DNA from: Riptortus pedestris
Lineage: Eukaryota > Arthropoda > Insecta > Hemiptera > Alydidae
Direction of reading: 5' to 3'
NCBI GenBank assembly: GCA_019009955.1
Contig: JADPXZ010000011.1
Span: 36,156 to 100,155 of the forward strand
Length of the DNA stretch: 64,000 nucleotides
A program made the position numbers and the translations under genes. The notes below the pieces were generated by a model that saw nothing but the letters and a program-made list of their open reading frames with translations, did not search any database and was not told where the DNA came from. This document shows positions 1-64,000 of this stretch, piece by piece; the first letter of the stretch is position 1, and each line of letters opens with the position of its first letter.

Positions 1-578
1 CGAACAAAAGAAAATTATGTGAACCAAGCAAAACTGAAAATAAATGTAGGTGTACTAAGTACTGTTGTGAGATTTGCAAAAATAAAATTTGTTAACAAAA
101 TAGTTCCATGCTTTATCCTAACTGTAATGCAGCTCTGCAAAAGAAATAACAATTAAACTGGTATTTTTAAAATTTTTTGATGATTTTCATTAAGTCTTAT
201 CTAAAAGTGATTTTGTGCTACTTATTTTTGATTGAAGTTATATTTAGATATTTTTTTATATTGTTCACAAACTGAAATGAAATATAAATAATTAAGGCAT
301 GTGCATTTAAACAATTCCTTTTGATATTTGTGTTTTTTAATTATAATTTAAAAATTATCGTCCACCGTTTCTTTATATTATAATACTTGTCAATTTTAAA
401 AATTATTTACTTTTTTCAAACAAATACTTCCTCTGTTATGGTTTCTAATCACACGCTGAATATTTTAGTGCAAAATATATATTAAAAAACTGTATTTCCA
501 TAAAAATGGTTGATGATGATCTGTGAGATACACGCGCCCGATGGCGGAATATTCTTGACGCGCCCGACCGAGGGTTAA
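1..578. mobile_element. right end of a piggyBac-like element, partial
   Basis: The stretch ends at a TTAA (575-578) preceded by a GC-rich terminus (ccgaggg) and two direct copies of cgcgcccga (about 532-566). Immediately after the TTAA the sequence matches gene copy 3 from its TTAA at 30850-30853 onward, whereas the bases before it do not match. Copy 3 therefore looks like the empty site and this is the filled site. TTAA target duplication and CCCT-type termini are typical of piggyBac. The other end and any transposase lie outside the window; 1-500 holds no open frame I recognise. Confidence 0.55.
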
Positions 579-973
579 TGGCACTTATTTCCATGGAAAC
601 TTTGCTTTATTCCTACCTATGGATATTCCTCGACTCGGTTAGCCTTGTCTCGAGGCATTTATAGCACACCAAATAAAATCAATTCAATTTAAAAATTATT
701 TTATTCTATTTGCTTAAAAAAAAGTATCTAGCACATATGCTTTTTCAAGAGAATTTACACTTATTTTACCAGCATTTTCTTTTCTCTTAAAATATTGTAT
801 CAAAAATGTCATAGAACGTAATTTTATTTCTGTATTTCCACCCCTCCTTTTGATTCAATTTCGAACCAAAGGGGTGGTGCACTACTAAACGATACAGTAG
901 CCCTATTTTACTAATACATTTAGTTCATTGATAATACTAACTTTGTTAATACAGTGTATTTTGTTGCCAGTAG

Positions 974-1057
974 CTGCTGGAGATATTGATATTGTGCCGA
1001 AATCCATTAAAAATGAAGAGGATTCTGCTGACGAGGAGAGCCTCTGTATGCCTAGAG
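974..1057 (+). CDS. C2H2 gene copy 1, linker exon A (phase 1-1)
   Basis: The acceptor ends in ccagtag and the donor is G|gtaatc. The exon is 84 nt, 2 nt + 27 codons + 1 nt. It encodes an acidic linker with SIKNEED (psi-K-x-E) followed by DEESLCMPR. It is the paralogue of the exon at 31255-31332, and the flanking introns match too (590-973 with about 30850-31254). The upstream exons of this gene copy lie outside the window. An acceptor 3 nt earlier would add one in-frame codon. Function is inferred only: a flexible, possibly sumoylated segment of a zinc-finger protein. Confidence 0.75.
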
Positions 1058-1553
1058 GTAATCTAACACATCCTCTTGCGTTTTATTCTCTACTTTCTCA
1101 GATATAAATTAATGATACCATGCCTTATAAAGTTATCATGTGCTGAATACAGTAAGTAGAATTTGAGTGGATTTAACTCATTCGAATCAGAAGAAGTAGC
1201 CTATAACTGTTCAAGCCTGCATCAGCCCCTTTCTCCATATGTATTTATTTAAAAATTAAAAAATTAAGATTTCTTTCAAGGGTAATTGTGAGAGGGCCAG
1301 TTGTTGAATGGGATAGAGCCTAGTTATGGCTGATTGATTTCACTCTGAATGGATTCTTGAAGAACAATAATAAGGATGAAGTAGAGCCGGCGATGGTGAT
1401 ATGCAAAGCACTTACCTCTCTAGCAAATCCTTGTCTGACAAGCTTTCCCTCTCTCTAGCAGAGGAGGCGTTAGTTCTAACTAGCTGTAATCATGTGAAAG
1501 ACTTGTTCCATTGCCAGTTATATTTGTAGTAACTGTTATGTTGTTATTTGCAG

Positions 1554-1628
1554 GCAGCGAACAAGTGTGGAAACACATTAAACAGGAACCAGCTGTGGAA
1601 CTACCTACATATTATGGAGAGCTTGAAC
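1554..1628 (+). CDS. C2H2 gene copy 1, linker exon B (phase 1-1)
   Basis: The acceptor is ttatttgcag and the donor is C|gtgagt. The exon is 75 nt, 2 nt + 24 codons + 1 nt. It encodes SEQVWKHIKQEPAVELP and a short tail with YYGELE. The IKQE motif fits the SUMO consensus psi-K-x-E. The paralogue at 31577-31651 has IKPE instead. The intron to exon A is 496 bp here and 244 bp in copy 3. Confidence 0.75.
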
Positions 1629-2439
1629 GTGAGTATATTTGGCCTAGTAAAATATGATCCACTTTTAACTTAACTATTCTGCATTTGGTTGTTCTCTCTT
1701 AGAATTACAAACAACTGATTGGAATAATGTATCATTTTGCTTTATTAGATGAAGTGCAAAGTTCATTATTTATTTATTTTAAAAAAAAAAATGATTTCCT
1801 CTACATAGTAACCCTATGTGGAGGGATTTTATTCCCGCACATCCCATGGATATTTGCATTATATGTGCAGTATGTCAAAACTTGTAACAAATTTTATATA
1901 ATAATATGTATACATATTAAAATATGTAAATAGAAACTTCAAAATGAGACTTGCTAAAAGAATCATTAAATATTAACAAGTTAAATAAATAATAAAATAA
2001 AAATTACATAATTTTAATATTATACTACCGTTTCCTCTCTCAGCTTAAGGATATTATTGGCTTTTGTTTTTCATTCGTATATGTGCTTTGAAAATAAAAT
2101 ATTGGGACTGATAGGCTATTTGGGAATATGAGTCCTTAACTGTCTTTGTATGTCTTGAGTCAGATCTGCATTCATAAAGCAAGTGTGTGATTGTCGCATT
2201 TACAAGTATTTAAATTAGTAAGCCTGAATCTGTACAAGTAAGAGTTTGTATTTCTTTGCCCAGTTGGTAGTTGTGTTTGATAAAATATATGTTGGCATTG
2301 CTAGATATTGGTCTTTAAAGCAGAGATATATAATTTTAGATGTAATCCTTTATCTGTTTGATTCCACTGCTGTTGCCATAGATTAATACTTTTTCTCTTA
2401 TTAAAGATTTTAACACAGTTGGAGTAAATTTATTGTTAA

Positions 2440-4255
2440 TTATCTCTTTTTTACTTTTGGAGGCACTTTTTGGCTTGGATATCGACTATTTCATTGCCCA
2501 TAATTTTTGTATGTTCCTTGACCCATTTGAAGTGAATGAAAGTAGGTCAGATTTTTGAATTTTGTTATATTATGGTGTATTTGTTCTATATGTTCTTTTT
2601 GGTTTTTTATGTTATTTAGTTTGTGTAGAAGCATTTAACTGTGTGCGTGCAGTATAATGTAAATGCTTGGTAGCAAGTCCATTTCATTTACATAGGTGAG
2701 AGCCTGTAAGATGGCAATACTTTCTGCCTGGTTAGGAGAACAATGGCTGCCTAATTTAAATTGTTTACTTTTTATAACATCGTCGATTTTATTTTCCTCA
2801 AAAATAATAAAGGTACTATCTATGTTATGCCTATCCCTGCTACCACCTGTTTAAATTGTGCATTGCTATAAATGATTTGTATATTCCTTAATAATTACAA
2901 TGTCGGGTTTAGTCCAGGGTGTGTCCCATTCATGTAGGGTGCCGGCTATTCTACTTCTTCTGCTGCTGTTCCGTTAGTATTTTGAGTTTATTATGTTATT
3001 AGTACATTCATCTGTTATTATCATAATATTTACACATGGAGCTTCAAATGATATAGCGCAATTGAGGTTACTAATAAAATGATATCTGCAAAGCTATGAT
3101 TTTACATTTGGGAGGTAGTGGTATTTGTAATAATTGGTCCACAATTAAATTCCATAAAGTATTATCCGTGGATCAATTATCTTCGACCTCAATATTATTA
3201 ATTATATATTCTAATGTATCCTTGAGGGTTTTGGTATACGTGCCATCAGATTTCTTTATAGTTTCAAGATTCAATGGATATTATATTTTATTAGCTGCAA
3301 CTTTATAAGCTGATTTCCATTGTCTATTTATGTCTATGAAGGAACAATGCTCCTACCATGATTAAAATTTTGCAGATCATGTATTCATGTTTTTTTTGTT
3401 TTTTTTTATCAATATATATTAATCTTCTTTCTTGTCTTTGATCAGCGTTTAAATGAGGTTTATGGAATAATCTACGAATCCTATTGGCTTCTTTCCTAAG
3501 ATTGGATAGGCGATCATTTCACCATGGTGCGAGCTTTTTAGCTAGGTTATATTATTATTTATTAACGTCCACTTTTTGCAACTTAGGCTAATCGGGTGTT
3601 GAAACTATAGTTTGAGCTAACACTCGACAATAAATAAATATTCTTTATGATTAGGGTTGGGTTTAATCTCTTAATTTTCTGAATATTGATGACATTACAT
3701 TTCTTAGATAATTCTGTGAAATTATTTCAATGTCTTTTTCATTGTATTCAATAATTGAAAACTCTTTCTTAGAGCGCTTTAAATTTTTTAAACCAATTTT
3801 TAATGCTTGAGGATCAATATAATTTTTGAACGGTTGCTTTAAATCAACTGCTGGAATGTTTTGGTCACTTTTAATTATTAATTTGTGTAATTCTTCACAT
3901 CATGTTTGGTTTTTGATTTTAAAATATCTGAATACAAAGGTCGACTAACCTTCATTTGGGCACATTGTGCTTCTGTGTTTGAAGTCTTGATATCTTCTTG
4001 TAAATTATTGAGGATTTGCCGAAGAAGTGTTATTGCTTCATTTAAATGGTATCTCGGAGAACCTTTGACCGTTTTGAATTCTCTTATTTTAGACAATAAG
4101 TTAAGCACATTTCTAGTTATTCCATTAATTCTGCCATCTTGCTAGTGAACTTTTTATGCAGTTTAAGTGATCAATTGAAATGCATTTTATCTCATTTTTA
4201 TTTGAAAATGTTATTCATTTTTTCCAAGTTGCCATTACTCTCATTCATGGTTTTT
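2440..4255 (-). mobile_element. decayed LINE with ORF1-like and RNase H fragments
   Basis: Read on the minus strand from 4255 downward. First comes a fragment beginning MLNLLSKIREFKTV (from 4108), matching the longer open frame at 20119-20565. Then comes a linker motif around 3540-3440 (APW..DRLSNLRKEANRI). After a gap there are RNase H pieces at 2880-2640 (CSPNQAESIAILQALTYV) and 2560-2470 (KWVK.H then GNEIVDIQAK). The reverse transcriptase is missing, so this is an internally deleted copy. It sits in the intron between exons B and C of gene copy 1. Its mirror image at 19980-21070 shows that part of it was duplicated together with the gene. Confidence 0.6.
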
Positions 4256-4744
4256 GACCCAGTTGGATAAATGATGAGCCCTATAAAAAAGTGTAAACTG
4301 ATTTGAAAGAAATAATTAAAATTCTTACAGATTAGGTTGAGCTATACAAGGTGTCTTCTCTCAATATCAAGAATGTCCAGTAGATCCTATTTTAACTGGC
4401 TACATGCCTTCAACAATACCCTATCCCTGGAAACATAACAATCAACAACATTGGGTCATTACAATATTTTGAATGATAAGAAAGTTCTATTAAATAATAA
4501 TGAATCTTACACTTTCTTCAAACAACTAAGGGTTCAACGAGTGTTCTACTTACTATAATACGTATTGTGCATTTATCCTTTATCTAAAGCTCACCAACTT
4601 GAGGCACAAGTATCACCAACGTTCCTCTCCCCAACCAATCATCCAAATAATAATTTCAATTGAACAAATAAAATACACACACATATAAAAAGATAGTTTG
4701 CTTTAGCCCTTAAATTTTTCCTAGAAGGCTTAAGTTACTATATC

Positions 4745-4860
4745 TGGTTTATTTTCCTATATTCTCAGTCCCACTCTAGCTAGAAAAGGTTGGTAGCCTG
4801 TAGATAACCCGGCCCAATTAGCCATAGTAACCGAAAGTGGAAATTAATGAATAACTTAAC
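4745..4860. repeat. SINE tail-like repeat
   Basis: Contains tagctagaaaagg, gtagataacccg, ccaattag and a terminal gtgga, shared with 63061-63150 (inverted), 63800-63890, 19395-19490 (inverted) and 37610-37690. The two elements near 63 kb also have tRNA-like promoter boxes, so this is probably the 3' part of the same SINE. Confidence 0.55.
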
Positions 4861-5141
4861 TTATTTTCTTATTGAGAAGATTGTAAACTTTTAGTGATTT
4901 GTCATGATGGAAATATTTCCAAATGTGCATTATTCATTGAAGAAATTTGAAGTGGAAACACTGCTTTATTGATGTATTCATAAAATTGTACGTTTTACAA
5001 TACTATTATTTGAAATGTTTGCTCCACAATATACATTGTTCATAGAAAGTTTATTGAGTGTGGATGTTTACTGCAACAGAGCTATTTCATCTCCATATGT
5101 ATGCGATTGGGTTGTAATGTATTTGATATAATGTATTCCAG

Positions 5142-5246
5142 ATACAGATAAAGCAGTCTTCATCTGCCATCACTGCCAGCGAGCCTGGAAATCATTCATT
5201 TCACTGAGGCGCTGTGTTCACAAGTGCTTCCATTCAACAATCACTA
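5142..5246 (+). CDS. C2H2 gene copy 1, atypical finger exon C (phase 1-1)
   Basis: The acceptor is tgtattccag and the donor is A|gtaagt. The exon is 105 nt, phase 1-1. It encodes FICHHCQRAW, a hydrophobic spacer and LRRCVHKCFH. The pattern is C-x2-C-x12-C, with cysteine where a C2H2 finger has its first histidine; the fourth ligand could be C (x3) or H (x5). The same substitution is present in the copy at 37764-37868. It probably folds as a C2HC-type or degenerate finger preceding the main array. Confidence 0.75.
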
Positions 5247-5616
5247 GTAAGTAATTTAGTAGTAATTGCCTTGGTTTCTTCTTTATTTTGGAGCCATCCT
5301 ATTGAGGAGAATATTTTTTAGAAATGTGCCAATGGTTGCTTCAAAAGTTCAGTCTGAACAGAATCAAACACGTATTAAATATACTTTATTTTACTGATGT
5401 TTGAGATGAAAAACACAAAATTTAATATTTAGTAACTGTTACATATGTGGATGGATCCAAGAGCTTTCAGTTATTGAATTAATTAAATTGCATTAATTAT
5501 TTCTCTGCAATTGTGTAAATAGTATAGTTTAAAAAGTATAAAAATATTGAATAATTGAACATAAAAGCTAAACTAATTGCTACCTGATTGCTAATTCTGT
5601 TTAAATGTTTTTTTAG

Positions 5617-6140
5617 AGTTCCACCTCAAACTACTTAAGTCGCCATCCACTGGAGTACAAACATCAAGGTTCTATAGAAGTTCAATACAAGAAGTGAATC
5701 TATCTAAGGAATGCTCACCTGTAACTGCGTTGGCTGAGAAACATTTTACCTGTTGTGAATGCAGTTATAGCACAAAATATAGACATCACTTAAAGCAGCA
5801 CATACAGGCTAAACATTCAAATGATAGACCTCACTCCTGCTCTTATTGTGATTACAGTACTGTCAATGCTAGTAATCTAAAGCGTCACATACAGACTAAT
5901 CATTCAAATGATAGACCTCACTCCTGCCCCTACTGTGAATACAGTACTGTTCGGGCTTGCGATCTAAAGCGTCACATACAGGCTAAACATTCAAATGATA
6001 GACCTCACTCCTGCCCCCACTGTGAATACAGTGCTGTTCAGGCTAGTCAACTAAAGCAGCACATACAGGCTAAACATTCAAGTGATTACCTCACTCCTGC
6101 CCCTACTGTTTACACAGTACTATTCATTCTGGCTATCTAA
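5617..6140 (+). CDS. C2H2 gene copy 1, terminal exon with 4 zinc fingers
   Basis: Acceptor at ttttttag (5615-5616), phase-1 start, reading FHLKLLKSP through EVNLSKECSP into four C2H2 fingers (C-x2-C-x12-H-x4-H; linkers SNDRPHS). The helix -1,2,3,6 residues of fingers 2-4 are N,S,N,R, R,C,D,R and Q,S,Q,Q. After finger 4 (AKHSSD) a one-base deletion removes the TAA found at the homologous place in copies 2 and 3, so translation runs out of frame for about 20 residues to TAA 6138-6140. Likely a nuclear DNA-binding protein. The array is much shorter than the 15 fingers of copy 3. The first exons lie off the window. Confidence 0.75.
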
Positions 6141-6470
6141 AGCTGCATATTCAGTAGGCAAACCTCACAGTATTGTTCAGGCAGGCAATCTGAAGACGCA
6201 CATACAGGCTAAGCAAACTAGTGACAAAGCTCCCTTATAGCTAAAGTGGGAACATGATTTATTGAAATGTATTTCCATCGAAGCAACCTGGGAACAGTGC
6301 CTCAGCCTTCATCCTCTCTACTCCAGTACAACGGGCCCAATGCTCGCTTGTTTTTCCTTACTTCTCATCTTACTTCTATCACCGACATCTTTGTAATTCC
6401 CAATTCGGCATACATCTAATTTTTGTATTAAAATGTATATTTACATTAAATGCATTGTTATTTTAATAAA
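6141..6470 (+). other. finger remnants and polyadenylation signal of copy 1
   Basis: 6141-6240 is recognisable zinc-finger sequence broken by indels. About 225 bp further on is AATAAA at 6465-6470, at the same relative place as 41133-41138 in copy 3. This is the probable 3' UTR and poly(A) signal. Confidence 0.55.
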
Positions 6471-6870
6471 TGGCATTTATTACTACTTTTTATTCAATTT
6501 TTCCTTTAAGTTCTACAAGGAATTACTGCAGTGCCTGGATTTTTAGTCCTGATGTTGGATACTACTTGTAAAAAATACACTTCATTAAGATATCTATTTG
6601 GCTGATATCTCTTAGTTTTCTAACTCAAACAATGTTATGTGGAATTCTCAATGACCTCTTAAGGTTTTCTTGCTGGGACCAAACTTGTTCCTCGAATGGT
6701 AAATTCCAGTTAAAAGCCAATATAAAATGAAAATTTCTATGAAAAGATTAAGTTGAAATTGAATTTTTAAATATCAAACTAAATTTACAAAAATGAGATC
6801 TTTTCAAAATTGTGTGTGTGTGTGTGTATATGTATATATATATATATGTGTGTGTGCGTGTGTGTTGTTT

Positions 6871-6918
<48 letters not shown>

Positions 6919-7732
6919 GTGAGCTGACATGAAAATATGTAGTCATAAAATTTATAATTTAGATTAGGGTGTGCCTTGTCAATACTATTCTATATTTGCA
7001 CACCTCACTATACACTGATATTTCCTACATATGCCAATATGGGCAAAATTTTATTGTAAGTGAGCTGAGTCTCCACATATATGTTCTGGATAATTCATCT
7101 TGTCTTGGTGTAAGTGGGGACCCTGACTATGATTAGTCATTTTTTCTGATTTATTATTTATGATCTTATATGTGCCTTTTTGTAGTGGGCAGTTCCTGTT
7201 TGGTCCTAAGTCGTTGGAGGCGTTATTTTTATGATCCCATATTTTTTTTTGGTTTTGGACCAATATTGTGATGGTGTTAAGCATCACTGTAATCCGTTCA
7301 GGATGCCCTACCTCCAACTAGTATATATTGGCTTACACTATTTATTACACACCAGGCAAGGACTTAAACTTATTAGCGTAGGAATTATGCATATCAATAA
7401 TAACTTAGTATTCTATATGTACCACTGGGTATACAATCCATTGCTTCCTGTGTTATATTTATGATTTATTATTGAGTTTTACTTCATGTTTGATCAATAG
7501 ACTTTTGGTTCCGGGGGAGGAGGTGATGTAATGTATCTGACATTGCATTACATAAACTCATCACAAATGGCCATATATTTAATATTTTGACTAATACCAG
7601 CACAAATCACACTAAGATCATTATTTATGAATACTTAAATGTCTAGTCTTTTTTTTTATATCGCTAAAAGGTGCCTTCATTTCCCTTTTCATTTCAATTT
7701 ATATTTATCATTGGTGCATTTTTTATAAATAA
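6471..7732. other. no gene seen; simple repeats
   Basis: Contains a (GT)n/(AT)n stretch at about 6812-6865 followed by a poly-T run of more than 40 bases ending near 6917. Short open frames here are low-complexity or lack recognisable motifs. 6780-6830 shares its lead-in (aaaaatgagatcttttcaaa) with 41350-41375. Confidence 0.5.
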
Positions 7733-7782
<50 letters not shown>

Positions 7783-7790
7783 ATGTGTGT
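7733..7790. repeat. (TA)n/(GT)n microsatellite
   Basis: About 40 bases of alternating TA followed by a short GT stretch. It abuts an inverted partial copy (about 7795-7935) of the LTR-like insert at 38190-38340. Confidence 0.85.
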
Positions 7791-8029
7791 AAATAAATTT
7801 TGAGTAGAGTCGATTGTTGGTGAACCATTCCTAAATTCATATTAGTGATTTAGTTGTGGGAATTATCATCATCATTAGCTTCCACTGCTTATTGCAGCAG
7901 CCAGATCACAACAGACTTAAAATGTTCTTGTTTTACATTCATATTTTATTTATTTTTTAAGTTTATTTCATATTACTTTTATTTTATTTTATTATAGTTC
8001 ATTTTAAGTTTATTTAATTTTAATAATAT

Positions 8030-9655
8030 TATTAAAACATTCAACAAAAAATATGAGAATAATTTTATAAAAATAATTATAATTTATCTATCATGAATTG
8101 TTAATAAGCATTTAGCCAAATTTAATATAAATTATTGAATTTGTAATTATTTTTTAAGCATATTTTAATATTAATAAGATAAAAGTATCATCAATAAAAA
8201 TTAATAAATCATTCTAAATTAAAAAAAAAAAATTAAACAAATTATAATAACTGACTGGTGGAAGTAAAGAAATGGAAAGACTAGTACAATGGCAAACATT
8301 GTGTACAAACACCTATAAAATAGTTGTAGTTTAAGTAAAATGGACTCAAATGAGGAAGATTTCATTAGAAGTCAAAGTAATAAAAATATTCTTTTTAGTT
8401 CAACAATTTTCTTAAATATTAATAAAATCTTCTAGACATTTCTAAAACTATGAAAAATTATTAATAACTTTGGGGGCCTTATATATGTATATATAATAAA
8501 AGGAACCAACAGTATTAACGATTATTTTCTCAGGGATACGAATATCGTTTATAGGTGGACAGTTTACTCCTCAGGGGTCCCTATACTTAGTACAATATAT
8601 TTCTTCAGCATCAAAAAGGAAGAAAAGAGTTGCTGCTCAAATACATTCCATTGAAATATATATATATCAAAATTACACTCTACTGCTGTCCACTCCCAAA
8701 TGATTGAAAATAAATAATTTAATAAACAGAGAATTTTGAACATAATTGACATCCGTACAATGATTTTTCTTTGAGAGTAGTGTTTTCTTCTTCTACTTTT
8801 TTTATTTATGATCCTCAATTATCAACATATTTAAATAAACCTTCTTATTGTGTACTATTTAACTTCTTTCCTTCACTCAAAGTAAAATCACTTTCATAGT
8901 CTGCACCAAGTGGGGCCATCTTTTTAGCTACGTAATCTGTTTAATATATTATTGAAGAAGCCTTACTATAAAAATAACATCATTATCCAGTCAACAATAA
9001 TTTCCCAGACACCACCGGATTCCTTAGCTAGTATAAAATAAAGTACATTCTTTGAGTCGTAAAAAACAAAACGAGTTATTTTTCAAAATATTAGTGAGGG
9101 TATAGAACCCCCTGACGACAAAAGAATACCAATACTCATGTGAGTAAATATTAGTATTTAACAAAAAGATGGTGCTTTCACTGCAACTAAAAAGACTTTT
9201 ACCACAGCGAAACTTTTTATTTATAGCTGGAGAGATTTTGTTTTAAAAGACAATAATGATAGTTATTTAAGATGGAAAATTGTAAAAGGGAGGAGGTGCG
9301 TAAACTAAGCAGATTTCCCACTTATATTTTCCATTTCTAAATGAAAATCCGATGAGTAGAAATGTGGGTTATCTGAAGGCTGAAGAAAGTAGGAATAACT
9401 CGCTTAGTATTTAAGCTATGAACAAATGCATAGAACATGAATTGTAGAGCATCAACAGCTCAACAAGGTTGGTTCAATAACCTTCGGTTTAACAACAATA
9501 AACTATAACTATCCGACTCGTAATAATGGAGATATTTTGAATTTTCGAATTCCCTCCTCTTCTAAACTCCACTATTCCAGGTCCAACTTCAGCCAATAAC
9601 AAATATGATGACAGGAACAAATCCATAAATTAAATAAACATTTTGATGATTGACA
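8030..9655. repeat. interspersed repeat, copy a (matches 24600-26090)
   Basis: Long same-orientation match to about 24600-26090, including the shared stretches at 8340/24760, 8530/24960, 8880/25300 and 9280/25735. Frames are broken and I recognise no protein. About 8030-8170 also matches 23550-23690 in inverted orientation. The match stops at about 9655, where an I-like LINE begins. Confidence 0.7.
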
Positions 9656-11439
9656 TAAACAAAATCGATCAACTGGGAGAGAATGACTCTTCTCCAGACA
9701 CAGTCATATGCTTTCTCCAGATCGAGGGATATTGCTAACATTAATTTGTTTCCAAGGAAAGCATTAAGGATTTCGCTTTCCAATCGCGCAATATGGTGCA
9801 TTGTTGAATGATTTGGCTTAAACGCGCATTGGTATGGAGATAAAAGGCTCTTACTCTCTAAAACCCACAGGAGCCTTTTGTTTATCATTTTTTCTGCGGC
9901 TTTGCACAGACAGCTGGTTAATGATATTGGACGGTAACTGGTGGCCTTTCTTTTATCTTTTCCAGGTTTGAGTACTGGTATAACTATTGCTTCATTCCAG
10001 TTGTGAGGGTACGTGCCGCTAATGTAAACCTCGTTCAGTAGATGCAGAAGAACTAGCAAGCCTCGTTTAGGTAGATTTGGTATCATATCGTATGTAATTA
10101 GATCTGGTCCTGGTGAAGTTTTTCGTAAAGATGATAATGTCAGTTTTAGTTCGTTTAAGGTGAAAGGATCATTAAGTGGGTGTTGGTCAGTTAGTATTAT
10201 GGGTAGTTTCATAGTCTCAGTGTGAATTTTGTGTTTTAAAAATTCTGTAGTGTAGTTTTCTGAACTACACACAGTACTGAAATGGTGTGCTAAGATGTTG
10301 GCAATTTTATGTTGGTCAGTTATGATAGTTCTGTTCTGTTCTAGTCCTGTAATTGGCATCTTATATTTTTTGTGATTTATTTGATTAATTTTTGTCCAAA
10401 TGTCTTGTGCTGATAAATGTCGATTAATGCTTGATAAAAAATCTATCCAACAGTTCTTTTTACTATTCTTAATTATCCACTGGGCTTTTGCTTTCATTAA
10501 CCTGTAGTTTTGAAGATTTATGTATGATGGATTTCGTCGGAATAAATTAAGAGCTCTTTTTCTATTAGTTACAGCTATATTGCATTCTTCATTCCACCAA
10601 GGAACCGGTGTTTTTTTGTATATATTAGAGGTTTTTGGAATACTTATCTCAGCTGCTTCTAATATCAGTGAGGTTAACTCTTTTATACTTTGAAGGTTAG
10701 AAGAACTTAGTTTTGCTGTTATGTAGTCTTGATAAGTATTCCAATTAGCCTTTTTTGTGTTGTACCTCGGTGTGCTGTTAAATAGTGGGTCAGGTCTGTT
10801 CGTCAGAATCTGTATTGGGAAGTGATCGCTTCCATAGGAATCTTGATCAACGTTCCACGTAAGTCGAGAAATTATGGAAGGAGAAGAAAGAGAAATGTCA
10901 ATGTTGGTCAGTGTTCCAGTCCGTGGGCATAAATGTGTTGGAGAGTTAGTATTGAGTGCAATTAGGTCAAATTTTTCGAAAAGTGTCTGTAATTGTTGTC
11001 CTTTACTATTACTTAGAGGAAAGTTCCACATAGTGGACAAAGCATTTACGTCTCCTAGTAATAGCAGAGGAGTAGGTAATTGTGTCAGTAAGTTATGTAT
11101 TTCATGTAAGTCAAGAGGTTCCTTTGGTGGAAGATAAATGGAGCATATTGTAACTCGGAAGGGGACGTGAACTGAGACTGCTACTGCTTGCAGTGTTGTT
11201 CTCAGCTGTATGGGTTCGCTATATGTGTTATCTCTAACAAATATAGCTACCCCTCCGCATGCTCTACCTCCCAAGGAGTAATCTTTTCTGTACGTATCGT
11301 AACCGTGTATGCTGAATTCCTTACCAGGTGTTAGGTGTGTTTCCTGAATAGCAACAACATTTGGGCTTTTCTTTATTATGCTCTGTAGATCACCTATGTG
11401 CTATTGAATCCCATTTATATTCCATTGCAAAAATTTCAT
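9656..11439 (-). pseudogene. LINE ORF2: endonuclease and partial reverse transcriptase (I/Jockey-like)
   Basis: Starts at ATG 11439 (MKFLQWNINGIQ), with an in-frame TAG at codon 13 (11403-11401), then open to about 9656. An APE-type endonuclease follows (AIQETHLTPG, LLLGDVNA, PTHLCPRTGTLTNIDIS, SDHFPI). The reverse transcriptase begins with PGPDLITYDMIP, SYRPISLTSCLCKAAEKMIN and SLDLEKAYDCVWRR, then is cut before the catalytic Y/F-x-DD box. The remaining codons to 9589 are host repeat. The motifs resemble the I and Jockey groups. Loss of the 3' half is unusual for a LINE, which normally loses its 5' end. Confidence 0.85.
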
Positions 11440-11612
11440 TGTTATTCTGAAAATGGAAAAACAATAAATAAATAAAAATAGGAATACTGAACATTTAAAG
11501 ACCAAATAAAAATAAATTACCAAAAACAAAGTAAACATTAAAATAAATATTTAGAGATTAAAATAATGAAATATCACAATAAAAAATAAATAAATGAATA
11601 AATAAATTAAAA

Positions 11613-12231
11613 TTATGACTTTTTTTTTCCTTCATCACAGCCATGAATACTTGTAACTTTAGGTTCCTTCTTTTTAGATTGATTTCTTCGTGGTCTTTTA
11701 TTTTTCTGATTTTCATTATTGTCTGTTAAGTCATCAGAGTCTTCAGTCTTCTTTTTTAAACTTTCTTCATTCTTTTTGTCATCGGTTCCACTTGTTGACT
11801 TTTCAGGTTCTAAGTTATTAGTTGATCTATTTTCGATGGGGCTAGTAGAATTTGTTGAATGATGTTGACTAATTACCTGTAGTATGGTATTTTCTAACAT
11901 TTGGATCCTTTTAGACATCCCATCAATTAGACTAACTAATTTTGGTAATAAGTCAGGTTCTTGTTGTTGTTTTACTTTAGCGGCGTATGTTAGTGTATTT
12001 TTTTTGGTCATCAATGATTTTGCTTCCTGATAAGAAATTCTTTTCTGTACCATTAAAGCTTTCAATTCACATTCTCTAGCGTATATATCGCACGTTTTGG
12101 CAGAGGTTATGTGGTCTCCACTACATAAGCAGCATTTTATTTGAGTGCATTGTCCTTCGTGAAGTGGGTTGGAGCACCTTCGACATACAGGATCCTTGCT
12201 ACATATTAAATGTATTGCAAACTATTTACTA
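11613..12231 (-). pseudogene. LINE ORF1 (gag-like), 5'-truncated
   Basis: The frame is open from just after the TAG at 12234-12232 to TAA at 11613. The N-terminal part has two zinc-knuckle-like clusters (CRRCSNPLHEGQC and CCLCSGDHITSAKTC), followed by ECELKALM, a short coiled-coil-like segment and a very basic, lysine-rich tail. It lies 174 bp upstream of ORF2 on the same strand, the expected ORF1-ORF2 layout. The N-terminal half of a normal ORF1 is missing. Role in the family: RNA-binding nucleoprotein of the retrotransposon. Confidence 0.75.
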
Positions 12232-12880
12232 TATCTAGTACTGCAATTTATAATGAATCAGAATAACTTAAATTTTAGTAATACAAGGGCTAAATAAGGG
12301 GGGGGGTGTCAAAAGAATTTACATTTAAAGTATCTGCATATATATCACAAAGTAAAAGGATACACGAGCTTCCAGCCGATTTCACGATAGCCGAAAACTT
12401 ACGGTAACAGCCGAACTAGTTTTCGGCTATTTCCGTCGAATAAACCCGACAATAGCCGATCTCATCTTGTCGAGGACGACATATTTAATTTTTGAGGCCC
12501 TCCCTTTAATTTTAAGTTTAGTGTAAGAAATGATCTTTATATTATAAAATCTAACATTAGTAATATGATATATACTATTTGTAATATATTTTGCGAGCGT
12601 CTGGGAGCTATGGCAAAGGGTTAATCGGCCTGACTTCGTGCAAGTTCGGGTCACGTCGGTGATAACAGCTGACTTTACGCGGAGTAGTAGGTTAGCACCA
12701 CGTGCAGCTGAGGAGCCGGTATTTGCTCAGGGCAACAGCTCCTTTTTTGTTTTTATGTGCCACGCACATCGCTGCTCAAGGCGGCTTCTTCCTTCAAGAG
12801 GAATTTAAGATCTCATCATCATTTTGCCGAGAACGGAGAAGTGGACGAGAGGGCCCTACATAGGAGACACCAGTGGAAAT

Positions 12881-13825
12881 TCGCCGTGATTAGATAATGA
12901 GAAATCTTTCAGTTAATTAAAATAAATACCCAACTGAAACGGCTTCTGAATCGTAAGAATAATTTATATTTTAATAACTCAAATTTTAGTAGTCCAAGAA
13001 CTAAAGAAGGGGGGGGGCGGATGAACAGAACGTATTTGCATAAATCTCACAAAGTAAAGAAGGTAAGGTAAGGTAAGGTTAAAAACAACAGGTTAGAAGA
13101 AGTTCCGCCTGAGCCGAGAATTGACGAAGATGGCCGAAATAATACGAACCACAGACTTCATAAAAATGCAAATATCTCGGTTAATATTCAAGATAGAGAA
13201 TAAATGTATATAACAATATTTATAGTAAATTTAATTTGCAATAAGATTGGTTCTATACAATTTTTCGATCCGATGCATAATAACGGACATATTTTGAATT
13301 TTCGAAAATCCCCCCTCTAAACCCCCCCTCCCTCTGGTCCGATTTCAGCCATTAACGAACTTGATCTGTCTTTTTACATAAAACGGTTAAATATCGAGTT
13401 TCGTAACGATCAAACAAAAATTGCGACCGCTAGAGCGTTAACAGACAAATATATATATATAATTTTGAACGGACCTCATTTTCGTCATCTCCTGGGTAGG
13501 ATCGATGGACATTTGAAGAAAAATTTTCGAAAATCGCGTCATGAGTACGACCTCAATAGCTGATTTCCCTTAAGGGAAATCTGCTAAAACGAAGGACTAG
13601 GAGAATTTCGCCACCCTATCTTCGAAGGTGTGTGGCTCAGTGAGTTGCCTACTCGCCTATCATTGTGAACCTCACGGGTTTAATTCCCAGGCGCTCGCCA
13701 TAAATTTTAGCAGATTTCCCTTCAGGAAATCAGCTATTGAGGTCGTACTCATGAAGCGATTTTCGACAAATTTCTTCAAATGTCCATCGATCCTACCCAG
13801 AAGATGACAAAAATGAGGTCCGTTC

Positions 13826-13863
<38 letters not shown>

Positions 13864-14451
13864 CTGTTAACGCTCTAGCGGTCGCAATTTTTGTTTGATC
13901 GTTACGAAACTCGATATTTAACCGTTTTATGTAAAAAGACAGATCAAGTTCGTTAATGGCTGAAATCGGACCAGAGGGAGGGGGGGTTTAAAGGGGGGGA
14001 TTTTCGAAAATTCAAAATATCTCCGTTATTATGCATCGGATCGAAAAATTGTACAGAACCAATCTTATTGCAAATTAAATTTACTATAAATATTGTTATA
14101 TACATTTATTCTCTATCTTGAATATTAACCGAGATATTTGCATTTTTATGATGTCTGTGGTGGTGTATAGTTCGGATTATGTCGGCCATCTTCGTCATTT
14201 CTCGGCCATCTTCGTCATTTCTCGGCTCAGGCGGAAGCTTCTTCTAACCTGGCGTTTTTAACCTTACCTTACCTTCCTTACTTTGTGAGATTTATGCAAA
14301 TACGTTTTGTTCATCCGCCCCCCCCCCTTCTTTAGTTCTTGGACTACTAAAATTTGAGTTATTAAAATATAAATTATTCTTACAATTCAGAAGCCGTTTC
14401 AGTTGGGTATTTATTTTAATTAACTGAAAGATTTCTCATTATCTAATCACG
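12881..14451. repeat. large foldback inverted repeat
   Basis: The left arm (about 12881-13586) and right arm (about 13705-14451) are near-perfect reverse complements, from ccgtgattagataatgagaa outside to the ggaaatctgct/agcagatttcc pair inside, around a loop of about 118 bases. The right arm has a longer (AT)n and a duplicated ctcggccatcttcgtcattt. Arm sequence recurs singly at 41340-41990, 51000-51290 and 60360-60900. No coding frame. A transcript would fold into a long hairpin. Confidence 0.85.
13624..13700 (+). other. tRNA-like segment in the foldback loop
   Basis: tggctcagtgag (13633-13644) fits the A box and ggtttaattcc (13677-13687) fits the B box of a polymerase III promoter, about 33 bases apart, and the segment ends in cgcca. 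I could not pair a convincing acceptor stem, so this is more likely a tRNA-derived SINE head or relic than a working tRNA. Confidence 0.45.
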
Positions 14452-14539
14452 GTGGTATTGTGTTACCAGTATGCAGATTTCTCTATTGTAAAACTTCACA
14501 GGGGAAATCTGCTTAGTTTACGCAGCCCCTGCGTGACGG

Positions 14540-15033
14540 ACTTTTTAAAAAGAAGTTTTGTGCGAAATCTTATTTAACTGGCCAAATAAAATGGTTGGCT
14601 TCCGCTATAGTGTTTAGCGTATAACTCATTTATACTTAGGTATACGACAAAAGTGTATATAACTAAAGTTACTCCAAATAACAAAATAAACAACTTTTGT
14701 TATTTGCATATTTACCGACAAAGCAATAGGAAACGAAATATCCCTATTTTTAATTTCAAGACTCCCTTACAACCCCCACTTCTGTTCATCTCAAGAATAT
14801 TAACATATTCTAAAGTCTAATTTGGGTTAGTAGTAATATACATACCCAGTTTCATAAATCTCGGTTCAGCCGTGTATGCGTAAAAAGGTAACAAACATAC
14901 CAATAAACAAACAAACAGACACCAAAGAAACAAAATGCTGTTATGTTGTCTATAACATGTGAAACGAAAAGTTATCATGAAATTTCGAGAAAAAAATCAA
15001 CGTACAGACAAAGGTTACAATTTTATATATATA
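14540..15033 (+). mobile_element. Helitron-like repeat, right part
   Basis: Shares its body with 26600-27050, 32400-33180 and 62400-62805, and ends in the family terminus ggttacaatttta followed by TA repeats. It is joined through a short TA tract to the CTAG-bearing end of the next copy at 15034. Confidence 0.5.
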
Positions 15034-15254
15034 CTAGGTTGCCCGGCTTCGCACGGGAATTCATTTGAGGCTGAATGAAGATGGTATTTTTTTGGCAAGG
15101 CTTTACTTTCCACAATATTTTGACATTTCCCCGTCACAGTGATTAGGGTTTATACCCATCCTTGATGTGGATTTGTTAATAATAAAATTATTAATTATGT
15201 AAGAGTTCACTGTCCTCAATATTTTTATATTTCCTGTCTCCTGTGCATTTAGTT
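15034..15254 (+). mobile_element. Helitron-like repeat, CTAG-hairpin end
   Basis: CTAG at 15034-15037, then a GC-rich hairpin (cccg..cggg, about 15042-15057) and the family sequence gaattcatttgaggctgaat. Read on the minus strand this is hairpin, short spacer, CTAG, as in Helitron 3' ends. It is broken off by Polinton-like sequence near 15255. Confidence 0.45.
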
Positions 15255-15362
15255 TTTGAAGTGAAAACTTCTTTAGGCACGTTGTGCACCCCGTAAGGAA
15301 GCATTTGCGGGAGAGGAATAAAATATGAAATCGCGACACCGCCACCGCCACCGCTAGTACTA
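15255..15362 (-). repeat. direct repeat bounding the Polinton/CARD relic (copy 1)
   Basis: About 107 bp that recurs at 16731-16838 with few differences. The minus frame reads SRKCFL, GCTTCLKKFSLQK in both. Both copies are in the same orientation. Confidence 0.7.
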
Positions 15363-15530
15363 TTTTTATACTCAGGTCATTCACCCAGACACCTCTCTGC
15401 CTTCTGCTTCAAGGTCGCCCACTTCCACTCTCGTCACTCGACTTTTTACATACATTACTCCATTGCCTCTGTCATCAGAGATACTAAAGACGTGGTACGG
15501 TGCACTTGGTTCGGAGGTATTTTCTTTTTA

Positions 15531-15827
15531 ATGGATGAAGTACATAGAAATACAATTGAAATCTTTAAAGAGTAAATCATATCTCAGCTAGGAAAAGAGG
15601 ACGATTTTCAGTTAACAATGGAGTACTTTTACAACAATCGTCTTTTAAATGATTGGATGTTAAATAAAATGAATAATGCACGTGACTTTAATGAGAAAAG
15701 ACGTAAATTTTGCGAAATGTTACCAAAACGTGGTCCAAGTGCGTTTAACACATTGTTACAAGCGTTAAACAAAATCAATCTCAACAGTTTATCAGAAAAT
15801 ATGAAAAACCTTTCAAACAACCTTTAG
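15531..15827 (+). pseudogene. CARD-like domain reading frame
   Basis: From ATG 15531 the frame reads 14 codons, meets TAA (codon 15), then stays open to TAG 15825-15827. The frame resembles a CARD (caspase recruitment domain): SQLGKEDDF, LLNDWMLNKM, EKRRKFCEMLPKRGPSAFN, LLQAL. The charged EKRRKF..LPKRGP-AF-LL-AL block is the typical C-terminal CARD signature of initiator caspases and adaptors, which act in apoptosis and immune signalling. No caspase catalytic domain follows. It lies between two direct repeats next to Polinton-like fragments, so it may be a cargo gene of that element or a captured host exon. The early stop makes it broken, unless translation starts at the ATG at 15618. Confidence 0.6.
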
Positions 15828-15889
15828 GTATGAGGGTATAACGAATATAATATTACATCACTCAAATACGGAGAATGAAATGTCTTCAA

Positions 15890-16200
15890 CTAAAAACCGG
15901 GGTGCAGTCACGGTCTTGACATTGTATTGTTGCTGAGGGAGCTTAAAACGCCGAAGTTGAAATATTGTACATAAGCTTATAAAAAATCCTCTGTACAGAC
16001 GTTTTATAAAAGAATACTCGAAGGTGACACTGTCAGATCCGAATGCGAAAGCATTTACAGAAATTAAAACAGAAATAGATAGACTAATGTATTACACAAG
16101 AGTTATAAAATCTGACTTTCGAAAAAATGGACATTACATTAGCTGTATTTGGAGTGATCCTGTCCACACGAAGGTCCTGATACTTGTATATGTTGTATAG
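15890..16200 (+). pseudogene. unrecognised frame beside the CARD-like ORF
   Basis: A stretch from about 15965 stays open for roughly 75 codons (LSDPNAKAFTEI, MYYTRVIKSDFRKNG, YISCIWSDP) before a stop. Composition is protein-like, but I do not recognise the family. It lies within the same repeat-bounded block as the CARD-like and Polinton-like fragments. Confidence 0.3.
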
Positions 16201-16254
16201 TATCAAATAGACATCATGACATAAATAAGAAATTAGCAGCTTTATATACATGAT

Positions 16255-16440
16255 GATGATGATTAACTTGAATACCCGTATTATCGTCTTTAATAGATCG
16301 TCCGTTCATATCCTTCAACAGGTATGCATGAGGAAGTGTGTCCTGAATTCTGGTTACTTTAAAAATCTCTGCAGACCAATTTGGAGTATAAGACTTAGAA
16401 AACGCACATTTTTGTTTAGATATTCTAACAAAATCGTTGA
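16255..16440 (-). pseudogene. Polinton/Maverick-type integrase C-terminal fragment
   Basis: The minus frame reads NDFVRISKQKCAFSKSYTPN, WSAEIFKV, AYLLKDMNG. The VRISK...F.K.YTPNW..E.FKV...YLL.D pattern is the C-terminal segment of the retrovirus-like integrases carried by Polinton/Maverick elements. The integrase core is absent. It is directly and in-frame continuous with the fragment at 16441-16740, which belongs to a different Polinton gene. Confidence 0.55.
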
Positions 16441-16740
16441 CCGAAACGTTTTTGTTTTGTTTTTCGAATACAATTATGTCTTTTAACGTGACTGGAAAAT
16501 TTAAGTTTTCAAAAGAAATTGGAACATTTACTAGTTTGCATTCACTAACGCGTTCGGGATGACGATTCGAAACGTATTTAGACAGTATTGCTCATTTAAG
16601 ACAATAATCATCCTCGTTTTTTACATTAATAACTGCCTCCTTGTTTCTGATTTTGCGCGGAAGAGGAATATGACTTTTGGGCTTAATGGGAATGTATTTA
16701 TGCAGTCTCATTAATAAAACGTCGATTTTTTGAAGTGAAA
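16441..16740 (-). pseudogene. Polinton/Maverick-associated protein fragment (polymerase-linked)
   Basis: The minus frame contains HIPLPRKIRNKEAVINVKNE, DDYC, then after a stop HPERVSECK, FPVTLKDIIVFEKQNKNVS. The IPLP..I.NK.AVINV.NEDD.CF and FPV.L.DI..FEK.N..SV motifs are those I associate with a large Polinton protein family lying in or beside the type-B DNA polymerase gene. Stops show it is dead. Confidence 0.55.
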
Positions 16741-16838
16741 ACTTCTTTAGGCACGTTGTGCACCCCTTAAGGAAGCATTTGCGGGAGAGGAAAAAAGTAT
16801 GAAATCGCGACACCGCCACCGCCACTGCTAGTACTCAA
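16731..16838 (-). repeat. direct repeat bounding the Polinton/CARD relic (copy 2)
   Basis: Second copy of 15255-15362, same orientation. The spacing suggests tandem duplication or recombination between repeat copies. Confidence 0.7.
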
Positions 16839-17439
16839 CTCAAAGCTAAAGGAGCTTCTTTTCTTCATAACTCTTGAACCAAATTAGATAGAGTTTTCGT
16901 TCGCATACCATTTTAAAGAGGACAAAACCAGCATCATTTCGTTTACAGACACTATATATATACCATTTTTACTTTCATAGATATTTTAATCCAAAGTTTA
17001 AATAAATTCGAATATTTAAATAAATAAATTCCGATATTTAAATAAATTCGAATCAAAACTGTTTGTATCCTACTTTAGCTACCATATACCGATTGTATCA
17101 GTTTTAGAAATTGGTGATGATGCTGGCAGTGATGATGGTGCAAGAGTTGTTGAAATTATGGATAGAAATTGATCTTTCTGAGTATACTTAACTTATTTTT
17201 GTAAAGCATTTGTAATAATTCTGAAATGTAATTTTTTTCTTTTATGTAAAATAACTGAAATAATTATGTATACTATTTTATTTATCACTATTATTTTTGT
17301 CATTTCATTTTTTCATGTAAAATAGAACATAACTGTTACTTATTGATAAATAACTAAAAATATTTTTAAAATAAGACTTAGTCTAAGCCAAAATTGAGCG
17401 ATCAAAGCTAAAGGAGTTTTCACTTCTACCGGCAGTCCC
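16839..17439. other. no gene seen
   Basis: AT-rich sequence with short repeats of aatttaaataaattcgaat near 17000-17050. No recognisable coding motif or RNA. Confidence 0.4.
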
Positions 17440-18290
17440 CTGACTGCTTATTTTTTATTTTTATTTTTTATAACGTAATGGACCATATAATTCATAATCG
17501 TAGAAAGTATTCAGTCTTTCAAACCATGTATGAATTGTTCCTTTCCCTTGATGCAGTACAAAGCTTAAGGGTGGCAGCTGTTTTATATACGTATAACCGG
17601 TATTAAAAATACTAATACTCTTTGGTATGCCACGATTGTAAACTGAACGTACATATTGGTACACAGTGGTGTGTTCAGTAATTTATATTATATATTACTA
17701 GAGTAGAGTTAATAAATACTAGAAATAACTGGGTGGATCTGCCTAGCTTTCACCCTTTTAAATTATTTTCTTATGATAATTAAATAAATTCACATTCCCG
17801 AGAATAACACTACAATGCTAAAAGTATAAGCATCAAGTAATCAATATGAGGTTGTCAGGGAAGCGGTAGGGCAAAGGAAGTAACCCCACGCCTCCCTATG
17901 CCTAGTCATTGGTACCAACTCATTTAGGGTCTCAATCCTGTAATACATTAAATTATATTAACAAATCAACTTACATTATCTTCAAAATAATAAAACTGTT
18001 TGTTCAAATATTTTTCACGCTATAATTAAATAAAGAATTAAATACACTTAAGGGCAAACAGGCGTTACTCATGAATTAATGTTTGGAAGAAGATAAGAGA
18101 ATGGGGGGTAGTATATTTTTCTTAGTGCAATCTGATGCTGGCATTAAAAAATAACATAGATTTGAATTATTTAGGATAACATATTAAGATACATTTGAAA
18201 TAATTTATCCAGGTAAGGTACCTGGTAGTTCAAATTGGAAAGAATTGTTGAGCATATCAATATTTCTACGCAAATTACTTCTTTCATACA
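17440..18290. repeat. interspersed repeat segment shared with 27290-27720
   Basis: A minus frame at 17461-17664 (YIKQLPPLSFVLHQGKG, FYDYELYGPLRYKK) recurs at 27273-27506, and in decayed form in inverted orientation near 36120-36240. The nucleotide match to 27290-27720 runs over several hundred bases. The shared frame could be a relic gene of the Helitron-like family, but I do not recognise it. Confidence 0.5.
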
Positions 18291-18753
18291 TTTTAATAAC
18301 TATTTAATTCATAAATTAGATGTATGCTAAATTGGGAATTACAAAGATGTCGGCGATGTAAGTAAGATGAGTAGTAAGGAAACAAGGGAAGCATTGGGCC
18401 CGTTGTACTGGAGTAGAGAGGATGAAGGCTGAGGCACTGTTCCCAGGTTGCTTCGATGGAAATACATTTCAATAAATCCTTTTCCCAATTTAGCTAAAAG
18501 GGAACTTTGTCTCTTGTATGCTTAGCCTGTATGTGCACCTTCAGATGGCGAGCCTGAAAAGTACTGTATTCACAGTGGGACAGGAGTGAGGTCTGTCATT
18601 TGCATGTTTAGCCAATATGTGCTGCTTTAGATTACCAGCCTGAACAGTACTGTATTCACAGTAGGGGCAGGAGTGAGGTTTGCCTACTGAATATGCAAGC
18701 TTTAGATAACCAGAATGAACAGTACTGTATAAACAGTAGGGTCAGGAGTGAGG
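18290..18753 (-). pseudogene. decayed fingers and 3' region of gene copy 2
   Basis: On the minus strand, downstream of the TAA after AKHSRD, more finger-like units follow (C..C..YSTV..G.LK), disrupted by stops and indels, as after the stop in copies 1 and 3. 18350-18480 matches the copy 1 and copy 3 3' UTR (6250-6420, 40910-41060). Confidence 0.6.
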
Positions 18754-19072
18754 TTAGTCTCTTGAATGTTTAGCCTGCATGTGACGCTTTATATTGAAAG
18801 CCTTGACTGTACTGTATTCACAGTGGGGGCAGGAGTGGGGTCTATCATTGGAATGTTTTGACTGTATGTGATACTTTAGATCACCAGCCCGAACAGTACT
18901 GTATTCACAATAGGGGCAGGAGTGAGGTCTATCATTTGAATGTTTAGCCTGTATGTGATACTTTAGATTGACAGCCTTGTCAGTTCTATATTCACAGTAG
19001 GGGCAGGAGTAAGGTCTATCATTTGAATGTTTGGCCTGTATGTGCAGCTTTAGATAGCAGCCCCGAACAGTA

Positions 19073-19073
<1 letters not shown>
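18754..19073 (-). pseudogene. C2H2 gene copy 2, truncated inverted finger exon
   Basis: The minus frame starts inside a finger (STVRGCYLKLHIQAKH) and continues through three complete C2H2 fingers with contact residues K,V,N,Y, R,G,D,Y and K,F,N,R, ending AKHSRD then TAA. Its 5' side is a (TA)n tract, past which the sequence matches the intron 5' of exon C of copy 1. Exon C, the following intron and the first fingers are therefore deleted. No acceptor site remains, so it is very probably a pseudogene. Confidence 0.75.

Positions 19074-19126
<53 letters not shown>
19074..19126. repeat. (TA)n microsatellite at a deletion joint
   Basis: About 50 bases of TA repeats, exactly where gene copy 2 departs from the structure of copies 1 and 3. 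Confidence 0.9.
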
Positions 19127-19127
<1 letters not shown>

Positions 19128-19990
19128 TAATCAAACGGAGGTGAAATAGCTCTGTTGCAGTAAACATCCACATTCAATGAACTTTCTATGAACTATGTAT
19201 ATTGTGGAGCAAACATTTCAAATAATAGCATTGCAAAACGTACAATTTTATGAATACATCAATAAAACAGTGTTTCCACTTCAAATTTCTTCAATGAATA
19301 ATGCACATTTGGAAATATTTCCATCATGACAAATCACTAAAAGTTTACAATCTTCTCAATAAGAAAATAAGTTATGTAATTCATTAATTTCCACTTTCGG
19401 TTACTATAGCTAATTGGGCCGGGTTATCTACAGGCTACCAACCTTTTCTAGCTAGAGTGGGACTGAGAATATAGGAAAATAAATCAGATATAGTAACTTA
19501 AGCCTGCTAGGAAAAATTTAAGGGCTAAAGCAAACTATCTTTTTATATGTGTGTATTTTTTTTGTTCAATTGAAATTATTATTTGGATTATTGGATGGGG
19601 AGAAGAGCGTTGGTGATACATGTGCCTCAAGTTGGTGAGCTTTACATATAGGATAAATGCACAATATGTATTATAGTAAGTAGAACACTAGTTGAGCAGT
19701 TAGTTGATTGAAGAAAGTGTAAGATTTATTATTATTTAATAGAACTTTCTTATCATTCAAAATATTGTAATGACCCAATGTCGTTGATTGTTATGTTTCC
19801 AGGGATAGGGTATTGTTGAAGGCATGTAACCAGTAAAAATAGGATCTACTGGTATTCAAGATATCGAGAGAAGACACCTTGTATAGCTCAACCTAATCTG
19901 TAAGAATTTAAATTATTTCTTTCAAATCAGTTTACACTTTTTTATAGGGCTCATCATTTATCCAACTCAGTCAAAAACCATGAATGAGAG
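19127..19990 (-). repeat. inverted duplicate of the intron preceding exon C
   Basis: Reverse complement of about 4265-5095, with many identical stretches (for example tctgttgcagtaaacatcca and the SINE tail at 19395-19490). It joins copy 2 to its LINE neighbour, so gene and LINE were duplicated and inverted as one block. Confidence 0.75.
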
Positions 19991-21070
19991 TAATGGCAAC
20001 TTGGAAAAAATGGATAAAATTTTCAAATAAAAATGAGATAAAATGCATTTCAATTGATCACTTAAACTGCATTAAATGTCACTAGCAAGATGGCAGAATT
20101 AATGGAATAACTGGAAATGTGCTTAACTTATTACCTAAAATAAGTGAATTAAAAACAGTCAAAGGTTCTCCGAGAGACCATTTAAATGAAGCAATAACAC
20201 TTCTTCAGCAAATCCTCAATAATTTACAAGAAGATATCAAGATTTCAAACACAGAAGCACAATGTACCCAAATGAAGGTTAATCGACCATTGTATTCAGA
20301 TATTTTAAAATCAAAAACCAAACATGATGTAGAAGAATTGCACAAATTAATAATTAAAAGTGACCAAAACAATCCAGTAGTAGATTTAAAGCAACCGTTC
20401 ATAAATTATATTGATCCTCAAGCATTAAAAATTGGTTTAAAAAATTTAAAGCGTTCTAAGAAAGAGTTTTCAATTATTGAATACAATGAAAAAGACATTG
20501 AAATAATTTCACCGAATTATCTAAAAAATGTAATGTCATCAAAATTCAGAAAATTAAGAGATTAAACCCAACCCTAATCATAAAGAATATTTATTTATTG
20601 TGGAGTGTTAGCTCAAACTATAGATTCAACATATTGGCTATATTAATTGACTTTAGAGATAAAAAAATATTATTTTGTTATGGCAGCAATTGTTGATCGA
20701 AACTATGGTTAGACAAGCTTGCTAATACTCGAGGTGGGCCACTAGAAAACTTTATAATAATAAATAATCTTTATGTTGTAAATATTGATTTAGACATGCC
20801 AACTTTTGATGGTGCTCCAGGCATAGTTAATAATGATGGAACAAATATTGATAAATAGGTATATTCAGAAATAATTGTGAAAGTATCATAGACAAATTTT
20901 TCAATGGAGTAAACAAATCTTCTAATAAGTCATTTGTACAATTTCATAAAAGACAGTTTTTATATAACCAAAACCTAGCTAAAAATCTCGCACCACAGTG
21001 GAATGATGGCCTATCCAATCTTAGGAAAGAAGCCAATAGGATTCGTAGATTATTCCATAAACCTCATTTA
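19991..21070 (+). mobile_element. decayed LINE, inverted counterpart of 3440-4255
   Basis: Contains an open frame at 20119-20565 (148 codons: MLNLLPKISELKTV, LNNLQEDIKISNTEAQCTQM, FSIIEYNEKDIEIISP), which I read as ORF1-like. After a decayed middle it has an ORF2 linker (LAPQWNDGLSNLRKEANRIR, about 20985-21050) typical of the region between endonuclease and reverse transcriptase. The 20750-20860 piece (YVVNIDLDMPTFDGAPG) could be an endonuclease end. Stops throughout the second half show that it is inactive. Confidence 0.55.
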
Positions 21071-22044
21071 ATGGCAGATAAATGTTGCTGCGTACATATT
21101 TGCCTATCCTGAATATGAACAGTGAGAGATATTTGCATTATTATTTTGGAGCCTTCAGTAAACCACCAGTTTTAGTAAATGCACTTCAACAATAAACCAA
21201 TTTAAATACATCTTATTCCAAACTTAAACAACAAATTTTGTTTAAGACGGACCATTTTAATTTGAGATACATTCAAATTCTTTCTGCGATGACGTCACCC
21301 ATTATGATTTTAATGACTGAAATCGGACGAGCAATAGGAGGAAATTAACCGTTATCATGAGTCGGTCAAACATTGTTTTAGAACTAATTGTTATAAACTA
21401 TTGATGGCCTACAATATTCGTTCTATAGATTTTCTCTTAACTCAAATATTAAGCGAGTTATTGGTCCATTCTTGTTTTCAGCCTGCAATAAGCCACTACT
21501 ACTCCTCAGCGGATTTTGACTTAGAAATAGAGAATCTATGTTGAATAGTTAGTATATTGTGGGATTTGCTCCCGCTCCCTTTCTATTTCAAGTGGCCAAA
21601 TCCAGGCTTCTAAACTACTCTCAGCACATTCTCTGTTTTATTTTGACTAATATAAATTAATTCAAACATCAAATAAACTATTACAGATGTAATACTTTCT
21701 AAAAGTTTAGTTTCTAGAAAAATTATTTGAAAAAAATATTCGGTAGAACTGTATTTATATAATTTCTTTGTAATGAATACTGAATCTATTCATTCTTATG
21801 AAAACAAAGACAGTCTGTCGCTGCCAATAGCTAGAGTGAATATTCTATATTTGAAAATTTAAATATTTCCATTATAAGTCAGATCGAAAAATGTTGTATA
21901 ACCAATCCTGTTGAACAGCTGATGCTCTAGAATTGTTGTTTTACACGTTTTCTCGTAGCTCAAATATTAAGCAAGTTATTCTTACTTATTCTCCCTTAAG
22001 GGAAATCAGCTATTTATATTTAGTGATCTTCAGAAAGAGTGAAG
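21071..22044. repeat. decayed repeats, no gene seen
   Basis: Has phrases shared with the foldback-arm family (taatgactgaaatcggac, cccttaagggaaatcagct) and with 8030-9655 (aacagctgatgctctagaat). Nothing coding is recognisable. Confidence 0.4.
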
Positions 22045-22265
22045 CACTGTTATCTCGAATGAAAGTCAGGTTACGTACCTACTTCTCTAAGCTTCGTCAA
22101 GCGTCCTATTAGTTATTGAATTTTCACTCTCGAAAATGAGTTTCTCCGATAATATGAGTGTTGAGTGGTTGTTTTATAGTTATATATTAACACTTTTGAA
22201 TCGTTTGTGCAATTATGTTTCTCCAAAATGTTTATTTCCAGTAATTTTCGGTAAGGCAACGTTAA
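22045..22265 (+). pseudogene. second copy of the C2H2-gene promoter and first exon
   Basis: Matches 29335-29560, which contains the first coding exon of gene copy 3. Here ATG at 22138 gives MSFSDNMS, where copy 3 has MSLPHNMN. The donor site is G|ttgagt rather than G|gtgagt, so the GT is lost. No linker exons follow before the repeats. Probably an orphaned first exon from a further duplication. Confidence 0.55.
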
Positions 22266-22851
22266 GCTAATGCATGCAGGACTGGCCTCTCTTTGTCTAT
22301 CCTTTCTTTTTATACGATATCCCCAACCATTTTATTCCCATTTTCAATTACTTTTTAATACTTTAGAGAGAATGCACAATTACTATGCACATTTTGTTAA
22401 GTAATTTTGAACATTGAATTTGATTAGTGCTTTAACCTATAATACTGATTGAAATGTTTTAAATATTAAGGCCAAATAATAACAGATAACAACAAACTAA
22501 TTCTAGTGGGAGTCAGTATTGATGTTAATTAATATTAATGAACCTGAATGGTTTAGTATACAATATTACTATTATTATTATTTTTTTCATCCTCCCTTCT
22601 TTCTTTATTATATTTATTTTTTATCTTCCTCTTTATTTCGAGTAATTTACAGTAAACAACCTTAAACTAATGCAGACCTCATAGTCTTCTCCAAATAATA
22701 GGCTTTTCCAAATAATACAATATCCCTAAGCATTTTATTGCCAATTTCAATGAACTTTTAATAATTTAGATATATTTCGGTTTACCATTCCCCAACATCA
22801 CTCTGGATTGATGGAAACACCTCCATGGCCCCCTGTCGCTTTGACCTGTTT

Positions 22852-23226
22852 TGATCCTTCCGTTGATGATGGACCTCCACCAGCCAGCACAAATCCAGAG
22901 TGATGAAGCCCGTCAAGCTACAGCTGGTGTCAACTACTGGCACAGCACTGATGATGGGACGGTTCGCCCCGAAAGTATTTTGCCTGTAATAAAGAAGTAT
23001 TAAGAGTGGAGGTGTTTGACCTTTTTTGATCCTTCCGTTGATGATGGACCTCCACCAGCCAGCACAAATCCAGAGTGATGAAGCCCGTCAAGCTACAGCT
23101 GGTGTCAACTACTGGCACAACACGTCACAGCACTGATGATGGGACGGTTTGCCCCGAAAGTACTTTGCCTGTAATAAAGAAGTATTAAGAGTGGAGGTGT
23201 TTGACCTTTTTTGATCCTTCCGTTGA
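22852..23226. repeat. tandem repeat, about 180-bp unit, two copies plus
   Basis: Units start at about 22852 and 23027, with the start of a third at 23212; they differ by small indels (an extra aacacgtcac in unit 2). Each holds ctgatga, a GC hairpin and gaaa (22948-22974 and 23133-23159), resembling a hammerhead-ribozyme core. Such motifs are known in the terminal repeats of Penelope-like retroelements. Confidence 0.7.
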
Positions 23227-23865
23227 GTGAGTAATATGCTATTGGCTTCGAGGGACAGAAAGCTGCCCCTCACACAGACAGGAAATATTTGCAAATATCG
23301 CTAACACTAAAATTATATGAAAACAATATTTTATAGCCACTTATCTTAAATATGAATTATATATATATATATATTTGTCTCTCTAAGTAGTTCATGATTT
23401 AACAGCTTATTGTTAATATGCTAATAGTAGGAGTGGGAGTTAACTAAAGGCCAAAAACTAAAAATTCCAAATATTTCGGTTTAAATTAATCTTAGAGAAA
23501 ATATGTATATAACAACATTTACAGATAATTAAATTTGCATATTATTGCATAAAATATGCTTAAAAATTAATTACAAATTCAATAATTAATATTAAAATTG
23601 GCTAAAAGCTTATTAACCATTAATGATAGATAAATTGTATGTAATTCTTTAAATACAATTATTCTTATATATTTTTTCCTTGTACAATGAAAAATAACTA
23701 TTTATTGCAATTGCAAAAATTTTCGGTTTACAAATTTCAACGGAATTATTAAGACATTTCTTGAATTCCATTTCTTTACTTTTACCATTTCAGTTATTTC
23801 TTTAAATTAGTTTTTTTTTTTTTAATTTGTTTTTTAAATTTTTTATTGATGATACTTTTTTCTTA
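23227..23865. other. no gene seen; AT-rich repeats
   Basis: 23550-23690 is an inverted match to about 8030-8170, and 23750-23865 is an inverted match to about 24610-24710 across the piggyBac-like insertion. No coding signal. Confidence 0.45.
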
Positions 23866-24589
23866 TTAACACATTGATGGTGGCTGTCGTCAGTGTCACC
23901 CCTTCCCAAATGGCGGCCGTCGACGACCCTACGACACCTGTTAGTTCTATTTCAATTCATTCTGTCTCGGTCTAGCCAACTGGAAACTACTCTAAACTTT
24001 CTCCTCGCCATTTCAAACAGTCCTTCTTTATTGCTGTGCCACCCGTTACCGGATTTTTTTTATTTTTCTCTTGAGATTCATCTCTAAAGGTAAGTTTCAC
24101 AATCTTTATTTTTCTGCCTATTTATATGGCTTTAAATAATCATATTATAAATAGATTATTTGAAATTAGTTATGCAAAAAGGTTCCGACCCACAACCGAC
24201 TTTTTTTGAGAAATTGACTTCTTTTTTTAGAATCCTACATTTTTCCGTTGATTTTGGAAATGTAAAAAATACTTTTGCAATTTAATTATTAAACATATTT
24301 TTTATTAAATATAATCTGCCTAATCATAATAAAGGTAAGTAAAAAAAATATTAATTGATATTTTAAATATTATCCGAGTTTCGTTTCCAGTGCATGAATG
24401 GATGTCCCTTCCTATTGGCGGCTGCAAACACCTCTTGACAAGCATTATTTCCGAGTATAAAATTTAAAAATCGAAGAAATTTGTTATGATACATTTTAAG
24501 CAGTGCATTAGTGTTAAGATTTAAATAGAAAAAATTTTCAGGCATGGGGAATGATCTTACCTCATACGGCTTAGCCGTCAACGTGTTAA
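23866..24589. mobile_element. piggyBac-like non-autonomous element
   Basis: Flanked by TTAA on both sides (23866-23869 and 24586-24589), with terminal inverted repeats ttaacacattgatgg at the left and, reverse-complemented, ttaacacgttgacgg at the right. About 724 bp. No transposase frame; the short minus ORF inside (24363-24581) has no motif I know. The TTAA duplication and terminal repeats point to the piggyBac superfamily. Confidence 0.7.
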
Positions 24590-26090
24590 TATTAAAATAA
24601 TATAATTAAGATACAAAAATAATAAAACAAATTCAAAATTAAAAAAAAAAAAACTAAATTAAAGAAACAACTGAAATAGTAGTAAAGAAATGGAATGACT
24701 AGTACAAAGTCAGACATTATGTACACATTCATATAAAATAATTATAGTTTAAATAAAATGGACACAAATGAGGGAGATTTCATAAAAAGTCAAAGTAATA
24801 AAAATATACTTTTAAGTTCAACAATTTTCTTAAATATTAATAAAATGATAAAATATTAGTAATCTTCTAGACATTTCTAATGCCATAAGCAATAGTTAAT
24901 AATTTTTGGGGCCTTAATATATAATAGAAGGGACCAACAGTATTAAAGATTTTTTTTCTCAGGGATACGGACATCATTTATAGATGGACAGCTTTCTCCT
25001 CCGGGGTCCCTATCCTTAGTACAATATATTTCTTCAGTCACAAAATGGAAGAAGAGAGATGCTCAAATACATTCCATTGAAAAATATTATATCAAAATTA
25101 CACTCTACTGCTGTCCACTCCCAAATGATTGAAAATAAATAATTTAATAAAAAGAGAATTTTGAACATGATTGACATCCGTACAATGATTTTTCTTTGAG
25201 AGTAGTGATCTTCTTCTACGTTTTTTATTTATGATCCTCAATTATCAATAGTTTTATATAAACCTTCTTATTGTGTACTATTTAACTTCTTTCCTTCACT
25301 TAAAGTAAAATCACTTTCATAGTCTGCACCAAGTGTGGCCATCTTTTTAGCTACGTAATCTGTTTAATATATTATTCAGAAAGCCTTACTATAAAAATAA
25401 CATCATTATCCAGTCAACAATAATTTCCCAGACACCACCGGATTCCTTAGCTAGTATAAAATAAAGTGCATTCTTTGAGTTGTAAAAAACAAAACGAGTT
25501 ATTTTTCAAAATATTAGTGAGGGTATAGGAACTTCCACCAAAATGGTGACCCTGACGACAAAAGAATGCCAATACTCACGTGAGTAAATATTAGTATTTA
25601 ACAAAGAAGATGGTGCAGTCACATCAACTAAAAAGACTTTTACCACAGCGAAAATTTTTATTTATAGCTGGAGAGATTTTGTTTTAAAAGACAATAATGA
25701 GAGGTACTAAACTTATTTAAGATAGAAAATTGGGAAAGGGAGGGGCTGTGTAAACTAAGCAGATTTCCCACTTATATTTTCCATTTCTAAATGAAAATCC
25801 GATGAGTAGAAATGTGGGTTATCTGAAGGCTGAAGAAAAAGCAAGTAGGAATAACTCGCTTAGTATTTAAGCTATGAACAAATGCATAGAACATGAATTG
25901 TAGAGCATCAACAGCTCAACAAGGTTGGTTCAATAACCTTTGGTCTCGTAATAATGGAGATATTTTGAATTTTCGAATTCCCTCCTCCTCCCACTATTCC
26001 AGGTCCAACTTCAACCAATAACAAATATGATGACAGGAACAAATCAATAAATAGAATAAACATTTTTGAGTAAAGAATGAAAAGTTAATT
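24590..26090. repeat. interspersed repeat, copy b (matches 8030-9655)
   Basis: Same-orientation match to copy a. The match ends near 26070, just where copy a is interrupted by the LINE at about 9655. Confidence 0.7.
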
Positions 26091-26599
26091 GATGCATTAT
26101 CACACAACCTATTTGCATGTATCTCAGAAAATAAAAGTTCAATGAAAATCATAATTGGTTGTGTAAGCTTAGAATAAAGTGGTTCATAATAGAAATGCTT
26201 AGTGTAAATATGACATGAGTACGATATAAGCTGGCTGAAAAAACAAACATTAAATATTTATCGGATAATATTCAGGATAGATAAAAAATGTACATAGCCA
26301 CATTTATATGAGCGTCTAATTGAGACATTGTATGACAGTTGAATTGAAACATTATATAACAGCTGAATTGAAACATAATTTGACATTCAAGTTGAAACAT
26401 CCATCACTCTAATGACAAAGAGCACTTTATCCAGGATACTGGAGTTATATGCAGAAATGCACCCCCCACTTTCTTCTTCCAGTGACCTTTCTCACCTATA
26501 CAGGCCTGCTGCACCCATAAACCAGTCTTCTCACTCCTGTCATCCGCTCAGTTCATATGCTCTTGTACTCACTTTTCTCTACTTTCACATAATTGTATC
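26091..26599. other. no gene seen
   Basis: Short imperfect repeats of gaattgaaacat (26338-26400). The frame at 26412-26708 runs into repeat sequence and shows no domain. Confidence 0.35.
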
Positions 26600-27056
26600 A
26601 ATCTTTGTATTTCTCAAAATATACCTTTTTAAAAAGAGGTTTTGTGCGAAAGCTTATTTAACTGGCCAAATAAAATGGTTGACTTCCGCTATAGTGTTTA
26701 GCGTATAACTCATTTATACTTAGGTATACGACAAAAGTTACTCCAAATAACAAAACAAACAACTTTTGTTATGTGCATATTTGCCGACAAAGCAATAGGA
26801 AACGAAATATCCCTATTTTTAATTTCAAGACTCCCTTATAACCCCCACTTCTGTTCGTCTTAAAGAATATTAACATATTCTAAAGTCTAAGTTGGGTTAA
26901 TAGTAATATACATACCCAGTTTCATAATTTTCGGTTCAGCCGTTTATGCGTGAAAAGGTAACAGACGCCAAAGAAACAAAATGCAGTTATGGTGTCTATA
27001 ATATGTGAAACGAAAAAAATCAACGTACAGACAAAGGTTACAATTTTATATATATA
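26600..27056 (+). mobile_element. Helitron-like repeat, right part
   Basis: Same body as 14540-15033, ending ggttacaatttta plus TA repeats, then directly the CTAG end of the next copy at 27057. Confidence 0.5.
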
Positions 27057-27721
27057 CTAGCTAATCCCGGCTCCGCCCGGGAATTCATTTGAGGCTGAAT
27101 GAAGATGATATTTTTTTGGCAAGGCTTTACTTTCCACAATATTTTGACATTTCTCCGTCACAGTGATTAGGGTTTATACCCGTCCTTGATGTGGATTTGT
27201 TAATAATAAAATTATTTGTTATTTAAGACTTCACTGTCCTCAATATTTTTATATTTCCCGTTTCCTGTGCATTTAATTTTTTTTTTTTTTTTTTTTATAA
27301 CGTAATGGACCAAATAATTCATAATCATAGAAAGTATTCAGTCTTCCAAACCATGTATGAATAACAGTTCCTTTCCCTTGATGCGGTACAAAGCTTAAGG
27401 GTGGCAGCTGTTTTAGATACGTATAACCGGTAAGGAAGTAACCCCACGCCTCCTTATGCCCAGTCAGTGGTGCCAACTCATTTAGGGTCTCAATCCTGTA
27501 ATACATTAAATTATATTAACAAATCAGATTACATTATCTTCACAATACTAAAACTGCTTGTTCAAATATTTTTCACACTATAATTAAATAAAGAATTAAT
27601 TACACTTAAGGGCAAACAGGCGTTTCTCATGAACTAATGTTTGGAAGAAGATAAGAGAGAGGGGCAGTATATTTTACTTGGTGGAATCTGATGCTGGCGT
27701 TAAAAAATAACATAGATTTGA
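27057..27721 (+). mobile_element. Helitron-like repeat, CTAG-hairpin end and body
   Basis: CTAG at 27057-27060, the hairpin region cccggctccgcccggg, then the family sequence. It includes the minus frame at 27273-27506 (ELAPLTGHKEAWGYFL, YLKQLPPLSFVPHQGKG) shared with 17461-17664. Confidence 0.5.
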
Positions 27722-28840
27722 ACCTATCGGTGGAGACCGTCGTCACTGGCTGATGGTTGAGTACCGCTGGCAAGCGCTTTCGATGCGATGGCATCATCTT
27801 CAAGCCTGTCAATAGTTGTACTGAGTTGGTTGTCCGTCAGTCAGTGGGTTTTATGCTCTGTTCACCGTATTAGTTGTTTACGTTTAGTCCAGATCTGTTT
27901 ACTTACCACTAAGATCTGTCAAACGAGGGATGTTGATGTTCAGGTAAATTGTTTTCGTGTGGTGGGTTGTTTACGTTTTAAATCGAGATCTGTTTACTTA
28001 CCACTCAGATCTGTCAACGGGTTGTGTTGGTGTTCAGGTGAATTGTTATGGTGGTGGGTTGTTACGTTTTATTAGATCTGTTTACTTACCATTCAGATCT
28101 GTCAAACGAGGTGCGTTTTAACTAGTGTTCAGGTAAATGTTATCGTGTAGTGGGTCTTAGACCTCGTCCGTATGGGTCGTTTACATTCTAGTGTCATTGT
28201 TTGTGTGGTGGTCTGGTATAATTTGATATGTAGATACGGGTTTAATGTGATATTTGTAACATTGTTATTATTCATTAAAAATGATGTATCATAGATAAAT
28301 AAACAAGTGATTAAATACAATATGGAACTACCTATGTCGTCGCTTTGTCTGTTGATAATCCTGCGTGAGTCCGTCCGTTGGCGTCTTCCGTTTATTATTC
28401 CTTTTAAATAGTTGTAGTGGTCTGAAGATCGTGTCCGAGCTGGTGTTGAGCTGTTCGTTGATGATGTCTCCGTTGAATGTCCGTTGTTTGTATATCTCCA
28501 TATTCTCTAGTATGTTCAATCGTCGGCCTCTGTCGGTGTAGAAGTTTCATGCAGTCAGCTATACTCGTCGGGTCGTGGCAGTGGTCGTTCAGGTGGTTGG
28601 CGAAATTGGAGTCTCGTTTGTTTAGTCTGAATGAGCGGATATGTTCGGTGTATCGCGTCTTCAGTCTCCTTCCAGTTTGTCCAATGTATGTGTTGTTACA
28701 GCTGCACGTGAGTTTATAAACTCCGTTCGTATTCATCATCAACGAACAGCTCAACACTAGCTCGGACACGATCTTCAGACCACTACAACTATTTAAAAGG
28801 AATAATAAATGGAAGACGCCAACGGACGGACTCACGCAGG
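27722..28840 (-). mobile_element. Penelope-like element fragment
   Basis: Contains a GIY-YIG endonuclease on the minus strand, about 600 bp of non-coding sequence downstream of it, three tandem units of about 90 bp (27873-28150, each with agatctgtttacttacca) and an inverted repeat of about 100 bp (28373-28472 with 28735-28835). Its outer sequence (cggtggagaccgtcg, ctggctgatggt) recurs at 37328-37376. The reverse transcriptase is missing. Confidence 0.7.
28340..28735 (-). pseudogene. GIY-YIG endonuclease of a Penelope-like element
   Basis: The minus frame reads GVYKLTCSCNNTYIGQTGRR, then TRYTEHIRSFRLN, FANHLNDHCHD, CMKLLH: the GIY-YIG pair (here GVY and YIG), the following arginine and a conserved H-rich section. 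A frameshift near 28520 moves the conserved C-terminus (LNILENMEIYKQRTFN, FRPLQLF) to another frame. In intact elements this domain is C-terminal to the reverse transcriptase and nicks target DNA. The N-terminal 35 residues of the longer ORF (to 28835) come from the inverted repeat and are not part of the domain. Confidence 0.75.
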
Positions 28841-28853
28841 ATTAGTTTTCTGG

Positions 28854-28914
28854 CTTAGCTCCATTTAAAAAGAAGAGGATTCTATGGATGAGGAAAGCCT
28901 CGATATATCTAAAG
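28854..28914 (+). pseudogene. broken linker exon A remnant
   Basis: Matches the A exons at 974, 30589 and 31255: agctccatt, then gaagaggattct, gatgaggaaagcctc, and a donor-like AAAG|gttata. The codon for the psi-K-x-E lysine is TAA. The 5' half of the exon is missing at the Penelope-like boundary. Not usable as an exon. Confidence 0.55.
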
Positions 28915-29334
28915 GTTATATAACATATCATTCTCTCTTGTTTTCTTCTCCATTTTATCTCCTCAAAATTCTCATGTCTGTGTCGGTTAGACCTTTCATA
29001 GGAAATTTTCACTTCAGTTTATTATTGTTATTGCACCACAATATATTATTATTATTGTACAATACCAAGTAAAATTCAATGGTTGATAGTAAATTATTTC
29101 CATAACGTCAACATATCAGAGGATATATGGTAATATACGAGTATACCAGAAAAAAAGAGTGTTATTTCCCACAACTTCCGCTATCCACGTTGTGTATATA
29201 CAGCAATCACATAAAGGAATATTGAAGTTATCATTTTCTTGTGGTTGCTAACAACGAGGTCCCCAAACCCCTATAGATGAGAGGTAGAACATCCAACTAG
29301 AATCCACTTGTGATTGGTCAGAACTAGACAAGGC

Positions 29335-29423
29335 TGTTATCTCGGAGGAAGGTCAGGTTACCGCCCTACTTCTCCTAGCTTGCTCCCTCTTTACTCACTC
29401 ATCCTGTATTATAATACTTCAAA
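29335..29423 (+). promoter_or_regulatory. probable 5' UTR/promoter region of gene copy 3
   Basis: The sequence upstream of the first ATG is conserved with 22045-22137 (ctgttatctcg, gtcaggttac, ctacttctc), which is otherwise in unrelated surroundings. I see no clear TATA box. The transcription start is not determined. Confidence 0.4.
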
Positions 29424-29448
29424 ATGAGCTTGCCCCACAATATGAATG
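29424..29448 (+). CDS. copy 3 exon 1
   Basis: ATG at 29424 gives MSLPHNMN plus one base; donor G|gtgagt. The downstream exons are all phase 1-1, so this start fits without adjustment. The paralogous sequence at 22138 supports the ATG position. Confidence 0.65.
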
Positions 29449-32400
29449 GTGAGTAGTTGTTCTACAGCTATATATTAGTGCTTTTAAATCGTTGATGTAA
29501 CTAATTTTCTCCAAAATGGTTATTGTAAGTGATTTAGAGTAAGGTAATGTAGGTCATTCCTTTGTTCCTTGTTGATTCCTTCTTACTACTTTCTCACACG
29601 TTTATATTGCTAATTCTAGTGCTTTTTAAAAAGATTCATGAAAACTTTAAAATCAATTTTGACCAGCGTTCATTTTCTTTGTTAGTAATGTTTTTCCTAC
29701 ACATTTTTTTTATTTATTTTGACATGAGTATTTCAAACCTCCACGTTGGGAAATATCTATGTTTATAAAATCCCCTATGTATAGCAGATTTATAGATTTT
29801 ATCCACATATTTGGCCTTTTGTAGGTGTAATATTTATTCGACTATTTAAAGTTTGAATTGTTTAGTATTACATAACTTTATAAGTTATCCTTTATGCTGT
29901 GAGTAGACAGAGTTTGGGGTCATTAACAGGAAGCCCTGTCTTTATTCCAGATACTAATGATACATATTCCTTTGTTTTATGTGTATAATTGCTTTGTTGA
30001 TGGCGTGTAAAGTGTTAATTTCTTAACTTGTTTATTTATTTCCAATATTGCATAATATATTCGATTTGCCTTGATGTAGCTGCTCCAGGATCTAGCCTTG
30101 ATGGAGTTGCTGCCAAGACAGAACCTGTGTACTATTTGCATGACGAGCCATCTACTTCAGGTAAATATTTATAGAATGAATATGCTACATAATTGACCAC
30201 ATTACTTGTTTATTTATTATGTATAGAAGGTTCATTAATATTTAAATACATTAAGTTTTTAATATTGTTAATCTCAAATGTATCTTATAATACGCATGAG
30301 AATCAGAATTGTTCAGTCTGAGAGAAGCCCTGAGAAAGCTGGGAGCATGTATAGCGAAACATCTTTGGCAATGGAATCGTAGAAAATCATCCCCCAAAGG
30401 CCTTAATTTGAATAAGAGTTGCCTAAAGCATTAAAATATGTAGAAGGCTCTGAATTGTTTTATATTCTAATTAGTAATTTTGGTGAATTGAATAGCTATC
30501 CCCTCTAATTTGCCAATGTTAATTAGAGCAACAATTATATTAAATGCTATATAAGTGAGTTAATATCAATATGTTTTCTCCTGAGCAGCTGCAGGATGCA
30601 TGGGCTTTAGGCTGAGCTCCATTAAACAAGAAGAGGATTCATCAGATGAGGAAAGCCTTTCTGTGTCTACAGGTAATATAACACATCATCTTCTCTGTTT
30701 TGTCTCCTCTAAATTTGCGTATCTCTCCCTGTTGGACTTATCATAGGAAATTCCCACAACTTTCATTTCACTTTATTTAGACGATCATAGATAAACATAA
30801 ATAGTCACTACCCACTATTGGAGATTGCTGATTCACCTGAATTTCATATTTAATGGCACTTATTTCCATGGAAACCTTGCTTTATTCCTACCTATGGATA
30901 TACCTCGACTCTCGGTTAGCCTTGTCTCGAGGCATTTATAGCACATCACATAAAGTCAATTCAATTGTTTTATTTTCTATTTGCATAAAAAAAAAGTAAC
31001 TAGCACATATGTTTTTTCCAAAGGGAATTTACACTTACCATTCACATTTACCAGCACTTTTTTTTCTCTTAAAATATTGTACCAAAACTGTTATAGAACG
31101 TAATTTGATTTTTTTATTTTCGCCCCTCCTTTTGATTCAATTTTGAATGAAAGGAGAGGTGCACTACTAGACGATACAATAGCCCTATTTTACTAATAAT
31201 TTAGTTCATTGGTAATACTAGCTTTATTAATACAGTGTATTTTGTTGCTGGTAGCTGCTATTGATATTTCGCCGAGCTCCATTAAAAATGAAGAGGATTT
31301 TTCGGACGAGGAAAGCCTCTGTATGCCTAGAGGTAATCTAACACATCCTCTTGCGTTTTATTCTCTTTTTTTCAGGTATAAAGCAATAGAAAGATTGGAT
31401 GGAATGGAACCTGCGATGCTGATATGCAAAGCATTTACCTCTCTAGCAAATCCTTGTCTGACAAGCTTTCCCTCACTCTCTGGCAGAGGAGCGATAATTC
31501 TAACTAGCTGTAGTCATGTGAAAGATTTGTACCATTGCCAGTTATATTTGTAGTAATTGTCAGTTGTTATTTGCAGGCAGTGAACAAGTGTGGAAACACA
31601 TTAAACCGGAATCAGCTGTGGAACTACCTACATATTACGGAGAACTTGTATGTGAGTATATTTGGCCTAGTAAAATAAGATCCACTTTTAACTTAACTAT
31701 TCTGCATTTAGCTGTTCTCTATAAGAATTACAAACAACTTAATCGACTAATTTTCTTGAAATAATGTGTCATTTTGCTTTATTAGATGAAATTCAAAGTG
31801 CATTATCTATATATATATATATACTAGCTCAGATACCCGGCTTCGCCCGGGAATTCATTTGAGGCTGAATGGTGATGGTACTTTTTTGGCAAGGCTTTAC
31901 TTTGTGCAATATTTTGACATTTACCCGTCCCAGTGTTTAGGGTTAATACCCGTCGTTGGCATTTGTTAATAATAAAATTAATTTTTTATATAAATCTTCA
32001 CTGTCGTCCAAATTGTCATATTTCCCGTCTCCTGTGCATTATGCATAGATTTCAGCTATTAAGGACAAAATATTAACATTGATTTGAATTAATTTTTCCA
32101 GCTGAGGTACCTGATAGTTCAAATAGGAATGAATTGTTGAGCATATCAATATTTCTACGCAAATTACTTGCTCCACACATTTTTCCTGGAGAAATGTATA
32201 AAAAAAAAAAGTTAATCTAAATAACAAACTAAACAACTTTTGTTATGTGCATGTTTGTCGAAAAACAAATAGACAATGAAATATCCTGAATTTTTATTTC
32301 AGGTCTCCCTTATAACCGCCACTCCCGTTCAAACCTAAACATTTTAATATAGCTTATAATCATGGAAGAATTAATGCTAATTGACATACCGAGTTTTGTT

Positions 32401-33174
32401 AAGTTCGGTTCAATCGTTAGCGCCCAATAAAATAGATGACTCCAGCTATAGATTTTAGCGTATATCTCGTTTATAATTCGGTATAAGAAAAAAGTGTATA
32501 TAACAAAAGTTACTCTAAATAACTAAATAAACAACTTTTGTTATGTTCATATTTGCCGAAACCCCAATAGGAAACGAAATATCGCTATTGTTAATTTCTG
32601 GCTTCCCTCATAACCCCCACTCCTGCCCGTCCCTAGAAATGTTGGTATCGATTGTTATAATGAAAGAGTTAGTGCTAATACAGATACCGAGTTTTATTTA
32701 TTTCGGTTGGGTCTTTTGTCCCAAATAAAATTGTTCACTTCCGCTATAGGTTTTAGTGTATATCTCGTTTATAATTCGGTATACGAAAAAAGTGTATATA
32801 ACAAAAGTTACTCCAAATAACAAAATAAACAACTTTTGTTATGTTCATATTTGCCGTAAAACCAATAGGAAACGAAATATCGCTATTTTTAATTTCTGGC
32901 TTCCCTTATAACCCCCACTCCTGTTCATCACAGAGGAAATTAATATAGCCTAAAGTCTAAGTTGGGTTAGTAGTAATATACATACCAAGTTTCATAAAAT
33001 TCGGTTCAGCCGTTTATGCGTGAAAAGGTAACAAACAAACAAACAAATAAACAAACAAACAAACAAACAAACAGACACGAAAGAAACAAAATGCAGTTAT
33101 GGTGTCTATGGCATGTGAAACGAAAAGTTATCGTGAAATTTCGCGAAAAAAATCAATGTACAGACAGAGGTTAC

Positions 33175-33238
<64 letters not shown>

Positions 33239-36200
33239 GTAACCTCTGTCTGTGCATAGATTTTTTTCTCGAAATTTCACGATAACTTTTCGTTTCACAA
33301 GTTATAGACACCATAACTGCATTTTGTTTCTTTGGTGTGTGTTTGTTTGTTTGTTACCTTTTCACGCATAAACGGCTAAACCGAATTTTATGAAACTTGG
33401 TATGTATATTACTACTAACCCAACTTAGGCTTAAGGCTATATTAATATTCTCTGAGACGAACAGGAGTGGGGGTTATAAGGGAAGCCAGAAATTAAAAAT
33501 AGCGATATTTCGTTTCCTATTGGTTTTTCAACAAATATGAACATAACAAAAGTTGTTTACTTTGTTATTTAGAGTAATTTTTGTAATATACACTTTTTTC
33601 GTATACCAAATGATAAACGAGATATACGCTAAAACCTATAGAGGAAGTGAACAATTATATTTGGGACAAAAGACTCAACTGAAATAAATAAAACTCGGTA
33701 TGTGTATTAGCACTTACGCTTTTATTATAATAAGCCATACCAACAATTCTAGGGATGGGAAGGAGTGGGGGTTGTACGGGAGGCCTGAATTTAAAAATAG
33801 CAGTATTTCGTTTTCTATTCATATTTTGATAAATATGAACATAACAAAAATTGTTTATTTTGTTATTTAGAGAAACTTTTTTTTATATACACTATCATCG
33901 TATACCGAAGTATAAAGGCGTTATACGCTAAAAATTATAGTGGGAGACAACAATTTTATTTGGCACAAAATACTCAACCGAACTAAATAAAACACTCAGT
34001 ATGTGTATTAGCACTAACGCCTTCCTTATAATAAGCCATACTAACATTTCTAGGGACGGGCAGGAGTGGGGGTTATAAGGGAGGCCTGAAATTAATAATA
34101 ATGATTTCCTATTGGCAAATATGCACATAACAAAAGTTGTTTATTTTGTTATTTAGAGAAATTTGCTCAACACTTTTCAATATGAACTACCAGGTACCTC
34201 ACGTGAAAAAATTAATTCAAATGTATGTCAATATTTTCTCCTTAATAATTCAAATCTATGCATAATGCACAGGAGACGGGAAATATGACAATATGCAGGA
34301 CAGTGAAGTCTTACATAAAAAAATAATTTTATTATTAACAAATGCCAACAACGGGTATTAACCCTAAACACTGGAACGGGTAAATGTCAAAATATTGTGC
34401 AAAGTAAAGCCTTGCCAAAAATATACCATCACCATTCAGCCTCAAATGAATTCCCAAGCGAAGCCGGGTATCTGAGCTAGTATATATATAAAATTGTAAC
34501 CTCTGTCTGTACATTGATTTTTTTCGCGAAATTTCACGATAACTATTCGTTTCACATGTCACAGACACCATAACTGCATTTTGTTTCTTTGGTGTCTGTT
34601 TGTTTGTTACCTTTTCACGCATAAACGGCTGAACCGAATTTTATGAAACTTAGTATGTATATTACTACTAACCCAACTTAGACTTTAGGCTATATTAATG
34701 TTCTCTGAGACGAACAGGAGGGTTATAAGGGAGTGCTGAAATTAAAAATAGCAATATTTCGTTTCCTAATGCATTTTCGGCAATTATGTACATAACAAAA
34801 GTTGTTTATTTTGTTATTTGGAGTAACTTTTGTTATATACCTTTTTTTCGTATACCAAATTATAAACGAGATATAAGCTAAAACCTATAGCGGAAGTGAA
34901 CAATTTTATTTGGGACAAAAGACCAAACCGAAATAAATAAAACTCGGTATATGTATTAGCACTAACGCTTTCATTATAACAAGTCATACCAACATTTCTA
35001 GGGACGGGCAGGAGTGGGGGTTATGAGGGTTGCCAGAAATTAAAAATAGCGATATTTCGTTTCGTATTGGTTTCATGGCAAATATGAACATAACAAAAGT
35101 TGTTTATTTTGTTATTTAGAGTAACTTTTGTTATATACACTTTTCTTTTATAACAAAGTATAAACGAGATATACGCTAAAAACTAAAGCAGGGGCAACTA
35201 TTTTATTGGGCACTAACGGTAGAACCGAACTTAACAACACTCGGTATGTAAATTAGCATTAATTCTTCCATGATTATAAGCTATACTAAAAATTTTAGGT
35301 TCCAAGGGGAATGGGGGTTATAAGGGAGGCCTGAAATAAAAATTCGCGATATTTCATCGTCTATTTGGTTTTTGGCAATCGTGCACATAACATAAGTTGT
35401 TTACTTTTTTAATTAGTGTAAATTTTTTTTTATAATTATTTTTTTTGTAAAATAAGGTATGAAGGAAGTAATTTGCTTAGAAATATTGATAAGCTCAACA
35501 ATACATTCCAATATGAACTACCCAGGTATCTCACCTGGATAAGTTAATTCAAATCCATGTTAGAATTTTATCCTTAATAATTCAAAACTATGTTATTTTT
35601 TAACGCCAGTAACAGTTTGCACCAAATAAGGTATACTGCCCCCACCCTTCTCTAAGTGTATTTAATACATTATTTAATTAAAACGTGAAAAATATTTGAA
35701 ACAGTTTTAGAATTCTGAAGATAATGTAATATGATTTTTTAATATATTTGAATGTATTAGAGGATAGCTATCCAAAATGCATTGCAGGTTGGCAGCACTG
35801 AGGCTATGTAGATGTCGAGCTACTTCCTTTGTCCTATCAGTTCTGCCGCATCCCTTCCGACCTCATATTGGTCTATGTTTACATGTTAATTGATGCTTAC
35901 AGCAATGTATTATTATTCTCAGGAATGTGAATTTCTTTAATTATCATAAATAAATAATTTACAAGAATAAACGCTAGGGAGGTGCACTCAGGTATTTCTA
36001 GTATTTATTAACTCTGCTCCGTTAATGTATTATGATATACTTTACTGAAAACCAATATGAATACACAGTTTACAATCGAGACTTATGAAAGAGTGTTTTA
36101 ATAGAGGCTATGACATACCTAAAACAGCTGTCACCGTTGGACATTGTACCGCATGAAGGGAAAGAAACTTATTCATACTAGTACGAGGTTTGGAAGATAG

Positions 36201-39200
36201 AATACATTCTAGGATTATGAATTATATGGTCCATCACTTTATAAAAAAAAAAACTACATACACAGAGGACGGGAAATATAAAAATATTGAGGACAGTGAA
36301 GTCTTAAATATCAAATAATTTTATTATTAACAAATCCACAGTAACGACGGGTATAAATTCTAAACACTGGGACAGGGAAATAAAAAAAATATTGTGGAAA
36401 CTAAAGCCTTGCCAAAAACATACCATCTTCATTCAGCAGAGTTCTGCAGATGTAATTGTTGTTGGGGAGATGGAGTCGAGTTGGCGGGCTTCTCTGGCTG
36501 CTAAATCTGCTTTTTCGTTTCCTACGTGGCTTGGAATCCACATGAAGTAGACGACCCTTTTTAGCTCTCGGAGCATTTGTATTTGATTTTGTATTTTTTT
36601 ATTATTGGGTTGTTTGTAAATACATCTTTGATACTCAATAGGGCACTCAACGAGTCAGTGCAAATCAGGAATTTTTCTTGAGTCGAGTGTTTGCAAATGC
36701 AGTGATATAAAGCAAATTGAATTACGAATCGGAATAGATTCTGGTTAGTTTGTTGAGTTTGAATTTTTGGCAGGCATTTTCTTCGTTGTAGGCACAGGAG
36801 GAAGACTCAGAAAAATCATACCTACTTTAATTCATTTTAAATGGGTGAAAGCACATGCAGGATTTATGGGCAAAAAAATAGTCGATATCCAAGCCATAAG
36901 GATATCGACTATTTTTTTGCCCATAAATCCTGCATGTGCTTTCACCCATTTAAAATAAATTAAAGTAGGTATGATTTTTTAATTTTGTTATATTATTACG
37001 TTTTTTGTGTTTTTTATGTTATCTAGTTTGTGTGCGTGCAGTATAATGTAAATGCTTGGTAGCAAATCCATTTCATTTACATACGTGAGAGCCTGTAAGA
37101 TGACAATACCCGCTGCCTGGTTAGGAGAACAATGGTTGCATAATTTAAATTGTTTACATTTTATAACATCGTCAGTTTTATTTTCTTCAAAAATAATAAA
37201 GGTACCATCTATGCCTATCCCTGCTACCGCCTGTTTAAATTGTGCATTGCTATGAATGATTTGTATATTGGTAATTCAAATAAAGGGTTAGAGCCGCCAG
37301 TATAAATGATTCTGTTGTCATAGCTGTCGGTGGAGACCGTCGCCACTGGCTGATGGTCGAGTACAGCTGGCAAGGTTTCAACGAGTGTTCTACTTACTAT
37401 AATACGTATTGTGCATTTATCCTTTATCTAAAGCTCACCAACTTGAGGCACAAGTATCACCAACATTCCTCTCCCCAACCAATCATCCAAATAATAATTT
37501 CAATTGAACAAAAAAAAAATACACACATATAAAAAGATAGTTTGCTCGAGCCCTTGAATTTTTCCTAGAAGGCATAAGTTACTATATCTGATTTATTTTT
37601 CTATATTCTCAGTCCCACTCTAGCTAGAAAAGGTTGGTAGCCTGTAGATAACCCGGTCCAATTAGCTATAGTAACTGAAAGTGGAAATTAATGAATAACA
37701 TAACTTATTTTCTTATTGAGAAGATTGTTGTGTGATTTGTAATTGTAATATAATGTATTCCAGATAAAGATAAAGCAGTCTTCATCTGCCATCACTGCCA
37801 GCGAGCCTGGAAATCATTCATTTCACTGAGGCGCTGTGTTCAGAAGTGCTTCCATTCAACAATCACTAGTAAGTACTTTTTGAATTGATTATTTTATGTA
37901 TATGGCTTGGTTTCTTATTTATTTTGGAGCCATCCTATTGAGGAGAATATTTTTTTCTAAATATGCCAATGGTTGCCTCAAAAGTTCAGTTTCTGAACAG
38001 AATCAAACATGTATTAAATATACTTTATTTTACTGATATTTAAGATGAAAAACACAAAATTAAAAATTTAGTAACTGTTACATATGTAGACAGATCCAAG
38101 AGCTTTGATTTTGAAATTAATAATTTGGAGAGAATTTGAAAATAGTGCTACTCTTAATTTCAAGAGAACCTAAATTGTATTTTCAAGTACCCAGTTGTTA
38201 CAATCTGGCTGCGGCGATAAGCAGTGGAAGCTGAAATATATAAAAAATCCCACAACCAAACCACTAACAAGAATTTAGGAAGGGCCCACCAACAATCGAC
38301 TCAAGTCAAAATTCAAATATATATAAATTTATTTAAAATAAAAATATTCCCTAATTATAATTATTAATCAAAATCAAGAAACACCTTTAAAAATATAATG
38401 GGGGACACTTAATTCTACTTAGACTATATTACAATTGAAACACTTAGCTGTTTAATAGAAGTGCTGACTTAGCCGTGAGAGGTAGTACAGTCGAGTAGGC
38501 TGGCTCAGGCAGGCCGGATCTGGCAAAAGGATTAGTGATGTCTCACCAACAAGGGTCTCCCCTCCAGAGGATGCCGGAAATGACTGATTTTAATCTGTCT
38601 TGTCTGGGTCCTTATATAGGCCTAGCCCAGCGGTGAACTTTGAACTGCCAATCGAAATACACTCAAAAAGTGCATTTAAAGGGAATTAATTATCGAAATT
38701 CATCCGTATTATTAATTAGCAAACCGACGTTAAGAGCTGTGAATGTTATTATCAAAATCCATCCGCGTTATCTAAGAAAATGCTAGAGCACATGGTGCCA
38801 TCACTCCAAATTGGATATAATTCTTATTTAAAGGTTAAAACAATACATTTAAGCATTCACAAATAATAATCTTAATGTGCTCTGTGCTGGGAATACTCAG
38901 AATATAAAATATGTTGTCATTTATAATGGGCTTATGTAATGCAATGTCAATTTCATTACACAGTGAAGTCAGAATTAGACTTTTACTCTTGTTAAACCTA
39001 CAACCACGCACTGTGATTTTTAGTCAAATAGGCATGGAATTAACTTTGCACATTACCATAATATGTGTAGTTTTGATTATACCATTTTTTAAATATTGAA
39101 ATTAGATGACAATGTTCCGTAAGAGGGATTTCATATAAATCTGAATTGCACATTTATGAAAAATATCAGTTATTGAATTAATTAAATTGCATTAATTATT

Positions 39201-40745
39201 TCTCTGCAATTGTGTAAATAGTATAGTTTTAGGAGTATAAAAATATTAAATAATTGAAAATAAAAGGTAAACTAATTGCTACCTGATTGCTAATTCTGTT
39301 TAAATGATGTTTTAGAGTCCCACCTCAAAATACTTAAGTCGCCATTCACTGGAGTAAAAACATCAAGGTTCTATAGAAGTTCAAGGCAAGAAGTGAATCT
39401 ATCTAAGGAATGCTCACCTGTAACTGATGGGGCTGAGAATCATTTTACCTGTTGTGAATGCAGTTATAGCACAAAATATAGACATCACTTAAAACAGCAC
39501 ATACAGGCTAAACATTCAAATGATAGACCTCACTCCTGCCCTTACTGTGAATACAGTACTGTTTGGGCTTGGTATCTAAAGCAGCACATACTGGCTAAAC
39601 ATTCAAATGATAGACCTCACTCCTGCCCCCACTGTGAATACAGAAGTGTTTGGACTGTCAGTCTAAAGCGTCACGTACTGGCTAAACATTCAAATGATAG
39701 ACCTCACTCCTGCCCCCACTGTGAATACAGTACTGTTCTGGCTGGTGATCTAAAGCGTCACATACTGGCTAAACATTCAAATGATAGACCTCACTCCTGC
39801 CCCTACTGTGAATACAGTACTGTTCGGGCTTACGATCTAAAGCGTCACATACTGACTAAACATTCAAATGATAGGCCTCAATCTTGTCCTTACTGTGAAT
39901 ACAGTGCTGTTCGGGCTAGTCAACTAAAGCATCACATACTGGCTAAACATTCAAACGATAGACCTCACTCCTGCCCTTATTGTGAATACAGTACTGTTTT
40001 TTCTGGTCAACTAAAGAAGCACATACTGGCTAAACACTCAAACGATAGACCTCACTCCTGCCCTTACTGTGAATACAGTACTGTTTGTTCTGGTCAACTA
40101 AAGAAGCACATATTGGCTAAACATGCAAATGATAAACCTCACTCCTGCCCTTACTGTGAATACAGTACTGCTCGGGCTTGTTATCTAAAGCATCACATAC
40201 AGGTTAAACATTTAAATGATAGACCTCACTCCTGCCCCCACTGTGAATACAGTACTGCTCTGGCAAGTGACCTAAAACGCCACATACAGGCTAAACATTC
40301 AAATGATAGACCTCACTCCTGCCCCCACTGTGAATACAGTACTGTTCAGGCTGTCAGTCTAAAGCGTCACGTACTGGCTAAACATTCAAATGATAGACCT
40401 CACTCCTGCCCCCACTGTGAATACAGTACTGTTCTGGCTGGCAATCTAAAGCATCACATACAGGCTAAACATTCAAATGATAGACCTCACTCCTGTCCCC
40501 ACTGTGAATACAGTACTGTTCGGGCTGACAATCTAAAGCATCACATACAGGTTAAACATTTAAATGATAGACCTCACTCCTGCCCCCACTGTGAATACAG
40601 TACTGCTCTGGCAAGTGACCTAAAACGCCACATACAGGCTAAACATTCAAACGATAGACCTCACTCCTGTCCCCACTGTGAATACAGTACTGTTCGGGCT
40701 GTCAATCTAAAGCATCATATACAGGCTAAACATTCAAGTGACTAA
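29424..40745 (+). CDS. C2H2 zinc-finger gene copy 3, complete, 7 exons (625 aa)
   Basis: Join of 29424-29448, 30080-30160, 30589-30672, 31255-31332, 31577-31651, 37764-37868 and 39316-40745. The total is 1878 nt = 626 codons including TAA, with no internal stop; every intron is GT..AG and every junction is in phase 1. Order: 8-residue start; four linkers, each with a psi-K-x-E-like motif (AKTE, IKQE, IKNE, IKPE); a C-x2-C-x12-C atypical finger; a basic stretch; then 15 C2H2 fingers of 29 residues (C-x2-C-x12-H-x4-H, linker SNDRPHS). Family knowledge suggests a nuclear sequence-specific DNA-binding protein; the lysine motifs suggest sumoylation (inferred). Intron 5 (6.1 kb) is filled with repeats. 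No protein name recognised. Confidence 0.8.
30080..30160 (+). CDS. copy 3 exon 2, linker (phase 1-1)
   Basis: Acceptor gatgtag, donor G|gtaaat, 81 nt. Encodes APGSSLDGVAAKTEPVYYL then HDEPSTS. AKTEP is the weakest of the psi-K-x-E motifs. No paralogue of this exon is seen in copy 1's visible part. Confidence 0.65.
30589..30672 (+). CDS. copy 3 exon 3, linker A-type (phase 1-1)
   Basis: Acceptor ctgagcag, donor G|gtaata, 84 nt. Encodes SSIKQEEDSSDEESLSVST. IKQE followed by acidic and serine residues resembles a negatively charged SUMO motif. It is a tandem paralogue of exon 4. Confidence 0.75.
31255..31332 (+). CDS. copy 3 exon 4, linker A-type (phase 1-1)
   Basis: Acceptor ctggtag, donor G|gtaatc, 78 nt. 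Encodes SSIKNEEDFSDEESLCMPR, with the motif IKNE. Closest to copy 1 exon 974-1057, from which it lacks two codons. Confidence 0.75.
31577..31651 (+). CDS. copy 3 exon 5, linker B-type (phase 1-1)
   Basis: Acceptor ttatttgcag, donor T|gtgagt, 75 nt. Encodes VWKHIKPESAVELPTYYGEL. IKPE replaces the IKQE of copy 1. Confidence 0.75.
31824..33180 (+). mobile_element. Helitron-like repeat, near full length
   Basis: Runs from CTAG (31824-31827) and the cccggcttcgcccggg hairpin to ggttacaatttta at 33169-33181. The body has internal subrepeats of about 300 bp (aacaacttttgttatgt, ccccactcctg, tcggttcagccgttt). Ends lie in TA-rich DNA. An (AAAC)n run lies at 33030-33075. No recognisable gene. Confidence 0.55.
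33181..33233. repeat. (TA)n microsatellite between two opposed repeat copies
   Basis: About 50 bases of TA. The same terminus (aaaattgtaacctctgtctg) leads away from it on both sides, in mirror orientation. Confidence 0.9.
33231..34480 (-). mobile_element. Helitron-like repeat, inverted copy
   Basis: Mirror-image partner of 31824-33180, starting at aaaattgtaacctctgtctg and ending hairpin-tctgag-CTAG at 34477-34480. Body subrepeats match those of the neighbour. Several short open frames here are fragments of these subrepeats. Confidence 0.55.
34488..36437 (-). mobile_element. Helitron-like repeat, third copy, truncated
   Basis: Starts with the same terminus right after the preceding copy's CTAG and TA tract. 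It contains three or more of the 300-bp subrepeats and the shared segment about 35500-36240. It is broken at about 36437 (cattcagc) by LINE sequence, losing the hairpin end. Confidence 0.55.
36438..37261 (-). pseudogene. LINE RNase H fragments
   Basis: The minus frame at 36720-36450 reads EKFLICTDSLSALLSIKDVF and VYFMWIPSHVGNEKADLAAR: the catalytic D of the TDS motif and the GNEKAD end of a LINE RNase H. A second, different RNase H (CSPNQAAGIVILQALTYVNE) lies at 37170-37060, as at 2640-2880. Between them sits a palindrome. Two LINE families are nested here. Confidence 0.65.
36811..36979. repeat. near-perfect palindrome, 80-bp arms
   Basis: Arms 36811-36890 and 36900-36979 are reverse complements with about one mismatch, around a 9-base loop. 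The arm encodes an RNase H tail (KWVKAHAGFMGKKIVDIQA), so it arose by inverted duplication of a LINE segment. Confidence 0.9.
37262..37376. repeat. Penelope-like terminal fragment
   Basis: cggtggagaccgtcg, ccactggctgatggt and gctggcaag match 27728-27774, the outer part of the Penelope-like element. Gene copy 3 homology to copy 1 resumes directly after it. Confidence 0.5.
37610..37700. repeat. SINE tail-like repeat
   Basis: Same as 4745-4860, at the equivalent intron position, so it predates the duplication of the gene. Confidence 0.55.
37764..37868 (+). CDS. copy 3 exon 6, atypical finger (phase 1-1)
   Basis: Acceptor tgtattccag, donor A|gtaagt, 105 nt. Encodes FICHHCQRAWKSF and LRRCVQKCFH. 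Nearly identical to exon 5142-5246; H becomes Q inside the last loop (CVHKC to CVQKC), leaving the C-x2-C-x12-C plus C or H ligand set. Confidence 0.75.
38107..39166. mobile_element. insertion in copy 3 intron 6, LTR-like
   Basis: The intron matches copy 1 up to agagcttt (38106) and again from cagttattgaattaatt (39167), with 1.06 kb absent from copy 1 at 5466. Inside, ttgttacaatctggctgcgg starts a block with a TATA-like ccttatataggc at about 38620. 38190-38340 recurs inverted at about 7795-7935. A solo LTR is one reading; I could not find a coding frame or clear target duplication. Confidence 0.45.
39316..40745 (+). CDS. copy 3 exon 7, 15-finger terminal exon
   Basis: Acceptor atgttttag; phase-1 start reads SHLKILKSPFTGVKTS, then EVNLSKECSPVTDG and the array to TAA 40743-40745. 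Each unit is 87 bp. Contact residues (-1,2,3,6) of fingers 2-15: WWYQ, WVSR, LGDR, RYDR, RSQH, FGQK, CGQK, RCYH, LSDR, QVSR, LGNH, RDNH, LSDR, RVNH; finger 1 is YHHQ. Positions 1 (A/T/S), 4 (L) and 5 (K) and the ligands hardly vary. The short acidic linker replaces the usual TGEKP. Confidence 0.85.
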
Positions 40746-41170
40746 TATCTCTCCTTCCCCAACTGTGAATACAGTACCGTTCACTCTGGCAATCTAAAGC
40801 TGAACATTCTGTCTAAACATTCAGTAGGCCAACCTCACTTCTGCCCCTACTGTGATTACAGTACTGGTTACTCTGGCAGTCTAAAGCGTCACACTAAACA
40901 AGTGGGAACAGGATTTATTGAAATGTATTTCCATCAAAGCAACCTGGGAACAGTGCCTCAGCCTTTATCCTCTCTACTCCAGTACAACGGGCCCAATACT
41001 CCCCTTGTTTCCTTACTTCTCATCTTACTTACATCACCGAGATCTTTGTAATTCCCAATTTGGCATGCATCCAATTTTTGTATTAAATAGTTATTAAAAT
41101 GTATATTTACTTTGAATGCATTGTGTTATTTTAATAAATGGCGTTTATTACTACTTTTTATTCATTTTTT
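40746..41170 (+). other. finger remnants, 3' UTR and poly(A) signal of copy 3
   Basis: 40746-40905 continues as about two finger units (CPYCDYSTGYSGSLKRH) after the TAA. AATAAA is at 41133-41138. Confidence 0.6.
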
Positions 41171-41339
41171 CCTTTTAGTTCTACAAGGAATTACTGCAGT
41201 GCCTAGATTTTTAGTCAAATCGACAACCTGATGTTGGATACTACTTGTAAAAAATACACTTCATTAAGATATCTATTTAGTTGATATCTCTTGGTTTTCT
41301 AACTGAAGCAATCTTATGTGGAACTCTCAATGACATTTA

Positions 41340-41372
41340 AAGTGTTTTTAACAAAAATGAGATCTTTTCAAA

Positions 41373-41435
<63 letters not shown>

Positions 41436-41995
41436 TTCTGTTTCTGCTCTGGCGGTCGCAATTATTGATTTATTGTTACCCAATTCAAAGAAAATTAAAG
41501 AGAAAGTTCGTCAACTGCTAACATTGGTCCAGGGGGGTTTAGAGAAAGAGAATTTTGATAATTCGATTTTTCTCCTTCATTATACATTATATTAAAAAAG
41601 TGTATCAAACTAATCTTATTTTAAATTTAATTTTCTATAAATGTTGTTATATACATATTTTCTCTAAAGTTAATACTGACCCAGATATTTGGAATTTTTT
41701 GCTTTCAGCCTTTAATAAATCCCCACTCCTACTCATGTATAAATTACAATAAGCTCTTATAATATGAACTTCTTTATTCTAAGCTTAAATACCAAATATT
41801 GTTTCTAGTGGACCTTTAATATGAGAGATACATGCAAATTACTTGTGCAATTACATTATTAATTAAGGTTTTTTATTCTGGTCTCAAAAATTGTTTTTTC
41901 ATCTGTACCATACTCGATATTTAACTGTTTTATTCAATACTAAACATCATATTTGCGATTGACAGAAACTGGACAGGGTTAGGGGGGGGATGGGT
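41340..41995 (+). repeat. foldback-arm family repeat with (GT)n
   Basis: Decayed copy of the sequence forming the arms of 12881-14451 (gcggtcgcaatt, ttcaaaatt then microsatellite). Here the internal microsatellite is (GT)n of about 48 bases (41376-41423), where other copies carry (TA)n. Confidence 0.55.
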
Positions 41996-42769
41996 TAGAG
42001 GCAGAGGCGAATTTGACATTTCTAAATATGCTAATTATTTTGAGCCCTAAAGAGAGCCTCTAAATAAGTCTTTATTTTCCCAATAATATTTCCACCTTTT
42101 CCAATTCCACCAAGTTTCCTCCTATGCGCCCAAGATATACTTCCAGTTCATTCATACAATTAAATGGCATTGAATAATTGGCAGGTAATTCCTTTAGGCG
42201 CATGTAACTCAGTCTTGATAGATCATTTGCCAACTTCTCTTGTAGAGCCTTCCATCAATTCAACATCCTCTTGAAAATTTTCAGTCAGGTGTGTGTACGG
42301 TTTAATTCCATTCTAATGTAAGCATTAGGAGTGTTTTTAGGAAGACACATAAACCATTTAAAGAAGTATAATTGAGCTTTCTCAATCACATCCGAATAAC
42401 CAGAACCCCATATTTCTGATAGATACAAGAGTACACTTTAACTAAGTGCATCGAACAGCATACAGTTGGTTACCCAAATTTCAGCTTTGCTTTTATTAGG
42501 TATGCTTAAGATGGCGGCATTGGCAGAGCAACCTTTTGCCAAGAAGTGAGTACTGGCTTGACAGAATTTTTCTGAGGTGAGAAAGTTACCCCCAGATATG
42601 TAAATGAATTTGTAAGCTGGATAGGGTTATTATTATAGAAGATGGTTTTACTTTTCCCAAGTCAGCCTTTGAGAATTTGAAATTTCATTGTTTTCTGAGG
42701 GTTTACTCAGAGTATCATGTGTCACAGTACTTCTTTATTATATTTTATCAGAAGGCCATGATATAGAGA

Positions 42770-43384
42770 GTAAAACCTAGGTCATCAGAATACATCAATA
42801 AAATTAAATCTTTTCTTGTACTTATCTGTATACCCTCTGCCCCATCCTCTTCGAAAAAATTGATGGACTGATTTCCTTCTTCAATAATAAACGATGCTTG
42901 GTCATACAGAAATTTTATCACTCAGAATTTTTCCTACTATTCCTAGCCTATATAGTTTTTCCCATGATTTTGAATGGTTTATAGAGTCAAATGCTCTTTT
43001 GAAGTCTACAAAGGTAACGAATAACTTTCTCCTCTTTAATCTGAGTGCTATATTTACAGCTGCTGACAAACAAAATATGTTATCCCTATATCCTTTACCT
43101 TTTCGGAAACCCATTTGTTCGTCCGGGATAATTTTCCTCTCTTCAACCCATGTAAGCAATCTTCGACTAAGGATGGAAGTGAAAAGCTTTATAATTGAGT
43201 CTAGAATGGCGATGCCTCTGTAATTGTTTATGTCTTTTTTATCTCCTTTCTTATGGATAAGCCACATTCTTATATTTGTCCAAAATAATGGTATCGATTC
43301 TTCACTCCAAACTTTATTAAAGATGTGTACAAGGTAATTAGTCCAACTTTCATTCATTAATTTATAACATTCGTTTGGAATCAA
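42770..43384 (-). pseudogene. LINE reverse transcriptase
   Basis: The frame 43384-42902 reads WLIHKKGDKKDINNYRGIAI, QMGFRKGKGYRDNIF, FVTFVDFKRAFDSIN: palm motifs with the first catalytic aspartate in VDFKRAFDS. After a frame change, LLMYSDDLGF (about 42810-42780) is the catalytic Y-x-DD box, with S in place of the common A. The segment between is shortened. Not functional as it stands. Confidence 0.8.
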
Positions 43385-43615
43385 ATTAGCCTTGAGATTT
43401 ATTGTTTTTTGCGTGTTTTAGACTTTCTATTGTTTCTTCGAGAGTAATTTCTCCATCTAGTTCTGGGTCATAATAATGAAAATAAATTGTGGCATCAATA
43501 ATTTTTTGAGGTAAAGAACTTTTATAGAATTTCTCGCACTGAGTAATGGCTTATATGTAAATGTTTTTAAGGCTGGAATTCTTTGAATTGCTTAATCTAA
43601 CTCTTAATTTTGTAA

Positions 43616-44757
43616 TTAACGTTTTATAACATTTCTAAGAATGCAGGAAATTAGTAGTTGATTCATCTTTAAATGAAGCTTTACAACATCTCTTGTATGC
43701 AGAGGTAAGTTGTTTTCTGCTATAATACATTTTTGGTCAAACAAAGGTTTGTTTGGAATCTGTTTTGATGAGCTTACTTTAAGTATGGAAGCTTCCTTCA
43801 TTAGATGAGTGACCCTTTTACTAAAATCTTCAGTAAGCGTACCGAGGCTTACGTTGTAATTGAAATTTATGTCTAAAGTATGTAAGATTATTTTGACCAT
43901 TTCAAGGTTCTCAGCACTGCGATTTATGGTTAATTTCTTTCCTAAGTGGAGTTTATTAGAGCGTTTTCCCAAGAAAGATATAATATATAAATTGTGGTCG
44001 GAATATGCTGGAGTTGGTTTTACCTCGTAATCATAAACAATATCAATGGTAGTAGTAGGTGATATCCACACAGAATCGTAAATACTAAACCCGTTTTCTC
44101 CACAAAAAGTAAATTTTGCAGGGAAATCACTAGGAGTTATTCCACTGCTGGTAATCATACCAAAGCTCTCGATTACTTCAACTGGCAAATCCCATCTTTT
44201 ATGTATTTCAGGATCTAGGGTTTCTCTGTGGTTGGTGAGATTGGTTTAATCAAAAATATCATCATCAAATATGTTTAGGGATCCATATCTCGCATTCCAG
44301 CCCCTCCAAAAACTATTTTTCTGTTGTTATACTTTTGATGAATATCATAGAGTACATCGGAGATGAATTTATTATATTTTTCATATTCTTTTCCAGGTTT
44401 CCAATATATAACAGCTACGATAAAATATTCACTTTCATATTTTAAACAAATACGTAATATCCAGTTCTCTCTAATAAGGGTTTCAACGACAGTGATTTTT
44501 TCTTTTTTAGTGAAGATCATTAGGCCTCCACTTTGTCAACCAACTGAACGACTTTTTATTGCATTAACATATACCATGCCATATTTTGACAGGAAATTTA
44601 TGTTATATTTTGAAGACGATGTTAACCATGTTTCAGTCAAACATATTATGTCTAAATTTTGAAGCATCAAAAAAATATATTTTCCAAGATCCAATAAAAA
44701 TTTTATACCATTAACATTCCAGAATCCTATTGCCAGAGCTGCTGTACACTTCTTCAT
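43616..44757 (-). pseudogene. LINE endonuclease, in three frame-shifted pieces
   Basis: Pieces: 44757-44536 (LAIGFWNVNGI, DIICLTETWL), 44520-44275 (LMIFTKKE, AVIYWKPG, KIVFGGAGMRD, where GDFN is expected) and 44188-43616 (SIYDSVWISP, AYSDHNLYIISF). Together they follow the N-x-G, E-x-W, GD-N and SDH order of APE-type endonucleases. The catalytic GDFN-like motif is mutated to GGAG. Confidence 0.75.
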
Positions 44758-44769
44758 AGATTCATTAGT

Positions 44770-45535
44770 TTATCTTTTCTTTATCTGCTTCTTCTGTTTG
44801 TTACGTGTCAACCAATTATCTAGTTTACCATCAATGCTGCTAGATCTGGAAGCACCTAAATCCGAAATATCATCTTTAGTTACCTCAATTTTCGATTCTT
44901 CTTGCTTTTTAGAAGATAATTCCTCTAAGGGATATATTTTACCTTCAATAATTAATTTTTCATTTATAAGGAGTGCTTTAAGATTTTCACTCCTTACTCT
45001 ATGTAAGAAAGGTAGCAGTTTCTTCCTTTTTTCTCTTACATCCCGTGGAAAATCTGGGGACAAACTGAATGGGGTTCCTTTAAGTTTTTTTGTGGCTTTC
45101 AAAACTTCCACCTTTTTCCATTCGGAAATAAATTTGATTAATACTGCATTGTTAGTGTTTTCAGTACGTTCCCGGTAAATATTATCAATGTCATTTCTGT
45201 TTGTATCTGATTATAAATATGTTGTGAAAAAATGGTAAGATTGAGTTTAATAGTAACGGAGTATTTTCTTGAGACTCTTCCCTTAAATTGAATAACAAAA
45301 GTTTATTTCTCCACTTATTTCTCTCAAAGCTATTTACTATCTTATAAATTGTATTTATAGAATTATTCATATTTTCTAAATCTTCTTCTAATTGTGTGAC
45401 GCGGACTTAAGTTTTTTCCAATTCATCTCTATATATTTTTGCTTCATCAAATCCTTGGCGTAATTGTTCCTGTAGTTGTTTAATTAAATTAGTGGGCTCC
45501 TCTATATCCTGTGTGTTTGATAAATAAATATAGTC
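44770..45535 (-). pseudogene. LINE ORF1-like RNA-binding frame
   Basis: 44770-45111 is open (FSLSPDFPRDVREKRKKLLP, LKALLINEKLIIEGKIYPLE, lysine-rich end). Upstream pieces in other frames show a coiled-coil-like QLQEQLRQGFDEAKI / VTQLEEDLENMNNSI. The PFSLSPDFP..REKRKKL pattern is typical of LINE ORF1 RNA-binding domains. Confidence 0.65.
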
Positions 45536-45648
45536 AAACAACTAGCTTTATTTCTTAATTAGTATATGTTGTTATTCTGAGGAAACAGACGTTATAACCT
45601 CCCTCAAGCACAAGTTAGCTCTATTCATTGAGTAGTAGAGCATTATCA

Positions 45649-46817
45649 ATCAGCTGAGGAGGGTGTCAGCAAGGAGGGGAGGTAGTGCTATGACAGTTGG
45701 GATGTCTGTACTGCACAATCAACATGGATCAGCTGAGGAGGGGAGGTAGTGCTATGACAGTTGGGATGTCTGTACTGCACAATCAACATGGATCAGCTGA
45801 GGAGGGTGTCAGCAAGGAGGGGAGGTAGTGCTATGACAGTTGGGATGTCTGTACTGCACAATCAACATGGATCAGCTGAGGAGGGTGTCAGCAAGGAGGG
45901 GAGGTAGTGCTATGACAGTTGGGATGTCTGTACTGCACAATCAACATGGATCAGCTGAGGAGGGTGTCAGCAAGGAGGGGAGGTAGTGCTATGACAGTTG
46001 GGATGTCTGTACTGCACAATCAACATGGATCAGCTGAGGAGGGTGTCAGCAAGGAGGGGAGATAGTGCTATGATAGTTGGGATGTCTGTACTGCACAATC
46101 AACATGGATCAGCTGAGGAGGGTGTCAGCAAGGAGGGGAGGTAGTGCTATGACAGTTGGGATGTCTGTACTGCACAATCAACATGGATCAGCTGAGGAGG
46201 GTGTCAGCAAGGAGGGGAGGTAGTGCTATGACAGTTGGGATGTCTGTACTGCACAATCAACATGGATCAGCTGAGGAGGGTGTCAGCAAGGAGGGGAGGT
46301 AGTGCTATGACAGTTGGGATGTCTGTACTGCACAATCAACATGGATCAGCTGAGGAGGGTGTCAGCAAGGAGGGGAGGTAGTGCTATGACAGTTGGGATG
46401 TCTGTACTGCACAATCAACATGGATCAGCTGAGGAGGGTGTCAGCAAGGAGGGGAGGTAGTGCTATGACAGTTGGGATGTCTGTACTGCACAATCAACAT
46501 GGATCAGCTGAGGAGGGTGTCAGCAAGGAGGGGAGGTAGTGCTATGACAGTTGGGATGTCTGTACTGCACAATCAACATGGATCAGCTGAGGAGGGTGTC
46601 AGCAAGGAGGGGAGGTAGTGCTATGACAGTTGGGATGTCTGTACTGCACAATCAACATGGATCAGCTGAGGAGGGTGTCAGCAAGGAGGGGAGGTAGTGC
46701 TATGACAGTTGGGATGTCTGTACTGCACAATCAACATGGATCAGCTGAGGAGGGTGTCAGCAAGGAGGGGAGGTAGTGCTATGACAGTTGGGATGTCTGT
46801 ACTGCACAATCAACATG
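45649..46817. repeat. minisatellite, 79-bp unit, 15 copies
   Basis: Unit starts at 45649, 45728, 45792 and then every 79 bp to 46740. Copy 2 is 64 bp (15-base deletion). Units are otherwise nearly identical; the copy from 46029 has two changes (ggagat, gatagttgg). GC content is well above the surroundings. The small ORF at 46709-46897 is only repeat sequence. Confidence 0.97.
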
Positions 46818-47159
46818 TCTTAATTGCTCTTACCTCTCTAAAAGTACAGATTCTTTTATTTTTTCTCGTCCCTTTCCATTGTCACCTTTATTCCTGAAAT
46901 TTCATCTCAAAGCACTAGTCACACTATTCCACTTAATCGTACAAGTTTTTTTCACTGATAGTTCACACTAAACCACTCAAAAGTAACGTAAGCACAGACG
47001 CCGGCTAAGGCTGAACTCCCGCTATTGAAGTTCTACAATTTTCTCTGTGATCGTTTTTTTGTAAATAAGAGGGATCAAACTAGCAAATGTAGAATCTTGG
47101 AAAGATTTCTGAACATCCATCGACAAATTAAATCCTTGGAATTATATTTATAAAATGTC

Positions 47160-47960
47160 ATCTAGAAACAAAATCTGAACTAAGAACTATACAGGAACAT
47201 AGCAGTACATACTCCACAGACATAGAAGAATCATTAAATTACCTACTGACAGCAGGGACCTCCAGAAACTCAACCTGACAAAGATATCATGGACAATGAA
47301 ATAAAAACAGTTATTTCAAATTTAAGTAAAAAAGAGCACAGGAATTGATGGAGTTATAGCAACCCTTCTTAATCAACTTTATAGTAAATTTCCATATTTT
47401 AGAAATAATTTATATAAAAATTGCTTCCATGATACGGTTTTCCCAGAGAATGGAAAATATGTAAAATGATTCCAATTCAAAAAAACATCACGTAAAAGAA
47501 ATTAACATTAATTACTACAGAACCATTTGCCTTACCTTTTTGCAGATAAGACTCTTGTTAAAAACTAATTTACAATCGACTTTTACACCATATTAACATT
47601 AATAAATCCACTCCATAACAATAAATTCGACTTTTCATTTCCAAAAAGTACTATTCTAGCAATCGAAAATGTGTTAAATATAATTTCTACAAAACTATAC
47701 ATAAAGAATCATGTCCCAAAACTCAGTGATATACTACTGTGGGATCTTATAATGGGTGGACTTTTTATACTATTTTATAGTTGGGGGACAACAATAAACT
47801 GACATTTAATCCAGAAAAAATGAAATAATTAATATTTTCACAACATAGACACACTCCGACATTAATGATTAAAACTCACAGGACTGTATTACAAGTAGTT
47901 TAGCATTTTAAGCATCTTGGTATGATGAAATTTACATATTATGATAAGGATATATGATAC
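47160..47960 (+). pseudogene. decayed LINE reverse transcriptase
   Basis: The plus strand gives TGIDGVIATLLNQLY, FPREWKICKMIPIQK, then further fragments with stops. The order matches the N-terminal palm of a LINE reverse transcriptase (G-DGI ... FP--WK---I-IPK). No intact catalytic box. Confidence 0.55.
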
Positions 47961-48029
47961 ATATATGTTAAGGAACTAAAAAGAGTGCAACAATTATTTT
48001 CTATTAAAATTATTAAAGGTTATAAAATA

Positions 48030-48665
48030 ATCTAAAACTTGGTATGAATATTACTACTAACCCAACTTAGACTATAGGTTATACTAACATTCACTGAGAA
48101 AAACCGGCGTGGGGGTTATATGGAAGGCCTGAAATAAAAATAGTGATATTTCGTTTCCAATGTTTTTTTGGAAAATATGAACATAACAAAAGTTGTTTAT
48201 TTTATTATTTGGAGTAAGTTTTGATATATAATCTTTTGTCGTTAACCAATGTGTAAACAAGGTATATGCTAAAAATTATATAGGGGTTCAACAATTTTAA
48301 AGGGCACAAAAGACTACATTGGCCTTAATGAAATTCCGTATGCCAATGGAAAATGAAATAGCACATTTTTTTCATTTCAGACCTCCCTTATAAGCCCTAC
48401 TCCTGTTCTTACCTAGAAATTTTAATATAGCTTATAATAATGGAAGAGTTAATGCTAATTCACCTACCGAGTTATGTTAAGTTCGGTTCAATCGTTAATG
48501 CTATACACAATTATAGCATATACAATTGATTGATATGCTATATACAATTGACTCCCACTTTAGTTATTAGTGTATATCTCGTTGATATTTATATGACAAA
48601 ATTAATAAAAGTTACTCTAAATAATAAAATAAAGAATTTTCGTTGTTGCATGTTTGCTGAAAAAC
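48030..48665. repeat. decayed Helitron-like family body
   Basis: Shares subrepeat phrases with 33230-35400 (ggtatgaatattactactaa, acataacaaaagttgttta, gtgggggttat). No termini seen. Confidence 0.5.
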
Positions 48666-48669
48666 CATT

Positions 48670-49445
48670 TGTTTCCTCAATACCTCCCTAAGATGTTCCT
48701 ACCACTTCACCCTTTAGATGTTCCCCCAATACCTCCCTAAGATGTTCCACCCACTACACCCTTTAGATGCTTCCCCACTACCTCCCTAAGATGTTCCTCC
48801 CACTACACCCTTTAGATGCTTCCCCACTACCTCTCTAAGATGTTCCTCCCACTACACCCTTTAGATGCTTCCACACTACCTCCCTAAGATGTTCCACCCA
48901 CTACACCCTTTAGATGTTCCACCCACTACCTCCCTAAGATGTTCCACCCACTACCTCCCTAAGATGTTCCACCCACTACCTCCCTAAGATGTTCCTCCCA
49001 CTACACCCTTTAGATGTTTAAACACTACACCCTTCAGATGCTTCCCCACTATCTCCCTAAGATGTTCCACCCACTACACCCTTTAGATGTTCCCCCAATA
49101 CCTCCCTAAGATGTTCTACCCACTTCACCCTTTAGATGTTCCCCCAATACCTCTCTAAGATGTTCTACCCACTACACCCTTTAGATGTTCCCCCACTTCC
49201 TCCCTAAGATGTTGCACCCACTACACCCTTTAGATGTTCCCCCATACCTCCCTAAGATGTTCTACCCACTACACCCTTTAGATGTTCCCCCATACCTCCC
49301 TAAGATGTTCCTACTAATACACCCTTTAGATGTTCCTCCAATACCTCCCTAAGATGTTCCTACTAATACACCCTTTAGATGTTCCCCCACTACCTCATTA
49401 AGATGTTCCTCCTACTACACCCTTTAGATGTTTCCCCATTACCCC
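48670..49445. repeat. minisatellite, about 49-bp composite unit
   Basis: Alternation of two half-units, cctccctaagatgttcc and caccctttagatgttcc, each followed by ccacccacta or ccccaata variants; about 15 composite units. Around 48905-48990 the first half-unit repeats alone three times. No ORF. Confidence 0.95.
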
Positions 49446-49939
49446 CTTTGGGAAAAACTATCTTTATAAAAAGGGCTCTTGGTAATCCGTAATAAAAAAA
49501 AAAAAACATATATTAAATAAATTTATTTTAAAAACACAAATATACAAAACATTTTAGTACGAAAATAAATGTACCCTGTACATATATATTACACAAACAC
49601 ACTCACACACAGTTAAGCTTCTATATAAACTGGGGGATGCCGTATTTTATTTAACGATGTATTTAAACATAATAATACAAATGTAGTATGCCATGTGTCA
49701 ATGCAACGTGTATTCCAATAAATAACTCCTCACAGGGTTACTATGAGAGAAAAAAAAATGCTTTACCAGGGTCAATTATATATCATGGACCATTAGAATT
49801 GTATATCGCAGGAAATTTGAAAGTAGGTTTAGAAATTATGAGAACTTTAAAGACATTAATAAATAAAAAATGGGGCCTTCATTAATATGGTGAAAATTTA
49901 AATGTCTTCGATACGGATATTAATAGTACTATAATATAA
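49446..49939. other. 3' flank of the minus-strand zinc-finger gene
   Basis: No gene seen; the ORF at 49688-49885 has no known motif. On the minus strand an AATAAA (complement of 49646-49651) about 290 bases after the stop could be the poly(A) signal. Confidence 0.35.
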
Positions 49940-50661
49940 TCAAACTAGAGAAAGGCTGAGATTAGGGTGCTTACTTTTAAAGTGAGCCTTGAGACCAGAA
50001 AACTGCACACAAGCAAAGGGACAGTGGGGACATTTGTTTGGTCTTTCACGAGTATGCTTAGCAATTATGTGATTTCTTAAATTTGTATATTCGACTGTAG
50101 TATAGCTACAGTGAGGACATGCTTTAGGCTTTACTACTGAATGTTTGGCCCAGATGTGGTTCTTCAAGTTTATCGACTGTACCGCAGCATAAGTACAGTA
50201 AGGGCATTTATGTGTTTTTTCGCCTGTATGTTTGGCTCTTATATGATTTTTCAAGTTGCGACATTCGACAGTCGCATAATTGCAATAAGGGCATTTCCTC
50301 GGCTTTTCGTGAGTGTGTTTAGCCATGATGTGGTTCTTCAGCCTTATTGAATTGCCAGTCTTAGAATGACAGCAAGGGCATTTACGCAACTTCTCATGCT
50401 TCTTTGTCTGCTTCATCCAACCTTCAGCCTTTACTAATTTAGACGTGAGGAGACGATTGATTATAGCTCTGCAATGTGAGCAGCTATTACATTCGAAGGA
50501 GGAGTTGCTGTCTCCTAGAGGAGTCGTGCGGAATGGGCATGTATCCACGTTCCTTGATGCTGCCTCACAAGGGAGTGTATCATTGAATGTAGTATTAGTT
50601 TCTTCAAAGGGAATGTCCAATGCCGGCTCTTCCTTTATTTGAATACCTATGTCTCCTCTAC
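49940..50661 (-). CDS. five-finger C2H2 terminal exon of the PWWP gene
   Basis: The acceptor ttgtttacag gives a phase-1 start at 50661; open to TGA at 49942-49940. It begins RGDIGIQIKEEPALDIPF, closely resembling exon 55171-55245, then has a cysteine-rich FECNSCSHC segment and five fingers (CPCCHSKTG; CPYCNYATV; CPYCTYAAV; CPHCSYTTV; CPHCPFACV; all H-x4-H with the second histidine in a (A/S)KH end). Linkers (HEKPR, GEKTH, RERPN) are closer to the classical TGEKP than in copies 1-3. Predicted nuclear DNA-binding protein; IKEE fits the SUMO consensus. An ATG inside the intron side (50716) is not needed if spliced. Confidence 0.75.
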
Positions 50662-50739
50662 CTGTAAACAAGCATTGAGCAATTATTTCGACATATTGAG
50701 GACAAATATTAACCACATAATAAAAAAGAAAAAAGTCGC

Positions 50740-51300
50740 ATGTGGTTGCATAAACTATCCAGATTTCCCAAGTGCTGGTATAACACTTGTGATCTCATAT
50801 CACCATGTATTCTTTATTTATATCTAAAAACCCGAAGAGTGGCAGCTTATAGCTACTATGACATCAGAAGGAGAGAGGAGATTACTGATGGCCGAAAACT
50901 AAAATATGGAAATATCTCAGTTAATATACAATATAGAGAAAACAAGTACATCATTTATATAACATCAGATTTGCAATAAGATTGATTCTATACAATTACT
51001 TGAACCAATGCACAATAGAGATATTTTGAATTTTCAAAATTCTCCCCTTTGACCCCCCCCCTCCCATTGGCCCAATTTTAGCTGTTAACAAACTTGATCT
51101 TCAGATTTACATAAGACATTTAAATATTGAGATTAGTAACAATAAAACAAAAATTGCAATCACTAGAACAGTAACATATATATATAATTTTGAATGAACC
51201 TCATTTTTGTTATATCCTGGGTAGGATCGATGGACATTTGAATACATTTTTTAAGAATCCCATCATGAGTACAACCTCAAAAGCTGATAACAATGCCATG
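50740..51300. repeat. foldback-arm family repeat
   Basis: Shares aatatctcagttaatat, gaccccccccctcccat and tgggtaggatcgatggacat with the 13-14 kb foldback arms. Contains a short (TA)n. No gene. Confidence 0.55.
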
Positions 51301-51439
51301 GTTAAAGTATTGGGTACTTGAATTACTTTGTAGCGTTTTCTCATAGATGGTGCTACTAGTGGGGTATAGCATAACTCCTCCAGCGTGTAATCCTACATTT
51401 GGTTGAAAGGTACATTACTAATCGTATTACTTTATGAAA

Positions 51440-51770
51440 TATATCAACGGATAAAGTGTTTTTCTTCATCACTTTAAAATTAAGAGAAGCGCTGCCAAAA
51501 GGAATTGAGCTTTAGTGGATGTTTAATGAGGGCATGCTCTAGCTGACCATATGTTCATCAAGTGGCATGCTTGGTTTAAAGGTGGTGATTTAAAGAAGAA
51601 GAACTAGAGTCCTTGTAAATGAAAATCCATACTAAACACTTCACGATTAGGCTGAAATATTGGCAGATGGCTTTCCAACAGTCAGCAAATGCCTGAAAAT
51701 GATCCAAATGTAGGAAAAACCTCAATTTCCAAAAAGATTTGATACATATTAATTCAAGCATCCAATAATC
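51440..51770 (+). pseudogene. possible mariner transposase N-terminus
   Basis: KWHAWFKGGDLKKKN (51560-51606) followed, after a frame change, by AEILADGFPTVSKCLKMI (about 51650-51705) resembles the two helix-turn-helix units of mariner transposases (W-x2-WFK-GDF, then LA..L..S..TVS..LK). Too decayed and short for certainty; no DDD catalytic part. Confidence 0.3.
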
Positions 51771-52214
51771 AACTATCAACAGACGAGGCCATTATAGTAA
51801 ACTTCAGTTCTCTCATATAGGGCTGATTGTGAGAGGGCAGCACCTGCCAATACACGATTGAAGCAACTAATAAAGGAATTGAGCAAGAAAGTGCAGCTCG
51901 GAGAGTTCGAAGAACAAGAAAGAATGGGAAGTCGGTGCCAAAACATGAAGGGAACGAGTGAGCGTTTGTCTAATTTATTTTGTGCATGAGCATATGGTGT
52001 TCAACCTAGCTATATATGGAAGAGGTGAGGTAAGTTAACAGAACATTATTCATAGTATACAGGCAGCTAAAAAGAACAGGGAATTAGGTTCCAAATTCCT
52101 TATATATCTCGAGATTATTTGCCATATAGATGGTCAGGCACTCATAATGCTTTTAGTGCAAAATGGCCAAGAGTTCATGCTAGCCACAAATTTAATTAAA
52201 TATTAATAATAATA

Positions 52215-52235
52215 AAAATAATTAACCATAAAGGT

Positions 52236-52283
<48 letters not shown>

Positions 52284-54018
52284 GTAACCTGTTGTTTGTC
52301 TGTTTTTTTTCTCAAAATTTCACAATAATTTTTCTTTCACATGTCATAGACACAATATTTTCAATTTGTTTCTTTGGTTTCTGTTTGTTTGTCTGTTACA
52401 TTTTTACGCATAAATGGCTGAACCAAATTTTATGAAACTTGGTATGTATATTACTACTAATCCAACTTTAGACTATATTAATATTCTCTGAGACAAACAA
52501 GAGTGGGGGTTATGAGGAAGGTCAGAAATTAAAAATAGTGATATTTATTTTCGTATTGCTTTTGATGCGCAAAAAAAAATTGTTTATGTTATTTAGAGTA
52601 ACCTTTGTTATATACACATTTGTCATATACACTAAAGACTATAGTGTTAGTCAACAATTTTATTTGGCACAAAAGACTCAACCAAACTAAACCAAACTTG
52701 GAATGTGACTTAGCACTAACTCCTCCATGACAATAAGCTGTACACACATTTCTAGGAACGAGCAGGAGTGGGGGTTGTAAGGGAAACCAGAAATTAAAAA
52801 TAGTGATATTTGGTTTCCTATTGGTTTTTCGGCAAATAAGCACATGACAAAAGTTGTTTATTTTGTAATTCAGAGTAACTTTTATTATATACCAAAGTAT
52901 AAATGAATTATATGCAAAAAAAACTATAGAGGGAGTCAAAAATTATATTTGTCACAAAAGACTCAACCGAACTAAGTAAAATTCGATATGTGAATTAGCA
53001 CTAACTCCTCCTTGATAATAAGGTGTACCAACATTTCTACGGTCGATAAGGAGTGGGGGCTGTTAGGGAGGCCTGAAATTAAAAATAGGGATATCTTGTT
53101 TTCTATTAGTTTTTCAGTAAATATGCACATAATAAATTTTGTTATTTAGAGGTTTGTTATATTCCCTTTTGTCTTATAACAAAGAATAAACAAAATATAC
53201 ACTAAAATTTAAAGTGGGAGCCTACAAATTTATTGGGCACTATCAATTGAACCAAACTTAACTAAACTCGGTATGTGAATTAGTATTAATTCTTCCATGA
53301 TTATAAGCTATATTAAAATTGTTATGTTTAAATAGAGTGGGGCTTATAAGGGAGGCCTGAAATAACTTCCTTATTTTAGGGGATACTTATTTTTGTTCTT
53401 TCAGTTCTGCCACTTCCCTGGTGACCTCATATTGGCCTATGTTTAAAAGTTACTTGATGCTTATACTCTTAGCAATGCAGTGTCAGGAATGTGAAAACTT
53501 TAATTATCATAAATAAATAAATCTAAAGGATGATCGCTGGGGAGGTGCACCCAGTTTTTTCTGGTATTTATTAACTCTGCTCCATTAATATTTGATATAC
53601 TTTACTGAATACACTTTGTACTATTATGAATATACAATTTACAAACGAGACTTATAAAAGAGTATTTTTAATTGTGTTCACGCACCTAAAACAGCTGTCA
53701 CTGTTGGGCTTTGTACAGCATCAAAGGATAGGATCTTTCATTCATACATGATTTCTATGTTTATGAGTTATGAGGTCAATTAATTGACATATATTACCTA
53801 TATGCACAAGAGACGGGAAATATAAACATATTGAGGACAGTAAAGCCTTACATAATAATTTTATTATTAGCAGATCCACAGCAATGACGGGTATAAACCC
53901 TAAACACTGGGATGGGAAATGTCAAAATATTTTGACGTTTTGGTTTTGGCTTGCCAAAAGAATACCATCACTATTCAGCCTCAAATGAATTACACCGCAA
54001 CACTAGGTAACTCAGCTA

Positions 54019-54019
<1 letters not shown>
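52215..54019 (-). mobile_element. Helitron-like repeat
   Basis: Starts in (TA)n at 52235-52282 with aattgtaacctgttg and ends with tcagCTAG at 54016-54019, then (TA)n to 54063. The body has the family's repeated subunits and the segment shared with 61210-61560 (cagctgtcactgttgggctt). The hairpin near the CTAG end is degraded (acaccgcaacac). Confidence 0.5.
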
Positions 54020-54063
<44 letters not shown>

Positions 54064-54069
<6 letters not shown>

Positions 54070-55170
54070 TACGCATTTAATGGTATAGATGGTAGATGTG
54101 ATATGGTATAGATCAAATATACATTTTCAAGGTAAGAACGTAAAATCTTAAATGGTGAGATCATCACACAATGTACGTGCATGTATCACACAGGAAAAGT
54201 CCAAAAAAAAAAATATTTGGTAATTAAGCTAAAGTGGTTCATGACATAACAGCTTTTTGTTTATATGACATGAGTAGGTTTACGGAACACCAAATAAAGA
54301 AAATATGAACATTTCGCTTAACATTTGTATTATGAAAAAATGTATAAAGCAACATTTGAAGAGCTTCACTATATTAACAAGATGAACATTTTTTTTATCC
54401 GACTCATAATAACAGATATATTTTGAATTTTCGACCCCCCCCCCACTAAACCCCTTTTATTCCTGATCGTATTTCAGCCATAATAGATATTATTATTAGT
54501 CTTGAAAGAAAAGTTCCCACTGATCCATTAATGATCTGTGATTTTACATAAAATGTTTAAATATTGAGTAATGTCAATGTTTCTCTTCAGCTAATTCTTT
54601 ACTTATTCATCTGATGGCTACATTATTATCCAGAATGTTATTAATGACATTTTTTTCATACTTGATTCAATTTTAACCTTTTTTTTAATCTGTTTATTTA
54701 AATTTGTTATAAACAGCGAGTCTTCTGTTTTATTCTCCATTTGAACTAATTTATTTAACTTAAAACAACCCACTTTGTACACAGTATCGAATTATGGGAC
54801 ATACAAGAGTAGAGAATGAAAAATACACTCCCTCATTCCAGTCATACTGAACTGAGGAAAACTAATTTATCTTTCCTTCAGAAAGTTTTGTTTAGCGTTG
54901 TGAGATATATTCGGGTATCTACCTATAGCACACCCTTGAAGTCCTTTTATGATCCTATAAAATCCTATTATATTATTCTTGCATTGACGAGGGACTTTCA
55001 TTTTTAGATCCCAAATATTGCACTAGATTCTCCTTAAATTTTACTAAATCCTCTTCATTTTCCAGGCATTAAATTGAATTTGCTATGAAGGGAAGCATTT
55101 TTTTCTTCATTTTAGTGGCAGAAAATTGTCCAAAGCAAAACCAAAAAAAGGAGACAAATATTGTACTTAC
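54064..55170. other. intronic/repeat DNA, no gene seen
   Basis: 54075-54250 matches 62860-62985 and 63260-63330. 54400-54500 has decayed foldback-arm family sequence. No domain in the short frames. Confidence 0.4.
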
Positions 55171-55245
55171 TTTTAGATTCATCAAAGTTCGTGGGAATAT
55201 CGAAGGGTGGTTCTTGCTTTATTTCCCTTCCTACATCTCCAATAC
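55171..55245 (-). CDS. PWWP gene linker exon (phase 1-1)
   Basis: Acceptor gttttcag, donor A|gtaagt, 75 nt, 2 nt + 24 codons + 1 nt. Encodes GDVGREIKQEPPFDIP and a short tail. It resembles the start of the terminal exon (GDIGIQIKEEPALDIP), so the two arose by exon duplication. IKQE is a SUMO-type motif. Confidence 0.7.
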
Positions 55246-55474
55246 CTGAAAACAAACATCAACCAATTATTCCAAAGGCTTATAAAATGAAAATTTACAA
55301 TCCAATAAATGGACGAATAATGATGATATAGTAATAAATGAGAGGAATGAAATAATCTATCTAAAAAGTGTAGTATTTAAACTGAAACCCTAAAGATTAA
55401 ATGTTACTATGAATCATTGACATTCTTAGGCAGCCCTAAAAATGCCAACAATTTGCGAAATACTTATATTCTTT

Positions 55475-55740
55475 TCTTTTATCTTTTTTTCTATGGTTGT
55501 GAAACTTGGAAAATAGTTTTGCCATTCAGCTTCAGACCAGTGGCATCTCTTTCAGTTCACATTGAGTTGGAAAGCAATAGCAAAGCCATCAGGGTAGAAA
55601 AGGCCATACTGAGAAAGATATTATTTCAACTACTGATGACATTAAAATTGATTCCATCAGTCAAAAGAGGAAAAACAAAATATCATGGAATAAATTTTGA
55701 TGAAGAAACAAGAAATTATATAATAGGGGGAAAAGTCTAG
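55475..55740 (+). pseudogene. short LINE reverse-transcriptase C-terminal relic
   Basis: YGCETWKI followed by RVEKAILRKILF matches the YG-ETW...FE+-ILR+I pattern after the catalytic palm of many LINEs, with the intervening part lost. Low certainty. Confidence 0.35.
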
Positions 55741-56088
55741 GGGACTAGTGATGACATGCGATGAAATTCTTTATTTAAGGGCAAGATATTAAACCTCCCA
55801 TCACAAGGCCCAACAAACAAAACTTAAATATTGAATTAGAATGTAAACGTAAATGTACTACATTCTTAACAGCAACCTTACAAATGCCCTAACTCGAAGA
55901 TATTGAAATGGGAGATACTCATATAAAACTAATATACAATAATTTAATTCATTAAATATATAGTTAAAACCACAAATAAAAATACACACGTTTTGGAAAA
56001 AGAAAAAGCTATATATTTGGGATAAATGTATATTTATATTAATATATTAACAATGATTCAGTTCAAAGTGAAGAGGTTCCAGTCTTTG

Positions 56089-56120
<32 letters not shown>

Positions 56121-56954
56121 ATCATGCTCAATAACTAACAGAGCTACCTCGTCTGGCACATTTTCATGTTATCTTTTTTAAAATGCTGGTGGAAACAGAA
56201 GCCTTTCTAGATAAATGCTACTGGCACCTTTTCCTTAATTTTCCATGTAAAAAGCTCTATCCTCCAGAGGCAATTTTGTACATCCCTGACTGGTCTTGTA
56301 GTTTTATCGGGTCTTATAATTTACATAAGTAAGGTATTAAATTATTTGGTTGCCAAACCTCACTCAAATTTTCTTTTGTTTAATAATTCTTTGGATCTTT
56401 TTTACAGAAGAATCCCAGACTGTGCAAAGAGATAACCTCTAATATCCTCAAACTCTTTTTTAGACTAGATTACTTCTTCCTTTCAATCATCCTATCCACA
56501 ATATGTATGTTTTAGCAATTGCCATCTGCCAAGTTATAAATAAATATTAACCCGCAGGAATAATGTGTGTAGTATCCAAAGGATGGAGCACACAACATTT
56601 AAATAAATTCCCACGTTAGAGGGATACTCTGCGTGGAAAACAGGAAAAAACCCGCAGGAATATTCCTTAATACTCGGGGCTATATCTAGGAGGCATGTAT
56701 GTATACAACAAGAAACATTGAAAAGGAATATCACATGTTTCAAGAGTATATATTTAGAAATTGATAAAAACAGAAGAGCTCAGGGAAAACTCATTTTGAA
56801 GGTAATATATGAATGAAAAGGCTAAATGGCACTCTGTCAATGTCTCTTGGGCTGGACAAGCTCTCTTTTTTAGAAAGGGATTCTTGTCTCTTTTTAAGGA
56901 AGAAAATTATTCCACAAATGAGACTATAAACAATATAGATTATACATTTAAAGA
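55741..56954. other. intronic DNA, no gene seen
   Basis: Contains a poly-T run (about 56090-56117). Short frames have no recognisable motif. Confidence 0.35.
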
Positions 56955-56966
56955 TTTATTATACAT

Positions 56967-57040
56967 CTACTTGCCCTTGGACAGAGTTATTTCAGGTGGT
57001 GAGTCTTCTTCTATAACAGTAGTCTGGCTACCTTTATTGT
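56967..57040 (-). CDS. possible alternative terminal exon of the PWWP gene
   Basis: Acceptor ttaattgttgcag, phase-1 start, reads NKGSQTTVIEEDSPPEITLS and KGK then TAG (56969-56967). AATAAA follows at 56960-56955. The opening NK matches that of the exon at 57121-57189. Using this exon would end the protein before any zinc finger. A GT at the stop could instead act as a donor but would break the phase pattern. Confidence 0.4.
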
Positions 57041-57120
57041 CTGCAACAATTAATTGGAGATTTATTTGAGGCAATGATATTGAATTAAATACATAGTAGA
57101 TAAATAATAATTGTGCTTAC

Positions 57121-57189
57121 CAGTAGATATAGCCGAATCAGATGAAGAGTTTTCTTCTTTCATTGCAGAAGAAAGGCTTATTTTATTGC
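57121..57189 (-). CDS. PWWP gene small linker exon (phase 1-1)
   Basis: Acceptor ttttattacag, donor G|gtaagc, 69 nt. Encodes NKISLSSAMKEENSSSDSAI then ST. MKEE fits psi-K-x-E and is followed by a serine/acidic tail like the A exons on the plus strand. Confidence 0.65.
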
Positions 57190-57269
57190 CTGTAATAAAA
57201 AGTCATATAATTACTTGAAAAAATAGATTGAATACTAAACTGTAGAGGAATAGTAGATTGTATGCTCAC

Positions 57270-57603
57270 CTTGAGGTGTGTGTTTGTGAGTCAAATTTTC
57301 ACAATTCTCCTTATATTCTTTAATCTCTTCAAGTGCAGCTACAAATTTATGATTTCGGGTGCCTTTCTTACAATTGTGCACAATCTCCTGATAAGGTTGT
57401 AGTTTATCGATTCCAATCCATGAATAGTTCCAAAGAAAAACACGCATAAACCTGTTCCCCGGGAAGGTTTTTTCAGCTCTTGGGTCGGATTGGTAATTAG
57501 CGCAGGCCAAGGTGGGTAGCCTCGCATTTTTGCCCACACTAAATCTCCAATTGCAAATTCTCCTGTGCCCTTGTTTGTTCTTGATGAAGAGCAATTGAGG
57601 AAT
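57270..57603 (-). CDS. PWWP-domain exon with a frameshift
   Basis: Acceptor ttgttttgtttcag, donor G|gtgagc (phase-1 end). The first frame reads EFAIGDLVWAKMRGYPPWPA, NPTQELKKP, CVFFFGT; the rest of the domain is in another frame: YSWIGIDKLQPYQEIV, KFVAALEEIKEY. The switch lies at about 57425-57429 and equals one missing base. PWWP domains bind methylated histone H3 tails and DNA; the order of motifs is closest to the NPAC/GLYR1 (NDF) PWWP in my memory, but no dehydrogenase follows. The frameshift may be a sequence error or a real lesion. The upstream exons are not identified. Confidence 0.7.
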
Positions 57604-60359
57604 CTGAAACAAAACAATTTAATAAGTCAAGCGATAATTAAAATTGTACAAATATTTCAGGTATAGCTTACTTAGAAGATTGTGATATTGCACGGGTAAG
57701 AGTAATTACTAGAAACACTCACTAATTTATGACAAAACGGAAATTTAAATAGCCATAAATCCAACCCACTACCATATTACAGAGGGAGGGGGGAGTGAAA
57801 GGGGTTGATGTCAAAACTTATACAATTTTACATTCGCTCAGTATCTTGCACCAGGAGAAATACATTCCAAAATAATTCAGTTAAAAAATCACTGACCAGT
57901 TGAAGATGAGAAATGTAATATAGACTAAAAAACATAATGTCCCATTTTGAAAATGTCTTCAGCTTATATTATGCATATGCTCTTCAACTCTAAAGGTCAC
58001 AATAAAACCCAAAAATAAATTGGAAAAGAGATAAAAGTGCATTGTAACTATTCGGCTTCATTAACAACTGTCTGTGTATATTATATCATCGTTGATAACT
58101 TATGTTCTTGATAGCTTGTGTATATAAATTAATAAATCAAGTGACAAGAATAATTATGCTACTTATTGTCCTGTAAATATACTGTATAATAGGGAGAGGG
58201 TAGTCAAAAATAAGCTAATCTAACAACTTATAATATTGATCCAAATCTAGGATTCAAGGGCATTTATTTATTAGTCCTTGGTGATCAATTCTTTTATTTG
58301 GAATATAAAGGTATATTTAAAAAAAAAGAGGTTACATAACATACATTTGTATTGTTTAACTTAAGCTTTAGAAAGTATTAGCCATATCGAAAAAAAACAA
58401 CAATATAGTCTCATTTTTTTATATATCTCTATACTCCAAATAAAAAATTCGATCACCAAAGAATTAATAAATGCCCCTGAATCCTAGTTTTGATTCAAGA
58501 CATTAGGTTCTGTACTATGTTAGACACAAGAGGCCTTCAACACTATATGAAAGATTCAAATTAAGTGTAAAGCAGGGTGCCAGTCCTCATCTCACTGTTC
58601 TAATAGTTCAATTGAAATCTTCCTCTTAGAAGTAACAAAGTGTAAAATGAAATGATAATGAATAGATAATCTGCGCGTGGATTGCTGTGGTAGATGACCA
58701 GTCATCGACTAGCAGCTGAGCAAATGATTTTTGTAATCAGGAAGCAATGACAACTATTCACCAAATCCCTTGCAATGAATAAAAGAGCCTAATGACTCTA
58801 TCTTGAAACAAGTAATCTCCTCAATAAAATAGCTTCACAAATCAATAAGTGAAGTCTATTTAAATGTACATATATATAAAATACCAGTGCTATATTAACA
58901 TCTTGTGTGAGCTAAATTGTACATTACCTCTGTTGAGTATAGGATGATAAAGCTCCTTTGGGCATCAAGATGAAAAATGATGTGCAAGTAAACTGTATTA
59001 TGCACTAAACAATAACAGATAATATCCTTCAATGCTACTGAAGGGAAGCATTCATAGAGTTAATTATAAAATTATGGTGGCAATGAAATGAAACTTTTGT
59101 GTGATTACATGGAGATATAAGATTGTGTAAGGTTAAAATTAGACCTGACAATGATTCAAATAATATACATTTAATTATTATGGACAGAAACAGAATTCTT
59201 TGGTTATATAGTCTGTAAGAACAGACCATATATAAACAAAGAGGGAGGAAGCAGGAGAATTTCATATTACTAAATAATTTTGTTATAATAAATAATGATG
59301 CTGGAGGTCCTACGTTGGAGCCAGAGGTATAAGCAATATAGACTTGACCCTAAGTCAGACAAAACTGAAAACACACATTTCAAATTGGAAAACATATGAA
59401 CATGAACTTTCACGATCTCGAAATTACATATACTATGACACTACTTAAACCACAAACCTACAAGCAGTACACCAAGCACACTTCTTATAATGCAAAACTG
59501 GCCAAGTTCCATCAATGTTTAACTGAGGAAATTCAGAAAAGCTTTAATTACCTTAGTAGTAACGTTGATACATTTTTAGATAATTAGATCCACAAACATG
59601 GCATAAACCATACTCTTGATCAATTTCACATTAAAAATTAAAAGATCACTCTTGACTATGAGCAGAATTATTGAAAAAGAAAAAATGTGCAAACAATCAG
59701 GCTGAAATAATTCAAATTTGTATGTGATTCAAACATCTCATAAACATGAATCTTAAATTGAACAGTACAGACAACAACTCAATGCTTACAACAGCTCAAG
59801 CAAATAAAAAAATACTTCTCTGGGGTTAAAAGCACACTACGAATACAATCTAATTGACAGAAAGAAAGCTGGTAAATACGAACACATACCCATATATCAT
59901 AATTTCAAAAAAAAACATGTGAATAATACATTGAATCAATGAAGTGTTGTCAAGAAAGATGGGAAAGAACAGACAAAGGTTTGCACTAAAAAGCTTCATT
60001 CCAAAAAATTGATAACTTGTAAGACAACTGACTACTGCTCTAGACAAATCACGACTGGGTCTGCAGCTACAAAAACTTAGACAGATTTAAAACTGTGAAG
60101 AAGAGCAGCTGGCCCTGTGATAGAACAACCTGTTGCACATTAACTCTACAACCCCTCACTAACAACACCACTTGGGCTTTACAATTGCAACAAGAAATTA
60201 TAAACAAAGACGGGAGATGGCCAACAAACCGAAACACCTTATTCAAAAAATGCACATCATACTACAGACAATATTCACAATAAATAAAGTAATGAAGTAA
60301 TTAAAGAAATTATGATTTTGTAATCTAATAATACTGTAAACTTATCAATGCAATGGTTA
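57604..60359. other. no gene seen
   Basis: AT-rich, with few recognisable repeats and no open frame bearing a domain. It may be intron of the PWWP gene, whose 5' exons must lie at higher coordinates. Confidence 0.35.
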
Positions 60360-60458
60360 ATTATGACAATTGAGGTCATACTCATGGCGCGATTTTCGAA
60401 AAATTTCTTCAAATGTCTATGGATCCTACCCAGGAGATGACGAAAATGAGGTACGTCC

Positions 60459-60505
<47 letters not shown>

Positions 60506-60905
60506 TATATATAATATTTGTGTGTTGCCGCTCTAGCGGTCGCAATTTTTGTTTGATTTTTACCAAACTCGATATTTAAACGTTTTATGTAAAAAGACTG
60601 GAATGACTGAAATCGGACCAGTGAGAGGGGATTTCGAAAATTCAAAATATCTCCGTTACTATACGTCTGATCGAAAAATTTTATAAAAGCAATCTTATTG
60701 CAAATTAAATTTACTAAAATTATTATTATTAATACATTTATTCTCTATCTTGATTATTAACCGAGATATTTGCATTTTTATTAATTGTAACGGACGAGCT
60801 TCTAATCGTCCCCGCCGAAAGCTAGTTCGGCTGTTTCCGTAACTGTTCGGCACTCATATGGAGATTTCTCTATTGTATAACTTTCCGTGGGAAATCTGCT
60901 TAGTT
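60360..60905 (+). repeat. foldback-arm family repeat, single arm
   Basis: Close match to the right arm of 12881-14451 (cctacccaggagatgacgaa, gcggtcgcaatttttgtttg, ctccgttactat), with (TA)n/(CA)n inside (60463-60512). Ends with the ggaaatctgcttag phrase. Confidence 0.7.
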
Positions 60906-62805
60906 CACGCATAAACGAATGAAATTTATGAAACTTGGTATGTATATTACTACTATTTCAATTTAGACTGTAGGCTATAATAATATTCTCTGAGACGAAC
61001 AGGAGTGGGGGTTATAGTAAGGGAGGTCTGAAATTAAAAATAGCGAAATTTTGTTTCGTACTGCGTTTTCGCCAAATATGCACATAACAAAAGTTGTTTA
61101 GTTTGTTAATTAGAGTAACTTTTGTTATATACCAAAGTATAATTGAATTATTATACTTGGCACAAAAACACATTATATTTGGCACAAAAGACTCAACCGA
61201 ATTAAGCAAAATTCCTCCTTGATAATAATTGGCCTATGTTTAAAAGTTACTTGATGCTTATACTCTTAGCAATGCAGTGTCAGGAATGTGAATAACATTA
61301 ATTATCATAAATAAATAAATAAATAGGATGAACGCTGGGGAGGTGCACCCAGTTATTTCTGGTATTTATTAACTCTGCTCCATTAATATATGATATACTT
61401 TACTGAATACACTTTGTACTATTATGAATATACAATTTACAATCGAGACTTATAAAAGAGTATTTTATTGTGTTTATCACGCACCTAAAACAGCTGTGAC
61501 TGTTGGGCTTTGTACAGCATCAAAGGAAAGGACCTTTCATTCATACATGATTTGGAAGACTGAAGACTTTCTATGTTGATGAATTATGTGGTCAATTAAT
61601 TGACATATATTGACTATATGCTCAAGAGACGGGAAATATAAACATATTGAGGACAGTGAAGCCTTACATAATAATTTTATTATTAGCAAATCCACACCAA
61701 TGACGGGTATAAACCCTAAATACTGGGATGGGGAAATGTCAAAATATTTTGCAAAGTTAAGGCTTGCCAAAAGAGTACAATCACCATTCAAATTGGAATG
61801 AATTGTGGAGCATATCAATATTTCTACGCAAATTACTTTCTCCACACATTGTTTCTGGAGAAATGTATAAAACAAGAGTTAATCTAAATAACAATGTAAA
61901 CAACTTTTGTTATGTGCATGTTTGTTGAAAAACAAATAGACAATGAAATATCGGGAACTTTTATTTCAGGCCTCCCTTATGACCCCCACTTCCGTTCTAA
62001 CCTAAACATTTTAATATAGCTTATAATCATGGAAGAATTAATGCTAATTGACAGACCGAGTTTTGTTAAGTTCGGTTCAATCGTTAGCGCCCAGTAAAAC
62101 AGTTGACTCCCGCTTTAGTTTATAGTGTATATCTCGTTTATACTTTGTTAAAAGACAAAAATGAATGACAAAAGTTAGTCCAAATAACAAAATAAACAAC
62201 TTTTGTTATGGCCATATTTGCCGAAAAACCAATAGGAAACGAAATACCGATATATTTAATTTCTGGCTTTCCTTACAACCCCCACTTCTGCGCGTCCCTA
62301 GAAATGTTGGTATTGCTTGTTATAATGAAAGCGTTAGTACTAATACATACACCTAGTTTTATTTATTTCGGTTAGGTCTTTTGTCCCAAATAAAATTGTT
62401 CACTTCCGCTATAGGTGTTAGCGTATATCTCGTTTATAATTCGGTGTACGAAAAAAGTGTATATAACAAAAGTTACTCTAAGTAACAAAATAAACAACTT
62501 TTGTTATGTGCATATTTGCCGAAAACCCAATAGGAAACGAAATATCTTTAATTTCTGGCTTCCCTTATAACCCCCACTCCTGTTCGTCTCAGAGGATATT
62601 AATATAGCCTAAAGTCTAAGTTGGGTTAGTAGTAATATACATACCAAGTTTCATAAAATTCGGTTCAGCCGTTTATGCGTGAAAAGGTAACAAACAAACA
62701 GACACCAAAGAAACAAAATGCAGTTATGGTGTCTATGAAATGTGAAACGAAAAGTTATCGTGAAATTTCGCGAAAAAAATCAATATACAGACAGAGGTTA
62801 CAATT
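60906..62805. mobile_element. Helitron-like repeats, two opposed partial copies
   Basis: 60906-61790 is in minus orientation (gtatgtatattactacta ... aaccctaaatactggg) and 61790-62805 in plus orientation, ending ggttacaattttatata. They join inside the body, without CTAG ends. Confidence 0.5.
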
Positions 62806-62994
62806 TTATATATATATAGATAGAAGATAGATATATACACACACACACACACAATTTAATGGTGTAGATGGTAGATTTGGTGTGGTATAGATCAAATAAA
62901 CATTTTCAAGGTAAGAACCTTAAAAGATGACATCATCACACAATGTAAGTGCATGTATCACACAGAACAAGTCCAAAGAAAATAATTATTATTA

Positions 62995-63000
<6 letters not shown>

Positions 63001-63060
<60 letters not shown>
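63001..63060. repeat. (TA)n microsatellite
   Basis: About 60 bases of alternating AT directly abutting the 3' end of the SINE at 63061. Confidence 0.95.
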
Positions 63061-63063
<3 letters not shown>

Positions 63064-63265
63064 GTCCACTTTTTGCAACTCAGGGTAATTGGGACGGGTT
63101 ATCTACAAGTCACCACCCTATTCTAGCCAGGGTGGGGCTTAGGACGTTATTTAATGAATTCCGTCACTAAATAATTTCCAGGCAAGAATCGAACTCGCCA
63201 CTCTAGGTTTGCCATGTGAGATTAAAGGCAACGCTTTAACTCACATGGCTAACTTGAGCCCCCCA
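63061..63265 (-). repeat. tRNA-derived SINE
   Basis: On the minus strand, ttagccatgtgag (A-box-like, about 63255-63240) and gagttcgattct (B-box-like, about 63200-63185) are followed by a body with atttagtgacgga and gtagataacccgtcccaatt, ending at the TA repeat. Typical layout of a polymerase III SINE. Confidence 0.7.
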
Positions 63266-63324
63266 AAGAAAATAATATGGGGTAATTAAGCTAAAGTGGT
63301 TCATGACATAACAGCTTTTTGTTT

Positions 63325-63634
63325 ATATGAGGAGGTCTGAAATAAGAATTCGCGATATTTCAAACGTACACATAACGTAGAGTTTATGAATTCAGCAACT
63401 AATTTGCATAGAAATACTGATATGTCGGGAAAGATAAAAATAATGAGCACAGTGAAGTCTTACTGAAAAAATAATTTTATTATTAACAAATCCACAGGAA
63501 CGACAGGTATAAATCCTAAACACCGGGAGGGAGAATGTCAAAATATTGTGCAAAGTAAAACCTTGCAAAAAAAAAAATACCATCTTCATTCAGCCTCAAA
63601 TGAATTCCCGGGCGAAGCTGGGTAACTTAGCTAG
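63325..63634 (-). mobile_element. Helitron-like repeat, CTAG end
   Basis: Ends with cccgggcgaagctggg hairpin region, acttag spacer and CTAG at 63631-63634, then TA-rich DNA. Only the last 300 bases of the family are present. Confidence 0.5.
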
Positions 63635-63734
63635 TATACATATATACTATAAGATGTACCAACATTTCTAGGGGCGAGCAGGAGTAGGGGTTATAAGGGA
63701 AGCAAGAAATGAAAGATCGCTATGTATAATATAT

Positions 63735-63895
63735 GTGGCAGGTTCGATTCCCACCATGGGAAATGCGGGAAATTTATTTAGTGACGGACTGACTAAATAA
63801 ATTCCTTCTTTCCACCCTTGCTAGAAAAGGGTAGATAGACCTGTAGATAACCCGTCCCAATTAGTCATAGGAGCGTAAAGTGGACGTAAATAAAT
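63735..63895 (+). repeat. tRNA-derived SINE, second copy, head truncated
   Basis: ggttcgattcccacc (B box) at 63741-63755, then the same body as 63061-63200 and an aataaataaa tail. The A-box part is missing. Confidence 0.65.
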
Positions 63896-63969
63896 AAAAA
63901 TAACAATATATATATATATATATAAATCCCAGTCACGTTCAAAGATGATGCTCCTGGACTACTACTTAC

Positions 63970-64000
63970 TTGGTTCTTCACCGGAACGGGCACAGTCAAT
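63970..64000 (-). CDS. possible exon at the right edge
   Basis: Minus strand reads CARSGEEPS up to a donor A|gtaagt, with phase 1 in that frame, matching the phase of the gene family. Could be a 5' exon of the PWWP gene. Too little is visible to be sure. Confidence 0.2.

Follow-up and report, generated by a model that had tools for sequence, protein, structure and literature searches.

Hemipteran expansions of C2H2 zinc-finger genes of the ZF271-like and APEZ type have been described as clusters with variable exon number, pseudogenes and long tandem finger arrays, in which, by the part of the account drawn on here, the fingers are the sole domain (PMC6444547). That same part is silent on any N-terminal exon module, on exon phase and on SUMO-type motifs, and reports that insects lack a direct orthologue of vertebrate KAP-1. 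In vertebrate KRAB-C2H2 genes, according to the cited portion of another study, small separate N-terminal effector exons precede one finger exon, the genes are often clustered, and the effector exons decay or disappear from one orthologue to another (PMC2443715). Tandem exon duplication in general can also give in-frame duplicate exons. KRAB exons are phase 1. Two classes of SUMO motif in transcription factors, synergy-control motifs and negatively-charged-residue motifs, are used below for comparison in their usual definitions.

The C2H2 genes of Riptortus pedestris that we describe share with the ZF271-like and APEZ expansions, as these appear in the source, lineage-specific expansion, clustering, pseudogenes, finger arrays, variable exon number and size, and the lack of a non-finger domain, and the likeness is on these traits. 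Unlike in that account, recurring phase 1-1 exon types are present, most with one psi-K-x-E core. Expanded C2H2 families are already published (PMC6444547), and the multiplied motif exon looks new beside them. Small N-terminal exons before one finger exon, clustering, and the decay or loss of such exons are common to these genes and vertebrate KRAB-C2H2 genes, but here the candidate effector is a short motif repeated across exons and no KRAB domain is found in the N-terminal part of gene B.

The window, which is the whole stretch of 64,000 nucleotides that was analysed, contains gene B (29424-40745, plus strand), whose spliced open frame is 625 amino acids long with four K-x-E cores and 15 fingers. 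It also contains gene A, which lies partly upstream of the window and has a spliced open frame of 324 amino acids, and a minus-strand gene (Table 1). The 15 fingers of gene B match the C2H2 pattern C..C.{12}H.{3,5}H and Pfam zf-H2C2 families. In the first 306 amino acids of gene B, neither a KRAB domain nor a zf-AD domain (ZAD) was found at E 0.1. A protein search with the N-terminal part returned none of 609 candidates at E 0.001, a longer one gave no match covering more than 66% of the query among those listed (120 of 328), and Rfam gave 0 matches.

Table 1. Exons and exon copies of the zinc-finger genes in the window
Feature	Position	Strand	Remarks
Gene B exon 1 (B1)	29424..29448	+	start codon, MSLPHNMN, ends in phase 1
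Gene B exon 2 (type B2)	30080..30160	+	AKTE, then P
Gene B exon 3 (type i, B3)	30589..30672	+	IKQE, then acidic/serine stretch
Gene B exon 4 (type i, B4)	31255..31332	+	IKNE
Gene B exon 5 (type ii, B5)	31577..31651	+	IKPE
Gene B exon 6 (B6)	37764..37868	+	finger-like C-x2-C-x12-C-x3-C, without SUMO-type motif
Gene B terminal exon	39316..40745	+	15 C2H2 fingers, stop at end
Gene A exon 4 (type i)	974..1057	+	IKNE
Gene A exon 5 (type ii)	1554..1628	+	IKQE
Gene A exon 6 (B6)	5142..5246	+	finger-like unit C-x2-C-x12-C-x3-C, without motif
Gene A terminal exon	5617..6140	+	finger array shorter than that of gene B
PWWP-domain exon	57270..57603	-	frame broken, donor in phase 1
Minus gene exon	57121..57189	-	MKEE, phase 1-1
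Minus gene candidate exon	56975..57040	-	phase 1-1 only with GC donor; VIEED, without psi-K-x-E
Minus gene exon	55171..55245	-	IKQEP, related to type ii, phase 1-1
Minus gene terminal exon	49940..50661	-	IKEEP near start, C2H2 fingers
Dead type-i exon copy	28848..28911	+	Lys codon changed to stop, acceptor missing

Genes A (from 575) and B (from 30850) lie within a duplicated segment, and the exon copies in the window are therefore not independent. The B6 exons of the two genes are identical at 103 of 105 nucleotides, and the type-i exon of gene A has a second, in-frame acceptor at 971. Exons B1 to B3 of gene A, which escaped the original prediction, are situated just upstream of the window, where the B1 peptide of gene B is found again (locus L010). 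We rejected the idea that gene A is a 5'-truncated copy: its homology to gene B stops at 575, yet B1 to B3 are present upstream. It also seemed unlikely to us that the contig represents an alternative version of some other locus; outside it, a two-finger probe has no full-length match better than 84%. The dead type-i copy, the candidate exon with a GC donor and the PWWP exon had likewise been missed. An ORF at 28404-28841 (minus strand) adjoins the dead copy and by eye resembles a GIY-YIG element.

The original prediction had every internal exon upstream of the finger arrays in phase 1-1. This is correct for all ten exons that it listed, the eight on the plus strand having AG/GT borders, but the PWWP exon apparently does not start in phase 1. 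The positions 57121 and 55171 given for two minus-strand exons are their 3' ends. The motif strings reported as one psi-K-x-E core per linker exon were read correctly, except that AKTE, at 30080, has Ala in the psi position. The motif is present in window exons more than chance would give: [VILMF]KxE is found in 7 of 11 internal exons examined and in only 36 of 1042 stop-free AG..GT phase 1-1 stretches of 60-111 nucleotides outside gene exons. A splice-quality filter leaves 35 candidates in the window, and the 14 of these that have the motif are border variants of eight gene exons, one of which is the start of the minus-strand terminal exon.

Searches of the genome yielded 76 matches to B2, 77 to type i and 54 to type ii under a lax limit (E 10 or better), and 75 to B6 at E 0.1, also lax; at E 0.001, counted by eye, there are 71 B6, 36 type-ii, 16 type-i and 49 B2 matches. 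DNA was retrieved for part of the exon matches. Phase 1-1 borders, which symmetric cassette exons have, were found in 53 of 57 tested B2 copies, 57 of 73 of type i, 48 of 51 of type ii and 14 of 17 of B6, where the test covered matches of at least 14 amino acids and, for types i and ii, ungapped ones; phase 0-0 or 2-2 borders occurred in none. Neighbouring exon matches form 99 chains, 40 of which start with B2 and end with B6, whereas 20 consist of B6 alone. These counts take in 69 of 75 B6, 53 of 54 type-ii and 75 of 76 B2 matches (the weakest omitted) and all 77 of type i, score undetected exons as absent, and may include chains that merge two genes. In detected complements, exon number varies from gene to gene, with 1 to 5 linker exons in each of the 40 B2-to-B6 chains, and dead exon copies are present. 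A two-finger probe has 214 genome matches, and among those listed most are on C4, clustered. At finger places -1, 2, 3 and 6, codon pairs show 255 nonsynonymous and 15 synonymous differences, compared with 289 and 177 elsewhere. This is a large C2H2 zinc-finger gene family that appears to be still expanding.

The best joint explanation, which we regard as moderately probable, is that C2H2 proteins receive from phase 1-1 exons a tail of SUMO motifs that recruits repressive chromatin factors, in a KRAB-like manner. The diversified finger array of the last exon, which would recognize DNA, is joined to a probably flexible N-terminal tail, assembled from very small phase 1-1 exons. Types B2, i and ii normally contribute one psi-K-x-E core each, followed by P in B2 and type ii and by acidic and serine residues in type i. 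Since all borders are phase 1, the frame would survive duplication, loss or skipping of an exon, and the number of motifs per protein would be fixed gene by gene through exon duplication and loss. If SUMO is attached at these motifs, a DNA-bound protein with several SUMO groups on its tail may recruit repressive chromatin factors, and the tail would take the role of the vertebrate KRAB domain. On sequence grounds, the KxEP of B2 and type ii is a putative synergy-control motif, and psi-K-x-E with acidic residues in type i a putative negatively-charged-residue motif. In Drosophila, the cited part of one study reports that repression by the TIF1 protein Bonus requires SUMO attached to Bonus itself and that this SUMO influences the interaction of Bonus with SetDB1 (PMC10672805).

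The motif might instead be a by-product of acidic, Lys-containing disordered linkers that proliferated as genes and exons duplicated, sumoylation not being selected for; we find this doubtful. In its favour, recent duplication relates many copies, and the motif exons of genes A and B (89.7 and 90.7% alike) diverge as much as the introns (91.5-95.8%). The psi-K-x-E core of SUMO substrates is kept, in its strict form, by 36 of 37 intact type-ii copies, 49 of 63 of type i and 31 of 53 of B2; 11 of the 53 B2 exons lack it even if Ala is allowed, although they are otherwise intact. Retention was scored on 74 type-i and 41 type-ii matches, among which ten of type i (five with the core) and four of type ii (of which two have the core and another is a chance match) were omitted as not intact, the exon at 57189 in the window being one of the ten only through a wrongly chosen acceptor. 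The intronless copy L072 is subtracted from the type-i fraction (50/64 with it) and included in the distinct-copy (61) and donor (64) counts below. Motif-bearing probes favour motif-bearing copies somewhat, and core-free probes were added for the retention and border tests.

The expected Lys place of type i holds Lys in 44 of 61 distinct copies and Glu, in exons otherwise intact, in 8. That Lys has been lost from one type-i subgroup and from many B2 exons speaks against a universal function. However, a by-product fits poorly with the type-ii exon, where psi, K and E belong to the positions that vary least. Across 32 distinct copies these three together show three departures, two being I to V, which keeps psi, whereas each of the 21 remaining positions has 4.4 on average; 16 of the 2024 triples of positions have as few. 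The by-product reading also fits poorly with type-i copies whose core is shifted by one residue (IIKE, 9 of 61) or kept after a codon loss (IKYE, in one), and with the rarity of the core in splice-consistent stretches of the window outside genes. The original prediction named paralogous exons in other phases that lack a conserved lysine as evidence that would count against it. This check came out largely in its favour: the phase 1-1 exons that it proposed to search for form a genome-wide family in which the motif is mostly kept and other phases are absent from the copies tested, the lysine being nearly constant in type ii (31 of 32, with Glu in 32 of 32) but not in type i.

As originally proposed, these exons may be alternatively spliced and their lysines may be sumoylated. 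We consider it rather unlikely that the motif count is determined by alternative or mutually exclusive use of duplicated exons instead of by gene-level dosage. The cited portion of the KRAB study describes a frequent tendency of KRAB A and second-box exons to alternative splicing (PMC2443715), and type-i exons may be weakly defined: in 63 of the 64 type-i copies scored as intact the donor has no G at +5, a base present in 37 of 37 type-ii donors. On the other side is an intronless copy (C5:122938820-122939023, in two overlapping loci), in which B2 runs directly into type i at the predicted borders, so that these two exons were once joined in a transcript. It is the only such copy found when seven exon junctions were searched with up to three mismatches in 141 sequences (140 loci and the window), and it includes the type-i exon. 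Its lack of a type-ii exon does not demonstrate skipping, because such an exon is equally missing from a chain at C4:139.44 Mb whose type-i peptide is the same. Furthermore, tandem type-ii copies at two loci are near-identical, and mutually exclusive use would have no choice to make.

It is quite improbable that the core serves in docking a different partner (type ii with KxEP and then V-E-L-P, type i with D-E-E-S-L) and overlaps the SUMO consensus only secondarily. Conservation does reach beyond the core in type ii (V in 30, E in 31, L in 30 and P in 29 of 32 copies), and in type i both E and the L of DEESL match the core in constancy (51, 54 and 58 of 61). However, the shift of K with the core kept in type i is more in keeping with a short SUMO-type motif than with a fixed docking surface, and psi-K-x-E is also in excess ahead of the fingers in 33 non-redundant C2H2 proteins of other origin (32 occurrences, 6.7 in shuffles).

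The SUMO-motif tail, our preferred reading, includes a quantitative aspect. The claim that exon duplication alters the number of psi-K-x-E cores per gene is supported on an evolutionary scale by the variable linker number of the chains, the dead copies and the tandem arrays. One gene on C22, in the region 25-34 kb, has six type-ii exons in tandem (five with IKEE, one with IKKE) with canonical borders and a decayed B6 exon, and a locus on C2, within 13.66-13.69 Mb, has seven related type-ii exons, with stops in none. The tandem copies are very recent, and their shared motif is therefore little evidence of selection. General tandem exon duplication differs from this arrangement, in which up to six or seven near-identical exons each add one candidate modification site. 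A stronger version, which we consider unlikely, is that a copy-number tail replaces a single KRAB-type effector, such that repression strength would be set by the number of SUMO-acceptor exons, from 0 to about 7, and would change by unequal crossing-over.

An exon copied six or seven times at two places suggests a simple genetic dial for the number of regulatory sites per protein. The conserved, countable motif tail is a concrete and testable candidate for how such zinc-finger proteins act, and the natural range from 1 to about 7 such exons per gene provides a ready-made dose series.

Three spliced zinc-finger genes lie in the window, A and B on the plus strand and one on the minus strand. The ten internal exons listed in the original prediction are indeed symmetric, with both borders in phase 1, as checked exon by exon for borders, frame and motif. 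The seven exons of gene B splice into a stop-free reading frame of 625 amino acids with 15 fingers, and K-x-E cores (candidate SUMO sites) occur at residues 20 (AKTE), 47 (IKQE), 73 (IKNE) and 98 (IKPE). Motif-bearing linker exons are of three types, called B2, type i (B3 and B4) and type ii (B5). The B6 exon that follows them lacks the motif and encodes a finger-like C-x2-C-x12-C-x3-C unit in which cysteines replace both histidines. In an exon-by-exon comparison of genes A and B, B6 is the most alike (103/105 nucleotides) and the only one more conserved than the introns, a level that the motif exons do not exceed; synonymous and nonsynonymous counts for single exons are too few to carry weight.

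Coordinates of features in the window (bare numbers) and at other genome loci (L) on assembly contigs (C)
Feature	Position	Strand	Remarks
Gene B	29424-40745	+	25-nt start exon to stop
B6 exons	5142-5246, 37764-37868	+
PWWP-domain exon	57270-57603	-	Pfam E 5.7e-13 (first half), 0.061 (second half)
Finger-array fragment	18500-19173	-	adjoins AT simple repeat
Repeats in gene B intron 5	31800-35700	+	direct and inverted copies of ~298-bp repeat
DNA similar to ~298-bp repeat	near 14.6-15.2 and 26.7-27.4 kb
~296-bp tandem	61.9 kb
Tandem repeat	45736-46817		79-bp unit, 13.7 copies, 99% matches
Dead exon copies	28848-28911; C11:1770
Many of the listed two-finger matches	C4:139.3-139.7, 145.5-147.4, 153.2-153.5 Mb
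Intronless copy	C5:122938820-122939023		L072 + L118
B2-i-B6 chain	C4:139.44 Mb		L073
IEEEED-kind type-i copies	C4:139.38-139.60 Mb		L016, L037, L066, L067, L070, L077, L079, L080
Locus with six tandem type-ii exons	C22:25600-33600		L098
Seven related exons	C2:13.664-13.679 Mb		B6 at 13.684 Mb
Gene with B4 and B5 not found	C1:82.02 Mb

The PWWP-domain exon lies on the 5' side of the motif exons in the minus-strand gene. Its donor matches their phase and its reading frame is broken, and it represents either a PWWP plus C2H2 gene or a relic of one. The finger-array fragment belongs to the same family, and no credible match to the linker-exon probes was found near it. Intron 5 of gene B is packed with its repeat, and the window has further repetitive DNA at the places tabulated.

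The ten exons proved to belong to a genome-wide modular family. Searches of the 1.08-Gb assembly, in which the window corresponds to C11:36156-100155 on a contig of only 100 kb, returned at least 214 matches to a two-finger probe and, under lax limits, 76 matches to B2, 77 to type i, 54 to type ii and 75 to B6, of which 74, 74, 51 and 73, respectively, have no internal stop. Among copies with DNA retrieved, borders are phase 1-1 in 53/57 B2, 57/73 type-i, 48/51 type-ii and 14/17 B6 exons, and none is phase 0-0 or 2-2. Donor sequence depends on exon type: type-i donors are mostly GTAATA or GTAATC, with +5 not G in 63/64 (a count that includes an intronless copy), and type-ii donors are GTGAGT in 34/37, with G at +5 in all 37.

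The strict core ([VILMF]KxE) is present in 7 of 11 internal exons examined, compared with 1 to 8% of shuffles of each of nine linker peptides and 36 of 1042 stop-free AG..GT phase 1-1 stretches outside genes in the window. These exons are not independent: those at 974, 31255 and 30589 are one type and those at 1554 and 31577 another, genes A and B belong to a single duplicated segment, and minus-strand exon 55171 resembles the start of that strand's terminal exon. Moreover, 33 non-redundant C2H2 proteins from protein searches carry 32 psi-K-x-E cores upstream of their fingers, versus 6.7 in shuffles (maximum 15 among 1000). Because the core is common at this place, the motif alone is ordinary for the C2H2 class.

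The expectation that paralogous exons conserve the lysine is borne out for type ii and only partly for type i. Intact copies hold the strict core in 36/37 type-ii, 49/63 type-i (50/64 less the intronless copy) and 31/53 B2 exons, the last rising to 42/53 with Ala permitted. In 32 distinct type-ii sequences, psi departs from consensus twice, K once and E never, against a mean of 4.4 at other places, and 16 of 2024 position triples are as low. Among 61 distinct type-i copies, I is kept in 55 (plus 5 with V), K in 44, E in 55 and the strict core in 48; nine have I-I-K-E, with the core displaced one residue on, and eight have Glu for Lys (seven of an IEEEED kind, one IEKEK). The IEEEED kind, with eight copies, comes from a single genomic cluster, through which this subgroup seems itself to have spread. 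One type-i copy has lost a codon yet keeps the core as IKYE, and in both dead copies a stop replaces the Lys codon.

The prediction that exon duplication changes motif number is supported over evolutionary time. Exon matches that neighbour one another make up 99 chains; 40 of these begin with B2 and end with B6 and have one (5 chains), two (16), three (8), four (7) or five (4) detected linkers. Locus L026 has a second type-i exon downstream of B5, and contig C32 has three B2 exons. The six type-ii exons on C22, each of 75 nucleotides, lie within 2.9 kb, where the larger of the repeat blocks are 91-97% alike; all have acceptor atttgcag and donor gtgagtat, and their cores are IKEE (five) and IKKE (one). 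They are followed by a B6 that has decayed and by a finger frame of 278 codons. The six exons are of two kinds, the first four alternating in ~1150-bp units, which suggests that duplication took in two exons at a time. The seven stop-free exons on C2 lie upstream of a B6; the first is 10 kb from the others and perhaps belongs to another gene. Cores in the six that were read are IKEE (five) and IKVE (one).

Alternative splicing was also proposed to adjust site number. At the C5 locus, B2 is fused to type i exactly at the predicted borders, with the gene B junction (EPSTS-AAGD), and the frame continues into 16 nucleotides that, allowing for a gap, resemble the beginning of B6. This copy, which adjoins an AT repeat, looks like reverse-transcribed spliced RNA, a fossil transcript. 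Its type-i peptide is identical to that of the B2-i-B6 chain, which has no type-ii match, and therefore the copy shows splicing at predicted borders but no skipping. No further intronless junction was found among the 140 loci retrieved and the window.

In 13 fingers of gene B, codon-pair differences at places -1, 2, 3 and 6, numbered by the standard C2H2 scheme, are 255 nonsynonymous and 15 synonymous, compared with 289 and 177 at all other places. By these raw counts, the pattern is one of diversifying DNA recognition.

A limited literature search combining SUMO and exon terms turned up no study in which each of several duplicated exons bears a SUMO motif, which is not proof of absence. Hemipteran ZF271-like proteins are reported to have neither KRAB nor another domain, and insects to lack a direct KAP-1 orthologue (PMC6444547). 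In Drosophila, SUMO attached to Bonus, the only TIF1 protein there, is indispensable for repression and affects how Bonus interacts with SetDB1 (PMC10672805). The exon anatomy of the present family is modular. The exon-built tail could be its effector, acting via putative SUMO attachment, and the strength of this tail might be changed through exon number.
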